Shown here one piece after another: positions 1-64,000 of a DNA stretch of 64,000 bases. How positions within the stretch are numbered: the first letter of the stretch is position 1; each line of letters starts with the position of its first letter. Under the pieces are notes generated by a model that was given only the letters and a program-made list of their open reading frames with translations, was not told the origin of the DNA and did no database searches. A program made the position numbers and the translations under genes. This DNA comes from Caulobacterales bacterium (GTDB lineage Bacteria > Pseudomonadota > Alphaproteobacteria > Caulobacterales > Caulobacteraceae). Location of the stretch: contig JAEKKJ010000009.1 of assembly GCA_019510435.1 (NCBI GenBank), positions 62,001 through 126,000 on the forward strand. Reading direction: 5' to 3'.

Positions 1-228
1 GACATCGGGGTGCCGGTGGTGGGGGTGATGGACTTCAGCGCCTGGTTCGAGGTCTACCTCGGCGGCCGCTGGCATACCTTCGACGCGCGCAACAACATGC
101 CGCGCATGGCCCGGGTGCTGATCGCCCGCGGCCGCGATGCGGTGGACGTGCCGATCGCCACGACCTTCGGGACCGCCGAGCTGGCGGGCTTTCAGGTCAC
201 CAGCCTGGAGGCTCCGCCGGCGGCGTGA
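1..228 (+). CDS. Transglutaminase-like protein, C-terminal fragment
   Basis: Only the last 75 residues are inside the window; the reading frame is open from base 1. The AWFEVYLGGRW...FDARNN segment followed by a conserved GRDAVDVPI stretch is typical of the C-terminal half of bacterial transglutaminase-like (COG1305) proteins, whose fold uses a Cys-His-Asp triad. The Asp of FDARNN fits the triad Asp. The position before AWFEVYL, where many members have His, is Ser here (DFSAW). As I recall, several alphaproteobacterial members share this, so it is not necessarily a loss of activity. The catalytic Cys lies upstream of the window. Substrate unknown. Confidence 0.75.
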   Translation, partial: DIGVPVVGVMDFSAWFEVYLGGRWHTFDARNNMPRMARVLIARGRDAVDVPIATTFGTAELAGFQVTSLEAPPAA

Positions 229-494
229 GGCCTACCGACGGGCCCGGCCAGCCTTCAGCGGGTGCTGCGCGAGTCGTTCAGCGTCTTGCGGGTCTGGGAC
301 GACGGCGCGCCGGTGGACCGCGGGTCCATCACGCCGCGCCGAACGGGCGCCGAACCGGTGGAGGTTTGGGTTTTCATGGGATTGGCCTTTCGGGCCGCCG
401 GCAAGGCGCGGAACTCCGCGCGTCAGGGCGAGCGCAAGCCTAGCACGCCCAGCCCGTCGCAGCGCGGAATTCGAACGCCGCCGTGGCGATCGCC
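229..494. other. Intergenic, no gene recognised
   Basis: No reading frame here has a recognisable product or a convincing ribosome binding site, and no tRNA-like cloverleaf was seen. Both flanking genes end into this stretch, so it is a convergent intergenic region. No clear stem followed by a T run was found. Confidence 0.5.
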
Positions 495-743
495 TCAGGC
501 GTCGGTGAAGGGATGCGGCAGTTCCCCGGACCGGAACAGGATCACCGGGTTCTCGTCATAGTCGCCCAGCTCGGTGTCCGCGGTCGCCGAGAAGGCCACC
601 ACCCCGACGCGCAGGGGGCCGAGGCGCTCGGCCTTGCGCCGCGCCTCCTCGGCGGTCTTGCAGCCCACCTGCGGCTCGGCCTTCAGGCCCCTCCCGCGTC
701 CGCGAACATAGGACTGGACGATGTAGACGGTTTCGGTGGCCAT
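495..743 (-). CDS. Conserved small hypothetical protein
   Basis: 82-residue protein beginning MATETVYIVQSYV. It has no signal peptide or membrane segment and looks like a small soluble alpha/beta protein: an N-terminal strand, a basic GRGRG patch, a Lys/Arg-rich helix (EEARRKAERLG) and an acidic C-terminal part. The GAAGG-like sequence a few bases before the ATG supports the start. Similar short proteins occur in Caulobacter and rhizobia as far as I recall, without a known role. Function not recognised. Confidence 0.6.
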   Translation of the reverse strand: MATETVYIVQSYVRGRGRGLKAEPQVGCKTAEEARRKAERLGPLRVGVVAFSATADTELGDYDENPVILFRSGELPHPFTDA

Positions 744-790
744 GGGCCTTCACGCGCCGGTTCGGGCGGCAGGTCAACCGAAAGCGGCCG

Positions 791-1441
791 CTACTTCTTG
801 GCAGGCGCGGCGGGCGAGCTGGAGCCGCCGTTGGCCATGCCCTGTTGCAGCTCGTGCACCTTGTCGAGGTGAGCCTGGATCTTCGGGACCGCCTTGGCCG
901 CCCCGCCCTTCAGGCCGGCGTCGGAGCCGCGGTCGGCATAGCCTTTCATCAGGGTCAGCGCCTCGTTGTGGGCGGCTTCCTGCTGGTCCAGGTACTCCTT
1001 GTCGAAGCGGTCGGCCGGCGCGCCCTTGAGGTTGTCCAGCAGGCCCTTGCGGCGCTGGTCGAGGTCCGGCGACGGCTTCTGGCCGGCGGCGGCGATCAGG
1101 GGCGCCATCTCCTTGGACATGGCGGTGTGGTCGGCCACCATCATCTTGCCGAAGTCCTTCACGCCCTTCGACTGGCCCTTCTGCTGGGCGATCTGGCCGG
1201 CCTGGATCTCGTACATGTCGCTCTGGCTGGCGTTGGACACGAACTCGTCGGTCGAGACCGAGCCGACCGTCGAGGCCGAGGTGGCGCCGACGGCGGCGGC
1301 GGTGGCGTCCTGGGTCCCGCTGACCGGCGCGCTGTTGGCGGTGGTGGAGGCGGCGTTCGAGGTCTGGTCCTTCTGCTTCTGGCAGGCGGCGAGCCCAAGG
1401 GTGGTCACGGCGGCCGCGGCGAGCAGGATGGCGCGTTTCAT
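791..1441 (-). CDS. DUF4142 family lipoprotein
   Basis: 216 residues. The N-terminus MKRAILLAAAAV...LGLAAC is a lipoprotein signal peptide with the lipobox Cys near residue 19. A low-complexity Thr/Ser/Ala linker follows, then a helical DUF4142 domain from about residue 70 to 200 containing FGKMMVADHTAMSKEM and YLDQQEAAHNEAL, with the His residues typical of this ferritin-like family. Members are periplasmic and often stress-linked; their reaction is not established. An upstream in-frame GTG at 1450 would overlap the GGGAGAG ribosome binding site, so the ATG is preferred. Confidence 0.75.
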   Translation of the reverse strand: MKRAILLAAAAVTTLGLAACQKQKDQTSNAASTTANSAPVSGTQDATAAAVGATSASTVGSVSTDEFVSNASQSDMYEIQAGQIAQQKGQSKGVKDFGKMMVADHTAMSKEMAPLIAAAGQKPSPDLDQRRKGLLDNLKGAPADRFDKEYLDQQEAAHNEALTLMKGYADRGSDAGLKGGAAKAVPKIQAHLDKVHELQQGMANGGSSSPAAPAKK

Positions 1442-1492
1442 CAGAGTCACTCTCCCGGGGTTTGCAGGCTGCCGAACGAGCGGCGAAACGGC

Positions 1493-2452
1493 TTAGTTCC
1501 GGGGCACTATCAAAGGTGAAGGCAGGGTCAGCCACAGCCGGTCGCCGCTGAGGTCCAGGGCCATGCGGAAGGGCTGCAGCAGCCCCGCGCCCAGCAGGCC
1601 GGAGACCGCCGGCGCGTGGTCTGCCGGCCGGTAGACCTGCACCTCCACGTCGCGCAGCATCAGCCGCCCGACCCGCACCGTGCGCGCCTGCGTGGTGCGT
1701 ACGGAACTGAGCCCGCCCAGACTGACCGAGCGGGCCTCCGACACCGGACGGCCCGGCGCCAGCACCCCGGCGGCCCGCGCGGCGGCTTCCGACAGCGACA
1801 GGATGCCCGTGGCGCCGGTGTCCACCAGCACCTCCAGAGGCGGCGCCGCCTCCACCTGCACGGCCGCGGTCGGGCCGCCCCGCTTGCGCGCCAGGGGGAT
1901 GGCGACCGCGTCCGGCGGGGGATGGTAGCGCGGCCGGGGCAGGAACCGGGCCCGCCGGCGCGGGAAGTCGGCCTCGATCACCAGGCGGCTCAGCACGTCG
2001 CGGCCGATCAGGAGCTGGAAATCGCGGCCGCTGACGAAGGCGATGTCGGCCAGCTGCAGCGCGGCCGGTCGCAGGGCGGGGATCGCCAGACCGGGCAGCG
2101 CCAGCGGCGCGGTCACCGTGTGGCTCATCTGCGGCCGTCCGCTGACCCCGTAGGCCAGCAGCGGCGCCGCCACGGTGCGCGGCAGGCCCAGGCGCTGGGC
2201 CAGGCCCGCATCGATGGCGGAGAACTGGGCGCCGGAATCCACTACGGCGCGGATCGGCGCCCCGGCCACCGTCACGGGGATCTCGATCAGCCCGCCGCCT
2301 TGCGCCAACGGCAGCCAGGGCGTCTCGCGCCCGCCCTCGAACGCCACCTCCAGCGGCGGCCACGGCAGGCGGTCGCGGAACGCCCAGACGGTGGCGCCGC
2401 CGGCGGCGACGGCGGCCAGTCGGGAGAGGAGCACGCGGCGCGAAATCACCAC
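1493..2452 (-). CDS. Exported retropepsin-like aspartyl protease with two DxG motifs
   Basis: 319 residues. An N-terminal SRRVLLSRLAAVAAGG segment resembles a twin-arginine or Sec signal. Two copies of the retropepsin catalytic signature follow in one chain: VVDSGAQFS near residue 72 and VLVDTGATG near residue 211. Retroviral-type aspartyl proteases use one such Asp from each of two subunits or lobes, so this chain may fold as an internal pseudo-dimer. The end of the protein carries a typical LLGAGLLQPF element. It starts at GTG with AAGAG upstream. Substrate unknown. A larger protein of similar design lies at 54.1 kb. Confidence 0.75.
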   Translation of the reverse strand: MVISRRVLLSRLAAVAAGGATVWAFRDRLPWPPLEVAFEGGRETPWLPLAQGGGLIEIPVTVAGAPIRAVVDSGAQFSAIDAGLAQRLGLPRTVAAPLLAYGVSGRPQMSHTVTAPLALPGLAIPALRPAALQLADIAFVSGRDFQLLIGRDVLSRLVIEADFPRRRARFLPRPRYHPPPDAVAIPLARKRGGPTAAVQVEAAPPLEVLVDTGATGILSLSEAAARAAGVLAPGRPVSEARSVSLGGLSSVRTTQARTVRVGRLMLRDVEVQVYRPADHAPAVSGLLGAGLLQPFRMALDLSGDRLWLTLPSPLIVPRN

Positions 2453-2524
2453 AGGCTCTTAGCCGAACCCCTTTGCGATAACGGCGTAAATTCGTAAGGT
2501 CGCCGCCCAAGCGAGGAGGCGTCC

Positions 2525-3673
2525 ATGAACCCCAAGGCCGAGTTCGACATCATCGTCTATGGCGCCACCGGCTACACCGGCCGCCTGGTCGCCGAGCACC
2601 TGGCCGCCCGCTACGGCATTGGCGGCGCGGTGAACTGGGCCATGGCGGGCCGCTCGCCGCAGAAGCTGGCCGAGGTGCGCGACCTGATCGGCGCGCCGGC
2701 GGAGACGCCCCTGGTGGTGGCCGACGCCGCCGACCCGGCCTCGCTGAAAGCCATGGTCGGCCGCGCCAAGGCGATCATCACTACCGTGGGCCCCTACCAG
2801 CTCTACGGCTCCGAACTGGTCGCCGCCTGCGCCGCGGCCGGGACCGACTACCTCGACCTCTGCGGCGAGCCGAACTGGATGCGCCAGATGATCGAGGCGC
2901 ACGACGCGGCGGCCAAGGCCTCCGGCGCGCGGATCCTGTTCTCCTGCGGCTTCGACTCCATCCCCTTCGAGCTGGGCGTCTTCTTCTGCGAGGAGACCGC
3001 CAAGGCCCGGCTCGGCGGCCCGGTCCCGCGGGTGAAGGGCCGGGTGCGGGACATGCGCGGCGGCCTGTCCGGCGGCACCGCCGCCAGCGGCGCGGCCACC
3101 ATGGCGGCGATCCAGAAGGACCCCTCGCTGTTGTCCATCATGATGAGCTCCTTCGGCCTGACGCCGGGCTTCGAGGGCCCGCCCCAGCCGCCCGGCAATG
3201 CGCCGCAGGACGACCCGGACGTGGGCCCGGTGGGCCCGTTCATGATGGCGGTGATCAACACCAAGAACGTCCACCGCTCGAACCTGCTGATGGGCCACGC
3301 CTACGGCCGCGACTTCGTCTACGACGAGATGGTGATGGGCGCCGGCGGGGGTCCGGGCTTCACCGACCTGGGCAATCTGCCCGGCGGCGGCCCGAAGCCG
3401 GGCGAAGGCCCGACTAAGGAAGAGCGGGAGGCGGGCTACTACGACATCCTGTTCGTGGGGATCGCCGCCGATGGCCGCCAGGTCCGCGTCTCGGTGAAGG
3501 GCGACAAGGATCCGGGCTATGGCTCCACGTCCAAGATGCTGGCCGAGACCGCGATCTGCCTAGTCAACGCGCCGGACGTGAAGGGCGGCGTCTGGACCCC
3601 CGGCGCGGCGCTGCAGGGCCGCCTGGTGGAGCGCCTGCAGGGCCACGCGGGCCTCGCCTTCGCGGTGGAGTAG
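2525..3673 (+). CDS. Saccharopine dehydrogenase-like NAD(P)-binding oxidoreductase
   Basis: 382 residues with an N-terminal Rossmann motif (FDIIVYGATGYTGRLVAEHL, residues 7-26) and the KAIITTVGPYQLYGSELVAAC, DYLDLCGE and FSCGFDSIPFELG blocks typical of the saccharopine-dehydrogenase-like / trans-acting enoyl-reductase group. It is cytoplasmic and predicted to bind NADPH. Members are found near lipid genes, but the substrate cannot be read from sequence. A strong GGAGG lies six bases before the ATG. It is divergent from the protease gene at 1493-2452 and appears monocistronic. Confidence 0.8.
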   Translation: MNPKAEFDIIVYGATGYTGRLVAEHLAARYGIGGAVNWAMAGRSPQKLAEVRDLIGAPAETPLVVADAADPASLKAMVGRAKAIITTVGPYQLYGSELVAACAAAGTDYLDLCGEPNWMRQMIEAHDAAAKASGARILFSCGFDSIPFELGVFFCEETAKARLGGPVPRVKGRVRDMRGGLSGGTAASGAATMAAIQKDPSLLSIMMSSFGLTPGFEGPPQPPGNAPQDDPDVGPVGPFMMAVINTKNVHRSNLLMGHAYGRDFVYDEMVMGAGGGPGFTDLGNLPGGGPKPGEGPTKEEREAGYYDILFVGIAADGRQVRVSVKGDKDPGYGSTSKMLAETAICLVNAPDVKGGVWTPGAALQGRLVERLQGHAGLAFAVE

Positions 3674-3755
3674 CGCGGCCGGGAATTGATCCCGGCGGAG
3701 CTGAAACCGCGTCCGGCGCGAGGCGGTTGCCGGCCCATCAGCCGGAGAAAGCCCC

Positions 3756-4169
3756 ATGCACGCCCAACAGATGATCGCCACCCATCCTCAGGTGGCGGGC
3801 AACACCAATGACGCCCTGATCGCCTGCATCGAGGCCTGCCTCGACTGCGCCCAGACCTGCGCGTCCTGCGCCGACGCCTGCCTGGGCGAGGCGAACGTCG
3901 CCGACCTCACCCAGTGCATCCGCCTGAACCTCGACTGCAGCGACGTCTGCGCGACCACCGGCATCGTCGCCTCGCGGCGGACCGGCACGAACGAGCTGGT
4001 CATCCGGCGGCTCATCGAGACCTGCGCGGACGCCTGCCGCCTCTGCGGCGACGAGTGCGAGAAGCACGGCGAGCGCATGGAGCACTGCCGCATCTGCGCC
4101 GAGACCTGCCGGCGCTGCGAGCGCGCCTGCCGCGACGCAGCCGGCACGATCACCCCGACCCTGCAATAG
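3756..4169 (+). CDS. Four-helix-bundle copper storage protein (Csp/DUF326)
   Basis: 137 residues with 18 cysteines, many in CxxxC pairs (ACIEACLDC, TCASCADAC, ETCADACRLC, HCRICAETCRRC). This pattern is that of the Csp four-helix-bundle copper storage proteins, in which inward-facing Cys of the helices bind many Cu(I) ions. There is no signal peptide, so it would be a cytosolic Csp3-type protein; 18 Cys agrees with what I recall for characterised Csp3 proteins. The ATG follows GGAGAAAGCCCC. No copper regulator or exporter lies next to it. Confidence 0.85.
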   Translation: MHAQQMIATHPQVAGNTNDALIACIEACLDCAQTCASCADACLGEANVADLTQCIRLNLDCSDVCATTGIVASRRTGTNELVIRRLIETCADACRLCGDECEKHGERMEHCRICAETCRRCERACRDAAGTITPTLQ

Positions 4170-4196
4170 CGATAAGCGGCGGCGCGGCGCCCCTGC

Positions 4197-5036
4197 TCAG
4201 TGCGCCACGCCGCCCAGTTCGTCCTTCAGCGTCCGCGTGCCGGCATCGGCGATCGCGCCGGCCTTTTCGGTGAGCGAGGCGCCCTCGCCTTCCGGCCCGG
4301 TCTGGCGGTGGAGCTCTTCCTTCACCTGCCCATAGGCCCGCTGGGCCACGTCCTTGACCTCATCCAGCTGGGCCTTCGCCGCATCCACCGCCTTGTGCCG
4401 CGCAGGACCGATGTAACGGCGCTCGACCGGCGTGGCCGGTAGTGACGCGCCGATGGCCGCGCCCACCGCCAAGCCGATGGCGCCGATCACCAGGGGCTCG
4501 GTCTCGAGCGTCTGGTCGAACCGCTCGCGGGCGACGCGGGCGTATTCCTCGGCCTTGACCTGGGCGGTCTGGGCCAGCTCCCCGACCCGGCCGCGGGCCT
4601 GGGTGACGCCGTCCGCGGCGCCCGTGCGCGCCTGGTCGAGGCTGGCCTTGGCCTTCTCGGCCGCCTGCCCCAGCTTGGCCTTGGCCGCGTCGGCCTTGGC
4701 CTTCACCTTGGCCCGCAGGCCCTCGTCCTCGTCATAGCCCTCGTAGGTCGGGTAGTAGCCCGCCCCGCTGTACCCCGCGGGCTCGGCGCGCCGCCGCGTC
4801 TGGCTGATCGCCAGCCAGGCCACGCCCAGGCCGATGAGGGCGATCGGGATGGGGTTTTCCTTCAACTGCTCCACCGCGGTGGACAGGGCCTTGTTGCTCG
4901 CGCCGCTCATCATCCTCGTCGCCTCGTCGAACAGTTCACCCGGTTGCATGCGGTCCTTCAGCGCCTCGACCGTGCGGTCGACGCGTCCCCGCGCCGCCTC
5001 GACCTCGCGCTCCAGCTCCGCGGCGGATTTGGTCAT
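4197..5036 (-). CDS. DUF3618 membrane-associated protein
   Basis: 279 residues. The N-terminal LEREVEAARGRVDRTVEALKDRM is the DUF3618 signature. A membrane segment follows near residues 63-78 (IPIALIGLGVAWLAI), then a long Ala/Lys-rich predicted coiled coil (KVKAKADAAKAKLGQAAEKAKA), and a second hydrophobic Gly/Ala segment around residues 180-200. It is the last gene of a three-gene unit; its ATG overlaps the preceding stop by four bases. In alphaproteobacteria this gene often sits with a holin-like membrane protein, probably as part of an envelope or stress response; the molecular function is unknown. Confidence 0.8.
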   Translation of the reverse strand: MTKSAAELEREVEAARGRVDRTVEALKDRMQPGELFDEATRMMSGASNKALSTAVEQLKENPIPIALIGLGVAWLAISQTRRRAEPAGYSGAGYYPTYEGYDEDEGLRAKVKAKADAAKAKLGQAAEKAKASLDQARTGAADGVTQARGRVGELAQTAQVKAEEYARVARERFDQTLETEPLVIGAIGLAVGAAIGASLPATPVERRYIGPARHKAVDAAKAQLDEVKDVAQRAYGQVKEELHRQTGPEGEGASLTEKAGAIADAGTRTLKDELGGVAH

Positions 5037-5434
5037 TTGCCGTTCCCCTTGATCAGGTCCGCGTCCTTGCGCAGCTGGCGCGTGGTCCGCTCCGGCGAAA
5101 AGCCCGAGAGCGAGATCGCCTTCATGCCCAGGCGCACCAGGGCGTAGCCGACGGCCGCCACCGCGACACCGACCAGCAGCGCCGCCCAGGTCGGGTCCAT
5201 CACCTTGGAGAGCGCCAGGACCAGGGCCTGCAGCAGCACCAGCAGCGCCGCCATCAGCAGCAGCCCGCCGGCCGCAATGTCGCCCAGGGCCTTGGCCGAT
5301 CGGTTCAGCTTCTCGCCCAGCTCGGCGCGGATCAGCTCGGACTCCTTGCGGACCAGCGCCGCCAGGTCGCCCGTGAGCTCGCCGATCAGGTCTCCGATGG
5401 AGCGCTGCGGCTTCAAGGGGGTCCCGTCGTCCAT
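5033..5434 (-). CDS. Phage-holin-like family membrane protein
   Basis: 133 residues: a cytoplasmic amphipathic N-terminus (IGDLIGELTGDLAALVRKESELIRAEL), two membrane helices (residues about 53-76 and 83-103) and a short charged tail. This matches the Phage_holin_3_6-type family, which is widespread outside phages and here is not near phage genes. The chosen ATG has GGAGG eight bases upstream and lies four bases after the preceding stop. Its own stop overlaps the DUF3618 start as ATGA, implying coupled translation. Confidence 0.8.
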   Translation of the reverse strand: MDDGTPLKPQRSIGDLIGELTGDLAALVRKESELIRAELGEKLNRSAKALGDIAAGGLLLMAALLVLLQALVLALSKVMDPTWAALLVGVAVAAVGYALVRLGMKAISLSGFSPERTTRQLRKDADLIKGNGK

Positions 5435-5438
5435 GGCC

Positions 5439-6101
5439 TCAGCCTCCGCGCGGGGTGGGATCCGCCGCGTCCGCAGCGGAGCCGCCGCCCTCCACGCCGG
5501 GGCCCGCGGCCGTTTCGGCCGCCGGCGTCGCGGAGAGGTCGCCCAGGTCGTCGGAGATCGGCGCGTCGATGCCGACTTCGCCGCCGGTGGCGTACTCCGC
5601 AGGGCCTTCGTAGGCCTCGGTCTCGGCAAGGCTCAGGTCCGCCTCCGGCAGGGTCGGCGGCGCCGGCGCGGCGTCCGAGGCGCGGGCGAAGCGGCCCAGG
5701 GCCACCCCCAACAGCACCGCGCCGCCGATGAACGCCATCGGGTTCTTGCGGCCGAAGTCGCGCACCGCGTCCAGCAGCTCGCCCGGCTGCTTTTCGGCGA
5801 GGTTGCGGGAAAGGCCTTCCAGCCCCTCGGCCGCCTGGCGCACCACCCGCGAGGCGGGCGTCTGCTCGGCCTGGTCCAGCTCCTCGCCGGCGCGGCGGAT
5901 GGCGTTGGCGAAGTCGCCCAGGGTCTTGCCGGCCGTCCTGGCCCCCTTCTGGGCCTCCGCCCGGACGCGGTCCTGCGCCACCTCGGCGAAGCTCTGCGCC
6001 TCGGCGCGGATGGTCTCGCCGGCCTGTTCGATCAAGGCGCGGGCCTGCTCCTTGCGGCTCTCGCCGCCGGAAACGTCGCCGGAAACGTCGATGTCGCTCA
6101 T
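5439..6101 (-). CDS. Ala/Glu-rich protein with one membrane segment, first gene of stress-type cassette
   Basis: 220 residues. Residues 15-105 are Ala/Glu/Arg-rich and probably helical; one hydrophobic segment (FIGGAVLLGVALGRFA) lies near residues 123-139; the remainder is acidic and Pro/Ala-rich and probably disordered. This arrangement, upstream of a holin-like gene and a DUF3618 gene, resembles proteins annotated as nutrient-deprivation-induced in rhizobia. I recognise the context rather than a domain. AGAGGACC precedes the ATG. Confidence 0.65.
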   Translation of the reverse strand: MSDIDVSGDVSGGESRKEQARALIEQAGETIRAEAQSFAEVAQDRVRAEAQKGARTAGKTLGDFANAIRRAGEELDQAEQTPASRVVRQAAEGLEGLSRNLAEKQPGELLDAVRDFGRKNPMAFIGGAVLLGVALGRFARASDAAPAPPTLPEADLSLAETEAYEGPAEYATGGEVGIDAPISDDLGDLSATPAAETAAGPGVEGGGSAADAADPTPRGG

Positions 6102-6213
6102 GGTCCTCTCCGCCGGGCGCGCGCGCAGCGTCGAAATGCCCGCCCTTCATGGCGCATGAACGCGCAGCGGGGCCGTTGGGGTCCGCCAGCGGCGCTCGGA
6201 AAGGGCTATTTTT

Positions 6214-6582
6214 TCAAGTGGAACGTCGGCGGCTGCGCGGCGCCGTCTGCAGCCGCAGGCCCTCGGCCAGCAACGACGCCAGTTCGCCCTCGTCCACGGC
6301 CGCCAGCCGCACCAGGACGGCCGGATAGCTGCGGTAGTGGTCGTCGTCGAAGAACCGATCTGGCGCGGCCTCGACCAACAGCTGCTTGCGGGCCATCTCG
6401 CAGCGCACCGCCAGGATCGAGAGGTCCGGCATGCGGGGCTTCTTGGGATCGGGCCGGGCCATGAAGCTCCAGGCCACGCCCTTGCCTTCGGCGGTCTCGA
6501 AGGCCAGGCGCTGGTCCGTGGACCGGTCTTCCAGCCCCGGCAGGTCGGCGGCCAGGCGGCGGACGGTGGGAAGATCGACCAT
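6214..6582 (-). CDS. MmcQ/YjbR family protein
   Basis: 122 residues starting MVDLPTVRRLAADLPGLEDR. The LLVEAAPDRFFDDDHYRSYPAVLVRL block followed by a helix ending in a basic tail is the MmcQ/YjbR (CyaY-like fold) family. Members are small soluble proteins with a suggested DNA-binding role that is not well established. The family motif begins at this ATG, which is why longer in-frame starts were not used. A second member lies behind purB at 42.8 kb. Confidence 0.8.
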   Translation of the reverse strand: MVDLPTVRRLAADLPGLEDRSTDQRLAFETAEGKGVAWSFMARPDPKKPRMPDLSILAVRCEMARKQLLVEAAPDRFFDDDHYRSYPAVLVRLAAVDEGELASLLAEGLRLQTAPRSRRRST

Positions 6583-6661
6583 GGCGGCTATGTCACCGCC
6601 GATCCGCGACGGGCGCAACGCCCACGCTTGCAGGCGGCCGCCAAGCTGCTACGCCCGGCGC

Positions 6662-8338
6662 ATGTTCCGCTCGCTCGTCGCCCTCGCCCTGGCCCTCCCC
6701 GCGCTGGCCTCCGCCGCCCTTCCCGCCGCCGCCCAGGACAGGGCCGCGCCCGTCTCCGCCCAGCGGATGTCCGACGTCACCCGCGAGCTCGCCTCCGACC
6801 CCTATTTCGGCCGCGCGCCCGGCGGCCCCGGCGAGCAGAAGACGATCGATTTCATCATCGCCCAGTTCAAAGCGATCGGCGTGCAGCCGGCCGGCGACAA
6901 CGGCGGATGGACTGAGGCCGTGCCGCTGGTGCGCTACCAGACCGTCCCGGGCGGGAGCTACAGCCTGACCGCCGGGGGGCGGACCAAGGCCCTGCACGAC
7001 GGCCCGGACCTGCGCATCGAGACCCAGCGCCCCGTGGCCCACGTGGCGATCCGCGCCGCGCCGCTGGTGTTCGTCGGCTATGGCGTCAGCGCGCCGGAGC
7101 GCGGCTGGGACGACTTCAAGGGCGTGGACCTGAACGGCAAGATCGCCGTCGTGCTGATCAACGATCCGGACTTCGAGGCCACGCCGGGCGAGCCGGTGGC
7201 CGGCAAGTTCGGCGGCAAGGCGGCCACCTACTACGCCCGCTGGACCTACAAGTACGAGGAGGCGGCGCGGAGGGGCGCCCTGGGGATGCTGATCATCCAC
7301 GAGACCGCCCCCGCCGCCTATGGCTGGAACACGGTGGTGGCGGGCGCGGGCGAGAGCTACGACGTGGTGCGCAAGGACCCGGCGAAGGACAAGCTCTTGC
7401 TGCAGGGCTGGATCCAGCGGGGCCTGGCGGTCGACCTGTTCCGCCAGGCGGGCCTGGACTTCGAGGCCGAGAAGGCCCGCGCCCGGCGCGCGGACTTCCA
7501 TCCGGTCGCCCTGAAGGGCGCCAGCTTCTCCGCTGACTACGCCAACCGCTTCACCCGTCTCGTCAGCCACAACGTCCTGGCCAAGCTGCCGGGCGCCGCA
7601 CATCCCGATGAGACCATTCTCTATGCCGCGCACTGGGACGCCTATGGCCAGGGTCCCGCCGACGCCTCCGGCCAGACCCTGCGCCGCGGCGCGCTGGACG
7701 ACGCCGTGGGGGTGGCGGGCGTGCTGGAGGCGGCGCGGGCGTTCAAGGCCGGCCCGCCGCCCGACCGCACGGTGCTGTTCGCCGCCTGGACCGCCGAGGA
7801 GCGCGGCCTGCTGGGCAGCGAGTACTACGCCAGCCGCGCCGGGCCGACGCTGGCGAAGATGGCGGGAAACTACACCTTCGACGTTCTGCAGACCGCGGGC
7901 CCCAGCCACGACCTGGTGCTGGTGGGCGCCGGGCAGAACCAGCTGGAGGCCGGCCTCGCCGAGGTCGCGGCCCGCCATGGCCGGACCATCACGCCCGACC
8001 CGCGGCCGGACCGCGCCCTCTTCTACCGCGCCGACCATTTCTCCGTGGCCAAGCGCGGCGTGCCGACGCTGCTGTTCATGGGCCTGGGCGGCGGGCCGGA
8101 CCTGGTCGACGGCGGCCGCCCCGCGGGCGAGCGCTGGGTCGAGGCCTACACCGCCAAGTGCTACCACCAGACCTGCGACAGCTGGGACGCGTCCCAGAAC
8201 TATCAGGCCGCCGCGGACGACGTGACGCTGGCGATCGAAGCGGGGCGCGAGCTGGCCAATTCGCGCGTCTGGCCCGGCTGGAACCCCGGCTCGGAGTTCA
8301 AGCCGATCCGCGCGCGGACCGACGCCCTGCGCCGCTGA
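6662..8338 (+). CDS. Exported M28 family zinc peptidase
   Basis: 558 residues with a Sec signal peptide (MFRSLVALALALPALASAAL..AAA). A protease-associated (PA) type insert runs from about residue 130 to 260. The M28 metal ligands are visible: AAHWD near 323, GALDDAVG near 345, the catalytic/ligand pair TAEERG near 380, YTFDV near 405 and RADHFS near 459. These are the five ligand sites of a co-catalytic di-zinc aminopeptidase. It probably trims peptides in the periplasm or outside the cell. The codons before 6662 lack family similarity, so the start is placed at the signal peptide. Confidence 0.9.
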   Translation: MFRSLVALALALPALASAALPAAAQDRAAPVSAQRMSDVTRELASDPYFGRAPGGPGEQKTIDFIIAQFKAIGVQPAGDNGGWTEAVPLVRYQTVPGGSYSLTAGGRTKALHDGPDLRIETQRPVAHVAIRAAPLVFVGYGVSAPERGWDDFKGVDLNGKIAVVLINDPDFEATPGEPVAGKFGGKAATYYARWTYKYEEAARRGALGMLIIHETAPAAYGWNTVVAGAGESYDVVRKDPAKDKLLLQGWIQRGLAVDLFRQAGLDFEAEKARARRADFHPVALKGASFSADYANRFTRLVSHNVLAKLPGAAHPDETILYAAHWDAYGQGPADASGQTLRRGALDDAVGVAGVLEAARAFKAGPPPDRTVLFAAWTAEERGLLGSEYYASRAGPTLAKMAGNYTFDVLQTAGPSHDLVLVGAGQNQLEAGLAEVAARHGRTITPDPRPDRALFYRADHFSVAKRGVPTLLFMGLGGGPDLVDGGRPAGERWVEAYTAKCYHQTCDSWDASQNYQAAADDVTLAIEAGRELANSRVWPGWNPGSEFKPIRARTDALRR

Positions 8339-8340
8339 AC

Positions 8341-8366
8341 TGAACGGTGCTGCGCGGCATCGTTCA
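8341..8366. repeat. Ten-base dyad downstream of the M28 peptidase
   Basis: TGAACGGTGC and GCATCGTTCA form an inverted repeat with one mismatch and a six-base spacer, starting two bases after the peptidase stop codon. There is no T run after it, so it is not a classical terminator. It could be a weak terminator stem or an operator for the gene at 8417. A related GGTTCAGGC lies just downstream. Confidence 0.4.
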
Positions 8367-8396
8367 GGCACGGTTCAGGCGGCAGGACGTTAACTG

Positions 8397-8414
8397 GAGC
8401 CTCAAAGGAGGCTC
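8397..8414 (+). promoter_or_regulatory. Hairpin enclosing the Shine-Dalgarno sequence of the 8417 gene
   Basis: GAGCCTC-AAAG-GAGGCTC is a perfect 7-bp stem with a four-base loop, ending two bases before the ATG. The strong ribosome binding site AAAGGAGG is split between loop and 3' stem arm, so the folded RNA would hide part of it. This could modulate translation, for example by temperature or ribosome queueing. Inference from sequence only. Confidence 0.5.
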
Positions 8415-8416
8415 TC

Positions 8417-8803
8417 ATGCGTAAGTTCCTCGCCTCGGCCCTGGCGGCCCTGACCTTCGGCGGCGCCGTCGCCGTCACCGCCACGCCGGCCGAAGCCCAG
8501 CGCTACTATCACCACGGCGGCTATTATGGCGGCGGCTACGGCGGCGGCTACTACGGCCACCGCCACCACGGCAGCGACACCGCCGCAGTGGCCGCGGTCG
8601 CCGGTATCGCCGGCCTGGCCATCGGCTCGGCGCTCTCCAGCAACAGCCATCGCGGCTACTACAGCGAAGGCTACTACGAGCCGCGGCCCTACTACGCCGA
8701 GCGGCGCTACTACTACGAGCCCCGCACCTGCATCACCCGCGACCGGGTGTGGGACCCCTACATCGGCCGCCATGTGACGGTGGAGCACGCCTACGACTGC
8801 TGA
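8417..8803 (+). CDS. Exported Gly/Tyr-rich hypothetical protein
   Basis: 128 residues. A Sec signal peptide (MRKFLASALAALTFGG...AEA) precedes a Tyr/Gly/His-rich stretch (GGYYGGGYGGGYYGHRHH), a short Ala/Gly hydrophobic segment near residues 57-73 that could be a glycine-zipper-like helix, and a Tyr/Arg-rich part with two Cys (RTCITRDRVWDPY...YDC). It is a common type of small alphaproteobacterial envelope protein of unknown function. A strong GGAGG precedes the ATG but lies in a hairpin (8397-8414). Confidence 0.7.
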   Translation: MRKFLASALAALTFGGAVAVTATPAEAQRYYHHGGYYGGGYGGGYYGHRHHGSDTAAVAAVAGIAGLAIGSALSSNSHRGYYSEGYYEPRPYYAERRYYYEPRTCITRDRVWDPYIGRHVTVEHAYDC

Positions 8804-8830
8804 CCCGGAGCTGAGCGCCCATCGCGGCGC

Positions 8831-9199
8831 CTAGCCCACGATGACCTTCTCCTCGCCCCACCAGATCGGCGAGCGCGGAAGGTCGATGAACCGCCGCTCG
8901 TCCTCGAGCAGCAATGCGGCCGCCGCCCGGGCCTCCTGGCGGCGGCCGTTTTCGATCACCGCCTCCAGGCTGTCGAACCAGAGCTCGGCCACGCCGTCGA
9001 AGTCCTCGGGCGCCCCGCGGCTGGCGCGCATGCCGGCGCTGGCCTCCGCGGCGGCCGAGTGCAACTGCACGTAGCGGCGAATCCTCAGCGCCTCCGCCAC
9101 GCTGGCCACCAGGGGCGCATGGGTCCCGCGCCAATAGGCCTGGAAGGCCTCGCGAGTGAGATGCGGCAGCCTCACGAGGCAAAAGGTCAGCTTGATCAT
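8831..9199 (-). CDS. EthD domain protein
   Basis: 122 residues with the EthD-type ferredoxin-like fold: KLTFCLVRLPHLTREAFQAYW, then RGTHAPLV and a central FDGVAELWFDSLEAV block ending in a short WWGEEKVIV strand. EthD proteins are small dimeric alpha/beta barrels. One is needed for cytochrome P450-dependent ETBE degradation; most members have no assigned reaction. No P450 or ferredoxin gene lies nearby, so the substrate is unknown. Confidence 0.75.
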   Translation of the reverse strand: MIKLTFCLVRLPHLTREAFQAYWRGTHAPLVASVAEALRIRRYVQLHSAAAEASAGMRASRGAPEDFDGVAELWFDSLEAVIENGRRQEARAAAALLLEDERRFIDLPRSPIWWGEEKVIVG

Positions 9200-9291
9200 C
9201 GGCCCTCGGTTCCTGAACTCACGTAGAGCCTACACTCGCCAGCAGGCAAAGCTCACGCTACCGTGGGCTGTAGTCGCGGCGTGGCGGACTC

Positions 9292-10749
9292 ATGTCGTCG
9301 TCCGAAGAGCTCAAGGCCGAGGTCGCACGCCTCTCCGCCCGCGTGGCCGAGCTGGAGACCGAGCTCGCCGCCAAGCCGCCTATCGACCGCGCCAGTCTCT
9401 ACCGCATGGTCAACAACGCGCCCTGGGGCGTGTTGGTGATCAACCGCAATGGTCGCCTGGAGTTCGCCAACGCCGCCCTGCAGCGCTGGCTGAAGCTGCC
9501 GGCGCCGGCGGTGGAGGCGAGCCAGGCCGACGCCGTCGCGCCCGCCTTGCTGGCGGTGCTGCAGGCGCCGCTGGCCGCGGCCTTCGCTGGCCAGGCGCAC
9601 GAGGCGGAGTTCAGCCTGCGCGATGTGGGCGGCGAGCTGCGCGACGTGCGGGTCACCGTGATGCCGCGCGGCTCGGGCGCTGCGGGCGTCACCGGCGCGG
9701 CCGTCAGCGTCTACGACGTCACCGAGACCCAGGCGCTGGACCGCAGCGTGCGCGAGAACGAGGCGCGGCTGCGCCAGATCAACGCCGTCACCCCCAGCGC
9801 CAACTACATCTTCGACTTCGAGACCGGCGCCGCGGCCTGGGTGGGTGGGCGCACGGACGCGGTCTACGACCACTCGATCGAGGAGCTGACCCAGGGCGGC
9901 CCGGAGTTCATCCGCGCGCTGATCCATCCGGACGACCTGGCCAAGATCCCGGCCCGCCTGGCCGAGCTGGCCGCCCGCCCCGACGGCGACGTGGTCGAGT
10001 TCGAGCTGCGCGTGCGCTGGCGCAACGGGGTCTACCGCTGGATCCTGGACCGCGCCGTGGTCTTCGAGCGCGACGGCTCGGGCCGGATCCTCAAGACCCT
10101 CAGCGCCGCCATCGACATCGACGAGCGAAAGCGCGCCGAGGAGCGGCGCAGCCTGCTGATCAACGAGCTGAACCACCGGGTGAAGAACACCCTGGCCGCG
10201 GTGCAGTCCATCGCCCGCCAGACGCTGCGCAGCGACCGGCCCGCGGACCAGACGCTGGAGCTGTTCAACGCCCGGCTGGTGGCCCTCTCGGCGGCGCACA
10301 ACATCCTGACCCGCGAGAACTGGGAAGGCGCGGGGCTGCGCGAGATCGTGGCCGGCGCGCTCAGCCCGTTCGAGGCCCAGGGCCGGATCTTCGTCGAGGG
10401 GCCCGACGTGCGCCTTTCGGCCCATGCCGCGGTGGCGCTGGCCATGGCCCTGCACGAGCTGGCCACCAATGCGGTCAAGTACGGCGCCCTCAGCGCCGAT
10501 GCGGGCGAGGTGCGGCTGGCCTGGCGCGTGGGGCGGGCCGGCGGAAGCGGCCGCCTGGAGCTGGAATGGCGCGAGCAGGGCGGGCCGCCGGTGCAGGCGC
10601 CGCGGCTGCGGGGCTTCGGCTCGCGCCTGCTGACCCAGGGCCTGCCGGCCGAGCTGGACGGGGTGGCCGAGCTCGAGTTCGCGCCGCAGGGCGTGGTCTG
10701 CCGGATCTCGGCCCCGCTGGAGGTCACGCCGCGGCTGGAGCTGGCCTGA
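9292..10749 (+). CDS. PAS-containing HWE-family sensor histidine kinase
   Basis: 485 residues. A short N-terminal coiled coil (residues 5-30) leads into a PAS domain (about 35-150) and a second PAS_3-type domain (about 160-280). The HWE dimerisation/phosphoacceptor segment NELNHRVKNTLAAVQ has its His near residue 295, and the ATPase core includes HELATNAVKYGALS. No membrane helix is present, so it is cytoplasmic. HWE kinases are typical of alphaproteobacteria and often sense light or redox state, but the Cys of LOV domains (NCRFLQ) is not seen here. A lone receiver gene lies 420 bases downstream and may be its partner. Confidence 0.88.
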   Translation: MSSSEELKAEVARLSARVAELETELAAKPPIDRASLYRMVNNAPWGVLVINRNGRLEFANAALQRWLKLPAPAVEASQADAVAPALLAVLQAPLAAAFAGQAHEAEFSLRDVGGELRDVRVTVMPRGSGAAGVTGAAVSVYDVTETQALDRSVRENEARLRQINAVTPSANYIFDFETGAAAWVGGRTDAVYDHSIEELTQGGPEFIRALIHPDDLAKIPARLAELAARPDGDVVEFELRVRWRNGVYRWILDRAVVFERDGSGRILKTLSAAIDIDERKRAEERRSLLINELNHRVKNTLAAVQSIARQTLRSDRPADQTLELFNARLVALSAAHNILTRENWEGAGLREIVAGALSPFEAQGRIFVEGPDVRLSAHAAVALAMALHELATNAVKYGALSADAGEVRLAWRVGRAGGSGRLELEWREQGGPPVQAPRLRGFGSRLLTQGLPAELDGVAELEFAPQGVVCRISAPLEVTPRLELA

Positions 10750-11171
10750 TCGCGACGCGATGAGACCGTGTCTCTTGACGGCGCCACATCCAGTAATTAC
10801 TAAACATGGCGCAACTGGATTTCCTCTCGCCATCCGGTCCGAAAGCCCAGGCTCCCCCAGGCTCGGCCTTCCCGCGACCCAAACATCTCCCCCCTGAGCG
10901 CGGGACGAGCCGGATGGCGGGGCCTTTCGCGGGGCCAAGCAAACCGCGACATTCGCGCGCCGATTAACTTTTATGATCACGCAACCCGAAGGCGAAAGAG
11001 CGCGCCGAATCTTGCCGCGCCCTGCGCTCGACTTCGCGGCGATCTGCAAGACCGCAAGCATTCGCGCGGTTAATGGGGATTCAGCACGTCTGTCAGTCTT
11101 ACCTTAAAGCCAGGCGCGCGAAACTTATCCACAGTCGGCGTCCCCCCGCGCCGCAGTTTCGGAGCCAACCC
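10750..11171. other. 422-base intergenic region upstream of a lone receiver gene
   Basis: No protein gene is recognised. The stretch is less GC-rich than its neighbours, with AT-rich patches at about 10793-10806 and 10964-10978 that could be promoter elements. It contains one consensus DnaA box at 11125-11133 and a GATTC (GANTC-type) site near 11081. The receiver's GTG start with CGGAG seven bases upstream closes the region. Confidence 0.5.
11125..11133 (+). promoter_or_regulatory. Consensus DnaA box TTATCCACA
   Basis: TTATCCACA is the exact consensus DnaA-binding nonamer. It lies 38 bases upstream of the GTG of the receiver gene. A single box does not make an origin; it could be a DnaA-controlled promoter or chance. 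No second box was noticed nearby. Confidence 0.45.
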
Positions 11172-11603
11172 GTGTCGCATAGCCCGGGAGAGGGCGGCAG
11201 GCCGCTGAAGGTCCTGCACGTCGACGATGATCCGATGAACCTGCGCGTGGTGCAGGAGATCCTGGGCGCCTTCGGGCACCAGGCGGTGATGGCGTGCTCG
11301 GGCCAGGACGCCCTGGACCGGCTGGCGACGGAAGCCTTCGACCTTGTGCTGCTCGACATCCACATGCCCGGCATGACCGGCGTCGAGGTGGTGGAGCAGC
11401 TGCGCGCCACCGACGGTCCGCAACGCGACACCCCGGTGATCGCCCTCACCGCCGACGTCTATTCGCGCCGCCCGGCCGAATATATCGCCCTGGGCTTCAA
11501 TGACTTCGTCTCCAAGCCGATCCTGGTCTCGGGCCTGATGGCGTCCATCAAGCGCTGCGCGGCGGCGCGACCCTCGGCCCCGGCGCTCAGCCGCGCGAGC
11601 TAG
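11172..11603 (+). CDS. Single-domain response regulator
   Basis: 143 residues consisting of one receiver domain: acidic pocket LHVDDDPMN, phosphoacceptor Asp in [13 protein letters not shown] (about residue 60), switch Thr in IALTADVY and the conserved Lys in FVSKPI. There is no output domain, so it works through protein interaction or as a phosphotransfer intermediate. The GTG start is chosen because CGGAG lies seven bases before it; the longer upstream reading frame lacks family similarity. Its TAG stop shares the CTAG with the dctA stop. Confidence 0.85.
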
Positions 11604-12919
11604 GCTTTCGCCGTCGACGCCGCGTCGCCGGCGTCCTCCGCTTCACCATCAAGCGCCGCGCGTAGCCGCTCGCGATCGAGCTGACCCTCCCAGCGCGACA
11701 CCACGATCGTGGCCACCGCGTTGCCGACGAAGTTGGTCAGGGCGCGGCACTCGCTCATGAACCGGTCGACGCCCAGGATCAGCGCCATCCCCGCCACCGG
11801 CACGCTGGGCACCACCTGGAGCGTGGCCGCCAGGGTGATGAAGCCGGCGCCCGTCACGCCCGCCGCCCCCTTGGAGCTGAGCATCGCCACGCCCAGGAGG
11901 AGCAGCTGCTGGCTGAGGCTGAGGTCGATGCCCAGCGCCTGGGCGATGAACAGCGACGCCAGGGTCATGTAGATGTTGGTGCCGTCCAGGTTGAAGCTGT
12001 AGCCCAGCGGCGCCACCAGCCCGACCACGCTCTTGGCGGCCCCAGCCCGCTCCATCTTCTCTAGCAGCGAGGGCAGCGCGGCCTCCGAGGAACTGGTGCC
12101 CAGCACCAGCAGCAGCTCGGCCTTGAGGTAGCGGATCAGCTTCAGGATCGAAAAGCCGTTCAGCGCCGCGATCGTGCCGAGCACCCCCAGGACGAACAGG
12201 ATCGAGGTCCCGTAGAAGGTCGCCACCAGGCTGGCCAGGCTGAGGATCGAGCCGATGCCGTACGAGCCCACGGTGAAGGCGAAGGCGCCCAGCGCGCCGA
12301 TCGGCGCGGCCCGCATGAAGATCGCCACCAGCCGGAAGATCGCCTGGGCCAGGCTGTCCAGGACGCCCAGCGCCGCCGCGGCACGGTCGCCCACGAGGGC
12401 CAGGGCAATGCCGAACGGAATGGCCAGGAACAGGACCTGCAGGATGTTGCCCTCGGTGAAGGGGCTGACCACGGAGCTCGGGATGACGTCCATCAGGAAG
12501 CCGACCACCGTCAGCTTCTCGGCCTTGGCGGCGTAGTCCTTGACCTTGCCGGGATCGAGGCTCGCCGGATCGATGTGCATCGACGCCCCCGGCTGCAGCA
12601 CATTGGCCACCACCAGCCCCACCACCAGGGCGAAGCCCGAGACCACGAGGAAATAGGCGAAGGCCTTGGCCGCCGTGCCGCCGGCCTTGCCGAGGTCGTT
12701 GCGCATGTGCGCGATGCCGGTGGTCACCGTCAGGAAGATCACCGGGGCGATGATCATCTTCACCAGCTTGATGAAGGCGTCGCCCAGCGGCTTCAGGGCG
12801 ACGCCCAGGCTCGGGTCGAGGTAGCCGACGAGGGCCCCGACCACGATCGCGGCCAGGACCTGCAGGTAGAGCTGTGTCCAGAGCGGTTTCGCCCGCGCTG
12901 CTTCACCCTTCCCCGCCAC
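11600..12919 (-). CDS. dctA: C4-dicarboxylate:cation symporter DctA
   Basis: 439 residues of the DAACS family. The N-terminal helices ([18 protein letters not shown]), the [18 protein letters not shown] segment, the serine-rich re-entrant loop [10 protein letters not shown] and the [16 protein letters not shown] and [14 protein letters not shown] blocks are all present. It imports succinate, fumarate and malate with protons or sodium across the inner membrane. The GTG start has GGGAGG five bases upstream. The dctBD two-component genes are not adjacent. It ends tail to tail with the receiver gene, sharing four bases. Confidence 0.92.
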
Positions 12920-12983
12920 GCGCGCCTCCCAGAATCCCTGGCGGGCAACCTAGCTGAAAACCACCGCGCCGGAACCGTGGGGG

Positions 12984-14579
12984 CTACGGCCGGTCGTCCG
13001 GGCCGCGGCGCTTGTCCTTGTCGGGGTGGTCCAGCTTGCCGTGCTGAGCGGGCGCGGCGCGCTCATGCGCCGCCGCCTGGCGGGCCGCCTGCTCGGCCGC
13101 GCGGGCCTGCTGCTGCTGGGCCTGCTGCGCCTGGCGCTGCTGCTGTTCGGCGGCCCGCGCCTGGGCGGCCTGGGCCCGCTCGGCCTGCTGCTGCTGCTGG
13201 CGCTGAGCCTGGGCGGCGCGGGCCTGCTCCTGATGCGCGGCCTGTTCGTCATGCGCGCGCTGCCGTTCGGCCAGCTGCTGCTGGTGGCGGGCCTGGTCGG
13301 CCTGGGCGGCGCGGGCCTGGGCCTGTTGGGCGCGCTCCCGGTCGGCGAGCTGCTGCTGGCGGCGGCCCTGCTCCGCCTGGGCGGCCCGAGCCTGGGCCTG
13401 CTGCGCCCGTTCGCGGTCGGCCAGCGCGTGCTGGCGATCCAGCTGCTGCTGGGCGACCACGCGCTCGTGCTCGTCGTGGGCGCGCTGGCGGTCGGCCAGC
13501 TGCCGCTGGCGCTGGGCCATCTCCTGGGCCTGGCGCGTGCGGACCTCCTCGGCGCGGGCCGCCGCCTCCCGGCCCTGCTGGTCGGCGGCGCGGGCGCGCA
13601 GGTCCTGGGCGCGGTTCCGTTCGGCAAAGCGCTGCTGCTGCTCGGCCAGGCGGCGGTCCTGCTGGGCCTGGCGCAGCTGCATGTGCTCGGTCTCGGCCAC
13701 GGCGCGCGCATTGGCGTCCCGGGCGCGCTCGGCGGCCAGGCGCTGGGCCTGCAGATCGGCGATCTCGCCCTGGCGCAGGTCGGCGGGGCGGCGGTCGTCG
13801 GCGCGACGCAGGTCCAGCCCCGGCGGCGGCGCGCTCCGGCGGATCTCCTCGCGCCGCTGCTGCTCGGCCCGGAAGCGCTGCAACTCGCGGTTGCCGTCGC
13901 GGTCGCGCCAGGCCTGCCAGTCGGTGTCCGCCCGGGCCGCGCGCAGCCACGGGTCGGCGCTGCGCTGCAGGCGCGGCGCGGTGCGCGTCCAGATCTGCTC
14001 GCTCACCGGCGCGCGCGGCGCGCGCAGGCCGACCTGGCGCAGCTCGCGGCCGCGCTCGAAATAGCGGCCGGCCACCGGCGCCACCCGCACCAGCGCATCT
14101 TGCGGCAGGTACCGGCCGCCGCTGTCGAACACGGCCACCAGCTCCCCGCGCGGATCGTAGCCATAGCCGTAGTCCCGATCGCGAACGAAGTACGGATAGG
14201 CCGCCCCCGGTTCATAGTAGTAGTACCGATAGCTGTCTTCCGAAGGCTCTGCGTACATCGACCAGTCGTCGGCGGTCTGCCAGACCATGGGCTCGGTCCC
14301 GTCGTAGTCGAACCGGTAGTCCGGCGGCGCGTCATAGACCGACTGCTGCATGCCATAGGCGCGCTCGGCCCAGGCGTAGGCGCGGGCCGGCGGGCGCGGC
14401 GCCACCGGCGCCGGCTTGGCGGGTGGCAGCTCGGCGGAGGCCGAGAGGCCCGCGGGGGCCGAGGCGTCGGCGAGGGCGGCCTGGTCGGCTGGCTTCTTCG
14501 CCGTGTCGTTGCACGCCGCCACCGTGAGCGCCAAGGCGCTCGCGGCGCCCAGCGCCAGGTATCTGTTCAGAGGGGTCAT
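12984..14579 (-). CDS. Lipoprotein with long Gln/Arg/Ala-rich coiled coil
   Basis: 531 residues. A lipoprotein signal (ALGAASALALTVAAC) is followed by a Pro/Ala linker, a Tyr/Asp-rich domain (residues about 75-240, with YRYYYYEP and DYGYGYDP) and then about 260 residues of Gln/Arg/Ala-rich sequence (QRQLADRQRAHDEHERV, ERAQQAQARAAQA repeated) that should form a long charged coiled coil. It is probably anchored in the outer membrane. It is likely a structural or tethering protein; I do not recognise a family. GAGG lies nine bases before this ATG; an upstream ATG at 14606 is possible. The repeats create a long hydrophobic reading frame on the opposite strand that is an artefact. Confidence 0.65.
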   Translation of the reverse strand: MTPLNRYLALGAASALALTVAACNDTAKKPADQAALADASAPAGLSASAELPPAKPAPVAPRPPARAYAWAERAYGMQQSVYDAPPDYRFDYDGTEPMVWQTADDWSMYAEPSEDSYRYYYYEPGAAYPYFVRDRDYGYGYDPRGELVAVFDSGGRYLPQDALVRVAPVAGRYFERGRELRQVGLRAPRAPVSEQIWTRTAPRLQRSADPWLRAARADTDWQAWRDRDGNRELQRFRAEQQRREEIRRSAPPPGLDLRRADDRRPADLRQGEIADLQAQRLAAERARDANARAVAETEHMQLRQAQQDRRLAEQQQRFAERNRAQDLRARAADQQGREAAARAEEVRTRQAQEMAQRQRQLADRQRAHDEHERVVAQQQLDRQHALADRERAQQAQARAAQAEQGRRQQQLADRERAQQAQARAAQADQARHQQQLAERQRAHDEQAAHQEQARAAQAQRQQQQQAERAQAAQARAAEQQQRQAQQAQQQQARAAEQAARQAAAHERAAPAQHGKLDHPDKDKRRGPDDRP

Positions 14580-14699
14580 GGCCGTGGACCTCGCAGTTCC
14601 ATGCATGCCGCAAGTCTGGCCGACACGAGCTGAACCTTGCGCCCAGCTGAAACGTCATCGGAGGTTCACCGGTTGCCGCGGCAGCGTAACCGTCGCCGC

Positions 14700-15062
14700 T
14701 CAGGGTGTGCGGCAGCCCGCGATGGCGCGCTCCAGCTCGTCCAGCCGCTGGGCGCGCAGGATGCGGCCGGCGGCCATCAGCTGGTAGCGGTCGGCGGCGC
14801 CCGCGGCGCTGCGCAGGGCGGCGTCGCTGTCCGGATAGCGCGGCGGCGGACCCAGGGTGCGGGGCACGCAGCTCTTCGGTGGGGGCGGCGGCAAGGGCGG
14901 CCGGATCAGCGGCGGCGGCGGCGGGGCCGGCGCCGGCTTCTCCGCCACGGGCGGCGGCGGGGTGATCAGCGGCGGCGGCTTGGGTCGCAGGCTCTGGCAC
15001 CCGGCCAGCGCCAGGGCCGCCGCGGCGGCGAGGCCGGCGATTCGCATGCCCGCCCCGCTCAT
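14700..15062 (-). CDS. Proline-rich small lipoprotein, possible outer-membrane spanin-like partner
   Basis: 120 residues from the ATG overlapping the previous stop (ATGA); the second ATG at 15047 (MRIAGLAAAAALALAGC) begins a classical lipoprotein signal. After the lipobox come about 40 residues very rich in Pro (PPPLITPPPPVAEKPAP) and then a helical C-terminal part with two Cys. A Pro-rich lipoprotein translated from a start overlapping a small membrane coiled-coil gene recalls phage Rz/Rz1 spanin pairs. No other lysis gene is present, so this is a structural analogy only. Confidence 0.6.
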   Translation of the reverse strand: MSGAGMRIAGLAAAAALALAGCQSLRPKPPPLITPPPPVAEKPAPAPPPPPLIRPPLPPPPPKSCVPRTLGPPPRYPDSDAALRSAAGAADRYQLMAAGRILRAQRLDELERAIAGCRTP

Positions 15063-15448
15063 TTCTTCAGGTTCGACAGCACCGCCCGGTCGGCGCTTTC
15101 CATGCGCGCGCAGGCGTCGATGCCCTCCGGCTGCTGCTCCAGCAGGCGGCGCGCGCCGGCGGGATTGGCGGCCGCGCCCGGCTGGGACGGGCCCGCCTCG
15201 GCCTCGACCATCCGGCCTTGGCCGTGGCCTTCGCCCTGGGCGCGGCAGGACGCGAGCTCGGTGCGCAGCGAGGCCTGGGTGCGGTCGGCCGCATCGGTGA
15301 GCTGGGCGATCCGGGCCTCGTAGCGGGCCTCGCGCAGCTCCCAGCCGTGCGACGCCACGCCGAACGCCACCGCCAGGGCGAAGGCGATCGCCGTCGCGAC
15401 GGGACCCGTGATCGGGCTCATCAAGGCTTGTCGAATGAGTGTCAGCAT
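15059..15448 (-). CDS. Small membrane protein with periplasmic coiled coil, possible inner-membrane spanin-like partner
   Basis: 129 residues: one N-terminal membrane helix (about residues 12-33, GPVATAIAFALAVAFGVASHG), then a predicted coiled coil (LREARYEARIAQLTDAADRTQASLRTELASC) and a Gly/Ala/Pro linker to a C-terminal helix containing one Cys. Size and layout resemble Rz-type i-spanins. AGG precedes the first ATG at 15448; a second ATG ten codons in is possible. Its stop overlaps the Pro-rich lipoprotein start by four bases. Confidence 0.6.
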   Translation of the reverse strand: MLTLIRQALMSPITGPVATAIAFALAVAFGVASHGWELREARYEARIAQLTDAADRTQASLRTELASCRAQGEGHGQGRMVEAEAGPSQPGAAANPAGARRLLEQQPEGIDACARMESADRAVLSNLKK

Positions 15449-15490
15449 CCCAGGACCTGCCGGGCATTCATCGCGCGGCGCAACCCATAG

Positions 15491-17575
15491 TCAACGGCGC
15501 CGCTGTGACCTTTTCGGGGCCTCGGCCGGCGCGGGCGCTTCGCGGCTCCAACGCGCGATGGTTGTGAGCAGCTCCAGCATCTCGATCGGCTTGCGCACCA
15601 CGCCCTGAAAGACGTCCGACGCGATCTGGTCATCGGCGGTGATGTCGGCGGAAAAGGCCAGGATGGGCGCGCCGCGGTTGGGGCCGGCCCCGTCCCGAAT
15701 CGCCCGGGCCGCGGCCCAGCCGTCGACGCCCGGCATCCGCAGGTCCATCAGCACCAGCTGGAACGGCCGCAGCTCGGCCAGGGCGATGGCCGCCTCGCCG
15801 CCGTCCGCGGTAGTGACCACCACGCCCAGCGGCGTCAGCATCGAGCGGATCAGCTCGCGATTGGCGGCGTTGTCGTCCACCATCAGCACGCTGAGGCCCA
15901 CGAACAAGCCGAGGTCCAGCGTGGCGGAGTCGGACGCAGCCTCGGCTGGCGCCGGCGTCACCGGGACCTCGAACCAGAAGACGGCCCCCTCGCCCGGCTC
16001 GCTCTCGACGCCGATGCGCCCGCCCATGGCGTCCACCAGGCCCTTGGAGATCGCCAGGCCCAGGCCGGAGCCGCCGTGCTGGCGGTTCACCGCCGCGTCC
16101 ACCTGGCTGAACCGCTTGAAGAGCTTGCCCTGGGCCTCGCCGTCCAGGCCCGGGCCGGTGTCGCGCACCCGGTAGGCCAGGATCCCGCGGTCCGCCTCGT
16201 AGCGGCAGCTGACGGTCACGGCGCCGCGCCCGGTGAACTTCACAGCGTTGCCGACCAGGTTCATCAGCACCTGGCGCACCCGGTCGAAGTCGGCGGTCAG
16301 CCGGCCGGTCCCGCAGGGCTCGAAATCCAGGGCCAGGCCCTTCTCGTCGGCCTGGTTGGCGAACAGCTCGACCGCGTCGCGGCCGCACTCGTCCGGATCT
16401 CCGGGGCCGGGCTTCAGCTCCAGCCGCCCAGCCTCGAGCCGGGAGAAGTCCAGCACGTCGTTGACCAGGGCCAGCAGGTTGCGGCTGGCGCCGAGCACGC
16501 GGCGCGCATAGCCGCCCGCCTCGTCGCCGAGGTTGCGCTCGGCCAGCAGGGCCGCGAAGCCGAGGATGGAGGTCAGCGGGGTGCGGATCTCATGGCTCAT
16601 GTTGGCCAGGAATTCCGACTTCACCCGGGCGGCCTGTTCGGCCTCGGCAAGCGCGGCGGCGAGCTGGGCGGCGACCAGACGCCGCTGGCGCTGCATGGCT
16701 GCGACCTCGAGGTTCACGGCGCTGCAGGCGGCGATGAAGACCTGCAGCAGGATCAGCCGCTCGGTCCAGCCCGGCACGAACCGCACGATGGGGCCGTAGC
16801 CGGCGAAGGTGAACCCGACTGCGACCGCCGCAGTGCCCAGCACCAGGACCATGGCGCCCAGCATCTCGAGCGACAGGCTCGCCACCAGGGCCGGCAGGGG
16901 CGCCAGGAACAGCAGCGGATATTGGTCCTGGGCGAAGACCACGGCCTCGAACCCGATCACCGCCGCCAGGATCATGACTGCGCGCCAGGTCGGCTGGCGC
17001 TCGCCCACGTGGACGCGCCAATCGGCCAGGACCAGCAGGCAGGGGACGAAGACGACCAGGCCCAGGGCGTCGGCCAGGGTCCAGACCGTCAGCTCAGCGC
17101 CGAAGTGGCGGCCGTGGACGAGGCCGAGGTAGGCGGCGGCGGCCGAGGCGGAGGCGAGGCTGGCCGCCACGGCCACGACACAGCCAGCGGCCAGGTGCAG
17201 CATGCGGCCGGGGTCGAAGCGGACCGGCGCGGCGCGGCGTATGGCCAGGCCGCAGATCGCCACCTCCAGCATGTTGCAGACCGAGAGCGCGAGGGCCCGG
17301 TCGAAGCTGTCGTCCACCATGAGGTCGGCGAGGAGGTTGCCGGCGAATCCCGCGGCCATCCACAGCGGCCAGCGGCGCGGCGCGGCGCGCAGCAGCGCGA
17401 CCACGGTCAGGGCGTTGGCGGGCCAGATGGGCGTGACCCGTCCGAGGTCGCGCGGCGCGTAAAGGGCGGCATAGGCGGCGACGGCCACGAGCGCGCTGAA
17501 CGCGGCCGCCTTCGCCGCCGTCGCCCACCAGGCGGGCGAGGCCGGCGCAGCCGTTCGGGGCGCGGCGCTGGTCAT
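15491..17575 (-). CDS. MASE1-type membrane hybrid sensor histidine kinase
   Basis: 694 residues. The N-terminal 300 residues hold about eight membrane helices with the MASE1 marker TPIWPANALTVVALLRAAPRRWPLW. A short coiled coil leads into HisKA (EFLANMSHEIRTPLTSILG, His near 329), HATPase_c (NLVGNAVKFTGRG, DTGPGLDGE, GGSGLGLAISKGLVDAMGG) and a C-terminal receiver (LMVDDNAANREL, MDLRMPGVDGW with Asp near 611, KPIEM). MASE1 is a membrane sensing domain with unknown ligand. The phosphoryl group would normally pass on through an Hpt protein, not seen nearby. Confidence 0.9.
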   Translation of the reverse strand: MTSAAPRTAAPASPAWWATAAKAAAFSALVAVAAYAALYAPRDLGRVTPIWPANALTVVALLRAAPRRWPLWMAAGFAGNLLADLMVDDSFDRALALSVCNMLEVAICGLAIRRAAPVRFDPGRMLHLAAGCVVAVAASLASASAAAAYLGLVHGRHFGAELTVWTLADALGLVVFVPCLLVLADWRVHVGERQPTWRAVMILAAVIGFEAVVFAQDQYPLLFLAPLPALVASLSLEMLGAMVLVLGTAAVAVGFTFAGYGPIVRFVPGWTERLILLQVFIAACSAVNLEVAAMQRQRRLVAAQLAAALAEAEQAARVKSEFLANMSHEIRTPLTSILGFAALLAERNLGDEAGGYARRVLGASRNLLALVNDVLDFSRLEAGRLELKPGPGDPDECGRDAVELFANQADEKGLALDFEPCGTGRLTADFDRVRQVLMNLVGNAVKFTGRGAVTVSCRYEADRGILAYRVRDTGPGLDGEAQGKLFKRFSQVDAAVNRQHGGSGLGLAISKGLVDAMGGRIGVESEPGEGAVFWFEVPVTPAPAEAASDSATLDLGLFVGLSVLMVDDNAANRELIRSMLTPLGVVVTTADGGEAAIALAELRPFQLVLMDLRMPGVDGWAAARAIRDGAGPNRGAPILAFSADITADDQIASDVFQGVVRKPIEMLELLTTIARWSREAPAPAEAPKRSQRRR

Positions 17576-17647
17576 CCGCGCATCTGGCCTAGCTCTGCCT
17601 TGCCGCCGGTAAAGTCCGTTGGATTCAGCCTGCGGCGCATTGCCGCA

Positions 17648-18601
17648 TCAGCCCTTGTCCGGAGCGCGCACGAAGCACGCGCCGCCGGCGGCCTTGCGCT
17701 GGTCGCAATAGCGCTGGGCGTCCTGGACGCTGGCGAAGCCCCACACGATCAGCCGGTACCAGGCATGGCCGCCCACGGTGGCCTGCTCGAGGCTGCGCGA
17801 GCGGTCCTGGGGCAGCCTGGCCATGGCCGCCTGGGCCTCCGCCGCCGCGGAATAGGCCCCGACCTGGACGCTCACCGCGCCGTGCGAGGTCGTCTTGGCC
17901 GGCGCAGGCGCGGCCCGTGCGGGGGCCGGCGGGGGCGCCTTGGGAGCCGGCTTGTCGGGAGCCTTGTCGGCTTGGGGCGGCTTGGCGGGCTGAGGGACCT
18001 TGGCGGGCGGCGGCGGCCTGTCGGGCTGCGGCGCGACCGGCGAACCCGCGGCGGGCGCGGTCGTGGAAAACCCGTCGCCGGCGAAGGGGCCCTTGAAGCC
18101 GGTGTCGCAGGCGGCGCGCAACGCGCTTTCCAGGGCGGTCCCCGCCTCGGGGGTCCGCCAGTCGGCCTCCGCCGGGCGCAGAACCCGTCGCTCGCCCAGC
18201 AGGTTTCGCTCGGGATAGCCGGTGGTGTCGCCCAGCTTCACGCGGCGGCCGGCGCAGTCGGCGGTGAGCGAGACATGCCATGAGAGCGCGCCCGTCCGCG
18301 CAAAGGTCTCCGCGTTCAGCGCCTCGGCGCGGACCACCATGCGCGGCCCCTGCCCGCCGCCGCCGGGGAAGGTGGAGACCACCGCGGTCAGGGCCTGCGG
18401 CGTCACCGCGATGACCCGCTCGGGCAGGATATCGGTCTCGCTCCGCAGCCAGCCGAGCAGGGTGTCGCGGTCGAGCGCGGCCGGGAACTTCGGCGGCGAC
18501 GGCGCCCCGATCTGGGCGTGGACCGGGCCGGCGAACGCCAGCAGAAGTCCGGCCAAGGCCGCCCAGCGGGCCGACCCGTTTCGATTGCGTCCGTCGCTCA
18601 T
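17648..18601 (-). CDS. Exported SPOR-domain protein
   Basis: 317 residues. The N-terminus WAALAGLLLAFAGPVHA is a signal peptide. A central folded domain of unknown type (residues 30-185, DTLLGWLRSETDILPERVI...) is followed by a long Pro/Lys/Ala linker and a C-terminal SPOR domain (SVQVGAYSAAAEAQAAMARL ... WYRLIVWGFASVQDAQRYC). SPOR domains bind denuded peptidoglycan glycan at division septa, so the protein is probably periplasmic and septal. AAGGGGG lies close before the ATG. Confidence 0.8.
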   Translation of the reverse strand: MSDGRNRNGSARWAALAGLLLAFAGPVHAQIGAPSPPKFPAALDRDTLLGWLRSETDILPERVIAVTPQALTAVVSTFPGGGGQGPRMVVRAEALNAETFARTGALSWHVSLTADCAGRRVKLGDTTGYPERNLLGERRVLRPAEADWRTPEAGTALESALRAACDTGFKGPFAGDGFSTTAPAAGSPVAPQPDRPPPPAKVPQPAKPPQADKAPDKPAPKAPPPAPARAAPAPAKTTSHGAVSVQVGAYSAAAEAQAAMARLPQDRSRSLEQATVGGHAWYRLIVWGFASVQDAQRYCDQRKAAGGACFVRAPDKG

Positions 18602-18859
18602 TGGCCCCCTTTCACCCGCCGCCGCGATGGAGGCAAGACGCGCACCGCAAAACGCCGGTCTGCGGGATCGCAGGCGCGGCGCCGCCAAATCGCTCAGGAC
18701 CCCCAAAATGGGTAGGCGGCATGTCCCTCAAGGCAAGCAGCGTACGGCGCGGGCTCGAATCACGGGACCTTGGTTTCCAATTGTGAGCGCGAACCTGTGT
18801 TTGTTTGTGCGCTTCGGCGGGCCCCAGTCCGCAGCGCCGTCTCCCCGGAGCCTGAGGAC

Positions 18860-19987
18860 GTGAGTCTCGCCACTGACCGGACCTACAGGAGCCTCCGCGG
18901 CCTCGAGAGGACCGCCTCGACCAGCCGCGTCCTGAACCTGGCGGCGCTGGCGGCCCGAAACGCCGGCAACCCGGAGCACGAGAAGAAGCCGTTCTTCGTG
19001 GCCCACTCCCTGAACGGGGCGGTGATCGTGCGCCACCGCCTGCGCGAGTCCGAGCGCGAGGCCTTCGACCGGCTGCGCTACACCGCCATCAAGCTGATCA
19101 TCCCGTTCGAGCGGTCGGACCTCGGCCTGGGCGGCCGGGCGCTGTTCGTGTCGGAGCGGGGCTGGCTGGAGAGCTTCGAGGAGCTGCGCGGCGAGGCGCC
19201 CGACCTCAGCCGCGACGTGGCGGTGCTGGAGGCCATCGACGAGCTGCCCTCACTGGACCCGTTCCTGCTGCGCGAGCACCTGAAGCGGCGCGGCTTCGAC
19301 ATCAGCCCCAGCCACTTCGAGATCTCGGCCCCGGACCTGGCGCGGATGCAGCGCTTCGTGGGCTCGGAGATCGCCAAGCTGATCGAGCTGGCCTACCGCG
19401 ACGCCGAGGGCGCGGAGGGCAATATCGCGCGCCTGGTGGAGGCCCTGCTCTCCTCGCGCACCGACGACCGCCTGGAACCCCTGCGCCTGACGCTCCGCCT
19501 CGAGAAGGAGAACTACAAGGAGGGCATCTTCGCCTGGAAGGGCTTCCTCTACTACAAGTGGGTGCTGAACAGCCTCTGGGGCAACCTGCGCGAGGTGTTC
19601 GCCGAGCTGGGCAAGGTGCGCGTGGTCGGGCCCATCGATTCCGAGACCGCCTCCGAGCTGGAAGGCCTGAAGAGCCGCCTGCGCCAGAAGATGGAGCGGC
19701 AGGTGAAAAGCGTGATGAGCCAGCTGGGCGTCTACGACGAGGTCTTTTCGCAGCTGACCGTCGAGGGCAACGCCGTCGCCTTCCGCGACTTCCTCTTGAA
19801 GTCCCCGGAAATGTTCCTGGCGCTGGGCGAGGGCTGCGGCCTGGTCAGCCACATCGCCACCTACTGGCGCTACCAGTTCCCGCGCGGGCGGCCCCTGTCG
19901 GCCAATGTGGTGCAGCTGATGGACGTGCTGGGCGACTTCGAAGCCAGCCTGGGCGCGGAGACGGCCGAGATCGCCGGCGTGCACTAG
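18860..19987 (+). CDS. Conserved hypothetical protein, cytoplasmic
   Basis: 375 residues, soluble, no signal or membrane segment. It begins at GTG with CGGAG nine bases upstream. The sequence is largely helical with well-conserved-looking blocks (FFVAHSLNGAVIVRHRLRE, TAIKLIIPFERSDLGLGGRALFV, YKEGIFAWKGFLYYKWVLNSLW, LVSHIATYWRYQFPRGRPLS), which suggests a globular protein under selection rather than a random frame. I do not recognise the family; similar proteins probably exist in other Caulobacterales. It is divergent from the SPOR gene, with 258 bases between them. Confidence 0.7.
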   Translation: MSLATDRTYRSLRGLERTASTSRVLNLAALAARNAGNPEHEKKPFFVAHSLNGAVIVRHRLRESEREAFDRLRYTAIKLIIPFERSDLGLGGRALFVSERGWLESFEELRGEAPDLSRDVAVLEAIDELPSLDPFLLREHLKRRGFDISPSHFEISAPDLARMQRFVGSEIAKLIELAYRDAEGAEGNIARLVEALLSSRTDDRLEPLRLTLRLEKENYKEGIFAWKGFLYYKWVLNSLWGNLREVFAELGKVRVVGPIDSETASELEGLKSRLRQKMERQVKSVMSQLGVYDEVFSQLTVEGNAVAFRDFLLKSPEMFLALGEGCGLVSHIATYWRYQFPRGRPLSANVVQLMDVLGDFEASLGAETAEIAGVH

Positions 19988-20026
19988 GCCCGCCCTCGCC
20001 TACGGGCCCCTCGCCTGAGCGCGCGC

Positions 20027-21385
20027 CTAGGCGCCCTCGTCCAGCTGCGCCTCGACCTCGCACACCAGCCCCGCCGGGCGGAACTCCAGACGCACCACCC
20101 CACGCAGCTCGTCGGCAAGGCCCTGTTCCAGGAGGCGGGCGCCGAAGCCCCGCCGGGCGGGATAGAGCACCGGCGGCCCGCCGTCCTCGCGCCAGGTCAG
20201 CCGCAGCCAGCCGGCGTCGGCCGACCAGCGCACGTCGATCCGGCCCTGCGGCGTGGAAAGCGCGCCGTACTTCACGGCATTGGTCGCCAGTTCGTGCACC
20301 GCCAGGCTGAGCGCGACGGCCGACTTGGGCGGCAGGTCGACCCGCGGCCCCTCCATCGTCACGCGGCCGTCGCCGGCGTGATGCGGGGCCATGGACATGG
20401 CGATGATCCGGCCGATCTCGGCGGCCTCCCAGTTCTGCTGGGTCAGTACGTCGTGCGCCGCCGACAGCGCCGCCAGCCGGCCCTCGAAGGACTCGCGGAC
20501 GCTGGCCGGGACCATCCCCGCCCGCAGCGACTGCCAGGCGATGGCCTGCACGATCGCCAGGGTGTTCTTGACCCGGTGGTTCAGTTCGTTGAGCAGCAGC
20601 CGCTGGTGCTCCTCGGCCACCTTGCGCTCGTGGATGTCGATGTTGGTGCCGACCACCCGCTGCAGCGACCCGTCCTTGTCGAACACGAACCGCGCCGCGC
20701 CCTCGATCCAGCGGATCGCGCCGTCATCCCGGATGATCCGGAACTCGTACTTCATCAGGTCCCGGCCGGCGGCATGGGCGGCCTCGGTCTCGGCCTGGAT
20801 CTGCGCCAGGTCCTCGGGCATGACGCGGCGGCGGAAATGGTCGGTGTGGCCTTCGAAGGTCCCGCGCGCCAGGCCGAAGATGTCCTCCATCTCCGGGCTC
20901 CAGACCGCCACGCCGCTCGGGACATCCCAGTCGAAGATGCCGATGGCGTGGGCGCCGACCGCCAGGTCCAGCCGCTCGCGGCTGCGGCGCAGCGCGCGCT
21001 CGGCCTCCGTGCGCTCGGTGACGTCGTCGATGGCCACGCCGACGCCCTCGTCGCCGATGGGCGCGACGCGCAGCTCGACCGTGCGGCCGGGGCGCAGCGC
21101 CGACGGCGCGGTCATGCGGCCGGACTTGCGCTGGACCGTGGCCCGCTCGATCAGCCGGCCGAACTCGGTGCCGCGGCCCTGCGGGAAGACCTCCCAGAAG
21201 CTGCGGCCCAGGAGCTGCTCGCGCTTGGCGCCGAAGAAGGCCTCGGCGGCGCGGTTGAACAGCGTGAACCGCCCCTCGCGGTCGATGGCGTAGTAGACGT
21301 CGCTGATCCCGTCGAGGATCGCCGCCAGCCGCTCGGCCGCCGAAATCTCGGATGTTTCCTGCGGCTTGGGGCGCTTGGCGGCCAT
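20027..21385 (-). CDS. PAS-containing HWE-family sensor histidine kinase
   Basis: 452 residues. A first PAS domain (LAAILDGISDVYYAIDREGRF, about 15-130), a second PAS_3-like domain (about 145-265, with PEMEDIFGLARGTFEG), then the HWE phosphoacceptor segment NELNHRVKNTLAIVQAIAW (His near 270) and ATPase core (HELATNAVKYGALS). Cytoplasmic. It follows a lone receiver and a hybrid kinase on the same strand, likely one operon. A GTG at 21424 is an alternative start. It is a paralogue of the kinase at 9292. Confidence 0.88.
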   Translation of the reverse strand: MAAKRPKPQETSEISAAERLAAILDGISDVYYAIDREGRFTLFNRAAEAFFGAKREQLLGRSFWEVFPQGRGTEFGRLIERATVQRKSGRMTAPSALRPGRTVELRVAPIGDEGVGVAIDDVTERTEAERALRRSRERLDLAVGAHAIGIFDWDVPSGVAVWSPEMEDIFGLARGTFEGHTDHFRRRVMPEDLAQIQAETEAAHAAGRDLMKYEFRIIRDDGAIRWIEGAARFVFDKDGSLQRVVGTNIDIHERKVAEEHQRLLLNELNHRVKNTLAIVQAIAWQSLRAGMVPASVRESFEGRLAALSAAHDVLTQQNWEAAEIGRIIAMSMAPHHAGDGRVTMEGPRVDLPPKSAVALSLAVHELATNAVKYGALSTPQGRIDVRWSADAGWLRLTWREDGGPPVLYPARRGFGARLLEQGLADELRGVVRLEFRPAGLVCEVEAQLDEGA

Positions 21386-21433
21386 ATGCGGATCAAGCCA
21401 CACCGCGGCGCCGCCGTCACCCACGCCCGGTGC

Positions 21434-21859
21434 TCAGATGCGCTCGGCGGCCGGCGCGACACCCGCCGCCGCAGGCCGCACGCGCAGGAGCCGGGCGACC
21501 CGCGCCAGCAGCTGCTCGTCCTTGAAGGGCTTGGAGAGGTAGTCGCGCGCGCCCGACTGCACCGCGCGGGCGACGTCGCCGGCGTTGTTGCGGGCGGTGA
21601 GCACCATGGTGGGCGTACGGCCGGTCAGGTTCTGGGCCTGCATGTGGGCCAGAACGCCGAAGCCATCGAGCACCGGCATGTTGATGTCCAGCACCATGGC
21701 CTCGGGCCGGAAGTCCTCGAGCCGCTCGATCGCCTGGCGGCCGTCGCGGGCCGCGCGGGTGTCGTAGCCCGCCAGCTCCAGGCGCGTGGTGATCAGCTCC
21801 AGCAGGAACGGGTCGTCATCCACGACCAGGACGCGGCGGGGACGGCGATCAAGCGACAT
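21434..21859 (-). CDS. Single-domain response regulator
   Basis: 141 residues, one receiver domain: VLVVDDDPFLLEL, phosphoacceptor in MVLDINMPVLDGFG (Asp near 56), MVLTARN, and YLSKPFKDEQLLARV. A short Ala/Pro tail follows and there is no output domain. Its start overlaps the end of the upstream hybrid kinase by 11 bases, so the two are almost certainly co-transcribed, and the HWE kinase gene follows directly. Confidence 0.88.
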   Translation of the reverse strand: MSLDRRPRRVLVVDDDPFLLELITTRLELAGYDTRAARDGRQAIERLEDFRPEAMVLDINMPVLDGFGVLAHMQAQNLTGRTPTMVLTARNNAGDVARAVQSGARDYLSKPFKDEQLLARVARLLRVRPAAAGVAPAAERI

Positions 21860-24167
21860 GTGCGGTCTCCTCGGCGGCGTCGGTCGTCCACGCGGTGGCG
21901 CGCGCGATCGCCACGTACATCTCCAGCGGCTGGATCGGCTTGCGCACCAGCCCGTCGAACCCGGCCAGGTCGCCGCCGGCGTGGAGGTCGGCGTCGGCGG
22001 TGAAGGCGAGGACGGGAATGTCGCGATTGGGGCCGAACCCCTCGCGCAGGCGCTTCAGCGCCCCGCGCCCGTCCAGGCCGGGCATCCGCAGGTCCATCAG
22101 CACCACGTCGTGCGGCGCCAGCGCCAGCCGCTCGAGGGCCGCCTCGGCGTTGTCGGCCTCCTCCACCTCGGCGCCCGCGGCCTCCAGGATGCGGCGGGCC
22201 AGCTCGCGGTTGGCGGCGTTGTCGTCGACCACGAAGATCCGCAAGCCGTCGATCGACGGCGGCGCATCGTCCTGCGCCAGCTCCGCCGGCAGCTCGGCGA
22301 CCGGCGCCGGCAGGACAATGCGGAAGGTCGATCCGGCGCCCGGGGTGCTGTCGACGCTGACCGCCCCGCCCATGGCCTCGGCGATGCCGCGGCAGATGGC
22401 CAGCCCCAGGCCCGTGCCGCCGTGCTGGCGGGTCATGGACCCGTCGATCTGGGTGAAGCGCTGGAAGAGCGCGGCGCGGGCGGCCTCGTCGAGGCCCGGG
22501 CCGGTGTCCGCCACCTCGAGCATCACTTCGCCGGCCGTCGGCGCCGGCCTGAGCCGCAGGACCACGCCGCCGGCCTCGGTGAACTTCACCGCATTGCCCA
22601 GGAGGTTGATCAGCATCTGGCGCAGGCGATCGCCGTCCAGCATCACCGGATGCGCCAGTCCCGGCGCCGCCTCGAACCCCAGCGAGAGCCCCTTGGCCTC
22701 GGCCTGGCCGGTGAACAGGTCCAGCGTCTCGCGGCAGGCCGTCAGCAGGTCGACGGGCCGCGCCCGCACCTCGAACCGCCCCGCCTCCAGTTTCGAGAAG
22801 TCGAGGATGTCGTTGACGATGGCCAGGAGGCCGTTGCCGGCGCCGGCGATCTTGCCGACATAGGCCTGGGCGGCCTCCGGCAGCCCCTCCACCTCGCGCA
22901 GCAGCCGGGTGAAGCCCAGCACGGCGGTCAGGGGCGTGCGGATCTCATGGCTCATATTGGCCAGGAACTGCGACTTGGCGGCGGTCGCGGCTTCCGCCTG
23001 GGTGCGCGCCTCGGCCAGGGCCACTTCCTGCGCCACCTGCGAGCTGACGTCGCGGACAGCGTCGAGGAACCCGGTCGGGGCGCCGGTCTGGGGGTCGCGC
23101 AGCAGGCTGGGGTTGGACTCCATCCAGATCCAGTCGCCCGTCGTGCAGTGCCGGCCGCGCCAGCGCACCCGCTCGGGCTGGCCGGTCTTGAGCAGGCGCG
23201 CGAAGGCCCGCCGCACGGCCTTGGCGTCGTCGGGGTGGGTGCGCTCGGCGAACGAGCCCCCGACCAGCTCATCGGCCGACCAGCCCGCGCGGATGACCGA
23301 GGGCGTGGCGTAGGTCGTGGCGCCGGTCAGGTCCGACATCATGATCATGTCCGAGGTGTTCTCGGCGATGAGGCGGTAGCGCTGCTCGCTCTGCGCGAGG
23401 GCGTGCTCGGCCGCGCGCTGGTCGGTCAGGTCCTCGACCTGGGCCACATAGTGCTTGGGCGCGCCATCGGCCCGGCGAACTATCGAGACGTTCAGGTGGA
23501 CCCAGACGATGCTCTGGTCCGCCCGGATGTAGCGTTTGTCCATCCGGTAGGATTCGATCTGGCCGGTGGTGAGCCGTTGCAGTTCGGTCAGGTCGGCGGC
23601 CAGGTCCTGGGGGTGGGTGATGGTCTGAAAGTCCAGGTTCAGCATCACCGGCTCGGGGTAGCCGACGATCTGGCAGAAGGCGCGGTTGACCCGCAGGAAG
23701 CTGCCGTCCAGGCCGACCAGGGCCTTGCCGATGGCCGCGTAGTCGAACGCCGCCTCGAACAGCTCCGCCTGGTCGCGGGCCCGCTCCTCCAGGCCCCGCC
23801 GATAGGTCACATCGCGGAAGACATTGACGAATTCCTGGATATCGCCGGCATCGTCGCGCACGGCGTAGGGATTGCCCTCGATCCACACCCATTCGCCATC
23901 GCCGGTCAGGAACCGGTGCTCGCGCCGCTCCGCGCCGATCTCGCCGCGCAGCATGGCGGCGCTGTTTTCGAGGAATTGCTTGTGGTCGTCGGGGTGCACC
24001 AGGTGCAGGCCTGACGTGCCGATCAGGTCCTGCGGCTGGTGGCCGAAGTGGCGGATCGACGGGGAGATGTGGGTGATCACGCCCTGCAGGCTCACGCGCG
24101 CGACCACGTCGCGGCTGTGCTGGGCGATGAAGTCCATCGCCGCCTGTCCGATGTTCTGGTCCGGCAA
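21849..24167 (-). CDS. Multi-PAS hybrid sensor histidine kinase
   Basis: 772 residues, no membrane helix. Three PAS/PAC units (about residues 10-125, 135-255, 265-385) precede HisKA (LANMSHEIRTPLTAVLG, His near 408), HATPase_c (LGNAVKFTEAGG, DTGPGLDEA, GGTGLGLAICRG) and a receiver (IFVVDDNAANREL, LMDLRMPGLDG with Asp near 692, VRKPIQPLEM). The TTG start is preferred because GGGAGG lies eight bases upstream; an in-frame GTG at 24212 lacks a spaced site. First gene of the kinase-receiver-kinase operon. Confidence 0.88.
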   Translation of the reverse strand: MPDQNIGQAAMDFIAQHSRDVVARVSLQGVITHISPSIRHFGHQPQDLIGTSGLHLVHPDDHKQFLENSAAMLRGEIGAERREHRFLTGDGEWVWIEGNPYAVRDDAGDIQEFVNVFRDVTYRRGLEERARDQAELFEAAFDYAAIGKALVGLDGSFLRVNRAFCQIVGYPEPVMLNLDFQTITHPQDLAADLTELQRLTTGQIESYRMDKRYIRADQSIVWVHLNVSIVRRADGAPKHYVAQVEDLTDQRAAEHALAQSEQRYRLIAENTSDMIMMSDLTGATTYATPSVIRAGWSADELVGGSFAERTHPDDAKAVRRAFARLLKTGQPERVRWRGRHCTTGDWIWMESNPSLLRDPQTGAPTGFLDAVRDVSSQVAQEVALAEARTQAEAATAAKSQFLANMSHEIRTPLTAVLGFTRLLREVEGLPEAAQAYVGKIAGAGNGLLAIVNDILDFSKLEAGRFEVRARPVDLLTACRETLDLFTGQAEAKGLSLGFEAAPGLAHPVMLDGDRLRQMLINLLGNAVKFTEAGGVVLRLRPAPTAGEVMLEVADTGPGLDEAARAALFQRFTQIDGSMTRQHGGTGLGLAICRGIAEAMGGAVSVDSTPGAGSTFRIVLPAPVAELPAELAQDDAPPSIDGLRIFVVDDNAANRELARRILEAAGAEVEEADNAEAALERLALAPHDVVLMDLRMPGLDGRGALKRLREGFGPNRDIPVLAFTADADLHAGGDLAGFDGLVRKPIQPLEMYVAIARATAWTTDAAEETAHVA

Positions 24168-24312
24168 GGGCCGCCCCTCCCGCCGCGCAAATGCGGCCGG
24201 CCTAGAGGTCACCCTTCAGGGTTAAGGCCGGTTCACTCCCCGGTTGCTCCACGTGCGGCGGAACGCCGCGCGGTCTCAACCAACGCGTGTGCGAAGGCCG
24301 ACTTTGGAGGGC

Positions 24313-24597
24313 CTACTGAGGCTTGGGCCTCGGGTCGGCGGCGGCGGGCGCAGCGCCGGTCTCCGGCGTGGGCTTGACGGCCGGCGCGGCGCCGCTGGCG
24401 GGAACCTCGCCGGTCTGGCCGGCGTCCGGGGCGGTCATCTCGCGGTTCGGGTCGCGCGGCTGGTTGGTGTCGGGCATGGCCGCGGCGACCTTCGAGCCCT
24501 GCGGCGCCGTCCCGATCGGGTGGCTGTCGCAGCCCGCCATGGCCAGGGCGGAGATTGCGGTCAGCGGCAAGAGCGTGCGGGCGAGCGTGATCATCAT
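24313..24597 (-). CDS. Small Pro/Ala-rich lipoprotein
   Basis: 94 residues. The N-terminus MMITLARTLLPLTAISALAM ends in the lipobox AMAGC. The mature part is hydrophilic and rich in Pro, Ala, Thr and Gly (GAAPAVKPTPETGAAP), probably disordered. No family recognised. GGAGG lies eight bases before the first of two adjacent ATGs. It is transcribed divergently from modA and may share the regulatory region holding the 24677-24715 palindrome. Confidence 0.6.
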   Translation of the reverse strand: MMITLARTLLPLTAISALAMAGCDSHPIGTAPQGSKVAAAMPDTNQPRDPNREMTAPDAGQTGEVPASGAAPAVKPTPETGAAPAAADPRPKPQ

Positions 24598-24676
24598 GGG
24601 GGCGTCCTCCGGTTCGCGCGTCGGCGAGCGGAACGCCCAGGCGCGCCCAGGGCTCCCGACGCCCTTGGCGAAGGCG

Positions 24677-24715
24677 CGCCAATCGTTATGTAGTCGGACT
24701 GCATAACGATTGGCG
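24677..24715. promoter_or_regulatory. 39-bp palindrome, candidate ModE operator (Mo-box)
   Basis: The arms CGCCAATCGTTATGTAGTC and GACTGCATAACGATTGGCG flank one central base and differ from perfect symmetry at one pair only. The ATCGTTATG...CATAACGAT core resembles the ModE operator core (CGTTATAT-N-ATATAACG), the molybdate-responsive repressor site. The palindrome ends next to the modA ribosome binding site (GGAGG at 24715-24719), ten bases before the ATG. A ModE-like repressor bound here would block modA expression when molybdate is plentiful. Confidence 0.75.
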
Positions 24716-24725
24716 GAGGCGGGCG

Positions 24726-25502
24726 ATGCGGACGTGGAGAGCGAGGATCAGGCTCGGGATTGCGGCGCTCGCGGGCCTCATGGCGGCGCTGGCCGCGCCG
24801 GCGGCGGCCCTGGCCGCCGAGGCGCAGGTGGCGGTGGCGGCCAATTTCACCGAACCGGCCCGGGAGATCGCGGCAGCCTTCAAGGCCGCCACCGGCCATA
24901 CCGCCAGCCTGAGCTTCGGCGCCTCGGGCCAGTTCTACGCCCAGATCGCCAATGGCGCGCCGTTCGAGGTGTTGCTGTCCGCCGACGCCGAGCGGCCGAA
25001 GAAGCTCGAGCAGGACGGCCTGGCCGCACCGGCCAGCCGCTTCACCTACGCCGTCGGCCGCCTGGTGCTGTTCTCCAAGACACCCGGCCTGGTGGATTCC
25101 CGCGGCGCCGTGCTCACGGGCGGCCGCTTCGCCAAGCTCGCCATCGCCGACCCCGCCGCCGCGCCCTATGGCGCCGCGGCCGTGGAGACGCTGCAGAGGC
25201 TGAAGGTCTATGACGCGGTGAAGCCGAAGCTGGTGATGGGCGGGTCCATCGCCCAGGCCTACCAGTTCGTCGCCACCGGCGCGGCGGAGCTGGGCTTCGT
25301 GGCCTATTCCCAGGTCGCCAACGAGCCCGGCGGCTCGCGCTGGCTGGTTCCGGCGGCCGACCATGCGCCCATCGAGCAGCAGGCGGTGCTCTTGACCCGC
25401 GGCCAGGCCAATCCGGCGGCCAAGGCCTTCATCGTCTTCCTGAAATCGCCCAAGGCCGCCGCCATCATCAAGCGCTACGGCTACGATCTCCCAGGGCGTT
25501 AG
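24726..25502 (+). CDS. modA: Molybdate ABC transporter substrate-binding protein
   Basis: 258 residues. A Sec signal (IAALAGLMAALAAPAAALA) precedes the ModA fold: EAQVAVAANFTEPAREIAAAF, a FGASGQFYAQIANGAPFEVLLSAD block carrying the Ser residues that hold the oxyanion, and IADPAAAPYGAAAVE. It binds molybdate or tungstate in the periplasm and delivers it to the ModBC permease. The modB and modC genes are not next to it, so this is an orphan copy or the transporter lies elsewhere. A Mo-box-like palindrome precedes it. Its stop overlaps the convergent DUF1697 stop. Confidence 0.9.
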   Translation: MRTWRARIRLGIAALAGLMAALAAPAAALAAEAQVAVAANFTEPAREIAAAFKAATGHTASLSFGASGQFYAQIANGAPFEVLLSADAERPKKLEQDGLAAPASRFTYAVGRLVLFSKTPGLVDSRGAVLTGGRFAKLAIADPAAAPYGAAAVETLQRLKVYDAVKPKLVMGGSIAQAYQFVATGAAELGFVAYSQVANEPGGSRWLVPAADHAPIEQQAVLLTRGQANPAAKAFIVFLKSPKAAAIIKRYGYDLPGR

Positions 25503-26044
25503 GACGCGAGCAGCTCGGCCAGCTTGCCCACAGTGTTCCAGTTGCGCGCCGTACCGCGCACCTTCAGCCGCCGCTCGATCAGCACGTTCGACAGCTTGGA
25601 GACGCCGGCGCCCTGCGGGAACCAGATGTAGAGGCAACCTGGCCCAATCCGGATCTCCTCGCCCAGGACGCAGGCCGGCGCGAGGCTGGCCAGGTCGCCG
25701 TCCGGCTCGCCGCTCAGGAACATCGCCATCAGGCGGCTGGGCTCGTCGCGGGCCTGGTCGGGGAACGGGTTCTGCGCCAGCACCGCCTGCAGCTGCGCCA
25801 GGTCCCGGACCATGACGTCCGTGGCGATGCCGAGCTCGGCGGCGATGGCGGCCTCCAGCCTGCGGGCGGCTTCGGCGGGGTCGAGGCCGGTCCCGAACAC
25901 CAGGTTGCCGCTGGCCAGCAGCGTCGCGGGCGCGTCCAGGCCCAGCCCCGCCGCCAGCGCCTTCAGCTCCGCCATCACCACCTTGCGGCCGCCGACGTTG
26001 ACCGCCCGCAGCAGGGCCGCCAGGCGTCGCGCCTGCCCGCTCAC
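25499..26044 (-). CDS. DUF1697 protein
   Basis: 181 residues with the DUF1697 blocks: LAALLRAVNVGGRKVVMAELKAL at the N-terminus, LLASGNLVF, DVMVRDLAQL, NPFPDQA and the C-terminal SNVLIERRLKVRGTARNWNT. Members are small alpha/beta proteins of unknown function. Translation starts at a GTG whose TG is part of the preceding GST stop (GTGA), so the two are coupled. It meets modA tail to tail, sharing TTAG. Confidence 0.85.
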   Translation of the reverse strand: MSGQARRLAALLRAVNVGGRKVVMAELKALAAGLGLDAPATLLASGNLVFGTGLDPAEAARRLEAAIAAELGIATDVMVRDLAQLQAVLAQNPFPDQARDEPSRLMAMFLSGEPDGDLASLAPACVLGEEIRIGPGCLYIWFPQGAGVSKLSNVLIERRLKVRGTARNWNTVGKLAELLAS

Positions 26045-26664
26045 GCCAGGGCGTCCGCTTCCCAGGCCAGGTACTCTGGCGTCTGCAGCAGGCGCTGGGA
26101 ATATTCGCCCGCGGCGCCGGCGTCCCCGTAGTCGGAGAGCTTGACGCCATAGGTGCGGAACCGCGTCGCCACGGGCGTGAAGAAGGCGTCGGCGATCGAC
26201 CAGTCGCCGGCCAGGAACGGCCCGCCGAATTGGTCCAGGAGGCCGCTCCACAGGGTGACGATGCGGCGGATGTCCTTGGCCGTCGCCTCCGACAGTTCCA
26301 CCACCCGCGGCTCGGCTTCCAGCTGCATGGGGCACTCGCCGCGCAGCGAGGCGTAGCCCGAGTGCATCTCCGCGGCCGCCGCCCGGGCCAGCGCGCGCGC
26401 CGCCACGTCGGTGGGCCAGAGCCCCGGCGCCTTTTCGGCCAGGTATTCGCAGATCGCCAGGGAGTCGCAGACGATCAGCTCGCCGTCCTTCAGCGCCGGC
26501 ACCAGGCCGGAGGGGGAATGCCGCAGGATCTCGGCCTGGCTGCGGTTGTTCTCCTGGCGCAGCTCCACCAGGGTCTCGGTGAACGGCAGCCCGGAGCGCC
26601 TCAGCGCCAGCCAGGGCCGCATCGACCAGCTGGACCACTTCTTGGTGCCGACCACGAGTTCCAT
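26041..26664 (-). CDS. Glutathione S-transferase family protein
   Basis: 207 residues. N-terminal thioredoxin-like domain (KKWSSWSMRPWLALRRSGLPF, GLVPALKDGELIVCDSLAICEYLAE, with the cis-Pro VPAL and Asp-Ser glutathione-contact motif) and an all-helical C-terminal domain (residues 90-200) with the GDWSIADAFFTPVATRF block. It resembles bacterial GSTs with Ser near the active site (SSWS). GGGAG precedes the ATG. Substrate unknown; DUF1697 follows with a four-base overlap. Confidence 0.85.
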   Translation of the reverse strand: MELVVGTKKWSSWSMRPWLALRRSGLPFTETLVELRQENNRSQAEILRHSPSGLVPALKDGELIVCDSLAICEYLAEKAPGLWPTDVAARALARAAAAEMHSGYASLRGECPMQLEAEPRVVELSEATAKDIRRIVTLWSGLLDQFGGPFLAGDWSIADAFFTPVATRFRTYGVKLSDYGDAGAAGEYSQRLLQTPEYLAWEADALA

Positions 26665-26766
26665 TGCCGCTCTCCCATCCGCGCGTTCGCCCGCCAGATA
26701 GCGCCTGCCGCGCGCCGCCGCCATGGGCGCTGACGCAACGCGGAATCTGCGTCTAAGGTCGCCGCG

Positions 26767-28197
26767 ATGTTCGACGCCCACCTGGCCTACCGCGCACGTC
26801 TGGAGCCACGCACCACCGCGCTGATCACCAATCTGCGGCGCGTGAGCTACGCCGAGTTCGATGCGGACGTCAGCCGCGTCGCGGCCGCCTTGCTGGACCT
26901 GGGCCTACGGCCAGGGCCGGTCGCGGCCCTGCGCATCGGCCATGGCTACCTGCAATACCTGGCCCTGATGGCGCTGGGCCGGATCGGGGTCTGTTCCAGC
27001 GTGGGCTACGACCACGGCGCCGATCTCAACCTCACGGACCTGCCGCCGGGCGACGAGGGCGAACTGGCCGGCAAGCCCGCCCTGCGCCTGCCGCGCGGTT
27101 GGCTCGAAGAGGTGCTGGCCGCCCCGGTCCGCGACCTTCCCCGCCCCGATGTCGATCCCGACGCGCTGGGCCGAGTGCTGCTGTCCTCCGGCACCACGCG
27201 CAAGCCGCGCCGCGTCGGCCTGACCTGGCGGCGAATCGAGGCCGGCATTCACGGGGCCGTCACCGTCTACGCCCACCGCCACAAGGGCGTCTGGATCCCG
27301 CTCACCAGCCCGGAGTCGATGCTGGGCCATTCCCAGGTGCTGTCGGCGTTCTCCCTGGGCGCGGCGGTGCTGAACGGCGTGGCGATCCCGGACCTGCCGC
27401 CGCTGCTGGAGGCGCTGGAGCCCGGCATCCTGTCGCTGACGCCGAGCCATCTGCGCCAGCTGCTGACCCATCTGCCGGAGGATTTCAGCCCCCGCCCCGG
27501 CTGGATGATCACCGCCGCCGGAACCGTCCTGCCCCTCGGCGTGGCGCGCGAGGCGCGGCTGCGGATCACCCCCGACGTGCGGATCATCTACGGCGCCACC
27601 GAAGCCGGGCTCAGCGCCACCGGCCCGGCCAGCGGCCTGGAGACCGCGCCGAACCTGCTGGGCTGGGTCCCGCCCGGCGCCGAGGCCGAGGTGGTGGACG
27701 ACGACGGCCAGCCGGTCCCCGACGGCCAGCAGGGCGAGCTGCGGGTGCGCGGCGAGCGGACGGTGAGCGGCTACCTCGACGATCCGGACGGCACGGCCGA
27801 GCGCTTCCGGGGCGGATGGTTCTACACCCGCGACCTGGTCCGCCGGCTGCCCGACGGGCGGCTGGTCATCGACGGGCGGGTGGACGACCGCATGAACCTC
27901 AGCGGGCTGAAGATCCTGCCGACGGTCCTGGAGAACCCGGCCTCCGAGTGCCCGGGCGTCCTGGACGTCGCCGCCTTCGCCGTGCCCGACCCCCAGGGCT
28001 TCGACCACGCCTGGCTGGCGGTGGTCGCGGCGCCCGACTTCGAGCGCGAAAGCCTGCTGCGCCACCTCGCCCGCTACCGCGATGTGCCGACGCCGCATTT
28101 CGCCTGGATCGACGAGATCCCGCGCAACGCCATGGGCAAGGTCGAGCGCGCCAAGCTGAGCGACGCGGTGCTGGCGCTGACCCGCGGCGGCGCCTGA
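26767..28197 (+). CDS. Adenylate-forming enzyme, paralogue 1
   Basis: 476 residues of the AMP-binding superfamily. Visible core motifs: phosphate-binding LSSGTTRKPRRV (residues about 139-150), IIYGATEAGLSATG, GWFYTRDLVRRLPDGRLVIDGR with the domain hinge at GRVDD, and the C-terminal NAMGKVERAKL with the catalytic Lys. It therefore has both domains and should activate a carboxylate with ATP, as acyl-CoA ligases do. At 476 residues it is shorter than a typical fatty acyl-CoA ligase (about 550). The acceptor is unknown; no carrier-protein domain is attached. First of three overlapping paralogues. Confidence 0.82.
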   Translation: MFDAHLAYRARLEPRTTALITNLRRVSYAEFDADVSRVAAALLDLGLRPGPVAALRIGHGYLQYLALMALGRIGVCSSVGYDHGADLNLTDLPPGDEGELAGKPALRLPRGWLEEVLAAPVRDLPRPDVDPDALGRVLLSSGTTRKPRRVGLTWRRIEAGIHGAVTVYAHRHKGVWIPLTSPESMLGHSQVLSAFSLGAAVLNGVAIPDLPPLLEALEPGILSLTPSHLRQLLTHLPEDFSPRPGWMITAAGTVLPLGVAREARLRITPDVRIIYGATEAGLSATGPASGLETAPNLLGWVPPGAEAEVVDDDGQPVPDGQQGELRVRGERTVSGYLDDPDGTAERFRGGWFYTRDLVRRLPDGRLVIDGRVDDRMNLSGLKILPTVLENPASECPGVLDVAAFAVPDPQGFDHAWLAVVAAPDFERESLLRHLARYRDVPTPHFAWIDEIPRNAMGKVERAKLSDAVLALTRGGA

Positions 28198-29621
28198 TGT
28201 TCGACGGCTATGTCCGCGACTACGCCCGCTGGACGCCGCGCGCGCCGGCGGTGGTCACGCCCGGCCGCATCGCGAGCTACGGCGAGTTCGACGCCGACAT
28301 CGACCGCTGCGGCGCGGCGCTGGCCGGGCTGGGGCTGCGGCGCGGCGGCGGCGTCGTCAGCCTGCGGGTGGAGGCGCCGTACCTGGCCTATGTGGCGCTG
28401 GCCGCCTGCGCGCGCCTGGGTATCGCCACCGCGCCCGGCAATGACGAGGGGGCGGACCGGGTCCTGACCGACCGGGAGGCCGGCCCGGACCCGCGCGCTG
28501 TCCGGCTCAACCGCGAGTGGGTGCAGCACATGTTCGCCGCCGAGCCGCGGCCCCTGCCCCGGCTCACCCTGGATCCGGCCGAGACCGCCCGGGTGATGCT
28601 GTCGTCCGGGACCACGCGCAAGCCGCGGCGGGTGGCGCTGTCGTGGGCGCGCCTGGAGGCCGGCGCCCTGGCCAACCTGCGCGGCTGGGGCCTGGGCAAG
28701 CTCGGGACCTGGTTCCCGATCACCTCAGTGGATTCGCTGATGGGCTTCGGTCAGGCCTGGGTGGGCTGGGGCGTCGGCGCGGCGGTGGGCGCGGGTGTCT
28801 CGGCCGAGGCGCTTCCGGGATGGCTGGAGTTGCTGCCGGAGGGGGTGGCCTGCATGACGCCGGCCAACCTGCGCCAGGTGCTGGCCGCCCTGCCCGCGGG
28901 GTTCAAGCCGCAGCCGGGCTGGCGGATCGTGACGGCGGGCTCGCTGCTGCCGCGGCCCGTCGCCGAGGAGGCGGCCCTGCGCATCACGCCCGACATTCGC
29001 ATCCTCTATGGCTCCACCGAGGCCAGCCTGCTTGCCGCGGGCTATGCGGCGGACCTGGCGGTCGCCCCGGGTTGTGTAGGCGCGACGCCGGCAGGGGCGC
29101 TGGTGAAGCTGGTCGGCGACGATGGCGAGCCGGTCCCCGAGGGCCAGGCCGGCGAGGTCCGCATCGCCACGCCGCGCATGACCGTCGGCTATGTGGACGA
29201 TCCGGACGGGACGGCCGAGCGGTTCGAGGACGGCTGGTTCCTGACCCGCGACGTGGCCCGCCGCCTGCCGGACGGCCGGCTGGTGCTGGAGGGCCGGCTG
29301 GACGAGCGGATGATTCTGGGCGGGCAGAAGTTCATGCCCGGGGTGCTGGAGGAGGCGGCGCTGGCCTGCCCCGGGGTGCTGGACGCGGCAGCCTTCGCGG
29401 TGCCCGATGCGGATGGCATGGACCGGTGCTGGCTGGCGGTGGCGGTCGCGCAGGGCTTCGACCGCGAGCGCCTGGCGCAGCACCTTGCCGGCTACGGGGG
29501 CCTGCCGCCCAGGCGCTTTGCCTGGGTCGAGGCCGTGCCGCGCAACGCCATGGGCAAGGTGGAGCGCGATCGCCTGCGCCAGGCGATCCTGGCCATCGTC
29601 GGCGGCGGGGACGGCGCATGA
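28197..29621 (+). CDS. Adenylate-forming enzyme, paralogue 2
   Basis: 474 residues, clearly paralogous to the gene before it from end to end (FDGYVRDYARWTPRAPAVV, LSSGTTRKPRRVALSW near residue 133, ILYGSTEASLLAAG, GWFLTRDVARRLPDGRLVLEGRLDERM, NAMGKVERDRL). All key adenylation motifs and the C-terminal Lys are kept, so it is probably active. The start ATG shares one base with the stop of paralogue 1 (TGATG), indicating translational coupling. Substrate unknown. Confidence 0.82.
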   Translation: MFDGYVRDYARWTPRAPAVVTPGRIASYGEFDADIDRCGAALAGLGLRRGGGVVSLRVEAPYLAYVALAACARLGIATAPGNDEGADRVLTDREAGPDPRAVRLNREWVQHMFAAEPRPLPRLTLDPAETARVMLSSGTTRKPRRVALSWARLEAGALANLRGWGLGKLGTWFPITSVDSLMGFGQAWVGWGVGAAVGAGVSAEALPGWLELLPEGVACMTPANLRQVLAALPAGFKPQPGWRIVTAGSLLPRPVAEEAALRITPDIRILYGSTEASLLAAGYAADLAVAPGCVGATPAGALVKLVGDDGEPVPEGQAGEVRIATPRMTVGYVDDPDGTAERFEDGWFLTRDVARRLPDGRLVLEGRLDERMILGGQKFMPGVLEEAALACPGVLDAAAFAVPDADGMDRCWLAVAVAQGFDRERLAQHLAGYGGLPPRRFAWVEAVPRNAMGKVERDRLRQAILAIVGGGDGA

Positions 29622-30655
29622 TGGACGCCTATGTGCGTGACTTCGCCCGCTGGACGCCGCGGGCGCCGGCGCTGCGGCTGGCGGACCGACGGGTGAGCTA
29701 CGCCGAACTCGACGCCGACGTGGAGCGGCAGGCCGCGGCCCTGGCCGCACAGGGCCTCGCGCCCGGCGGCGGGGCCGTGGCGGTCTCGACCGACGATCCG
29801 TACCTGCGCCAGGTGACCGAGTTGGCGCTGAGCCGCCTGGAGATCGCCGCCGCCCTGCACGGCGCGGCGGGCGTTCCGCTCCAGGCGCCCAGCCTGGCGG
29901 GGCCTCCGTCCCGGGCGCCGCCAGCCCGGCTGCCCGACCCCGACGGCCTTGCCGCCGTCCTGCCCGGCGCGCAGGGCGCCCCGGTCGGGGTGACGTGGCG
30001 CAGGCTGGAGCGGATGGTCTTCACGGCCCTTCGCACCTGCTGCGCGGGCCGCCAGGGGACCTGGATCGCCGCCGACCAACTGCCGCCCATGGCCGCCCTC
30101 GGCCTCGCGGCGGCCGGCTGGAGCGGTGGTGCGGCGATCGCGCCGGACTTTGCGGCCGGCGAGATCCGGGAGCGCCTCGAGACCCTGCCGCCCGGGGTGA
30201 TCTGGACCACGCCGGCGGGGCTGGCCGACCTCGTCCAGGCGCTTCCCGCCGGCATCCGGGTCCTGCCCGAGTGGCGGGTGGTCTGTTGCGGGCCCGGGCT
30301 CGACCCCGCCGTCGCCCGTCAGGCGCGGCTGGACCTGACGCCGGACATCCACCTGCTCTACGGGCCCGAGGAGGCCGCGTTCACCGCGATCGGGACGGCG
30401 GCCGACCTCGAGGGCGCGGCGGGCTTCGCCGGCTGGGTCCCCAGCGACACCGAGGCCATGATCCTGGACGCCCGCGGCGATGCCGTCGCACCGGGCGAGG
30501 CCGGCGAGCTGCGCATCGCCGGGCCGCGGGTGGCGAGCGGCTACCTGGATGACGCCGCTGCGAGCGCCGTGCGCTTCCTCGGCGGCGCGTTCCGGACCGG
30601 CCAGCTCGCCAGCAAGCTGCCCGACGGGCGCCTCGTGCTGCACGGCGCGGCCTGA
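29618..30655 (+). CDS. Adenylate-forming enzyme, paralogue 3, degenerate and truncated
   Basis: 345 residues, paralogous to the two genes before it (MDAYVRDFARWTPRAPALRL, VGVTWRRLERM, LLYGPEEAAFTAIG, KLPDGRLVLHG). Where the others have LSSGTTRKP it has LPGAQGAP, so the ATP phosphate loop is gone. The protein stops at the hinge (after RLVLHGAA) and lacks the whole C-terminal domain with the catalytic Lys. It is therefore unlikely to adenylate anything; it could be a decaying copy or a non-catalytic partner. The frame is otherwise intact and its ATG overlaps the previous stop by four bases, which argues for continued translation. Confidence 0.75.
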   Translation: MMDAYVRDFARWTPRAPALRLADRRVSYAELDADVERQAAALAAQGLAPGGGAVAVSTDDPYLRQVTELALSRLEIAAALHGAAGVPLQAPSLAGPPSRAPPARLPDPDGLAAVLPGAQGAPVGVTWRRLERMVFTALRTCCAGRQGTWIAADQLPPMAALGLAAAGWSGGAAIAPDFAAGEIRERLETLPPGVIWTTPAGLADLVQALPAGIRVLPEWRVVCCGPGLDPAVARQARLDLTPDIHLLYGPEEAAFTAIGTAADLEGAAGFAGWVPSDTEAMILDARGDAVAPGEAGELRIAGPRVASGYLDDAAASAVRFLGGAFRTGQLASKLPDGRLVLHGAA

Positions 30656-30732
30656 CCCGATCCGCCTGACCGACCCCTTGGGCTTGCCGCGCCGCCCGAC
30701 CTTCGCCACGCTCGCGCACGAGGAGGCTGGGC

Positions 30733-31257
30733 ATGGGTGCGACGAAGCCGGCGGACGGCGAGACCGAGGCGTTCCTGCGCCGCATGTCCGACGCCTACCG
30801 CGAGCCCCTGATCCGCTTCTTCCGCCGCCGCACCGGGGGCGCGGCCGAGGCCGAGGACCTGACGCAGGAGGTGTTCCTGCGCCTGCTGCGCCGGCCGGAC
30901 GGCGAGGCCATCGACAACCCGGAGGCCTTCCTCTTCCGCACCGCGGTCAACCTGCTGCGCGACCGCGCCCGACGCGCCGGCGCGTTCGCCGCCCATGCGG
31001 CCGAGTTGGCCGAGCGCCAGGATCGCGTTGAGGGGCTTTCGCCCGAGCGCGTCTTAGAGGGTAGGCAGTCGCTGGCCGCGGCCATGCGGATCCTGGAGGA
31101 ACTCGACGAGCGGGTGCGCGACGCATTCATCCTGCACCGCCTGGAGGGTCTGAAATACGCCGAGATCGCCGAGCTGTTCGGGGTCTCGGTGAGTTCGGTC
31201 GAGAAGTACGTCATCAAGGCCCTGGCGCACCTGGCGCGCCGGGCCGGCAGGATCTAG
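30733..31257 (+). CDS. ECF sigma factor, FecI type
   Basis: 174 residues. Sigma region 2 (YREPLIRFFRRRTGGAAEAEDLTQEVFLRLL, then AFLFRTAVNLLRD) and region 4 (AFILHRLEGLKYAEIAELFGVSVSSVEKYV) are clear. It lies directly before a fecR-type gene and a TonB receptor, the classical order in which receptor occupancy signals through FecR to release the sigma factor. GAGGAGG precedes the ATG by seven bases. The 77 bases between the ligase cluster and this gene may hold its own promoter. Confidence 0.9.
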   Translation: MGATKPADGETEAFLRRMSDAYREPLIRFFRRRTGGAAEAEDLTQEVFLRLLRRPDGEAIDNPEAFLFRTAVNLLRDRARRAGAFAAHAAELAERQDRVEGLSPERVLEGRQSLAAAMRILEELDERVRDAFILHRLEGLKYAEIAELFGVSVSSVEKYVIKALAHLARRAGRI

Positions 31258-31266
31258 AGCGTCCCC

Positions 31267-32271
31267 TTGTCCCAAGCCTCCGATCCCGACCTGGCGCACG
31301 ACGAGGCCGCGGCCTGGTTCCTGCGGCTGCGCGCCGAGGACGCGGCGGCGCAGCGCCCCGCGTTCGAGGCCTGGGTGGCCGCCGATCCGGCCCACGCCGA
31401 GGCCTTCGCCGCCACCGAGGCGGCCTGGGGGCTGTTCGACGCCGGGGCCGCCCAGCCCGAGGTCCTGGCCATGCGCCGCGACGCCCTGGCCAACGCCCAT
31501 CGCGCCGGGGGCGCCCGGTGGCGCGCGACCGCTTGGCGGCCGGGCCGGCGGAGCCTGGCGGCCGCGCTGCTGCTGGCCGTGGCGACGCCGCTGGCGGCCG
31601 GCGTCTGGTTCGCCGCCCAGCCGGCGGCGGCGCGCGAATACCGCACCGGCGTCGGCGAGCAGCGCACGGTGACCCTGTCGGACGGCTCGCGCGTCTCGCT
31701 GGACGCCAACACCCTGCTGAAGGTGGCCTACACCCGCGACCTGCGCCTGATCGAACTGGCCGAGGGCCGCGCGCACTTCGAGGTGGCCAAGGACCCGGCC
31801 CGGCCGCTCAAGGTGCGGGCCGGCGAGAAGACCGTCACCGCCATTGGCACCGCCTTCACCGTGGAGCGGCGCGCCGGGAACGAGGTGGTGGTCACCCTGG
31901 TGGAAGGCCGCGTGGCGGTGACCGACGAGCGGCGCCGCGCGCCCGCCACGGAGATGGCGCCGCAGCAGCAGCTAACCCTGGTCGCCGACGCCGCCCCCGT
32001 CTTGCGGCGCGACGTCGACGTCGAGCGCGCCCTGGCCTGGCGCGAGGGCAAGCTGGCTTTCGACGACGAGACCCTGGCCGAAGCCGCCCAGCGGATGAAC
32101 GGCTATTCCGCCACCAAGGTGGTGGTGGAGGGCGAACGGGCCCGCAGCCTGCGGATCAGCGGCCTCTTCAAGGCCGGCGACACGGCCGCCTTCGTCGAGG
32201 CGGTGAAGGCCTATTTCCCGCTCGAGGCCGAGACGTCCGGCGAGACGGTGACCCTGCGCCCGCATGGCTAG
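31267..32271 (+). CDS. FecR-type anti-sigma regulator
   Basis: 334 residues: N-terminal DUF4880 domain binding the sigma factor (AAAWFLRLRAEDAAAQRPAFEAWVAADPAHAEAF), one membrane helix (about residues 97-115), the periplasmic FecR domain (GVGEQRTVTLSDGSRVSLDANTLL, GRAHFEVAKDPARPL) and a C-terminal secretin/TonB-short-like domain (FDDETLAEAAQRMNGY). It relays the signal from the receptor's N-terminal domain to the sigma factor. It starts at TTG, nine bases after the sigma stop, with a weak AGAG site, suggesting a low translation level. Confidence 0.88.
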   Translation: MSQASDPDLAHDEAAAWFLRLRAEDAAAQRPAFEAWVAADPAHAEAFAATEAAWGLFDAGAAQPEVLAMRRDALANAHRAGGARWRATAWRPGRRSLAAALLLAVATPLAAGVWFAAQPAAAREYRTGVGEQRTVTLSDGSRVSLDANTLLKVAYTRDLRLIELAEGRAHFEVAKDPARPLKVRAGEKTVTAIGTAFTVERRAGNEVVVTLVEGRVAVTDERRRAPATEMAPQQQLTLVADAAPVLRRDVDVERALAWREGKLAFDDETLAEAAQRMNGYSATKVVVEGERARSLRISGLFKAGDTAAFVEAVKAYFPLEAETSGETVTLRPHG

Positions 32272-32292
32272 GATCTGGGCTAGGATCTGGGC
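32269..32292 (+). repeat. Tandem 12-bp direct repeat
   Basis: TAGGATCTGGGC occurs twice in direct succession; the first TAG is the FecR stop codon. Degenerate GGGACCT copies continue to about 32321. Short slippage-type repeat at the start of the 193-base gap before the TonB receptor. Confidence 0.6.
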
Positions 32293-32352
32293 CGGGACCT
32301 CAGCTGGGACCTGCGCTGGGACACGCCCGAAACCCCGCCTCGACGATTTTAT

Positions 32353-32366
32353 GGAAACCGGTGTCA
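32353..32366. promoter_or_regulatory. Candidate LacI-family operator
   Basis: GGAAACCGGTGTCA is an even palindrome centred on CCGG, matching TGACACC|GGTGTCA in its whole right half and five of seven bases in the left. Even dyads with a central CG are typical of LacI-family operators. A LacI-type gene lies 4.7 kb downstream in the same direction and is the natural candidate. The site overlaps the putative ECF promoter of the TonB receptor. Confidence 0.5.
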
Positions 32367-32403
32367 GAAAGTTTTGAGGGGTTCTGTCATCCGCGCGTCG
32401 TAA
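32361..32403 (+). promoter_or_regulatory. Putative ECF (FecI-type) promoter of the TonB receptor gene
   Basis: A -35-like GTGTCAGAAAGTTTTG (32361-32376) and a -10-like CGTCGTAA (32396-32403) are separated by about 19 bases, about 60 bases before the receptor ATG. CGTC at -10 is typical of ECF promoters. The adjacent sigma factor at 30733 is the expected reader. Pattern-based inference. Confidence 0.4.
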
Positions 32404-32464
32404 CGGATGCGGGCCCAGGAAGAGGCCCGTCTGCAACGACGGCGGGAGCCGGGGGGAGGACGAC

Positions 32465-35170
32465 ATGGCCGGGAACGGTCGCCGGGCGCTCATGCGCAGG
32501 CTTTCGACGGGCGCATCGGCGCTGACGCTGTTGGGCTGCGGGGCGGGCGTCGCCCACGCCCAGGCGTCCACCTACCGCTTCGACATTCCGGCCGAGAACC
32601 TGGGCGCGGCGCTGCGGGCGGTCGGCGACACCTCCCAGACCCAGCTGCTGTTCGCGCCGGACCTGGTGAAGGGGCGCACCAGCCGCCCGGTTGAGGGCCG
32701 GCTCTCGGCCGACGACGCCCTGAAGCGCCTGCTCGGCGACACCAACCTCACCTGGCGGCGCACGGCGTCCAACGTGATCCTGATCTCGGAGGCGGCCGCG
32801 GCGCCCGCCTCCCCTCAGCCGGCGCCGGGCGTGGCCTCGGCGCAAACGGACGTCGCGGCGGCCGCCCCCGTCGCCCTTGAGGAAGTCATCGTCACCGGCT
32901 TCAAGCAGGCGCAGAACGTCCAGAACGTGCCGGCCTCGGTGTTCGTCGCCACCGCCGCGGCCCTGGAGCGGGCCCAGGTTCGCGACTTCGACGACCTGGT
33001 GCGCATCGCGCCGTCGCTGACCATCACCAAGACCAGCCAGCCGGCCAACAACTCGATCAACATCCGCGGGATCGGCACCTACGCCTATTCCATCGCCACG
33101 GAATCGAGCGTCGCGGTGGTGGTCGACGACATCCCGCAGGCGTTCCAGGCGGCGGCCTTCGGCGCCCTGGTGGACGTGCGCCAGGTGGAGGTGCTGCGCG
33201 GCCCGCAGAACACCCTGTTCGGCAAGTCCGCCTCGGCCGGCGTCGTCAACATCACCACCCAGCCGGCGACCGCCACCTTCACGGCCCACGCCGAGGCCCT
33301 GGTCACCGACGACCACGAAGAGCGCGTCCAGGCCACCGTCTCCGGCCCGATCAGCGACACCCTGCGCTTCCGTCTCGCCGGCAACTTCAGCGACTTCCGC
33401 GGCACGATCCACAACCTGGGCACCGGCCACTGGGTGAACGGCCAGTCCGACACCACCTTGCGCGGCAAGCTGGAGTGGTCGCCGCAGCCGGAGTGGGAAA
33501 TCACCCTGTCGCCCTACTACAACCACACGGTGGCCTCGTGCTGCCAGGGCGCGGAGTACTTCGTCAGCCCCGGCGTCACGTTCGGGAAGAACAACATCGC
33601 CCAGTCGGTGATCCTGCGCGGAATCACGGTCGGGCCCACCAACACCGACTCGCGGATGGACGTGGACGCCCGCGGCAACTCCGTGGACTACGGCACCGGC
33701 CTGCGCATCGTCCGCGAGCTGGGCGGCGGCTTCAAGCTGACCTCGATCAGCAGCTACGACCGCTATGACCTGCACGACCTGCAGGACACCGACTCCAGCG
33801 ACTTCGACTTCCAGACCGTGGCCCCAACCGCCCCGCATGGCGGCTCGGCCAACGGCGGCTTCTTCAAGATCAACTCGGTGACCCAGGAGTTCCGGGTCAC
33901 GTCGCCGGACTCCGGCCGCCTGCGCTATGTGGCGGGCCTGTTCTACAGCCGCACGGGGTCGGAGCGGTTCTTCGTGCGCGGCTCCAACACCCTGGGCGCG
34001 TACAACGGCCTGAGCTCCCTGCCCTCGACGAACTCGACGGCCTATTCGGCCTATCTGTCGCGGGCGCACGCCACCAACTACGCCGCCTTCGGCCAGGGCA
34101 CGTTCAGCGTCACCGACCAGTTCGAGGTGGTCGGCGGCCTGCGCATCAACCGCGAGAACGTCAGCTACAAGTTCTTCGACCTGGGCAACCACGTCACCTA
34201 TGGCGACCCGTCCTGCTCGACGGCCAGCCCCACGGTGACGATCCAGACCTGCAACCACGACACCGCCGTCACCGGCAAGGCCGGGGTCCAGTACCACGTC
34301 AGCCCCGACATCATGGTCTTCGCCACCTATTCGCGCGGCTACAAGGGCCTGGCCTACGACCTGACCAGCACGCTCACCACCCGCACGCCCCTCGCCAGCG
34401 GGGCGCTGAAGGGCGTGCCCACCGCCGACGCCGTGGCCGCCAAGCAGCCGATCGCGCCGGAGCACGTGGACGCCTACGAGGCGGGCTTCAAGTCCAGCTT
34501 CTTCGACCGGCGGATCATCTGGAACCTGACGGTCTTCGACGAGGAGTTCCGCGGCTTCCAGGCCCAGAGCCGCGACCAGCTGACCAACCAGAATGTGCTC
34601 AACTCGATCGGCAAGGTCTATTCCCGCGGGGTCGAGACCGAAGCCTCGTTCCTGGTCACCCGGGATTTCACGCTCAACGCGGCCGCCGCCTACGACAAGG
34701 CGATCATGAAGAGCTTCCCGAACGCCAACTGCTACGGCGCCCAGACCGCCGCGCAGGGCTGCGTCGGCGGCGTCCAGGACCTCTCCGGCAAGCCCCTGTT
34801 CAACGCCCCGAAGTGGACGCTGAGCCTGTCGGGCCAGTACGACCTGCCGGCGGTGGCCGCGGGCGTACGGCCCTTCGTGTCGGGCAGCTTCCGCTATCAA
34901 TCCCGCGTGGTCTACAACCTGCTGCAGGATCCGGACTCGGTGCAGAGCCCCTACGGCGTGCTGAACCTGGCGGCAGGCCTGCAGAACGAGCGCTGGAAGG
35001 TGACGGTCTTCGTCAACAACGTCCTGAACCAGCACTACGCCCTGACCCGCGGCCGCGACGCCCAGTTCAACATCAGCCAGGCGACCAACCCGCCCACCGA
35101 CGCCATCACCTGGAAGCCGGCGCGCGACACCTTCCGGTACGTGGGCGTGCGGGTGGGGGTGACCTACTAG
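32465..35170 (+). CDS. TonB-dependent receptor with N-terminal signalling (STN) domain
   Basis: 901 residues. Signal peptide to about residue 36 (GVAHAQA), STN signalling domain about 38-105 (YRFDIPAENLGAALRAVG..TQLLFAPDLV), TonB box-like EEVIVTGFK near 141-149, plug domain with NSINIRGIGTYAY and VEVLRGPQNTLFGKSASAGVVNI, then the 22-strand barrel with several alternating aromatic strands, ending in an aromatic-type strand. Its STN domain, with the FecI/FecR pair upstream, makes it a transducer that induces its own synthesis. The ligand is unknown; an exported toroid-like protein, LacI regulator and MFS carrier downstream suggest a sugar-like ligand rather than iron. Confidence 0.92.
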   Translation: MAGNGRRALMRRLSTGASALTLLGCGAGVAHAQASTYRFDIPAENLGAALRAVGDTSQTQLLFAPDLVKGRTSRPVEGRLSADDALKRLLGDTNLTWRRTASNVILISEAAAAPASPQPAPGVASAQTDVAAAAPVALEEVIVTGFKQAQNVQNVPASVFVATAAALERAQVRDFDDLVRIAPSLTITKTSQPANNSINIRGIGTYAYSIATESSVAVVVDDIPQAFQAAAFGALVDVRQVEVLRGPQNTLFGKSASAGVVNITTQPATATFTAHAEALVTDDHEERVQATVSGPISDTLRFRLAGNFSDFRGTIHNLGTGHWVNGQSDTTLRGKLEWSPQPEWEITLSPYYNHTVASCCQGAEYFVSPGVTFGKNNIAQSVILRGITVGPTNTDSRMDVDARGNSVDYGTGLRIVRELGGGFKLTSISSYDRYDLHDLQDTDSSDFDFQTVAPTAPHGGSANGGFFKINSVTQEFRVTSPDSGRLRYVAGLFYSRTGSERFFVRGSNTLGAYNGLSSLPSTNSTAYSAYLSRAHATNYAAFGQGTFSVTDQFEVVGGLRINRENVSYKFFDLGNHVTYGDPSCSTASPTVTIQTCNHDTAVTGKAGVQYHVSPDIMVFATYSRGYKGLAYDLTSTLTTRTPLASGALKGVPTADAVAAKQPIAPEHVDAYEAGFKSSFFDRRIIWNLTVFDEEFRGFQAQSRDQLTNQNVLNSIGKVYSRGVETEASFLVTRDFTLNAAAAYDKAIMKSFPNANCYGAQTAAQGCVGGVQDLSGKPLFNAPKWTLSLSGQYDLPAVAAGVRPFVSGSFRYQSRVVYNLLQDPDSVQSPYGVLNLAAGLQNERWKVTVFVNNVLNQHYALTRGRDAQFNISQATNPPTDAITWKPARDTFRYVGVRVGVTY

Positions 35171-35174
35171 CCCG

Positions 35175-37031
35175 ATGAGCCGGCGCAGTTCCTCCGCTGG
35201 ATGCGCGGCCCTGGCCCTCGGGCTGGCGGCCGCGCTCGCGCTCCCGGCGAAAGCGGCCACCGCGGCCGCTCCAGCCGTCGCGCCCTACAGCGAGACCGTG
35301 GCTACGCGCATCCAGCCGCAGGCCGAGCAGCTGCTGCTGCGGCTGGCCAAGGACGGCCGCGGGCTGGTGATGGACGGGGTCCCGGTCTTCAACGGCGAGG
35401 ACAAGTTCCTGCCGGGGAAGATCGCCCTGGGCCTGACCGACTTCCTGACCACCCTGCCGGCGGACGACCCGCGGCGGGCGGTCTACCTGCAGGACTTCCG
35501 CCAGGTGGCCAAGCTGACTGTGGACGACGCCAACGACACCTGGGGCATCTACTACTACCTCTCGGCCCTGAACGCCCTGCGCAAGGCGGGGCTGCTGAGG
35601 GCTGCGGTCGATCCGCTGACGCTGGCCAAGCTGCGGGTGCGGCTGGACTGGCGCAGCTTCGTGGACGTCGACGACTTCAGCCTGATCGACCATCCCAACA
35701 ACTACTATGGCGTCGCCTTCGCCATCGCCCGCCTGCGCATGCAGATGGGCTGGGAGGACGGCGCCGGGGCCGAGCGGCTGCTGGACAAGGTGCTGGCCCA
35801 CTATCGCGCCTATTCCGGCGACTTCGGCTTCGCGGACGAGACCGACGGCGATGGCCGTTTCGACCGCTACAGCGTGCTGCTGGCCGCCGAGCTCTCGCAG
35901 CGCTTCCTGGAGACCGGCGGCCGGCCGCCGCCGGAGATCCTGGGCTATCTCAAGAAGTCCGCCGAGGTGATGCTGGCCCGCCTGAACCCGGAGGGCGAGG
36001 GCTTCGAATACGGCCGCAGCCTGGGGCCCTATGGCGAGACCGCCATCGTCGAGGTGCTGACCGCCGCGGCCGTGCTGGGCGTCCTGGACGCACGCCAGAA
36101 GGACATGGCCTATGCCTTCGCCGCGCGGGCCGGCCAACGCTACGTAGATTTCTGGATCAATCCCGCCACCGGCTCGGTGGACCTCTGGGACCGGGGCCGG
36201 CGCACCGACGCCTATCGGGGCAAGTTCCGGATCCTGGGCGAGAACCTCTCGCTGGCGCACCAGTACGTGTACACCAGCGCCGCCTGGGACGCCCTCGGCT
36301 ATCGTGGCGCGGCGCCGATGGCCGGCTACGACCGGGCGCTGGACGCCCTGCCCCGCCGCACCGTTACCTGGTTCGCGCGCGGGACCTATGACCGCGCCCT
36401 TGTCACCCTGCGCGACCGCGGCCATGTGATCGGCCTGCCGCTGGTCAACGGGGCGGCGACCCAGCACATGCACAACCCCTATTTCCCGATCCCCTATTCG
36501 CCCGGCATGCTGGCCGGCGTGCCGGACGGGACCGCGCCCCTGCTGACGCCGCAGTTCACCCTCGCCGACGGCGCAGTGCTGGCGCCCCTGGCCTGGTTCA
36601 GGGACGTCAAGGTGGGGGCCAAGGGCCAGGCCACCACCGTGCGCTATCGCCTGGCCGCCATGGACCGGCTGGGAGAGGCGAGCCCGGTCGTCGACGACCG
36701 GCTATCGGCTACGACGACCTATGAGTTCACGCCGGGCCATATCCGGCGCACGGACGTCTATACGGCCAAGGGCCCCCTGCCCCTGAAGGGGATCGCCATG
36801 GCCTTCGGCGCCTTCTCGGAGGATCCGGTGATGCGCGGCGCGTCAGCGAGCTTCGGCAAGGGCGCCGTGCGGCGCTTCTCGGCCACTGGCTTCGAGGGCT
36901 GCCGCGCGGTCGAGCCGGGACCCGACGACCGCACGCCCACCGGCGCGTTCCGCAGTCGCATCGACTGCGCTTCCGGCCCCCGGACCCTGTCCGGCCCCAT
37001 CACCATCAGCTGGTCCATCGACTATGACTAG
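35175..37031 (+). CDS. Exported helical-toroid-like protein, possible polysaccharide-active enzyme
   Basis: 618 residues with a signal peptide (CAALALGLAAALALPAKA). Residues 40-400 are regularly helical with conserved aromatic/acid blocks (DTWGIYYYLSALNALRKAG, FVDVDDFSLIDHPNNYYGVAFAIARLRMQ, GFADETDGDGRFDRYSVLLAAEL, GPYGETAIVEVLTAAAVLG), which suggests an (alpha/alpha) toroid as in many polysaccharide lyases and hydrolases. The C-terminal part looks beta-rich. I do not recognise a named family. It starts four bases after the receptor stop and overlaps the LacI gene by eight bases, so it belongs to the same operon and may process the receptor's ligand. Confidence 0.6.
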   Translation: MSRRSSSAGCAALALGLAAALALPAKAATAAAPAVAPYSETVATRIQPQAEQLLLRLAKDGRGLVMDGVPVFNGEDKFLPGKIALGLTDFLTTLPADDPRRAVYLQDFRQVAKLTVDDANDTWGIYYYLSALNALRKAGLLRAAVDPLTLAKLRVRLDWRSFVDVDDFSLIDHPNNYYGVAFAIARLRMQMGWEDGAGAERLLDKVLAHYRAYSGDFGFADETDGDGRFDRYSVLLAAELSQRFLETGGRPPPEILGYLKKSAEVMLARLNPEGEGFEYGRSLGPYGETAIVEVLTAAAVLGVLDARQKDMAYAFAARAGQRYVDFWINPATGSVDLWDRGRRTDAYRGKFRILGENLSLAHQYVYTSAAWDALGYRGAAPMAGYDRALDALPRRTVTWFARGTYDRALVTLRDRGHVIGLPLVNGAATQHMHNPYFPIPYSPGMLAGVPDGTAPLLTPQFTLADGAVLAPLAWFRDVKVGAKGQATTVRYRLAAMDRLGEASPVVDDRLSATTTYEFTPGHIRRTDVYTAKGPLPLKGIAMAFGAFSEDPVMRGASASFGKGAVRRFSATGFEGCRAVEPGPDDRTPTGAFRSRIDCASGPRTLSGPITISWSIDYD

Positions 37032-38067
37032 CGCCGCCCGGCGCCCGGCCACCCTGCAGGACATCGCGGAGCGGGCGGGCGTTTCCAAACAGACCGTCAG
37101 CCGCGTGGCCAACGGCTCGGCCCTGGTGGGCGAGGCCACGCGGGCGCGGATCTCGGCGATGATCGCCGAGGCCGACTACCATCCCGATCCGCAGGCCCAG
37201 GCCCTGGCGCGCGGCCGCTCGGCCCAGGTGGCCCTGGTCTACGAGAACCCCAACCCCCAGCACATCCTGACCATCCAGCAGGGCCTGCTCGAGGGGCTGG
37301 ACGCGGCGGGGCTGTGCCTGATCCTGCATCCGTGCCGGCAGGGCTCGCCCACCTTCCTGGCCGACCTGGAGGCCTTCGTCCTGCGCCAGAAGCTGGCCGG
37401 CGTGGTCCTGCCGCCGCCGCTCTCGGAGGACGAGGCCATCGCCGAGCGCCTGCGCCAGATCGGCTGTCCCTATGTGCGGATGGCCGCGGTGGCCCTGGAT
37501 GCGCCGGAGCGGGTGGTGGTGGGGCACGACCGGCTGGGTGCGCGCGCCGCCATGCGGCACATCGTGGGCCTGGGGCACCGCCGGGTCGGCTTCGTCAATG
37601 GGCCGGCCGGCTTCCGCTCCTCCGCCGAGCGGCGCGCGGGCGTGCTGGAGGCCCTGGGCGAGCGTGGCCTCGCCCTGGATCCGGCGCACGAGGCGCCGGG
37701 CGGCTACACCTTCGACAGCGGCGTCGCGGCCGGCCGGCGGCTGCTGGACCGCGCGACGGCCGAGCGCCCCACCGCGATCTTCGCCGCCAACGACGAGATG
37801 GCCGCCGGGGTCCTGCGCGTCGCCCAGGAGCTGGGCCTCGCCGTTCCGGCCGACCTCACCATCGTCGGCTTCGACGACTTCGACATCGCCTCGCGGGTCT
37901 GGCCGCCGCTGACCACGATCCGCACGCCCACCCACGAAGCCGCCCGCACCGCCGCCCAGAAGCTGCAGCCCGGTGGGGCTGACCGGCGGTTCCCGGAGGT
38001 GGCGCCCAAACTGGTGGTGCGCGGGTCCTGCGGGCCGCCCGCGGGTGCTCCGTCCGATGGCGCCTGA
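37024..38067 (+). CDS. LacI-family transcriptional regulator
   Basis: 347 residues. The LacI helix-turn-helix and hinge (LQDIAERAGVSKQTVSRVAN, residues 11-30) are followed by a periplasmic-binding-protein-like effector domain (VALVYENPNPQHILTIQQGL, HIVGLGHRRVGFVNGP, AIFAANDEMAAGVLRVAQELG, LTIVGFDDFDIASRVWPPLTTI). Such regulators usually respond to sugars. Its ATG lies inside the end of the preceding gene (eight-base overlap). The candidate operator at 32353-32366 would place the receptor operon under its control, giving autoregulation. Confidence 0.9.
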   Translation: MTSAARRPATLQDIAERAGVSKQTVSRVANGSALVGEATRARISAMIAEADYHPDPQAQALARGRSAQVALVYENPNPQHILTIQQGLLEGLDAAGLCLILHPCRQGSPTFLADLEAFVLRQKLAGVVLPPPLSEDEAIAERLRQIGCPYVRMAAVALDAPERVVVGHDRLGARAAMRHIVGLGHRRVGFVNGPAGFRSSAERRAGVLEALGERGLALDPAHEAPGGYTFDSGVAAGRRLLDRATAERPTAIFAANDEMAAGVLRVAQELGLAVPADLTIVGFDDFDIASRVWPPLTTIRTPTHEAARTAAQKLQPGGADRRFPEVAPKLVVRGSCGPPAGAPSDGA

Positions 38068-38165
38068 AGGGCTACCGCCCGCGCCCGCGCCCCGCTAACC
38101 TTCCGGCAAATCACCAGACCGCCGCCCGCGAACCCTCGCAGAGCGGCGCCGCCTCCGGGGGAATC

Positions 38166-39692
38166 ATGGACGCCACCACCGACGCCGCCCGCCGGAGCGC
38201 CGCGCCGCCGCGCCCGCACTTCTCCGACGGCTACAAGCGGCTGGTGCTGAGCCTGCTGGTCTCGGCCTACACCTTCAACTTCATCGACCGCACAATCATC
38301 GCCACGATCGGCCAGGCGATTAAAGTCGACCTCAAGATCTCGGACACCCAGCTGGGCCTGCTGGGCGGGCTCTATTTCGCCCTGCTCTACACGCTGCTGG
38401 GCGTGCCGATCGCGCGGCTGGCCGAGCGTTTCTCGCGGGTCAACATCATCGCCGTGGCCATCGTGATCTGGTCGGCGTTCACCGCCCTCTGCGGCACGGC
38501 CACCAGCTTCGTGATGCTGGCGACCTACCGGTTCGGGGTCGGGATCGGGGAAGCCGGGCTGTCGCCGCCCGCCCACTCGCTGATCAGCGACTATTTCGAG
38601 CCGAAGAAGCGCGCCTCGGCCCTGTCGATCTACGCCTTCGGCATACCGCTCGGGACCATGCTGGGGGCGATCCTGGGCGGGTACCTGGCCCAGAACTTCT
38701 CCTGGAAAGCCGCCTTCATGGTGGTGGGCGTGCCCGGGGTCCTGGTGGCCGTGGCCATCAAGCTGCTGGTGAAGGAGCCCCCCCGCGGCCATTCCGAGCC
38801 GATGCAGGCGCCGGCGCTGGTCGAGGACCTGACGGTCGAGGAGCCGGCCAAGCCGCCGGCCACCCTGAGCGCGGAACTCAAGGAGATGTGGGCTATCGCC
38901 AAGGTGCTGTTCGGCACCTGGCCGGTATTGAACATGGTGCTGGGCATCACCCTGGTCTCGTTCGCCGGCTATGGCGGCGGCCAGTTCGTGCCGCCCTATT
39001 TCAACCGGGTGTTCGGGCTGAACTACGCCCAGGCCGGCCTGCTGGTCGGACTGGTGGGCGGCCTCTCGCAGGGCATCGGCACGCTCGCCGGCGGCTTCGT
39101 CACCGACCGCCTCTCCAAGGCCAGCGCCCGCTGGTACGCCCTGGTGCCGGCCATCGGCGTCGCCATCGGCTTTCCGTGTCAGATGGCCGTGTACAACGCG
39201 ACCTCGTGGCAGGCGGCGGGCCTCTTCCTGCTGCTGCCCGGCCTCTTCGCCTACACCTATCTCGGACCGACCTTCGGGGTGGTGCAGAACGTGTTCCCGT
39301 CGCGGCGGCGGGCGACGGCGGCGGCGGTCCTGCTGCTGTTCGTCAACCTGATCGCCCTGGGCGGGGGCCCGCCCTTCACGGGCTGGCTGATCGACCGCTT
39401 CGCGGCCATCCACCTGGCCCATCCCGACGCCAGCGGCATCTGGTCGGCGCTCAGCGGGCTCTTCGGGACCCATGCGCCGGCCTTCCAGGCCGCCTGTCCG
39501 GGTGGAATCGCGCCCAAGGGCGCCGGCGCGGCGGCCGCGACGGCCTGCAAGGGCGCCCTGGAACTGGCGACGCGCCACGGGGTGATGACCGCCTACGGCT
39601 TCTACCTCTGGGGTGCGTTCCACTACCTGCTCGCCTCGTTCGGCCTGGCCCGCGCGCTGGCCAAGGCGCGGGCGGACCGCGGCGAGGCCTGA
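38166..39692 (+). CDS. MFS transporter, spinster-type
   Basis: 508 residues, about 12 membrane helices. The NFIDRTIIATIGQAIKVDL start, the GLLGGLYFALLYTLLGVPIARLAERFSR signature between helices 2 and 3 and RFGVGIGEAGLSPPAHSLISDYF are typical of bacterial spinster-like major facilitators. A long periplasmic-type insert near residues 430-465 contains two Cys. The last gene of the TonB receptor locus; it probably carries the product of ligand processing across the inner membrane. It lies 98 bases behind the LacI gene. Confidence 0.85.
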   Translation: MDATTDAARRSAAPPRPHFSDGYKRLVLSLLVSAYTFNFIDRTIIATIGQAIKVDLKISDTQLGLLGGLYFALLYTLLGVPIARLAERFSRVNIIAVAIVIWSAFTALCGTATSFVMLATYRFGVGIGEAGLSPPAHSLISDYFEPKKRASALSIYAFGIPLGTMLGAILGGYLAQNFSWKAAFMVVGVPGVLVAVAIKLLVKEPPRGHSEPMQAPALVEDLTVEEPAKPPATLSAELKEMWAIAKVLFGTWPVLNMVLGITLVSFAGYGGGQFVPPYFNRVFGLNYAQAGLLVGLVGGLSQGIGTLAGGFVTDRLSKASARWYALVPAIGVAIGFPCQMAVYNATSWQAAGLFLLLPGLFAYTYLGPTFGVVQNVFPSRRRATAAAVLLLFVNLIALGGGPPFTGWLIDRFAAIHLAHPDASGIWSALSGLFGTHAPAFQAACPGGIAPKGAGAAAATACKGALELATRHGVMTAYGFYLWGAFHYLLASFGLARALAKARADRGEA

Positions 39693-39895
39693 CCGCCCCG
39701 GAACCTCCGCCGCCCTGGCCTTGTTGAGGGTTCGTTCCCGCGCGCGCCATGGGCCGCCGCGGCGCCGGCGGCTGGTCGATGCACGCCGCCGTAGAAAAAA
39801 TCTTTCGAGCTGCACCAGGAAGCTGAAACCTTCGCGGTAGGCCGCGAGTTGAGGGCTGTGTCGGGGGCCTGACGGAACGACCACGGGGCTGACAG

Positions 39896-40615
39896 ATGCA
39901 GTTTAAGACCGGGGCCTTCGCGCTCTTCGCTACAGTTGCGCTGGCGGCGGGCGCGCCCTCCGCCAAGGCGGCAAGCTACCTCAGCGTTTCACCCAATGCG
40001 TTCTGCGGCGCGGGCGGGTGCTTCGGGGCCACCAAGACCTTCGTCCAGAGCTTTTCGGCGCCCGGCAGCGCCCAAAGCATCGCCGGCCTGAACCTCGACC
40101 GCAGCATCCTCGGCGTGAACCAGGACTACGCGGTGAAGATCTCGTTCTACACCTCCGACGGCCAGCTGATCGGCGACTGGGGCTCCTATGTGATCGCGGG
40201 CCTGAGCGGGCAGGTGGTCACGGTGGGCGGCCAGACCATCGACTGGGATGGATCCAAGGGCGACCTGATCGTGCGCCTCGATCTGCAGAAGGCTGACAAG
40301 GGCAGCCTGGGTGGCGGTGGCGGCGGCGGTGGCGGCGGCGGTGGTTTCGGGGGCGGCGGCTACGCCGGCGGCGGGTTCGCGGGCGGCCCGAGCTTCGGCG
40401 ACGGCTCCATGACCCCGCCAGGCGAGGCGCTGGGCATCCAGCGCGGTCTCGGCGGCACGGACGGCATCCCTCCGGGCATTCTGCGCGTAGATCCGCCCAA
40501 GAACCCCGTGTTCGCCCCGATCCCGGAGCCGGTGTCCTGGAGCCTGATGATCGTGGGCTTCGGCGCAGCGGGCGCTCTGGTCCGGCGCGAGCGGCGCCAC
40601 CTTAGGTTTGGTTAA
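39896..40615 (+). CDS. PEPxxWA-CTERM-type secreted protein, Gly-rich
   Basis: 239 residues. Signal peptide (FALFATVALAAGAPSAKA), a beta-rich N-terminal domain (SPNAFCGAGGCFGATKTFVQSF...SILGVNQDYAVKISFY), a poly-Gly stretch (near residues 140-165) and a C-terminal sorting signal: PEPVSWSLMIVGFGAAGALV followed by RRERR. The tripartite PEP motif, helix and Arg cluster is the PEP-CTERM type processed by exosortase-like enzymes. SWS instead of xWA is a slight variation. It is a paralogue of the gene at 40718. Confidence 0.82.
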   Translation: MQFKTGAFALFATVALAAGAPSAKAASYLSVSPNAFCGAGGCFGATKTFVQSFSAPGSAQSIAGLNLDRSILGVNQDYAVKISFYTSDGQLIGDWGSYVIAGLSGQVVTVGGQTIDWDGSKGDLIVRLDLQKADKGSLGGGGGGGGGGGGFGGGGYAGGGFAGGPSFGDGSMTPPGEALGIQRGLGGTDGIPPGILRVDPPKNPVFAPIPEPVSWSLMIVGFGAAGALVRRERRHLRFG

Positions 40616-40626
40616 TAAACGCTTAA
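40612..40626. promoter_or_regulatory. CtrA-type box TTAA-N7-TTAA
   Basis: TTAATAAACGCTTAA is an exact match to the TTAA-N7-TTAA site of the cell-cycle regulator CtrA of Caulobacterales. It overlaps the stop codon of the first PEP-CTERM gene and lies 92 bases before the second. In DNA this GC-rich a chance match is uncommon. A small stem (TCGCCC...GGGCGA, 40641-40657) follows. Confidence 0.5.
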
Positions 40627-40717
40627 GACGCGAATCCTGCTCGCCCAACAGGGGCGAAGGGTTGCGATTCAACGAGAGACTGTGCAGCTTCGCCTTAGAG
40701 TTTCACTGGGGTGGCGT

Positions 40718-41395
40718 ATGCGCAGTCTCTGGACGTCAATTTCCGCAATAACCGCCGCCGCGGCTCTGGCGTCCGTCGCCGCGCCGGCCAGCGCCGCCAG
40801 CACGCTGGACGTCAACTGGAATTCCGGTTGCGGCAAGGCCAGCTGCTTCAACGACAAGGGTGTCTTCACCCAGACCTGGTCGTCCGCCGACGCGCATGGC
40901 CCGATGACCATCGGCCAGTTCCTGCTGGACCGCGGCGTCCTGGGCTCGCTGGATGGCCAGACCTTCAGCATCAGCTTCTCCATCGGCGGCCAGGACGTGG
41001 GCAGCTGGGGCAAGTACAACATGGGGGGGATCGGCGGCGACGAGCTGAACTTCTCCGGCGAGAACTTCCTCTGGAACCCGGAGGACGGGGACCTGGTGCT
41101 GACGCTTTCGATCATCGAGCCGCCCAAGGGTGGCTTCGGCGGCGGCGGCGGCTTCTTCTTTGCACCGCTCGGCGAGACCCAAGGCGACCAGGGCCCGCCC
41201 GGCGGCGATCCGCCCCCCGGCGACGGTGATCCCGGCCAGGGCGGCTTTGGCGGCTCCGACAACACCAGCATCAACCTGCCGGAGAGCCAGACGCCGGTGA
41301 GCGCAGCTCCGGAACCGGTCACCTGGGCCCTGATGATCGGCGGCTTCGGCCTGGCCGGCTCGGCCCTGCGCCGGCGCCGGGTGCAAGCGGCCTGA
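40718..41395 (+). CDS. PEPxxWA-CTERM-type secreted protein, paralogue
   Basis: 225 residues. Signal peptide (WTSISAITAAAALASVAAPASA), a beta-rich domain parallel to the previous protein (VNWNSGCGKASCFNDKGVFTQTW, DRGVLGSLDGQTFSISFSI), a Gly/Pro/Asp-rich linker and the C-terminal sorting signal PEPVTWALMIGGFGLAGSAL with RRRR. Both paralogues share a GCGxxxCF disulfide-like pair. The ATG beginning the signal peptide is used; an in-frame GTG at 40682 is less likely. A CtrA-type box precedes it. Confidence 0.82.
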   Translation: MRSLWTSISAITAAAALASVAAPASAASTLDVNWNSGCGKASCFNDKGVFTQTWSSADAHGPMTIGQFLLDRGVLGSLDGQTFSISFSIGGQDVGSWGKYNMGGIGGDELNFSGENFLWNPEDGDLVLTLSIIEPPKGGFGGGGGFFFAPLGETQGDQGPPGGDPPPGDGDPGQGGFGGSDNTSINLPESQTPVSAAPEPVTWALMIGGFGLAGSALRRRRVQAA

Positions 41396-41431
41396 CCAGC
41401 CCTTCGACCGGTTCAAAACCGATTGACTCGG

Positions 41432-41457
41432 CGCGGGGTGCGGACGCACACCCCGCG
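41432..41457 (+). promoter_or_regulatory. GC-rich hairpin abutting the purB start codon
   Basis: CGCGGGGTG and CACCCCGCG form a perfect 9-bp stem with an eight-base loop, ending two bases before the purB ATG. No Shine-Dalgarno sequence is visible between hairpin and start. It could be a terminator stem without T run for the upstream gene, or a structure restricting purB translation. Confidence 0.5.
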
Positions 41458-41459
41458 TC

Positions 41460-42803
41460 ATGATCCCCCGCTACGCCCGTAAGGAAGCCGCCGAGATCTG
41501 GGCGCCGCAGACGCGTTTCCGGATCATGTTCGAGATCGAGGCCCACGCGGCCGACGCCATGGCCGAGCTGGGCGTGATCCCCAAGGAAGCCGCCCGCGTC
41601 ATCTGGGAGAAGGGCCGCGACGCCGTCTGGGACGCCGACCGCATCGACGAGATCGAGCGCGAGGTGAAGCACGATGTCATCGCCTTCCTGACCCACGTCA
41701 CCGAGATCGTGGGACCCGAGGCGCGCTTCCTGCACCAGGGCATGACCTCGTCCGACGTCAACGACACCACCCTGGCCGTCCAGCTGGCCCGGGCCACCGA
41801 CCTCCTGCTCGAGGATGTCGACCTGGTGCTGGCGGCCCTGAAGCGCCGGGCCTACGAGCACCGCTTCACCCCCACCGTCGGCCGCAGCCACGCCATCCAC
41901 GCCGAGCCCACCACCTTCGGCCTGAAGCTGGCCGGGCACTATGCCGAGTTCCAGCGCGCCAAGGAGCGGCTGGCCATGGCGCGGTTCGAGATCGCCACCT
42001 GCGCCATCTCCGGCGCGGTGGGCACCTTCGCCAACGTCTCGCCCGACGTGGAGGCGCACGTGGCCGAGAAGATGGGGCTGGCCGTCGAGCCGGTCTCCAC
42101 CCAGGTCATCCCGCGCGACCGCCACGCGGCCTATTTCGCGGCGCTGGGCGTGGTGGCCTCGTCGATCGAGCGCCTGGCGACCGAGATCCGCCACCTGCAG
42201 CGCACCGAGGTGCTGGAGGCCGAGGAGCCGTTCGATCCGGGCCAGAAGGGCTCGTCGGCCATGCCGCACAAGCGCAACCCGATCCTCACCGAGAACCTCA
42301 CCGGCCTCGCCCGGCTGGTCCGCTCGGCGGTGATCCCGGCGCTGGAGAACGTCACGCTCTGGCACGAGCGCGACATCAGCCACTCGTCGGTGGAGCGCGG
42401 CATCGCGCCCGACACCACGGTCCACCTCGACTTCGCCCTGCGCCGGCTGGCCAGCGTGGTCGAGCGGCTGGTGATCTACCCTGAGAGCATGGCTAAGAAC
42501 CTCGACCGCCTGGGGGGCCTCGTGCATTCGCAGCGCGTGCTGCTGGGCCTGACCCAGAAGGGCCTGTCGCGCGAGGCCAGCTATGCGGCCGTGCAGCGCA
42601 ACGCCATGAAGGTCTGGCGCGGCGAAGGCGCCTTCCTGGACTTCCTGAAGGCCGACCCGGAGATCACCCTCGCCGACGCCGAGCTCGAGGCGCTGTTCGA
42701 CCTCGACTATCACTTCAAGAACGTCGACCGCATCTTCGCCCGGGTGTTCGGCGAGCACGAGGAGCAGCAGGCATCGCGACGGTTGACGACCTCCGCCGCC
42801 TGA
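41460..42803 (+). CDS. purB: Adenylosuccinate lyase
   Basis: 447 residues. It catalyses two fumarate-releasing steps of purine synthesis (SAICAR to AICAR and adenylosuccinate to AMP). The N-terminal MIPRYARKEAAEIWAP, FLHQGMTSSDVNDT, GRSHAIHAEPTTFG and the family signature GSSAMPHKRNPI (near residue 263, catalytic Ser loop) are all present. The last residues run past the usual family end into the start of the next gene. A GC-rich hairpin lies directly before the ATG. First of the purine genes in this window. Confidence 0.96.
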   Translation: MIPRYARKEAAEIWAPQTRFRIMFEIEAHAADAMAELGVIPKEAARVIWEKGRDAVWDADRIDEIEREVKHDVIAFLTHVTEIVGPEARFLHQGMTSSDVNDTTLAVQLARATDLLLEDVDLVLAALKRRAYEHRFTPTVGRSHAIHAEPTTFGLKLAGHYAEFQRAKERLAMARFEIATCAISGAVGTFANVSPDVEAHVAEKMGLAVEPVSTQVIPRDRHAAYFAALGVVASSIERLATEIRHLQRTEVLEAEEPFDPGQKGSSAMPHKRNPILTENLTGLARLVRSAVIPALENVTLWHERDISHSSVERGIAPDTTVHLDFALRRLASVVERLVIYPESMAKNLDRLGGLVHSQRVLLGLTQKGLSREASYAAVQRNAMKVWRGEGAFLDFLKADPEITLADAELEALFDLDYHFKNVDRIFARVFGEHEEQQASRRLTTSAA

Positions 42804-43111
42804 GCCTGGCCCTGCCGGGCGCGCACGAGGTCGCCTACAAGGGCGACCCGTGGTTCAACGTGGGCAAGAAGACCTTCGCCCTGCATCTGCGCGGCCGCGC
42901 CGTCCTGAAGCTGGAGCGGGGCCACCAGGAGCTGCTGTTCGAGATCCGGCCTGAAACCATCCAGAAGTGCCCGGTCGCCACGGGCTACTGGGCCTACGTC
43001 GACCTCGACCACCTCGATGAGGATGAACTCGGGGACCTCGTCCGCGAGGCCTGGGTCCAGATCGTGCCGAAGAAGATCAGCCGGCCTTATCTGAGCGCGC
43101 TGTCCGGCTGA
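42773..43111 (+). CDS. MmcQ/YjbR family protein, apparently starting at ATC
   Basis: 112 residues if read from ATC: the family N-terminus (ATVDDLRRLSLALPGAHEVAYKGDPWF) is intact but no ATG, GTG or TTG precedes it in frame. The ATC at 42773 sits eight bases after GAGGAG, exactly where an ATG is expected. The rest (VGKKTFALHLRGRAVLKL, FEIRPETIQ, AYVDLDHLDEDELGDLVREAW) fits the family to its end. Either ATC is a rare start, or a mutation has lowered or shifted initiation to GTG 42860. It overlaps the end of purB by 31 bases. Confidence 0.7.
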   Translation: MATVDDLRRLSLALPGAHEVAYKGDPWFNVGKKTFALHLRGRAVLKLERGHQELLFEIRPETIQKCPVATGYWAYVDLDHLDEDELGDLVREAWVQIVPKKISRPYLSALSG

Positions 43112-43139
43112 AGCTGGACGCCGCAGGCGTCGTCACTGG

Positions 43140-43211
43140 ACCACAGAAGGCGCAGACGAGCACGGAAAGGACCGCTCCCGGCTTCCGTGCTTTTTCGATG
43201 TTTTCCGTGGT
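43140..43211. repeat. Imperfect long inverted repeat between purB/YjbR and DUF1476
   Basis: Arms of 28 and 29 bases (43140-43167 and 43183-43211) run ACCACAGAA...AGCACGGAA and TTCCGTGCT...TTCCGTGGT. The outer and inner nine bases match almost perfectly and the middle is looser. The shape is that of a palindromic intergenic repeat; its inner part doubles as a terminator. Confidence 0.55.
43159..43195 (+). terminator. Rho-independent terminator after purB-YjbR
   Basis: AGCACGGAA and TTCCGTGCT form a 9-bp stem with a 15-base loop, followed directly by TTTT. It lies 48 bases after the YjbR stop and is oriented to end transcription of the plus-strand purB unit. Confidence 0.7.
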
Positions 43212-43240
43212 TGGTTCCTGAAGGCGCTGACGCGCCGCCG

Positions 43241-43564
43241 TCAGTTCCCGGCCTTCACGCTCTCGCGGGCCTGGGCCAGCAGCTCGGCCATCTTCATGCG
43301 GACCTCGCCCTCGCTCACGGCGACGCCCGAGCCCTTGAGGTCCTCGAACACCTTGCGCAGCACGTCCTCTTCGCCGGGCAGCTCGACCTCGGACTTGACC
43401 ACCGCGCGGGCGTAGTCTTCCCGGTGCTGGCCCTCGAGGCCCATCAGGCCGGCGGCCCACTCGCCGAGGTGGCGGTTGCGACGCGCGTGGGCCTTGAATT
43501 CCTGCTCCTGGTCCAGGGCGAACTTCTTTTCGAAGCCCTGTTCGCGGTCGTCGAAGGTGGTCAT
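43241..43564 (-). CDS. F1-ATPase inhibitor zeta subunit (DUF1476)
   Basis: 107 residues: TTFDDREQGFEKKFALDQEQEFKAHARRN at the N-terminus and a four-helix body with LGEWAAGLMGL. This is the DUF1476 family, identified in Paracoccus denitrificans as the zeta subunit that blocks ATP hydrolysis by the F1FO-ATP synthase through its N-terminal helix. It is nearly restricted to alphaproteobacteria. In many genomes it sits next to purC/purS, as here. Confidence 0.88.
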   Translation of the reverse strand: MTTFDDREQGFEKKFALDQEQEFKAHARRNRHLGEWAAGLMGLEGQHREDYARAVVKSEVELPGEEDVLRKVFEDLKGSGVAVSEGEVRMKMAELLAQARESVKAGN

Positions 43565-43795
43565 CGGGTCCTAACGGATTAACTGCACGGAGCGGGCGAC
43601 CCCATACCGTGCGCCGACCGGCCCCGCAACGGAAAGCGCCCGGCGCCGCGCCGTTTGCGCCAAGGGGCCGCATTCGCTAAATTTGCAGCGCCCGGAATGG
43701 GGCGAGAGGCCGAGTCGGATCCGCGCGCGAGATTTGAAGCCGCGCGCGTTTTTCGTTCCGCCGACCGGTTAGACCTCGCCATGGAGAAGGCTTAG

Positions 43796-44551
43796 ATGAC
43801 CCGCCGTAAGAAGATCTACGAGGGCAAGGCCAAGATCCTCTATGAGGGCCCTGAACCCGGCACCCTGATCCAGTACTTCAAGGATGACACGACAGCATTC
43901 GACGCCACGAAACGCGCGGTGCTCGAGGGCAAGGGCGTGATCAACAACCGGATCAGCGAATACATCATGACGAAGCTGAACTCGATCGGGGTTCAGAACC
44001 ACTTCATCAAGCGCCTGAACCTGCGCGAGCAGCTGATCAAGGAGGTGGAGATCATCCCCCTGGAGGTGGTGTGCCGCAACATCGCCGCCGGTTCGCTCTC
44101 CACCCGCTACGGCCTGCCCGAGGGCCAGGTGCTGCCGCGCTCGATCATCGAGTTCTACCTGAAGGACGACAAGCTGCACGACCCGATGGTGTCGGAGGAG
44201 CACATCACCGCCTTCAACTGGGCCTCGACCCAGGAGATCGACGACATGATGGCCCTGACGCTGCGGGTGAACGACTTCCTCACCGGCCTGTTCGGCGGGG
44301 TGGGCATCACCCTGGTGGACTTCAAGATCGAGTTCGGCCGCGTCTGGGAGGGCGACTTCGCCCGCGTGATCCTGGCCGACGAGATCAGCCCCGACAGCTG
44401 CCGCCTCTGGGACACCATCACCAACGAGAAGCTGGACAAGGACCGCTTCCGCCGCGACCTCGGCAACGTCATCGAGAGCTACACCGAGGTTGCGCGCCGG
44501 CTCGGCATCATGAAGGAAATGCCCACCGTGATTCAGGGGGGCCTCCACTAG
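43796..44551 (+). CDS. purC: Phosphoribosylaminoimidazole-succinocarboxamide (SAICAR) synthase
   Basis: 251 residues. It joins CAIR and aspartate using ATP. The family blocks [46 protein letters not shown] and [13 protein letters not shown] (ligands for the nucleotide) are intact. GGAG lies eight to twelve bases before the ATG. A four-codon frame (ATG GAG AAG GCT TAG, 43781-43795) ends exactly at the purC start; it may be coincidence. Transcription is divergent from the DUF1476 gene. Confidence 0.96.
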
Positions 44552-44553
44552 CC

Positions 44554-44793
44554 ATGCGGGCAAAAGTCCACGTGTTTCTCAAGCCCGGCGTCCTCGACGT
44601 CCAGGGCAAGGCGGTCGAGCAGGCGCTGCACGGCCTGGGCTGGGGCGGCGTCGAGCACGTGCGCGTCGGCAAGACCATCGAGTTCGACCTCAAGGCCGGC
44701 GACCGCGCCGCCGCCGAGGCCGAGGTCAAGGCCATGTGCGAGAAGCTGCTCGCCAACACGGTGATCGAAAGCTACCGGGTGGAGCTGGCGTGA
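44554..44793 (+). CDS. purS: FGAM synthetase, PurS subunit
   Basis: 79 residues. KVHVFLKPGVLDVQGKAVEQAL and the C-terminal LLANTVIESYRVEL are characteristic of PurS, the small subunit that bridges PurL and PurQ in split phosphoribosylformylglycinamidine synthetases. It starts two bases after the purC stop. The following lipoprotein gene overlaps it by four bases. Confidence 0.95.
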   Translation: MRAKVHVFLKPGVLDVQGKAVEQALHGLGWGGVEHVRVGKTIEFDLKAGDRAAAEAEVKAMCEKLLANTVIESYRVELA

Positions 44794-45161
44794 GGGCCGG
44801 GGCGGCGCTCCTGGCCGTCCTCACGCTCTCAGCCTGCTCGCAGAAACCGGCAGACAAGGCGCTCAGCTACCTCGACCTCGACTGCGCCAAGCCGTTCGAG
44901 GCCCAGGCCGCGGCGATCGTCGCCCAGCCGGGCCTGGTCGACGCCGGCGAGGTGGGGGCAGAGCCCTACCGCTACTATTCTAGCGTCGACGGCCGGACCT
45001 CCTATCTGATCACCAGGCCTGGCTCGCCGGCGCACCCGGCGATCATGATCCAGAGGGCGCACAACGGGGTCACCACGACCGGCTGCGCGTACGGCAGCAA
45101 GAAGGGCTACGACCAACTCCTGGCCTATCTCGAAGGCCTCAAGACGTGGACACGCAAGTAG
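44790..45161 (+). CDS. Small lipoprotein embedded in the purine operon
   Basis: 123 residues from a GTG that overlaps the purS stop (GTGA), with GGAG five bases upstream. The signal peptide GAALLAVLTLSAC carries the lipobox Cys near residue 15. The mature part has a compact domain with two more Cys (LDLDCAKPFEAQ, TTGCAYGSK) and a YYSSVDGRTSYLI segment. No family recognised. It sits between purS and purQ, which are otherwise neighbours in many relatives. Confidence 0.7.
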   Translation: MRAGAALLAVLTLSACSQKPADKALSYLDLDCAKPFEAQAAAIVAQPGLVDAGEVGAEPYRYYSSVDGRTSYLITRPGSPAHPAIMIQRAHNGVTTTGCAYGSKKGYDQLLAYLEGLKTWTRK

Positions 45162-45170
45162 GAGATGCGG

Positions 45171-45656
45171 ATGAGCGGCTACCATCTGGCCCAGGTGAAT
45201 GTGGGTCGCCTCAAGGCGCCGGTGGATCACCCGATGATCGCCGACTTCAAGAACAACCTGGACCGCATCAACGCCCTGGCCGAGGGTCAGCCCGGGTTCG
45301 TCTGGCGCCTCACCGGCGACGGCAACGACGCCACCGACATCCAGCCCAAGCCGGACGACCCGCTGTTCGCCATCAACATGTCCGTCTGGACCGACGTGGC
45401 CTCGCTGGGCGCCTTCGTCTATCGCACCGCCCACGTGGAGATCATGCGGCGCCGGCGCGAGTGGTTCGAGGTGATGGAGACCTACATGTGCCTCTGGTGG
45501 GTCCCGGCCGGGCACGAGCCGACGGTCCAGGAGGCCATGGACAGGCTCGAAACCCTGGAGCGCCTGGGCCCGACGCCGCAGGCCTTCACGTTCAAGACGC
45601 CGTTCCCCGCCCCGAACGGCCAGCCCGCCACGCCGGTGCTGGACGAGTGCGCGTAA
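45171..45656 (+). CDS. DUF3291 protein
   Basis: 161 residues. YHLAQVNVGRLKAPVDHPMI, INALAEGQPGFVWRL, FAINMSVWTDVASLGAFVY and MCLWWVPAGHEPTVQEAMDRL match the DUF3291 family, an alpha/beta barrel-like small protein of unknown function. The second ATG is used because GGAG lies six bases before it and abuts the first. It lies between purS and purQ in the same transcription unit. Confidence 0.82.
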   Translation: MSGYHLAQVNVGRLKAPVDHPMIADFKNNLDRINALAEGQPGFVWRLTGDGNDATDIQPKPDDPLFAINMSVWTDVASLGAFVYRTAHVEIMRRRREWFEVMETYMCLWWVPAGHEPTVQEAMDRLETLERLGPTPQAFTFKTPFPAPNGQPATPVLDECA

Positions 45657-45674
45657 CCCCGTAGAAGGACGCCC

Positions 45675-46337
45675 ATGAAAGCCGCCGTCATCGTCTTCCC
45701 CGGCTCCAACTGCGACCGCGACTGCAAGGTGGCGATCGAGCGCTCCACCGGCGCGTCGGTGGGCATGGTCTGGCACGGCGACACCGCCCTGCCCGACGGC
45801 GTCGACCTGGTGGTGCTGCCGGGCGGCTTCTCCTACGGCGACTACCTGCGCTGCGGCGCCATGGCGGCCCTGTCGCCGATCATGGCCGAGGTGAAGGCGG
45901 CCGCCGAGCGCGGCGTGGCCACCGTCGGCATCTGCAACGGCTTCCAGGTGCTGTGCGAGATGGGGATGCTGCCCGGCGCCCTCCTGCGCAACGAGAGGCT
46001 GAAGTACGTCTGCAAGCCGGTCGAGCTGGAGGTCACCAACAGCCAGACCCGCTTCACCGCCGGCTACAAGGGCCGGCGCCAGGCGGTGATGACCGTGGGC
46101 AATGGCGAGGGCAACTTCTTCGCCGACGAGCCGACGCTGGACCGGCTGGAGGGCGAGGGCCAGGTGGTGTTCCGCTACCTCGACAATCCCAACGGCTCGG
46201 CCCGCGATATCGCCGGCATCGTCAACGCGCGCGGCAATGTCCTGGGCCTGATGCCCCACCCCGACCGGGCCTTCGAAGCCGAGCTGGGCTCCGCCGACGG
46301 CGCAATCCTCTTCCAGAGCGCCCTGGCCAGCGCTTAG
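45675..46337 (+). CDS. purQ: FGAM synthetase, glutaminase subunit PurQ
   Basis: 220 residues. Class I glutamine amidotransferase: catalytic Cys in [10 protein letters not shown] (residue 87), His and Glu in [13 protein letters not shown] near the C-terminus, and [15 protein letters not shown] forming the oxyanion strand. It supplies ammonia from glutamine to PurL within the PurLQS complex. AAGGA precedes the ATG. A palindromic repeat begins eight bases after its stop. Confidence 0.96.
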
Positions 46338-46344
46338 GCCCCTG

Positions 46345-46422
46345 TTCCTTTCCCACGCAGTGGGAGAGGAATGGCGAACGCCGCCCGCCGCCGCAGTCCT
46401 CTCCCACTGCGTGGGAAAGGAA
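46345..46422. repeat. Perfect 26-bp inverted repeat element downstream of purQ
   Basis: Arms 46345-46370 and 46397-46422 are exact reverse complements (TTCCTTTCCCACGCAGTGGG...), separated by 26 bases. Each arm contains its own small dyad CCCAC-GCA-GTGGG. This has the form of a dispersed palindromic intergenic repeat of the REP/BIME kind. It could also act as a terminator stem, but no T run follows. Confidence 0.75.
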
Positions 46423-46477
46423 TGGCGGCGCGCCTGCGAGCAGTCCTAATCTCCGACGACAGATTTCGGGGATTCCC

Positions 46478-48418
46478 ATGACGCTTTCCGCACGGCTCCG
46501 GGGCGCGATCGCCTGCGCCGCCCTGGCCCTCCTCGCCGCGCCCGCCGCGGCGCAGGGACCGGCGTCCAGCACGCCGAACATGACCCCGGACATCACCGGG
46601 CGGTTCGTCTGGCCGACGGCGAGCTACGACTACGTCAAGCGCGTGGTGATGATCCCGATGCGCGACGGCGTGCGGCTCTACACGGTGATCATCGTGCCCA
46701 AGGGGGCGAAGGACGCGCCGATCCTGCTGACGCGGACGCCCTATAGCGCCAAGAAGGCCACCGAGCGGACGCTCTCGCCGCACGCTGCGGCCACCGGCCA
46801 GATGCTGGACGAGCCGTTCCTGGCCGACGGCTACATCCGCGTCTACCAGGACATCCGCGGCAAGTACGGGTCGGAGGGCGACTACGTCATGACCCGGCCG
46901 CTGCGCGGGCCGCTGAACGACACGCCCGTGGACCACGCCACCGACGCCTACGACACCATCGACTGGCTGGTGAAGAACACGCCGGAGACCAATGGCCGCG
47001 TGGGCATGATCGGCTCGTCCTACCCCGGCTTCACCACCGCCATGGGCCTGATCCATCCGCACCCGGCGCTGAAGGCCGCCGTGCCGCAGAGCCCGATGGT
47101 GGACGGCTGGATGGGCGACGACTTCTTCCACTACGGCGCCTTCCGCCAGACCAACTTCGACTACTTCACCCAGCAGACCACCGAGCGCGACGAGGGCGAC
47201 CCCATCCCGCGCCAGGGCTTCGACGACTACGACAACTTCCTGCGCGCCGGCTCGGCGGGCGACTACGCCCGGGCCGCGGGCCTGGACCAGCTGCCGGTCT
47301 ACCGCAAGATGGCCGAGCACCCCGCCTACGACCTCTTCTGGCAGGCCCAGGCGGTCGACAAGCTCCTGGCCAAGGACCCGCTGAAGGTGCCGACCCTCTG
47401 GATGGCCGGGCTCTGGGACCAGGAGGACATGTGGGGCGCGATCCACGCCTATGAGGCCGTGGAGCCGAAGGACGCGGCCAACGACATGAACTTCCTGGCG
47501 CTGGGCCCCTGGCGGCACTCCGGGACCAACTATGAGCAGCGCCAGCTGAACGCCCTGAAGCTGCCCGGCGACACCGCCACCGAGTTCCGGCTCACGGTCC
47601 TGAAGCCGTTCCTGGACCACTTCCTGAAGACCAATGGCCCGCCGCTCACCACGCACCCGGTGACCATCTTCGAGACCGGCACGCTGCGCTGGACTACCTA
47701 CGACAAGTGGCCCCAGGCCTGCGCCGACTGCGCCGCCAAGATGAAGCCGCTCTACCTGACGCCGGGCCAGGGCCTGTCGTTCGAACGCGCGGAGGCCAAG
47801 GGCCCGGCGTTCGAGGAATATGTCTCCGATCCCGCCAAGCCCGTGCCCTACGTCCGCCGGCCGGTGCGCTGGGACGACAGCGACCAGTGGCGCTACTGGC
47901 TGACCACCGACCAGCGCCACGTGGACGGCCGGCCCGACGTGCTGACCTTCGTCACAGAACCGCTCAAGTCGCCGGTGAAGATCGCCGGCGAGCCGGTGGT
48001 CAACCTCTACGCCGCCACCAGCGGCACGGATTCGGATTGGGTGGTGAAGCTGATCGACGTCTATCCCGACGTGGTCCCCTCTGACGTCCAGATGGGCGGC
48101 TACGAGCTGCCGATCGGCATGGACATCTTCCGCGGCCGCTACCGCGAGAGCTTCGAGCACCCCTCGCCGATCCCGGCCAACAAGGTGCAGCGCTACCGCT
48201 TCGACCTGCCGCCGGCCAACCACGTGTTCCTGCCGGGGCACCGGATCATGGTGCAGGTCCAGTCCAGCTGGTTCCCGCTCTACGACCGCAACCCGCAGAC
48301 CTATGTGCCGAACATCTTCTTCGCCAAGCCCTCGGACTACCGCAAGGCGACCCAGCGCATCTACCTGAGCGGCGAGACCGCCTCGTCGATCGAGCTGCCG
48401 GTCGTGCCTTATCAATAG
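46478..48418 (+). CDS. Exported CocE/NonD-type alpha/beta hydrolase
   Basis: 646 residues with a signal peptide (IACAALALLAAPAAAQG). The alpha/beta hydrolase core has the nucleophile elbow MIGSSYPGF (Ser near 179), and YVKRVVMIPMRDGVRLYTV and DIRGKYGSEGDY typical of the CocE/NonD/X-Pro dipeptidyl peptidase group. The C-terminal beta domain (about residues 420-646) includes SDTDWVVK-like TDSDWVVKLIDVYPD. Members cleave esters or amides, such as cocaine or beta-lactam side chains; the substrate here is unknown and it acts outside the cytoplasm. Confidence 0.9.
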   Translation: MTLSARLRGAIACAALALLAAPAAAQGPASSTPNMTPDITGRFVWPTASYDYVKRVVMIPMRDGVRLYTVIIVPKGAKDAPILLTRTPYSAKKATERTLSPHAAATGQMLDEPFLADGYIRVYQDIRGKYGSEGDYVMTRPLRGPLNDTPVDHATDAYDTIDWLVKNTPETNGRVGMIGSSYPGFTTAMGLIHPHPALKAAVPQSPMVDGWMGDDFFHYGAFRQTNFDYFTQQTTERDEGDPIPRQGFDDYDNFLRAGSAGDYARAAGLDQLPVYRKMAEHPAYDLFWQAQAVDKLLAKDPLKVPTLWMAGLWDQEDMWGAIHAYEAVEPKDAANDMNFLALGPWRHSGTNYEQRQLNALKLPGDTATEFRLTVLKPFLDHFLKTNGPPLTTHPVTIFETGTLRWTTYDKWPQACADCAAKMKPLYLTPGQGLSFERAEAKGPAFEEYVSDPAKPVPYVRRPVRWDDSDQWRYWLTTDQRHVDGRPDVLTFVTEPLKSPVKIAGEPVVNLYAATSGTDSDWVVKLIDVYPDVVPSDVQMGGYELPIGMDIFRGRYRESFEHPSPIPANKVQRYRFDLPPANHVFLPGHRIMVQVQSSWFPLYDRNPQTYVPNIFFAKPSDYRKATQRIYLSGETASSIELPVVPYQ

Positions 48419-48442
48419 CCGATGCGCCGAAACCACATCGCG

Positions 48443-48600
48443 CCCCTTCTCCCCTTGCGGGAGAAGGTGGCCCGCGAAGCGGGTCGGATGAGGGGTTGAT
48501 GACACCCTCTGTCCAAGACGCTGCAGCCTCGACAAACGCGCGGGCGACCCCTCATCCGTCAGCCTTCGGCCGACACCTTCTCCCGCAAGGGGAGAAGGGG
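48443..48600. repeat. Bipartite palindromic repeat overlapping the start of the next gene
   Basis: Perfect 27-bp outer arms (48443-48469 and 48574-48600, CCCCTTCTCCCCTTGCGGG.../reverse complement) and a 12-bp inner pair (CGGATGAGGGGT at 48485-48496, ACCCCTCATCCG at 48547-48558). The sequence is of the dispersed type widespread in alphaproteobacterial intergenic regions. Here its right half is read as codons 17-34 of the following gene, and its left half supplies the GAGGGG before the start. Confidence 0.75.
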
Positions 48601-50724
48601 ATTCGGTGCGCTGCGGCCATCGCTTGTAGCTTGCTGCTCACCCTTCCGGCCGCGGCCGCGCCGCCCACCCCCGGGCGCATCGTGGTCGATCTCTCCCCGG
48701 CCGGGCTGCGCAACACGTTCCGGCCTGAGGTGGCGCTCGGCGCGGGGGTGGACGGCTCCTGGCGCGGCGGGACCGAGCGCCTCTACACGCCGCACAATGT
48801 CGAGGTGCTGCGCAAGGCGGGCCTGCGCCCCCTCACCTATCGCCTGCGCACCGAGCTCGGCATCGCCGCCTGGCACTGGAACCCGGAGGGGACCTGGAGC
48901 GACCCGGCTCACCAGCAGGGCTACTGGACCTCCAGCGACAGGCTGGGCGCGCCGATCCAGGCCAGCTGGGGCTATCCCCTGCCCCGCCGCGGCGACACCT
49001 TCGACATGGCCAACAACGGCGGCTGGTCGCGACTGGACGACGGCGACCTCACCACCTTCTGGAAGTCGAACCCCTACCTCGATCCGCGTTACAGCCACAC
49101 CGCCGCGCGGCCCCAGTGGCTGGTGATCGAGCTGGGGTCGAAACAGATCGTCGACACCGCGGAGATCGCCTGGGGCGAGCCCTACGCCACCCACTACCGG
49201 GTGCAGTACTGGGTGGGCCAGGACGAGTACGACCGCGAGGGCGGCTGGATCACCTTTCCGAAGGGCGAGGTCAGCGGCGGCCGTGGCGGGACGGTGCGCC
49301 TGGACCTGGGCGCCTCGCGCGAGCCGACGGGTTTCATCCGGGTGCTGATGGACGCCGCCTCGGGGACCGCTCCGCCGGGCTCCGAGGATCCGCGCGACCG
49401 GATCGGCTATGCCGTGCGCGAGATCAGCTTCGGCCGGACCGGCCCCGACGGCGTCTTCAAGGACGCCGTGCGTCACGCCGCTGCCCGCGACGGCCAGAGC
49501 GTGGCCCACGTCTCCTCGACCGATCCCTGGCACCGCGCGTCCGACAAGAGCCTGGACTACGAGCAGCCCGGCCTGGACCGGTTCTTCACCAGCCCCTTGG
49601 CCAACGGCCTGCCCGCCATGATCCCGGTGGGCGTGGTCTACGACACCCCGGAGAACGCGGCGGCCGAGATCCGCTACCTGAAGGCCCGCGGCTATCCCAT
49701 CGCCCGCGTCGAGCTGGGCGAGGAGCCGGACGGCCAATACCTCGACGGCGAGGACTACGGCGCCCTGTACCTCGAGACCTACGACGTCCTGCGCGCCCTC
49801 GACCCGGCGCTGGTCATGGGCGGCCCCAGCCTGCAGAGCGCCCTCTCCGACACCTGGCTCGACAACGACCCCGACCGGTCGTGGAACAGCCACTTCATCC
49901 GCTACCTGAAGGCGCGGGGGCGCCTTTCGGACCTGCAGTTCTTCGCCTTCGAGCACTATCCATTCGACGACATCTGCGGCGACATCTACGGCAAGCTCAT
50001 CCAGCAGAGCGCCCTGATGGACCGCCTGATCGCCCGCGTGCGGCGCGAGGGCGTGCCCGACACCATCCCCTGGCACATCGCCGAATACGGCTTCTCCGCC
50101 TTCTCCGGCCGGGCGGAGTCTGAGATGCCCAGCGCGCTCTTGATGGCCAATATCCTGGGCCAGTTCCTGACCGAGGGCGGCGACGGCGCCTACCTCTTCG
50201 GCTACCCGCCCAACTGGCCGGCCAACCAGCACCAGCCCTGCGCCGGCTACGGCAACCTGATGCTGTACGAGGCCGACGAGAAGGGCGAGGCCCGCCAGCC
50301 CATGCCCATGCTGCACGCGGCGCAGCTGATCACCGGCGCCTGGCTGGCCCCGAACGGCCCGCACCAGCTCTACGCCGCGCGCGTGGAGACCGGCCGGCCG
50401 GCGGACAGCGAGGCAGTAAAGGTGTTCGTGGCCCAGCGGCCCGACGGAAAGCTGGGCGTCCTGGTGGTCAACCGCGACGCCAAGCGCAGCTTCCAGCTCA
50501 GCCTGGCAGGCCTCGGCCCGGGGCGCATTACGGGCCCCGCCGAGACCTGGTCCTATTCCGCGCGGCAGTACAGCTGGGTCGACGCCGGCCCGAAGAGCCA
50601 TCCCGGCCGTAACCTGCCGCCAGAGCACCGTACGGCCATGCATTTCACCGGCGCCGTGACCGTGGCGCCCGCGTCGCTGACGGTGGTGACGCTGCGCTCG
50701 CCGGCGCCAGCGCCCGGGGCCTAG
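48499..50724 (+). CDS. Discoidin-domain glycoside-hydrolase-like protein
   Basis: 741 residues. After a repeat-derived N-terminus (HPSAFGRHLLPQGEKG) comes a hydrophobic export segment (AAAIACSLLLTLPAAAA). Residues about 160-310 look like an F5/8 type C (discoidin) carbohydrate-binding domain (DDGDLTTFWKSNPYLDPRYS, WLVIELGSKQIVDTAEIAWG). Residues about 355-620 look like a clan GH-A TIM barrel, with a possible acid/base Glu in VELGEEPDG (near 404) and nucleophile Glu in WHIAEYGFSAF (near 529). A C-terminal beta domain follows. Probably a secreted glycosidase; the family number cannot be given from sequence alone. TTG 48496 is an alternative start. Confidence 0.7.
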   Translation: MTPSVQDAAASTNARATPHPSAFGRHLLPQGEKGIRCAAAIACSLLLTLPAAAAPPTPGRIVVDLSPAGLRNTFRPEVALGAGVDGSWRGGTERLYTPHNVEVLRKAGLRPLTYRLRTELGIAAWHWNPEGTWSDPAHQQGYWTSSDRLGAPIQASWGYPLPRRGDTFDMANNGGWSRLDDGDLTTFWKSNPYLDPRYSHTAARPQWLVIELGSKQIVDTAEIAWGEPYATHYRVQYWVGQDEYDREGGWITFPKGEVSGGRGGTVRLDLGASREPTGFIRVLMDAASGTAPPGSEDPRDRIGYAVREISFGRTGPDGVFKDAVRHAAARDGQSVAHVSSTDPWHRASDKSLDYEQPGLDRFFTSPLANGLPAMIPVGVVYDTPENAAAEIRYLKARGYPIARVELGEEPDGQYLDGEDYGALYLETYDVLRALDPALVMGGPSLQSALSDTWLDNDPDRSWNSHFIRYLKARGRLSDLQFFAFEHYPFDDICGDIYGKLIQQSALMDRLIARVRREGVPDTIPWHIAEYGFSAFSGRAESEMPSALLMANILGQFLTEGGDGAYLFGYPPNWPANQHQPCAGYGNLMLYEADEKGEARQPMPMLHAAQLITGAWLAPNGPHQLYAARVETGRPADSEAVKVFVAQRPDGKLGVLVVNRDAKRSFQLSLAGLGPGRITGPAETWSYSARQYSWVDAGPKSHPGRNLPPEHRTAMHFTGAVTVAPASLTVVTLRSPAPAPGA

Positions 50725-51293
50725 CTCAGCAGCTTGGCCATCAGGTCCCAGTGCAGGGACCAGCCGAAGAAGCCGGCGGCGCTCATCACGATGCCCAGGG
50801 CGCCGAAGGCCCAGGCCGCGTAGAGCGCCCACATCGCTTCCGCCAGGGCCGCCACGGCGGCGACCGAGATGGCGATGGAAAGGAAGGCGTCCGAGGCGTC
50901 GAACTGGTCGTCGTGGACGTTGAGGGCGTTGTACTGCGCCACATCGCCCAGGGCCTCGTTCTTCAGTTCCGGGATCTCCTTCTGGTACTTGGCCATCTCC
51001 TTTTCGAGCCGCGCGCGCTCGGCCGTGGTCGCCGCTGCGATCTTCGGCCCGCCCAGGGTCTCCAGGAAATTGTTCTGCGCCATGGCCACCTCGTCGAGGT
51101 GGAGCTTGGTCTTAGTGGCCTGGTACTCGTTCCAGTGGTCGACGGAGTCGGACTGCGCCTGCTGCATCGCCTGGACGATGTTGCCGTCCTTCACCTGGCC
51201 CAGCCCCATGATGATGGAGAGGGCGACCACCGTCAGCGCCACCATGCGGTTCAGGCGCTTGTCCTTGGCCTCGGCATTGACCTCGACTTCCAT
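50721..51293 (-). CDS. DUF4337 membrane protein
   Basis: 190 residues: a short N-terminus, membrane helix 1 (MVALTVVALSIIMGLGQV), a periplasmic or cytoplasmic helical stretch (VDHWNEYQATKTKLHLDEVA, RARLEKEMAKYQKEIPELKNEA) and two further helices near the C-terminus (SIAISVAAVAALAEAMWALY, FGALGIVMSAAGFFGW). This is the DUF4337 layout; function unknown. GAGGGG lies four bases before the ATG. Its stop shares CTAG with the convergent glycosidase-like gene. Confidence 0.8.
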   Translation of the reverse strand: MEVEVNAEAKDKRLNRMVALTVVALSIIMGLGQVKDGNIVQAMQQAQSDSVDHWNEYQATKTKLHLDEVAMAQNNFLETLGGPKIAAATTAERARLEKEMAKYQKEIPELKNEALGDVAQYNALNVHDDQFDASDAFLSIAISVAAVAALAEAMWALYAAWAFGALGIVMSAAGFFGWSLHWDLMAKLLS

Positions 51294-51420
51294 GGGTCCC
51301 CTCGACTCGGCCGCGATCGGCGGCGCTATTCTGCCAGAGAACGTGACCGCGCCATGGCAAAGCTGGACTGCCGTGGCGGCGCCTTCGCCAGGCTGACGGA
51401 AAGCCAGGGAGGACACCAGC

Positions 51421-52458
51421 TTGAGCGGAGACCTTCCCGTCGGACCCGTGCGGCCGGCGCACCGTTTTGACGAGGTGCGGCTGGCGGCCTGGCTGCGGCC
51501 GCGCATTCCGGAGATCGGCCCGGACCTGGAGGTGCTGCAGTTCCAGGGCGGGGCCTCGAACCCGACGTTCCTGCTCACCTCGGACGGGCGGCGCTATGTC
51601 CTGCGCAAGAAGCCGCCGGGCCAGCTGCTGGCGAGCGCCCACCAGGTGGACCGCGAGCACCGGGTGATGCAGGCCCTGGCCGGCCATGTGCCCGTGCCGA
51701 CCATGCGGGTCCTGTGCGAGGACCCCGAGGTCATCGGCGCCAGCTTCTACGTGATGGACTTCCTGGAGGGTCGCATCTTCCGCGACGCGCGGCTGCCCGG
51801 GCTGGCGCCGGCCGAGCGGGCGGCGATCTACGACGACCTGAACGCCACCCTGGCCAAGCTGCACCAGGTGGACGTCGAGGCCTTGGGCCTGGGCGACTTC
51901 GGCCGGCCCGGCAACTACTTCGAGCGCCAGATCGCCCGCTGGACCCGCCAGTACCGCGACGCGGAGTCCGAGACGATTCCGGCCATGGAGGCCCTGATCG
52001 AGGCCTTGCCCGGACGCATCCCGGCCGACAGCTCCGTCGCGATCGCCCACGGCGACTACCGCCTCGAGAACGTCATGTACCACCCCACCGAGCCGCGGAT
52101 CATTGCGGTGCTGGACTGGGAGCTCTGCACCATCGGCCATCCGCTGGCCGACATCGCCTACAACGCATTCCTCTGGCGCAGCCACGGCGAGAGCTGGGGG
52201 ACCCTGGACGGCGTCGACTTCGCCACCAGCGGCATCCCGACCGAGGCCGAATATGTGGCCGCCTATGCCCGGCGCACCGGCCGCGGCGAGATCGCGGGCT
52301 GGCCCTTCTACATGGCCTTCGCGATCTTCCGCCTGGCCTCGATCTCCCAGGGCGTCTATCGCCGGGTGCTCGCCGGCAACGCGGCCATGGACCGACCGGC
52401 CGAGAACGGCGCCCCGGCCCTGGCCGAGCAGGCGCTGGCCATTTTGCAAGGGAACTGA
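51421..52458 (+). CDS. Phosphotransferase family protein (ACAD10/11-type kinase fold)
   Basis: 345 residues with the aminoglycoside-phosphotransferase fold: LQFQGGASNPTFLL and YVLRKKPPG (ATP-binding Lys), catalytic loop IAHGDYRLENVMYH and metal-binding VLDWELCTIGHPLADIAY. This subgroup resembles the kinase domain of acyl-CoA dehydrogenase 10/11, linked to 4-hydroxy-fatty-acid breakdown. It starts at TTG with GGAGG eight bases upstream. An SDR gene follows after one base, so the pair is an operon, perhaps in lipid or hydroxyacid catabolism. Confidence 0.88.
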   Translation: MSGDLPVGPVRPAHRFDEVRLAAWLRPRIPEIGPDLEVLQFQGGASNPTFLLTSDGRRYVLRKKPPGQLLASAHQVDREHRVMQALAGHVPVPTMRVLCEDPEVIGASFYVMDFLEGRIFRDARLPGLAPAERAAIYDDLNATLAKLHQVDVEALGLGDFGRPGNYFERQIARWTRQYRDAESETIPAMEALIEALPGRIPADSSVAIAHGDYRLENVMYHPTEPRIIAVLDWELCTIGHPLADIAYNAFLWRSHGESWGTLDGVDFATSGIPTEAEYVAAYARRTGRGEIAGWPFYMAFAIFRLASISQGVYRRVLAGNAAMDRPAENGAPALAEQALAILQGN

Positions 52459-52459
52459 G

Positions 52460-53233
52460 ATGCAGCTGGGACTGGACGGCAAGGTGATCTTCGTGGCCGG
52501 CGCCAGCCGCGGCATCGGGCGCGGCATCGTCGAGGCCTGCCTGGCGGAGGGCGCCAAGGTGGTGCTGACCGCCCGCGGCGCCGAGGCGCTGGAGGCCGAA
52601 CGCGCCCGGCTGGCGGATCTCCACGGGGCGCACCGGCTCATGACCATCTCCGGCGACCTGCGCGACACCGCCGTCATCGACGACGCCGTGGCGCGGACCG
52701 AGGCCGAGTTCGGCCCGATCTTCGGGGCGGTGGCCAATGTGGGCCTGCACCCCTGCCCGCCCGGCATCGAGATCGACGACGAGACCTGGGACGCGGGCTT
52801 CAGCCAGAACCTGGACTCCGCCTGGCGGCTCTCGCGCGCCGCCCTGCGCCGCATGAGCCCACGCGGCGAGGGCTCCCTGCTGCTGATCAGCTCCATTGCG
52901 GGGCTGGGGGCCCTGGGTACGCCCCTGACGTACGGCACCGCCAAGGCCGCCATGAACCACCTGACCAAGGAGCTGGCGCGCATCGCCGGGCCGCAGAACG
53001 TGCGCGTCAACGCCATCGCCCCCGGCAACATCATCTTCCCGGGCGGCGACTGGGAGGCGCGCTCCACCGGTCCGCGCGGCGACGCCTGGACCCGCTGGAT
53101 CAAGCGCGAGGTGCCCCTGAACCGCTTCGGCCGGCCCGAGGAGATCGGCGCGGTCGCGGCTTTCCTGATGAGCCCCCTCGCCAGCTTCGTCACCGGCGCG
53201 GTGGTGCCGGTGGACGGCGGCCAGACGCGCTAG
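52460..53233 (+). CDS. Short-chain dehydrogenase/reductase
   Basis: 257 residues. Classical SDR: nucleotide-binding GASRGIG (residues 14-20), the NAG-region as VANVG, catalytic Ser in LLISSIAGLG, YxxxK as YGTAKAAMN, PG motif in AIAPGNIIFPGG, and the C-terminal GAVVPVDGGQTR. It lies one base behind the phosphotransferase stop with AAGGGAACTGAG before the ATG. Substrate unknown; the context suggests a hydroxyacyl compound. Confidence 0.9.
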   Translation: MQLGLDGKVIFVAGASRGIGRGIVEACLAEGAKVVLTARGAEALEAERARLADLHGAHRLMTISGDLRDTAVIDDAVARTEAEFGPIFGAVANVGLHPCPPGIEIDDETWDAGFSQNLDSAWRLSRAALRRMSPRGEGSLLLISSIAGLGALGTPLTYGTAKAAMNHLTKELARIAGPQNVRVNAIAPGNIIFPGGDWEARSTGPRGDAWTRWIKREVPLNRFGRPEEIGAVAAFLMSPLASFVTGAVVPVDGGQTR

Positions 53234-53236
53234 ATC

Positions 53237-54016
53237 CTAGGCGACCCTCTCGACCGCGCGATGCGACCAGCCTTGGGCGTCGCCGTACGCGCAGGCTGGC
53301 CATGGCAGGTCGTAGCGCTGGGCGGTGGCGTCCAGGATTAGGCCTGGGGTGCCGTTGGGGCGCTCGTGTGGCGCGAAGGACAGCAGGACGGCGTCCAGGC
53401 GCGCCATGGCCCCCAGCACCTCCAGCCGCGCCTCCGGCGACAGCTCGGCCTTGGCGCATTCGTCGGTCAGCGCAGCGATGCGCCGGCGGCCCACCTCCTT
53501 GGCCACCAGGTGTGGGCCATCGAAGCGCCGGAGGCAGACCGCCCAGCCGCCGCCCATCCACTCCGGCCACAGCCGCTCGGCCTCCGTCGCGACCGCCGTC
53601 CGGTCCACCGCGTCATCGCGGAACATGCGGCTCCAGCCGAAGCGCTTGGCGTCTTCGCGGGCCTCGGTAAGGGCCTCCGCCAGGTCCTTCGCCAGCCAGG
53701 CGGTCAGCGCTGCCCGCAGCTCGGTCGCCGGCGTCCGCTCCGCCAGCACCGCCGCCAGGCGCAGCCAGGGCGGCACGGATATGCCGAAATAGGCGCGGCC
53801 GCCTTCTCGTGGTCCCAGCGCCGCGATGGCGCTGCGGACCGATGCCGGCCCCAGCACATAGGTCGGCTGCGGCACGACGCCCGCGGCCTGCAAAGCCTCC
53901 AGCGTCGCCGCCGAGACGCCCGCAGCTGCGGCCAGCGCGTGCTCGGGCACGCACGTGCGGACCACATAGGCCGCTGAAAGCTCAAGGGGCGGCGCGGTCA
54001 TCGGATCCTCCGTCAT
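53237..54016 (-). CDS. Conserved hypothetical protein (DUF6058-like)
   Basis: 259 residues, soluble. The N-terminal VPEHALAAAAGVSAATLEALQAAGVVPQPTYVLG looks like a helix-turn-helix-type or substrate-recognition segment, followed by YFGISVPPWLRLAA, LTEAREDAKRFGWSRMF and a C-terminal GGGWAVCLRRFDGPHLVAKE...DECAK region. This resembles proteins labelled DUF6058, often annotated as natural-product-linked, but I hold that only loosely. The start at 54016 has CGGAGGATCC shortly before; a second ATG at 54001 is also possible. Confidence 0.6.
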   Translation of the reverse strand: MTEDPMTAPPLELSAAYVVRTCVPEHALAAAAGVSAATLEALQAAGVVPQPTYVLGPASVRSAIAALGPREGGRAYFGISVPPWLRLAAVLAERTPATELRAALTAWLAKDLAEALTEAREDAKRFGWSRMFRDDAVDRTAVATEAERLWPEWMGGGWAVCLRRFDGPHLVAKEVGRRRIAALTDECAKAELSPEARLEVLGAMARLDAVLLSFAPHERPNGTPGLILDATAQRYDLPWPACAYGDAQGWSHRAVERVA

Positions 54017-54081
54017 CGTCTCCGAAGGAGGATGCGCAGGTCCGGCGCCGGCTTGTTTCGCACCCGGTCGAAACGTCGCCG

Positions 54082-55926
54082 TCAGATCAGGTCCCGGAGC
54101 ACCAGGGTCACCGGGCGGCTCTCCCCGCCGCGCTTCACCGTCAGCGCGACCTTGGTCCCCGGCGGCAGCGAGCGCAGGGCGATGCGGGCGTCCGAGAGGC
54201 TCGCGGGCGTCGCGGCCTTGCCGTCCAGCGCGGTGATCAGGTCGCCCTCAGCCAGGCCCGCCTCCGCCGCGGGGCTGCCGGCCGCCACCGAGGTGATGGT
54301 GAAGCCGTCGTCCGCGGCGTTGATCCAGAGCCCGGAGCGATCGAACCGGCCCGCGTCGGCGGGCTGCGGCTGGATCGGCAGCAAATACATGATCTTGCGG
54401 GCATAATCGAAGGTGACCACGTAGCGCTTCAGGTAGCCGGAGCCGACGTTGCCTTCGTAGTTCGGGTCGCTGATCGAGCCGCCCTTGGCCTCCGACAGGC
54501 CCGCCACGACGCTCTTGCCGGTCACCGTCCCCAGGGTCAGGGAGGGGATGCGCACCACGTAGCTGCGGCTGGCGCCGCCGACGCCCCACCCGGTGATGGT
54601 GCTGATCCCGGGCTTGTAGCGGTCGCGCAGCTTCATCTTCGCCACGAACGGGCTGGTGAGATCGATCTCCACCCGCGAGCCGGTGTCGATGTCGAACCGG
54701 GCCGGCATGTCGTCCACGAAGCCCTTCACGTCGGGCAGGTGGTCGTAGAAGACGAACGGCACGGCGGTCCCGGCGCCCTTGGGGTCGAACCGGGCGAAGT
54801 CGGTGATGGTCATGGTCTGGGCGCCGTAGTCGATCTTCACCGCGAAGCGGGCGAAGAGCTCGAAGCCCAGCATGCCGTCCACCTCGATACCCTCGATGGC
54901 CTTGTCGTAGACGTTGGTGACAAAGCCGGTCTGGTCGGTCAGGCGCACGTCGCCGAGCGCGATCTCGTCGTAGTGGGCGAAGCCGGTGGTCTCGGTCTTT
55001 TCGCCGGCGCCGGAGGTCGCGCTCTCACCGACCGACGTGAGGCCCGCTTCCTTGGCCAGGCGTGGGGAGATCAGGGTGTGGCCGCCGGTGTCGACGATGA
55101 AGGTGTAGGGGCCCTTCCCGTTCACCTTGGCCGCGACGTAGATGTGGTTGTTGAGCAGCCGGAACGGCACGGTCACCGTGCCCGCGGCGTTGACGATGCG
55201 GCCGCCCTTGGGCGGGGTCTTGGGCCTGGCGTAGACGGTCAGCGGCTCGGCCGGCGCGAACACCATCCGGGTCAGGGTCAGTTTCTGGATGTTGGACGGC
55301 CCCGTGCCGAAGTCGTCGGACCGGACGTGGGCTACCATCGCCGTGCCTTCGCGCCGGAAGTCGCCATAGAGCGTCTGGGTCTTGAAGAACTGCTGCGGCT
55401 CGGCGGTCTTGACCAGCATGTGGCTGTCGGCGTCGAACCAGGCGTCGAAGCGCCCGCCGCCGCGCGGGGTGACCGCCAGGTGGTCCAGGGCGTGGCCGTC
55501 CTCGGTCTCGCGGCCCACATAGCTGACCTGGGCGCCGCCGCGGTCGCCCCGCCACCAGAGGTTGGCGTTGCGGTAGGCTTCGTTGACCGCCACCGGGATC
55601 CGGTCGCCGCCCTCTTGGTCCGTGGCCACTCCGGAGATGTCCTGCTGCCACGGCGTCTTGCCGTCGTAGCCGCCGGCCAGGCTCACCGGCCCGGCCTCCA
55701 GCGACTGGGAGAAGGCGCCGGTGGCGAGGTCCTGCAGGCGCAGGCCGGTCCCCACCAGCCCGGCGTTCTCCGCCTTGTATTCGGCGCGGACCGACCCGAC
55801 CGCAGGCATTGCCCCGACCGCGGCGTGGTTGGCCGCCAGCACCGCCTCGGCCGTCTGGGCCACGGGCGCAGCGGCTGCGTGTTGCGCGCCCGCCATCAAC
55901 AGGACACCGGCCAGCACCACTCTCAT
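54082..55926 (-). CDS. Exported double aspartyl protease with C-terminal PDZ domain
   Basis: 614 residues. Signal peptide (VVLAGVLLMAGAQHAAA), an N-terminal lipoprotein-carrier-like domain (residues about 25-240), then two retropepsin-like lobes with FIVDTGGHT (Asp near 279) and FDIDTGSRV (Asp near 414), and a PDZ domain at the end (about 520-605, AAGSPAAEAGLAEGDLITALDG). A pair of DTG motifs in one chain suggests an internal pseudo-dimer active site; the PDZ domain would select substrates or regulate. GAGG lies eight bases before this ATG; the ATG at 55932 is an alternative. Divergent AraC gene 50 bases away. Confidence 0.82.
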   Translation of the reverse strand: MRVVLAGVLLMAGAQHAAAAPVAQTAEAVLAANHAAVGAMPAVGSVRAEYKAENAGLVGTGLRLQDLATGAFSQSLEAGPVSLAGGYDGKTPWQQDISGVATDQEGGDRIPVAVNEAYRNANLWWRGDRGGAQVSYVGRETEDGHALDHLAVTPRGGGRFDAWFDADSHMLVKTAEPQQFFKTQTLYGDFRREGTAMVAHVRSDDFGTGPSNIQKLTLTRMVFAPAEPLTVYARPKTPPKGGRIVNAAGTVTVPFRLLNNHIYVAAKVNGKGPYTFIVDTGGHTLISPRLAKEAGLTSVGESATSGAGEKTETTGFAHYDEIALGDVRLTDQTGFVTNVYDKAIEGIEVDGMLGFELFARFAVKIDYGAQTMTITDFARFDPKGAGTAVPFVFYDHLPDVKGFVDDMPARFDIDTGSRVEIDLTSPFVAKMKLRDRYKPGISTITGWGVGGASRSYVVRIPSLTLGTVTGKSVVAGLSEAKGGSISDPNYEGNVGSGYLKRYVVTFDYARKIMYLLPIQPQPADAGRFDRSGLWINAADDGFTITSVAAGSPAAEAGLAEGDLITALDGKAATPASLSDARIALRSLPPGTKVALTVKRGGESRPVTLVLRDLI

Positions 55927-55976
55927 CCGCATCGCCTCGTTGCCTAGAAGGATTGCGGTTCGTATCCAGGGTTGCG

Positions 55977-56702
55977 ATGGCCGGTCTTGAACGCATTTCA
56001 CCGCGGATCCTGCCCACCCGCACGGCCGTGCCGGGGCGGCTGCGTCATGCGCCCAGCGAGACGCTCTCGCGCCATCGCCACCGCGAGGCGTTCGCCGCGG
56101 TGGTCCTGGCGGGCGGCTATGTGGAGGCCGGCGACACCGGGCGCCATCGGGTGCAGGCGGGCGACGTGGTGCTGCACCGGGCCTTCGAGAGCCACCTGGA
56201 CCGCTTCGACCGGCCGGGGGCGGAGGTGCTGGTGCTGCCCCTGGCCGACGACTGGGCTGGACCGGTCCTGGGCGCCGTCGCCGATCCGGACCTCCTGGCG
56301 CGCCTGGCGGAGCGGGACGCCGGCGAGGCCGAGGCCGCCTTGGGGGAGGCCCTGCGGCCCGGCCGCACGACGGCATTGGACTGGCCCGATCTCCTGGCCC
56401 TGCACCTGCGCGAGGACGCCAGGGCCTCGCTCTCGGCCTGGGCGGACGGCATGGGCCTGCGCCTCGGCAGCGTCAGCCGCGGCTTTCGGCAGGTCTATGG
56501 GGTTAGCCCGCAGGCGTTCCGGCTGGTCCAGCGGGCGCACCAGGCTCTGGACGCCATCCTGCGGACCGACGCGCCGCTGAGTGGGGTGGCCCTGGCCTGC
56601 GGCTTTGCCGACCAGGCCCATATGAGCCGCGCCGTGGCGGCGCTGGCCGACGCGCCCCCGGCCAGGCTTCGCCGCCAGGCGCGGATGCGCGCCGCCGCCT
56701 GA
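55977..56702 (+). CDS. AraC-family transcriptional regulator
   Basis: 241 residues. An N-terminal cupin-like domain (SRHRHREAFAAVVLAGGYVEAG, VQAGDVVLHRAFESH) and two helix-turn-helix units at the C-terminus (SLSAWADGMGLRLGSVSRGFRQVYGVSPQAF and LSGVALACGFADQAHMSRAVAAL). The second helix-turn-helix matches the AraC signature. It is divergent from the PDZ aspartyl protease with 50 bases between starts and may control it. Ligand unknown. Confidence 0.87.
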   Translation: MAGLERISPRILPTRTAVPGRLRHAPSETLSRHRHREAFAAVVLAGGYVEAGDTGRHRVQAGDVVLHRAFESHLDRFDRPGAEVLVLPLADDWAGPVLGAVADPDLLARLAERDAGEAEAALGEALRPGRTTALDWPDLLALHLREDARASLSAWADGMGLRLGSVSRGFRQVYGVSPQAFRLVQRAHQALDAILRTDAPLSGVALACGFADQAHMSRAVAALADAPPARLRRQARMRAAA

Positions 56703-56743
56703 GCGACGGCGACGCGCCGGAACGGCCCCAGAAGGGACAGGCC

Positions 56744-56896
56744 CTAGTGGCGCCCGTCCCGCTTCTGCATGTTCTGGCCGTTCTGGGTCTTGCCGGACTG
56801 GCCGCCCTGGCCTTGACCCTTGCGGCCCTTGTTCATGGCGTCCTTGCCGCCGGCCTGCTGCTGTTGCCGCGGCTGCTGATGGGTTTGCTGGGCCAT
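56744..56896 (-). CDS. Small Gln/Gly/Lys-rich basic protein
   Basis: 50 residues, MAQQTHQQPRQQQQAGGKDAM... ending QNGQNMQKRDGRH. It is hydrophilic, strongly basic, has no Cys and is probably disordered. GGAG lies six bases before the ATG, which supports it as a real gene despite its size. A hydrophobic frame on the opposite strand is its shadow. The composition recalls small stress-induced KGG-type proteins, but the KGG motif itself is only loosely matched. It sits just before purL in the opposite direction. Confidence 0.6.
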   Translation of the reverse strand: MAQQTHQQPRQQQQAGGKDAMNKGRKGQGQGGQSGKTQNGQNMQKRDGRH

Positions 56897-57016
56897 GTCG
56901 TACTCCTGACTTGGGCGCCCCGAACGCGGGCGCTTTTGGCCCGCCCCTAACCCATCGCCTCCGCAGATGTTCCGCGCCTATCGCGCCCGGCGATGAGTCC
57001 CGCTAGAAGGCCCGCC

Positions 57017-59221
57017 ATGAGCGCCGCCCCCGCCAAGAGCCTGGCCGACAAGGCCGCCGAATACGGCCTGAAGCCCGACGAGTACCAGCTGATCGTCCGC
57101 CGCCTGAACCGCGAGCCCAACGACGTGGAGTTGGGTGTGTTCTCGGTGATGTGGTCCGAGCACTGCAGCTACAAGTCCAGCCGCAAGCACCTCGGCAAGT
57201 TCCCGACCACCGGCCCGCGGGTGATCTGCGGCCCGGGCGAGAACGCCGGCGTCATCAACATCGGCGACGGCCAGGCCTGCATCTTCAAGATGGAGAGCCA
57301 CAACCACCCGTCCTACATCGAGCCGTACCAGGGCGCCGCCACCGGCGTGGGCGGCATCATGCGCGACGTCTTCACCATGGGCGCGCGGCCGGTGGCGCTG
57401 TTGAACGCCCTGCGCTTCGGCGACCCCAGCCATCCGAAGACCCGCCGCCTGGTCTCCGGCGTGGTGGCCGGCATCGGCGGCTACGGCAACTGCGTGGGCG
57501 TGCCCACCGTGGCCGGCGAGACCAACTTCCACCGCGGCTACGACGGCAACATTCTGGTCAACGCCATGTGCGTGGGCCTGGCCGACGCGGACAAGATCTT
57601 CTACTCCGCCGCCCCGTCCGCCGGCCTGCCGGTGGTCTATTTCGGCTCCAAGACCGGCCGCGACGGCATCCATGGCGCGACCATGGCCTCGGCGGAGTTC
57701 TCCGAGGACGCCGAGGAGAAGCGCCCCACCGTCCAGGTGGGCGACCCCTTCGCCGAGAAGCTGCTGATCGAGGCGACGCTGGAGCTGATGGCCTCCGGCG
57801 CCGTGGCCGCGATCCAGGACATGGGCGCGGCGGGCCTCACGTCCTCCTCGGTGGAGATGGCCGGTAAGGGCGGGGTCGGCATCGAGCTGGACCTCGATGC
57901 GGTGCCCCAGCGCGAGGAGGGCATGAGCGCCTACGAGATGATGCTGAGCGAGAGCCAGGAGCGGATGCTGGCGATCCTCAAGCCCGGCCGCGAGGCCGAC
58001 GGCTACCGCATCTTCCAGAAGTGGGGCCTGGACGCGGCCACCATCGGCTGGACCACCGACACCGGCCGGCTGGTGCTGAGGCATCGCGGCGAGACCGTGG
58101 CCGACGTGCCGCTGGCGCCGCTGTTCGACGACGCCCCGCTCTACGACCGGCCCTGGACGGCGCCCGAACCGCAGCCGCGCCTGGATCCGGCCGACCTGCC
58201 GACCCCGGACGACCTCAAGGCCGCGGTGCTGAAGCTGATGGCCGCGCCCGACATGGCCTCCAAGCGCTGGCTCTGGGAGCAGTACGACCGGCACGTGATG
58301 GCCGACACCCTGGAGGACAGCGCCACGGGCGCCGACGCCGGGATCGTGCGCGTGCACGGCGGGCGCAAGGCCCTGGCCATGACCTCCGACGTCACCCCGC
58401 GCTACGTGCAGAACGATCCCTACGAGGGCGGCAAGCAGGCGGTGGCCGAGGCCTGGCGCAACCTGACCGCGGTGGGCGCCGACCCAATCGCCATCACCGA
58501 CAACCTCAACTTCGGCAATCCCGAGCGGCCGCAGATCATGGGCCAGATCGTCCGCGCCATCGAGGGCATGGCCGAGGCCTGCCGCGAGCTCGACTTCCCG
58601 GTCGTGAGCGGCAACGTCAGCCTCTACAACGAGACCAACGGCTCGGCCATTCCGCCGACGCCCACGGTCGGCGGCGTGGGCCTGATCCCCGACTACGCCC
58701 GGCGCGCCGACTTCAGCTCTATGCAGGCGGGTGATGTGCTGGTGCTGGTGGGCGCCACGCGGGGCGAGCTGGGCGCGTCGATGTACCTGCGCGAGATCGC
58801 CGGCCGCGAGGACGGCGCGCCGCCGCCCGTGGACCTGGCGCTGGAGCGTCGGACCGGCGACGCCATCCGCGGGCTGATCCGGGCCGGGCAGGTCCGCACC
58901 GTCCACGACCTCTCCGACGGCGGGCTGATCGCCGCGCTCTGCGAGATGTGCCTGGCCTCGGGTATCGGCTGCGAGCTGCGGCTGGACGGGCAGCTCTGGG
59001 TCCAGCTCTTCGCCGAGGACCAGGCCCGCTACCTGGTGGCGACGCCCGACCCGGCGGTGGTGCTGGCGGCGGCTGAGGCCGCGGGCGTGCCAGCCGCAAT
59101 CCTCGGGGACGCCGGCGGCGAGGCCATCGTCATCCCGCCGGGCCTCAACCTGCCGCTCGCCGAGCTGCGCACCGCGCACGAGGGCTGGCTGCCCGGCTTC
59201 ATGGGCGAGCCGGCAACCTAG
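57017..59221 (+). CDS. purL: FGAM synthetase, PurL subunit
   Basis: 734 residues, the small (PurS/PurQ-dependent) form. [17 protein letters not shown] with the catalytic His, [39 protein letters not shown], and the second-half [19 protein letters not shown] and [12 protein letters not shown] blocks are intact. It uses ATP and ammonia from PurQ to make FGAM. AAGG lies six bases before the chosen ATG; an upstream ATG at 56993 is possible. It is 10.7 kb from purQ. Its stop shares CTAG with the convergent sigma factor gene. Confidence 0.96.
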
Positions 59222-59982
59222 GGCGCCAGGAAGCGGCGCAGGCGGTCCTTGGCCAGCTGGCGGCGCTTGCGGACCAGCTCGCGGGTGATGTTGAGGCGCC
59301 GGGCGATGTCGTCGTCGGTCCAGCCCTCCAGGTGCAGGCGTAAGGGGTCGTTCAGCGGCCCCGGCAAGGCGCGCATCGCCTGCAGCCAGGCGTTCTCGGA
59401 TTGCGCCAGCGACAGCTCCTCCTCCGGCGACGGCGCCGCGCGCGGCCAGGCCTCGGGCGCTGGCGCCGGCTCGATCGTGGAGTCGACCATCACCGCATGG
59501 CAGGCGTTGCGCCGGTGCTGGTCCATGCAGGCGTTGTGAAGGATGCGCAGCAGCCAGGCCCGCGGGTTCTGCACAGGCTGGCGCGCATAGGCCTGGGCCG
59601 CGCGCAGCATGGCGTTGCCTAGGGCGTCCTCGGCGTCGGCCCGGTTGCCGCCGGACAGGTGGAAGCTGCGGCGGCGCAGGAACTCCTGGTGCGCCAGCCA
59701 CACCGCCCAGAAGCCGTCGAGCCCCGCGGGCCGATCCAGCGCATGGGCGATCACCGCGGCAGGCGAGAGGCGGGCGCCGTTCGGCGTCGGGGCGAGGCCA
59801 CGCTGAGCCGAGCGGGCCAGGATCTCCGCCGGCGAGACAGCGCGGGCCGGGGCCCGGCGTCGCGCGACCGCGGGCGAGCGCTCCTCCGGCGGGGCGGCCG
59901 GCTCGGCCTGCGCCGGCTCGGGCGCATCGGGCGGCTCGACCGCCGGGCTCACGGCGGATGGGAACAGATGGACCACATTCAT
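59218..59982 (-). CDS. Sigma-70-like factor at the end of the reb cluster
   Basis: 254 residues. About 95 N-terminal residues are Pro/Ala/Glu-rich and probably disordered ([19 protein letters not shown]). Then comes sigma region 2 ([55 protein letters not shown]) and region 4 ([34 protein letters not shown]). Sigma factors adjoin reb genes in other proteobacteria; in Pseudomonas aeruginosa PA14 a FecI-type factor is reported, from memory, to act on them. This is the likely activator of the R-body genes upstream. No anti-sigma partner is recognised. Confidence 0.8.
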
Positions 59983-60242
59983 TCGCACGCCCCCGCAGCT
60001 GTGACGGCGGGCGCAGCGCACGCGTCACCGCGCACGGCCGTCGGACCGCGGTCGCTGGTTCAGGTCTTTCGGAGTTGGCCAGACCTCTCGGAATTGGCTC
60101 GTGCGCAGGCGTCCGCGCGAAGACGGCGCGGCGGCCCACCTGCTGGATCGGACACCTCGAGCCCGGCCGGCGAGTCCACGGCTTTACACGATGATGCACA
60201 GTCTATTTTCTTGTTTATCTACAGCGTCATGAGACGATCTCC
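59983..60242. other. Intergenic region between reb genes and sigma gene
   Basis: No gene seen. The part at about 60184-60235 is clearly AT-rich relative to the surroundings and, on the minus strand, lies 200-250 bases before the sigma gene start, so it could hold its promoter. GAGACGATCTC-like dyad (60232-60242) adjoins the end of the last reb-cluster gene and may be part of a weak terminator. Confidence 0.45.
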
Positions 60243-60551
60243 TCAGTTTGGCGGCGCCTCCTGCGACTTGTCGGCGGCGTTGGCGAGCATGGTGCGGATC
60301 GCCAGCTCCAGTTGCCGGGTCACCTCGCGGGCGATCATCTGCTGCAGCGCCTGCACGATCTCGGCGCTGGCCCGCGCCGCCGCCGGGCGCATCCGCTCGG
60401 GCATCGCGGCCAGGCGCTGCTCCTCCACCGCCCGGGTCAGCGACTCCCGCTGGTCGGCGAACCCGCCGAGCACCTTGTCGCGCTGCGCGGCCACCGCGTC
60501 GTAGAGGTGGGCGGGCTCGCCGGACGGGTCCTGGGGGGGCGCCTCGCTCAT
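60243..60551 (-). CDS. Small reb-cluster protein, unknown, helical
   Basis: 102 residues. Acidic/Pro N-terminus, then helical sequence with LYDAVAAQRDKVLGGFADQRESLTRAVEEQRLAAMPERM and EIVQALQQMIAREVTRQLELAIRTML. Predicted soluble coiled coil. It shares no clear similarity with RebB. Its ATG overlaps the preceding stop by four bases (60548-60551). Together with the next two proteins it could serve in assembly or regulation of the ribbons; function not recognised. Confidence 0.65.
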   Translation of the reverse strand: MSEAPPQDPSGEPAHLYDAVAAQRDKVLGGFADQRESLTRAVEEQRLAAMPERMRPAAARASAEIVQALQQMIAREVTRQLELAIRTMLANAADKSQEAPPN

Positions 60552-60817
60552 TTCTGGGGCGTCACGGGCTCAAGGCCGAGGGCCCGGCGCAGCTGGTCGC
60601 GCATCAGCTTGACCATCTCGTCGGTGAAGTGGGGCATGGGCCCTTCGGCCGGCGGCTTGAGAGTCTTGGGCCACTCGTCCGCGAGAGTGTCGAAGAGGGC
60701 GACCACCGCCTGCTGGGCGGCCGCCACCACGGGATTGACCGCCAGCTCCGGCACGGGGTCCGGCGGCGGCGGCGTCTCGCCCGGATCGGTCGCCCGGCCG
60801 CCCTTCGACTTGGCCAT
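60548..60817 (-). CDS. Small reb-cluster protein, unknown
   Basis: 89 residues. A basic N-terminus (MAKSKGGRATD), a Pro-rich linker (PPPPDPVPEL), then two helices (VVAAAQQAVVALFDTLADEWPKTL and FTDEMVKLMRDQLRRALGL). Soluble. Its stop overlaps the next ATG. The pairing with the 60243 gene by overlap suggests that the two products are made in similar amounts. No family recognised. Confidence 0.6.
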   Translation of the reverse strand: MAKSKGGRATDPGETPPPPDPVPELAVNPVVAAAQQAVVALFDTLADEWPKTLKPPAEGPMPHFTDEMVKLMRDQLRRALGLEPVTPQK

Positions 60818-60837
60818 CAGCTTGGCCCTCCGCCCGC

Positions 60838-61215
60838 CTATGCTTCCGGGTCCGGGTCCGGCGCGGGGTCGCCGCCCGGAGCCGAGTCGCGATGGTCGAA
60901 GGCGCGCATCTCCTCAAGGATCTGGCGGGCCAGGGCGGAGATGTCGGCGGCCAGGCCGGCATAGGGGTTGTCCCACGCGGGCCGCTGCAGCGCCCAGCTC
61001 AGCTCGGCGACGTTGGCCGCAGCCTCGCGCAGGCGCTCGTATTCGGCGGCGGGATCGTTCCAGCGACCGGCGACGCCGTCGAGGTAGCCCACCAGCCGGG
61101 CGGTCTCGGCGATCGTCTCGCGCTCGAGGGCCAGGGCCTCGGCCACCACGGCCAGGGCCTCGCCGCCGTAGCACGGCGGGGGATGCGGATAGTGACGGTG
61201 GGGGTGATGCGCCAT
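60838..61215 (-). CDS. Small reb-cluster protein with His/Pro-rich N-terminus
   Basis: 125 residues: MAHHPHRHYPHPPPCYGGEA (His/Pro-rich, one Cys), then helices (LAVVAEALALERETIAETARLVGYLDGVAG, YERLREAAANVAELSWALQ, ALARQILEEMRAF) and an acidic Pro/Asp tail. GGAGG lies five bases before the ATG, so translation should be strong. The His cluster could bind metal or titrate at low pH, which is notable because known R-bodies extend on acidification; that link is speculation. Confidence 0.62.
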   Translation of the reverse strand: MAHHPHRHYPHPPPCYGGEALAVVAEALALERETIAETARLVGYLDGVAGRWNDPAAEYERLREAAANVAELSWALQRPAWDNPYAGLAADISALARQILEEMRAFDHRDSAPGGDPAPDPDPEA

Positions 61216-61236
61216 GTGCGCCTCCTGTTTTGACGG

Positions 61237-61668
61237 TCAGGTCCTGGGGAAGAACTCGTTGACGGCGAGGCTCACGGTCGAGGCGGCCAGGCCTGCGGAG
61301 ACCGGAGCCAGCAGGGAGCTGACCACCGCCAGCACCCAGGCGGCCACGGGCCCCGAGGTCGGGTCCACGTCCTCGGTGGCGAGGATCATCGCCAGCGCCT
61401 TGCCCTGCACCGCGGCGCTGATGGAGAGGACGTTGCGCTCGTAGTCCGCCGCGTCCTGCGTCGCGATGGCCGCGGACTGGGTGGCCTTGTCGTAGGCGAT
61501 GGCCGCGCCGGCCGAGATCACCGTCGCGCCGGCCGCCTTGGCCGCCAGGCGCAGCTCGTCCGCCGGCGGCGCGGCCGAGTCCGGCTTCGGCAGCAGGCCC
61601 AGGGCGTAGCGGGTCGAGGTGTCGACGGCGTCGACGATCTGCTTGTTGAGCGGCGGGGCTTCGGACAC
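61237..61668 (-). CDS. Divergent RebB-like protein
   Basis: 143 residues. The N-terminal LNKQIVDAVDTSTRYALGLLP parallels the VNxxVTDAVTQxNVKxLG start of the RebB proteins next to it. The central VISAGAAIAYDKATQSAAIATQDAADYERN and a C-terminal hydrophobic segment (VAAWVLAVVSSLLAPVSAGLAAS) differ. It is longer than typical RebB (about 80-110). It begins at GTG with GGAAGG upstream. Probably a structural or membrane-contact variant of the ribbon proteins. Confidence 0.55.
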   Translation of the reverse strand: MSEAPPLNKQIVDAVDTSTRYALGLLPKPDSAAPPADELRLAAKAAGATVISAGAAIAYDKATQSAAIATQDAADYERNVLSISAAVQGKALAMILATEDVDPTSGPVAAWVLAVVSSLLAPVSAGLAASTVSLAVNEFFPRT

Positions 61669-61706
61669 GGGCGCGGACCTTCCGTTCGTGGAGCGACTTC
61701 TGGGAG

Positions 61707-61940
61707 CTACTTCTGGACAGCGTTCAGGATCATGGTCACCGCGCTGGAGGTGACGGCGTTGCCGATCTGCTGCAGCCCGCCCTGCGCCTGCTGGGCGTTC
61801 TGCATGGCCAGCGAGATGGAGTGGGCCATGCTCTGGTAGACCATGGCCATGGACTGGGCGGGCGCTTCGCCCAGCACCTTGACGTTGGTCTGGGTGACCG
61901 CATCGGTGACCTGGGCGTTGACGGGCGGATCTGGTGGCAT
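61707..61940 (-). CDS. RebB family R-body protein, short type
   Basis: 77 residues. VNAQVTDAVTQTNVKVLGEAPAQSMAMVYQSMAHSISLAMQNAQQAQGG carries the RebB family pattern: TDAVTQxNVxxLG, then Y(Q)S-AHS and NAxxQQ. It has no signal peptide. In Caedibacter such small proteins polymerise into coiled ribbons in the cytoplasm. Ends in a short hydrophobic helix (VTSSAVTMILNAVQK). One of at least four clear copies in the cluster. Confidence 0.85.
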   Translation of the reverse strand: MPPDPPVNAQVTDAVTQTNVKVLGEAPAQSMAMVYQSMAHSISLAMQNAQQAQGGLQQIGNAVTSSAVTMILNAVQK

Positions 61941-61965
61941 CTGGTCGCCGTCCTTTCGCTATCCG

Positions 61966-62292
61966 TCACGCCTGCTTCAGCGCCTTGAGCGCCTTCAGCA
62001 GGATGAGCGCGGTGTGGAGGGTGTCGGACCGGCCGATCCGCGTGCTGGCGGTGGCGGCCGAGGACGACCCGAGCGAATAGAGCTGGATGACCCCCTGGTT
62101 GGTAGCGGCCTGGGCGCAGATCGAGGCCTGGCGCTGGGCCTGGACCGCGTTCTCGTAGGCGATGGAGATCGAGTGGGCGGCGCTCTGGTAGACCGCGCTC
62201 ATCGCCATGGCGCCGGCCGAGCCGAGGATCAGCACGTTCTGCTGCGTGACCGCGTCGGTGATCCGGCTGTTGACGGGGGTGGGATAGGCCAT
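61966..62292 (-). CDS. RebB family R-body protein, long type
   Basis: 108 residues. VNSRITDAVTQQNVLILGSAGAMAMSAVYQSAAHSISIAYENAVQAQ is the RebB core; it is followed by the long-type tail ICAQAATNQGVIQLYSLGS and a final helix ALILLKALKALKQA. The same tail (QAATNQGVIQ(I/L)YS) is found in the copies at 63420 and 63812, separating a long subgroup from the short one at 61707 and 62301. Confidence 0.85.
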   Translation of the reverse strand: MAYPTPVNSRITDAVTQQNVLILGSAGAMAMSAVYQSAAHSISIAYENAVQAQRQASICAQAATNQGVIQLYSLGSSSAATASTRIGRSDTLHTALILLKALKALKQA

Positions 62293-62300
62293 CGGTCCGA

Positions 62301-62561
62301 TCAGTGCGCTGGCGGTTTCTGGGCGGCGGCGGCGGGCGTGACGCTGGTGATCAGGGTGATCAGGGCGGCGACGGCGGCGTTGTTGATCTGCTGCATGCCG
62401 CCCTGCGCCTGGCTGGCGCTTTCCATCGAAAGGCTGGTGGCGTGGGCGGCGGCCTGCAGCGTCATCGCCGCGCCTTCCGCAGGACCCTCGCCCAGCAGCT
62501 TCACGTTGGTCTGGGTGACCGCGTCGGTGACCTGGGTGTTGACGAGCTCGGGATCGGCCAT
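62301..62561 (-). CDS. RebB family R-body protein, short type
   Basis: 86 residues. VNTQVTDAVTQTNVKLLGEGPAEGAAMTLQAAAHATSLSMESASQAQGGMQQINNAA is close to the short copy at 61707 (shared QAQGGxQQI). The C-terminal VAALITLITSVTPAAAAQ is mildly hydrophobic. The Y of the YQSxAHS motif is replaced by L, a small departure. Confidence 0.85.
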   Translation of the reverse strand: MADPELVNTQVTDAVTQTNVKLLGEGPAEGAAMTLQAAAHATSLSMESASQAQGGMQQINNAAVAALITLITSVTPAAAAQKPPAH

Positions 62562-62577
62562 CCGCCTGCCCTTCCCT

Positions 62578-62874
62578 TCAGGTCACGACCGGCGCGCCGG
62601 ACGGCAGCACGCTGGTGGTCTCGCGCACCCGGGTGGTGCTGCTGGCGAGCGGCCGCGGCGCCTGCATCTCGGCCAGGCTCTGGGCCAGGTTGCGGATCTG
62701 CACCGTCGACAGCTCGTTCGAATGGCGCACCGAGTTCATCAGCCGCGTCACCAGGGCGTCGGACGCCCCGACCATGGCGACCAGTGTCGTGCCCATGACC
62801 CCGGCGCCGGCGCAGAGCAGCAGCAGGTCGCCCAGCTGCACCGTGGCGTCGTCGCCGACTTCAAGCCTCGTCAT
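62578..62874 (-). CDS. Small reb-cluster protein with hydrophobic segment
   Basis: 98 residues. After MTRLEVGDDATVQ comes a hydrophobic stretch (LGDLLLLCAGAGVMGTTLVAMVG, about residues 14-36), then a helix (ALVTRLMNSVRHSNELSTVQIRNLAQSLAEMQ) and a Ser/Thr-rich tail. It may be a membrane or ribbon-edge component. It does not show the TDAVTQ motif. Its start overlaps the end of the upstream hexapeptide-repeat gene by 14 bases. Confidence 0.6.
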   Translation of the reverse strand: MTRLEVGDDATVQLGDLLLLCAGAGVMGTTLVAMVGASDALVTRLMNSVRHSNELSTVQIRNLAQSLAEMQAPRPLASSTTRVRETTSVLPSGAPVVT

Positions 62875-63331
62875 GGTCGGCTCCCGAGCTGGCGTTGGGA
62901 TATGGCCAGGGTACGTCGGGCGTCTGGCCCAGCAGCGCCTGCACGCAGTTGGCCGTGGCCACCATGCCGAGGACGTTGGTCATCTGCTGGTTGTGCGTGG
63001 CGTTGTGGAACATCGCGCCGCTGGCCTGGTTGGCCGCGATCAGGCTCTGCAGGGTGGTCCAGGCGGGCCCCGAGCCGATGACAGCGAGCAGCGTCGCGGC
63101 GACGCCATCGACCAGGTGCGAGGTCTTCGGATCGCGGCAGAGCTCCATCGTCAGCTTCAGGACGTCGTCGACGCCCAGGCCCTGGGCGGCCCCGCCTTTG
63201 GCCTGCGTCTGCCCTTTGGCCTGCGTCCGCCCTTCGGCCTGCGTCCGCCGCTCGGCGCGCGCGCCGGCCTCGGCGCGCGTCCTGCCTTCGGCCCGTGTCT
63301 GGCCTTTGGCGCGCTTCTCGCCTTCGGACAT
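62861..63331 (-). CDS. Reb-cluster protein with seven hexapeptide repeats and a Reb-like helical domain
   Basis: 156 residues. Residues 7-48 consist of seven six-residue repeats of the type RAKGQT / RAEGRT / QAEGRT, basic and probably extended or helical. The C-terminal half (VDDVLKLTMELCRDPKTSHLVDGVAATLLAVIG, LIAANQASGAMFHNATHNQQMTNVLGMVATANCVQALLG) has an ASGAMFHNATHNQQ segment resembling the AHS..NAxxQQ region of RebB proteins. GGGAGG lies five bases before the ATG. It could cap, link or nucleate ribbons; function unknown. Confidence 0.6.
   Translation of the reverse strand: MSEGEKRAKGQTRAEGRTRAEAGARAERRTQAEGRTQAKGQTQAKGGAAQGLGVDDVLKLTMELCRDPKTSHLVDGVAATLLAVIGSGPAWTTLQSLIAANQASGAMFHNATHNQQMTNVLGMVATANCVQALLGQTPDVPWPYPNASSGADHDEA
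63188..63313. repeat. 18-bp tandem repeat array, seven units
   Basis: Seven consecutive 18-base units encode the hexapeptide repeats of the 62861-63331 gene. Units keep a CGGCCTGCGTC-like core with base changes between copies. Such arrays change copy number by slippage without breaking the frame. Confidence 0.75.
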
Positions 63332-63419
63332 GGTGTCCTCCCGAAACCCTCGAGCGCGCCCGCCGCGCCCCGCGCGCGTCACGAGTCTGGCGCCGCAGCG
63401 GCGCCAGACCGCGGCGTGG

Positions 63420-63743
63420 TCAGCCCTGGGTCGCCTGCAGGGCGGTCAGCAGCGACAGCAGGGTGTCGGGCGTGTCGGACTGCGAGATCTTCGAGGCGGC
63501 CACGGCGCCGGCCATGGTGTCGACGCTGTAGATCTGGATCACGCCCTGGTTGGTCGCGGCCTGGCCGGCGATCGCCAGCTGCTGCTGCGAGGAGGCGGCG
63601 TTCTCGTAGAGGATGCCCGTGGAGTGGGCCAGGGACTGGTAGATCGCGCCCATGGCCATGGCCGGGGCGTCGCCCAGCACCTTGACGTTCGCCTGGGTGA
63701 CCGCGTCGGTGATCATGCCGTTGACGGGAGTGGGGATTGCCAT
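63420..63743 (-). CDS. RebB family R-body protein, long type
   Basis: 107 residues. VNGMITDAVTQANVKVLGDAPAMAMGAIYQSLAHSTGILYENAASSQQQ is the RebB core, followed by the long-type tail QAATNQGVIQIYSVDTMAG and a final Leu-rich helix (LLSLLTALQATQG). It shares a 72-base exact DNA match with the partial copy upstream, so the two arose from recent duplication or gene conversion. Confidence 0.88.
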   Translation of the reverse strand: MAIPTPVNGMITDAVTQANVKVLGDAPAMAMGAIYQSLAHSTGILYENAASSQQQLAIAGQAATNQGVIQIYSVDTMAGAVAASKISQSDTPDTLLSLLTALQATQG

Positions 63744-63988
63744 GTCGTGTCCTCAGCTTTCGGGATTTGGGCCGACGCTGAGCGCCGGCGGTTGGGGGTT
63801 CAGGCGCGGTGTCAGCCCGCCGGGCGGCTGGCCCGGAGCGCGGTGAGCAGCGCCATCATGTTGTCGGGCACGTCGGCCTGGGCGAGCTTGGACGTGGCCA
63901 CCGCGCCGGCCATGGAGTCGACGCTGTAGATCTGGATCACGCCCTGGTTGGTCGCGGCCTGGCCGGCGATCGCCAGCTGCTGCTGCGA
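63519..63988. repeat. Two direct copies of an identical 72-bp segment in neighbouring RebB genes
   Basis: 63519-63590 and 63917-63988 are identical over 72 bases and remain highly similar on either side (for example CGCCGGCCATGG before each). The segment encodes QQLAIAGQAATNQGVIQIYSVD-type residues in both genes. The copies are 398 bases apart in direct orientation, a substrate for recombination that would delete or add one RebB gene. Confidence 0.85.
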
Positions 63989-64000
63989 CGAGGTGGCGTT
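63812..64000 (-). CDS. RebB family R-body protein, long type, 5' end outside window
   Basis: The last 62 residues are present (NATSSQQQLAIAGQ...TNQGVIQIYSVDSMAG...MMALLTALRASRPAG). It matches the 63420 protein almost residue for residue apart from the C-terminal end. The start and the TDAVTQ motif lie beyond base 64000. It shows that the reb cluster continues past the window. Confidence 0.85.
   Translation of the reverse strand, partial: NATSSQQQLAIAGQAATNQGVIQIYSVDSMAGAVATSKLAQADVPDNMMALLTALRASRPAG

What the first reader, a model, noticed from the sequence alone, without database searches (positions are those of the whole stretch)
59218..64000. Multi-paralogue reb (R-body) cluster with its own sigma factor and unknown small partners
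Seen: at least four proteins share the pattern TDAVTQxNVxxLG...AHS...NAxxQQ, with two more divergent Reb-like proteins, four small proteins without recognised family, and a sigma-70-like gene at the downstream end, all on one strand. Established: RebB-type proteins build R-bodies, extendable cytoplasmic ribbons known from Caedibacter; reb homologues are found widely in proteobacteria, mostly without a known role. Inference: this is a complete, free-living R-body system whose accessory genes are undescribed. The cluster runs beyond the window.
Basis: partly seen in the sequence, partly recalled or inferred. Interest (0 to 1): 0.88.

Follow-up and report, generated by a model that had tools for sequence, protein, structure and literature searches.

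The report
R-body gene cluster with dedicated sigma
This is a real gene cluster for R-bodies, the coiled protein ribbons that some bacteria can unroll, in a variant seen in the Caulobacter family, with a probable dedicated on-switch (a sigma factor and a matching promoter) and four small partner proteins of unknown role.

Summary
Six genes match RebB (PF11747), a seventh is a Reb-related HP1.2-type protein, four small proteins match no family, and an ECF-type sigma gene closes the cluster; the first reb gene crosses the window edge. The same twelve genes in the same order occur in 10 other Caulobacteraceae genomes (sigma 5-6 kb away in three). Sigma factors in reb clusters are already in print. 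New, as far as my paper searches reach: (1) a Caulobacteraceae subtype combining an HP1.2-type protein with a Group 2-type sigma, without HP1.1, with four lineage-specific accessory families; (2) a conserved promoter TTCAC-N16-CGTC 90-120 bp before the first reb gene in 11 of 11 genomes and before the sigma gene in 10 of 11 (not this genome); outside that set a relaxed form ([TG]TCAC, chosen after looking) lies before reb genes in 6 of 10 loci with a sigma and 1 of 24 without, the strict form in 2 of 10 and 1 of 24; (3) a divergent gene in 7 of 11 (not this genome) with a nuclease-like signature judged by eye. R-body formation cannot be shown from sequence. New variant of a known kind.

The parts
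63812..64000 (-). Reb1, primary RebB-family protein, cut by the window edge (whole gene 63812-64141 in window numbering). Its promoter TTCAC-N16-CGTC lies outside the window at 64207-64231 (minus strand).
   Evidence: PF11747 94.6 bits; start codon and promoter position
63420..63743 (-). Reb2, primary RebB-family protein, 107 aa
   Evidence: PF11747 95.6 bits
62861..63382 (-). S, divergent Reb with a charged N-terminal extension, 173 aa from GTG (ATG alternative at 63331)
   Evidence: PF11747 29.6 bits, cut-off 24; orthologues in 10 of 10 relatives of this type
62578..62874 (-). H_62578, accessory protein, 98 aa, last six residues GAPVVT in 11 of 11; overlaps S by 14 bases here
   Evidence: No family above cut-off; alignment A4; overlap; model is one long helix, pLDDT 70
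62301..62561 (-). Reb3, primary RebB-family protein, 86 aa
   Evidence: PF11747 50.2 bits
61966..62292 (-). Reb4, primary RebB-family protein, 108 aa
   Evidence: PF11747 81.2 bits
61707..61940 (-). Reb5, primary RebB-family protein, 77 aa
   Evidence: PF11747 78.4 bits
61237..61668 (-). HP1.2-type Reb-related protein, 143 aa
   Evidence: hhalign 97.7% to HP1.2-type set, 88.0% to primary Rebs; alignment A6
60838..61215 (-). H_60838, accessory protein, 125 aa
   Evidence: No family above cut-off; found in 11 of 11 loci of this type; alignment A3
60548..60817 (-). H_60548, accessory protein, 89 aa; overlaps H_60243 by 4 bases
   Evidence: No family above cut-off; 11 of 11 loci of this type; overlap 4 bases in 11 of 11
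60243..60551 (-). H_60243, accessory protein, 102 aa, the best conserved of the four (54-61% identity to relatives)
   Evidence: No family above cut-off; alignment A1; model of two helices, pLDDT 78; distribution
59218..60021 (-). ECF-type sigma factor, 267 aa from GTG 60021, more likely 254 aa from ATG 59982 (MNVV, the start conserved in relatives)
   Evidence: Sigma70_r2 E 1.2e-9, TIGR02937 E 7.3e-15; orthologue in 11 of 11 genomes of this type; clade with other reb sigmas

Best explanation
An R-body operon of a Caulobacteraceae bacterium. Eleven genes (five primary Rebs, two divergent Reb-related proteins, four small accessories) are probably transcribed together from a promoter TTCAC-N16-CGTC about 90 bp before Reb1. 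The ECF sigma encoded at the end of the cluster most likely reads that promoter. In relatives the sigma gene carries the same element and so would feed its own expression, which would suit an all-or-none switch. The Rebs polymerise into the coiled ribbon; the accessories most likely assist or cap its assembly, or carry cargo. Shown: gene content, order, conservation, kinship of the sigma with other reb sigmas, conservation of the element. Inferred: recognition of the element by this sigma, ribbon formation, and the accessory roles.
For: Six PF11747 matches, all in the cluster; same twelve genes in 10 other genomes; reb sigmas in one clade, support 92/91; element before Reb1 in 11 of 11 against 9 of 5,500 shuffled stretches; element before the sigma gene in 10 of 11 and in 3 of 3 of a second genus; outside the discovery set, relaxed element before a Reb in 6 of 10 loci with a reb-type sigma and 1 of 24 without; spacer 16 hits 16 of 20 sigma-bearing loci, the best permuted core pair 3 of 20. 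PA14 precedent: rebP1 expression needs the sigma FecI2 and RcgA.
Against: No element before the window's own sigma gene. The strict TTCAC form lies before a Reb in only 2 of 10 test loci against 1 of 24 (p 0.20); the relaxed form was chosen after seeing L117. Four sigma-bearing loci of one genus lack it, and G576 has a reb-type sigma 17 kb from its reb genes and no element. The element also occurs elsewhere: 15 copies in this genome against 6 of the reversed control. The clade support is just short of the tool's star (95/80) and has long branches. No Crp/Fnr partner in the stretches held. No R-body has been seen.
Confidence: 0.7

Rival explanations
1. The sigma gene is not the regulator of the reb genes, or not mainly. 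The conserved element is a binding site of an activator or repressor (PraR/CdxA type or Crp/Fnr type), and the sigma serves a wider programme such as a developmental or dormancy response.
For: In Azorhizobium, PraR (repressor) and the Crp-Fnr protein RebR control reb (passages of PMC5527310). In R. centenum the R-body genes RC1_1993-1999 depend on CgrA, and RC1_2001, a sigma-70 gene two locus numbers on, is needed for encystment (passages of PMC4681086). This genome's sigma gene lacks the element.
Against: Two short cores at a fixed 16-base spacing, repeated before both reb and sigma genes in two lineages, look like an ECF promoter rather than a palindromic regulator site.
Confidence: 0.17
2. 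The cluster no longer makes ribbons: a retained but silent or repurposed set of Reb-like proteins.
For: Most bacteria with reb genes have not been tested for R-bodies (passage of PMC8322103). Lone reb matches are common in this family: 17 of 36 genomes with a match have a single one, 15 of these in genus g14.
Against: The genes are intact in this genome and conserved in order in 10 others; one relative, the draft G091, has its sigma match in two frames.
Confidence: 0.1

Closest known systems
Reb clusters with a sigma and a Crp-like regulator (Raymann 2013 Group 2), e.g. Ruegeria pomeroyi DSS-3 megaplasmid (L037) and Burkholderia pyrrocinia plasmid pBPJTT (L039)
   Same: Reb genes with an ECF sigma of the same clade and the element before reb genes: L037 strict and relaxed sites, L039 strict site. 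That these two are Group 2 is my assignment from their gene content.
   Different: They carry a Crp/Fnr gene and other hypothetical genes; no HP1.2-type protein was assigned there, and none of the four accessory families was found.
Group 1 reb clusters (HP1.1-HP1.4), e.g. Azospirillum argentinense plasmid (L038), Eleftheria terrae plasmid (L060), Caulobacteraceae locus L053
   Same: HP1.2-type protein after the Rebs
   Different: They have HP1.1 and no reb-type sigma in the stretch held. The HP labels were put on these genes by me from the sizes and order given in PMC3583457.
P. aeruginosa PA14 reb cluster (rebP1P2, rebD, rapA, rcgA, fecI2)
   Same: Reb genes under a linked sigma; stochastic expression (passages of PMC8322103)
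   Different: Its sequence was not fetched; promoter and proteins were not compared here.
Genus of L117, L144, L145 (unnamed Alphaproteobacteria)
   Same: In all three a core of Rebs and divergent Rebs ending in an HP1.2-type protein, a reb-type sigma, and the element before reb and sigma genes
   Different: Longer sigma (about 400 aa), a 530-620 aa gene and a 166-196 aa gene instead of the four accessories
Azorhizobium caulinodans reb operon
   Same: Reb genes with non-reb partners; AZC_3784 is essential for R-bodies (passages of PMC5527310)
   Different: Controlled by PraR and RebR; sequences not compared here

Membership tests
RebB / R-body structural proteins (PF11747) | Match above the curated cut-off | tested here: met
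   Six places, 31.2 to 95.6 bits, cut-off 24
RebB / R-body structural proteins (PF11747) | [QRM][IV]TD signature in the N-terminal part and several paralogues in one cluster | tested here: met
   Five primary Rebs with [IV]TDAVTQ; signature QITD as given in PMC13430693
RebB / R-body structural proteins (PF11747) | Forms coiled, extendable ribbons in the cell | not testable with these tools
   Needs electron microscopy
Raymann Group 1 synteny | HP1.2 | tested here: met
   hhalign 97.7% to HP1.2-type proteins; labels assigned by me
Raymann Group 1 synteny | HP1.1 in the cluster | tested here: not met
   HP1.1 HMM (4 sequences) hits 7 loci, none of the 11 of this type; the small proteins do not resemble parts of it
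Raymann Group 1 synteny | HP1.3 and HP1.4 (divergent Rebs) | tested here: inconclusive
   S resembles HP1.4 (94.0%), primary Rebs (95.0%) and HP1.3 (69.5%) alike
Raymann Group 2 synteny | Sigma factor HP2.3 | tested here: met
   Clade with sigmas of Ruegeria and Burkholderia reb clusters, 92/91; that those are HP2.3 is inferred from gene content
Raymann Group 2 synteny | Crp/Fnr-type regulator HP2.4 in the cluster | tested here: not met
   phmmer with the Ruegeria and Burkholderia proteins finds none in the 11 stretches; the rest of the genome was not tested
Raymann Group 2 synteny | HP2.1 and HP2.2 (205-220 aa) | tested here: inconclusive
   I could not tell which Ruegeria and Burkholderia genes these are. 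Profile comparison of H_60243 with two ~207-aa proteins gave 23.3%, which turned out to be unlike each other; 6.3% with a wider set
ECF sigma factors | Region 2 and region 4 | tested here: met
   PF04542 above cut-off; PF08281 24.3 bits, just under its cut-off of 25.7; TIGR02937 above cut-off
PD-(D/E)XK nucleases (for DivP of the relatives) | Profile or fold match to the superfamily | tested here: not met
   No match in Pfam (3 of 7 sequences), PHROGs and PADLOC (2 of 7) or PDB sequences (profile of all 7); fold not predicted. Only D116 and E134-x-K136 by eye

The most novel reading that the evidence does not exclude
In Caulobacteraceae the reb sigma switches on an R-body and, from a divergent copy of the same promoter, a PD-(D/E)XK-like nuclease that could be the payload which the ribbon helps to deliver into a eukaryotic grazer; the killing agent of R-bodies is still unknown. 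The window's genome would be a lineage that lost this gene or uses another payload.
Probability: 0.15. Interest if true: 0.85.

Novelty: new variant of a known kind. Interest (0 to 1): 0.52.

Why it matters
The regulators and partners of Reb proteins are an open question stated by the survey of 2013 (PMC3583457, section 11). This gives a defined gene set in a family with culturable species (Brevundimonas, Caulobacter), a promoter element that can be tested in a day with a reporter, and, in relatives, a divergently transcribed candidate effector. If the element is the target of the reb sigma, reb regulons can be predicted in other species.

Tried and rejected
HP1.1 split into the three small proteins: rejected, no profile similarity. 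The four accessories as Reb paralogues: no support; for H_62578, its helical model and its place beside S leave it open. H_60243 as a wider family: suggestive only; hhalign 23.2% to a family of three proteins beside the sigma of L117, L144 and L145, against 2.35% for the best of 60 column shuffles, but by HMM only one weak hit in L117 (E 0.0025) and none in L144 or L145. Fold searches of the two helical models gave no PDB match. Element before the window's own sigma gene: looked for, best two mismatches. purL, beside the cluster here, was not found in the other stretches held. The Ruegeria 207-aa protein gave only itself among plasmids and one weak hit in 289 genomes.

How counts were made. 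Of 35 other family genomes with a RebB match I fetched 20; the other 15, all with a single match, were not examined. One search put L111 among loci without a sigma; one search had shown there a sigma read as two overlapping ORFs (39 and 26 bits), so I count it with sigma: 6 of 10 and 1 of 24 (p 0.001). Left where one search had it: 5 of 9 and 2 of 25 (p 0.007). Strict TTCAC: 2 of 10 and 1 of 24 (p 0.20) (all). L115 was dropped as a duplicate of L149. Related genomes are not independent. The tree used 6 of the 11 sigmas of this type; the background row L107 in the reb clade is the reb sigma of G073 itself. Papers were seen as passages or named sections, none whole.
Full report
WHAT IS THERE. 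The window is G000:C5:62001-126000. On its minus strand a run of genes ends at 59218. PF11747 finds six places in the whole genome, all in this run and all above the curated cut-off. Five are primary Rebs with [IV]TDAVTQ; the sixth (62861-63382) is a divergent Reb with a charged N-terminal extension. A seventh related protein (61237-61668) matches no Pfam model but is of the HP1.2 type (profile-profile 97.7%). Four small proteins reach no curated cut-off in Pfam or NCBIfam and nothing below E 0.01 in PHROGs or PADLOC. The last gene is an ECF-type sigma factor. Reb1 is cut by the window edge; its start lies at 64141 in window numbering, and the next gene on that strand is a PEPxxWA-CTERM protein. 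From the coordinates, the gaps from Reb1 to H_60243 are under 90 bp or overlaps; the sigma gene stands 260 bp further on, counted from its ATG at 59982.

A CONSERVED UNIT. A RebB search of 390 genomes of the same family gave 36 with a match, this one included. I fetched stretches of 20 of the 35 others. Ten of the 20 carry the same genes in the same order: Reb1, Reb2, S, H_62578, Reb3, Reb4, Reb5, HP1.2-type, H_60838, H_60548, H_60243, sigma; L049 has one more primary Reb. The sigma gene follows directly in seven and lies 5-6 kb further on in three, so a sigma match is present in 11 of 11; in one, the draft G091, it falls in two frames. Seven of these contigs appear by length in a named collection as Brevundimonas (5), Caulobacter (1) and an unnamed Caulobacterales bacterium (1). 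The window's own genus is not named; Phenylobacterium is a guess. H_60548 and H_60243 overlap by 4 bases in 11 of 11; S and H_62578 overlap by 4 bases in 8 and by 8, 14 and 268 bases (the last by choice of ORF start) in the other three. H_60243 was found in 3 of 200 genomes of the order, all three with this cluster, and at 7 places in the named genome collection (a scan by short patterns that can miss distant kin). The four accessory families were not found in the other reb loci searched by HMM, but for one weak H_60243 hit in L117 (E 0.0025).

PLACE AMONG KNOWN REB CLUSTERS. Raymann et al. 2013 (PMC3583457; passages and section 11) describe two mutually exclusive patterns: Group 1 with HP1.1-HP1.4, and Group 2 with HP2.1, HP2.2 and often a sigma (HP2.3) and a Crp-like regulator (HP2.4). 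The window type has an HP1.2-type protein but no HP1.1, and its sigma falls in one clade with those of reb clusters of Ruegeria, Burkholderia and two other alphaproteobacterial genera (support 92/91, with long branches). So it mixes both patterns; the HP labels are put on genes by me from the paper's sizes and order, since its figures are not held. Dorr et al. 2026 (PMC13430693; results section and passages) say that they left out the non-Reb neighbours. Neither main text holds the words Caulobacter, Brevundimonas or Caulobacterales; supplements could not be read.

A PROMOTER FOR THE SIGMA. Aligning the stretch before Reb1 in the 11 genomes showed TTCAC-N16-CGTC at -90 to -120 in 11 of 11; 9 of 5,500 dinucleotide-shuffled stretches have it. 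The same element lies before the sigma gene in 10 of 11, nine exact and one with CGTT, the exception being the window's own genome. In another alphaproteobacterial genus (L117, L144, L145) it lies 87-88 bp before the sigma gene in 3 of 3 and, as GTCAC-N16-CGTC, about 100-110 bp before the first two Rebs in 3 of 3. The relaxation to [TG]TCAC was made after seeing L117. With it, loci outside the discovery set have the element within 150 bp of a Reb start in 6 of 10 with a reb-type sigma and in 1 of 24 without (p 0.001); with L111, whose sigma is read as two ORFs, left out of the sigma group it is 5 of 9 against 2 of 25 (p 0.007); with strict TTCAC it is 2 of 10 against 1 of 24 (p 0.20). The four misses are one genus (g99), which shares a CACTTTTAAAGTG palindrome instead. 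The real pair of cores at spacing 16 occurs in 16 of 20 sigma-bearing loci, 11 of them the discovery set; spacing 17 in 4; the best other of 144 permuted core pairs in 3. G576, counted among the 24, has a reb-type sigma about 17 kb away and no element. Genome-wide the strict pattern occurs 15, 20 and 17 times in three genomes against 6, 3 and 6 for the reversed control, so it is not specific on its own. ECF sigmas commonly read two short elements about 16-17 bases apart (recalled). I infer that this sigma reads the element and, in relatives, its own gene; no experiment shows it.

A DIVERGENT GENE IN RELATIVES. In 8 of 11 loci, this genome included, an opposite-strand copy of the element lies upstream of Reb1. 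In 7 of these it is followed by a gene for a protein of 207-235 aa by first start, here called DivP; it is absent from this genome and from the three Brevundimonas-group genomes that also lack the copy. DivP occurs in 5 of 299 family genomes, all five of the window type. Its invariant D116 and E134-x-K136 (numbering of the first row) resemble a PD-(D/E)XK nuclease core by eye; no library or PDB sequence match supports this. It is a lead for the unknown killing agent, no more.

HOW IT PROBABLY WORKS. The sigma, when active, transcribes the reb operon; where its own gene carries the element the response feeds itself, which would suit rare all-or-none expression. In PA14 the rebP1 promoter is on in 0.26% of cells and needs FecI2 and RcgA, and RapA associates with R-bodies (passages of PMC8322103). 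In Azorhizobium a non-Reb protein, AZC_3784, is needed for R-bodies (passages of PMC5527310). By analogy the accessories here most likely serve assembly; the two that I modelled are helical, without a PDB fold match. R. centenum induces its R-body genes up to 50-fold in cyst formation (passages of PMC4340629), and a sigma gene two locus numbers beyond them is needed for encystment (passages of PMC4681086); whether it belongs to the reb sigma clade was not tested. This is a reminder that a reb-linked sigma may control more than R-bodies.

VERDICT. Observation confirmed, interpretation partly supported. A sigma in a reb cluster is in print. My paper searches (open-licence PMC papers only) turned up no promoter consensus of reb sigmas across lineages and no account of this Caulobacteraceae subtype. 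PMC4362757 reports a de novo motif for FecI2, shown in a figure that is not held (passages), so the promoter part may overlap with it.

Noticed in passing
L040:6095-6763(-), L043:2550-3176(-), L044:6031-6657(-), L045:4818-5486(-), L047:9848-10555(+), L048:5298-5999(-), L049:9633-10256(+): DivP: a gene divergent from the reb operon behind an opposite-strand copy of the element, protein with invariant D116 and E134-x-K136 (nuclease-like by eye), in 7 of 11 genomes of this type.
   Followed up: partly
L117, L144, L145 (three genomes of one alphaproteobacterial genus): A related reb architecture with a sigma of about 400 aa, a 530-620 aa gene and a 166-196 aa gene upstream, and the element before reb and sigma genes; in L117 and L145 also a copy upstream of the 530-620 aa gene.
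   Followed up: partly
L110, L114, L116, L118 (one genus, AT-rich intergenic regions): Reb genes divergent from a reb-type sigma share a palindrome CACTTTTAAAGTG (exact or nearly so) in the intergenic region and lack the TTCAC/CGTC element.
   Followed up: no
window 62578-62874 and its ten orthologues: The last six residues, GAPVVT, are identical in 11 of 11 while the middle of the protein varies: a possible C-terminal tag or docking peptide.
   Followed up: no
L007:6534-7199(-), window numbering 64534-65199: A PEPxxWA-CTERM sorting-domain protein stands upstream of Reb1 in this genome, on the side where seven relatives have DivP; an opposite-strand copy of the element remains at C5:126269-126293, a relic or chance.
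   Followed up: no
Family genus g14 (Caulobacter by contig match), e.g. L008, L011, L012, L015, L019, L020, L022, L024: 15 of the 17 family genomes with a single RebB match are of genus g14, several with very high scores: lone reb genes of unknown use.
   Followed up: no
G576: reb genes C1:345313-350210, sigma C1:327723-328247 (-): A reb-type sigma (149 bits) about 17 kb from a ten-reb cluster that lacks the element.
   Followed up: no
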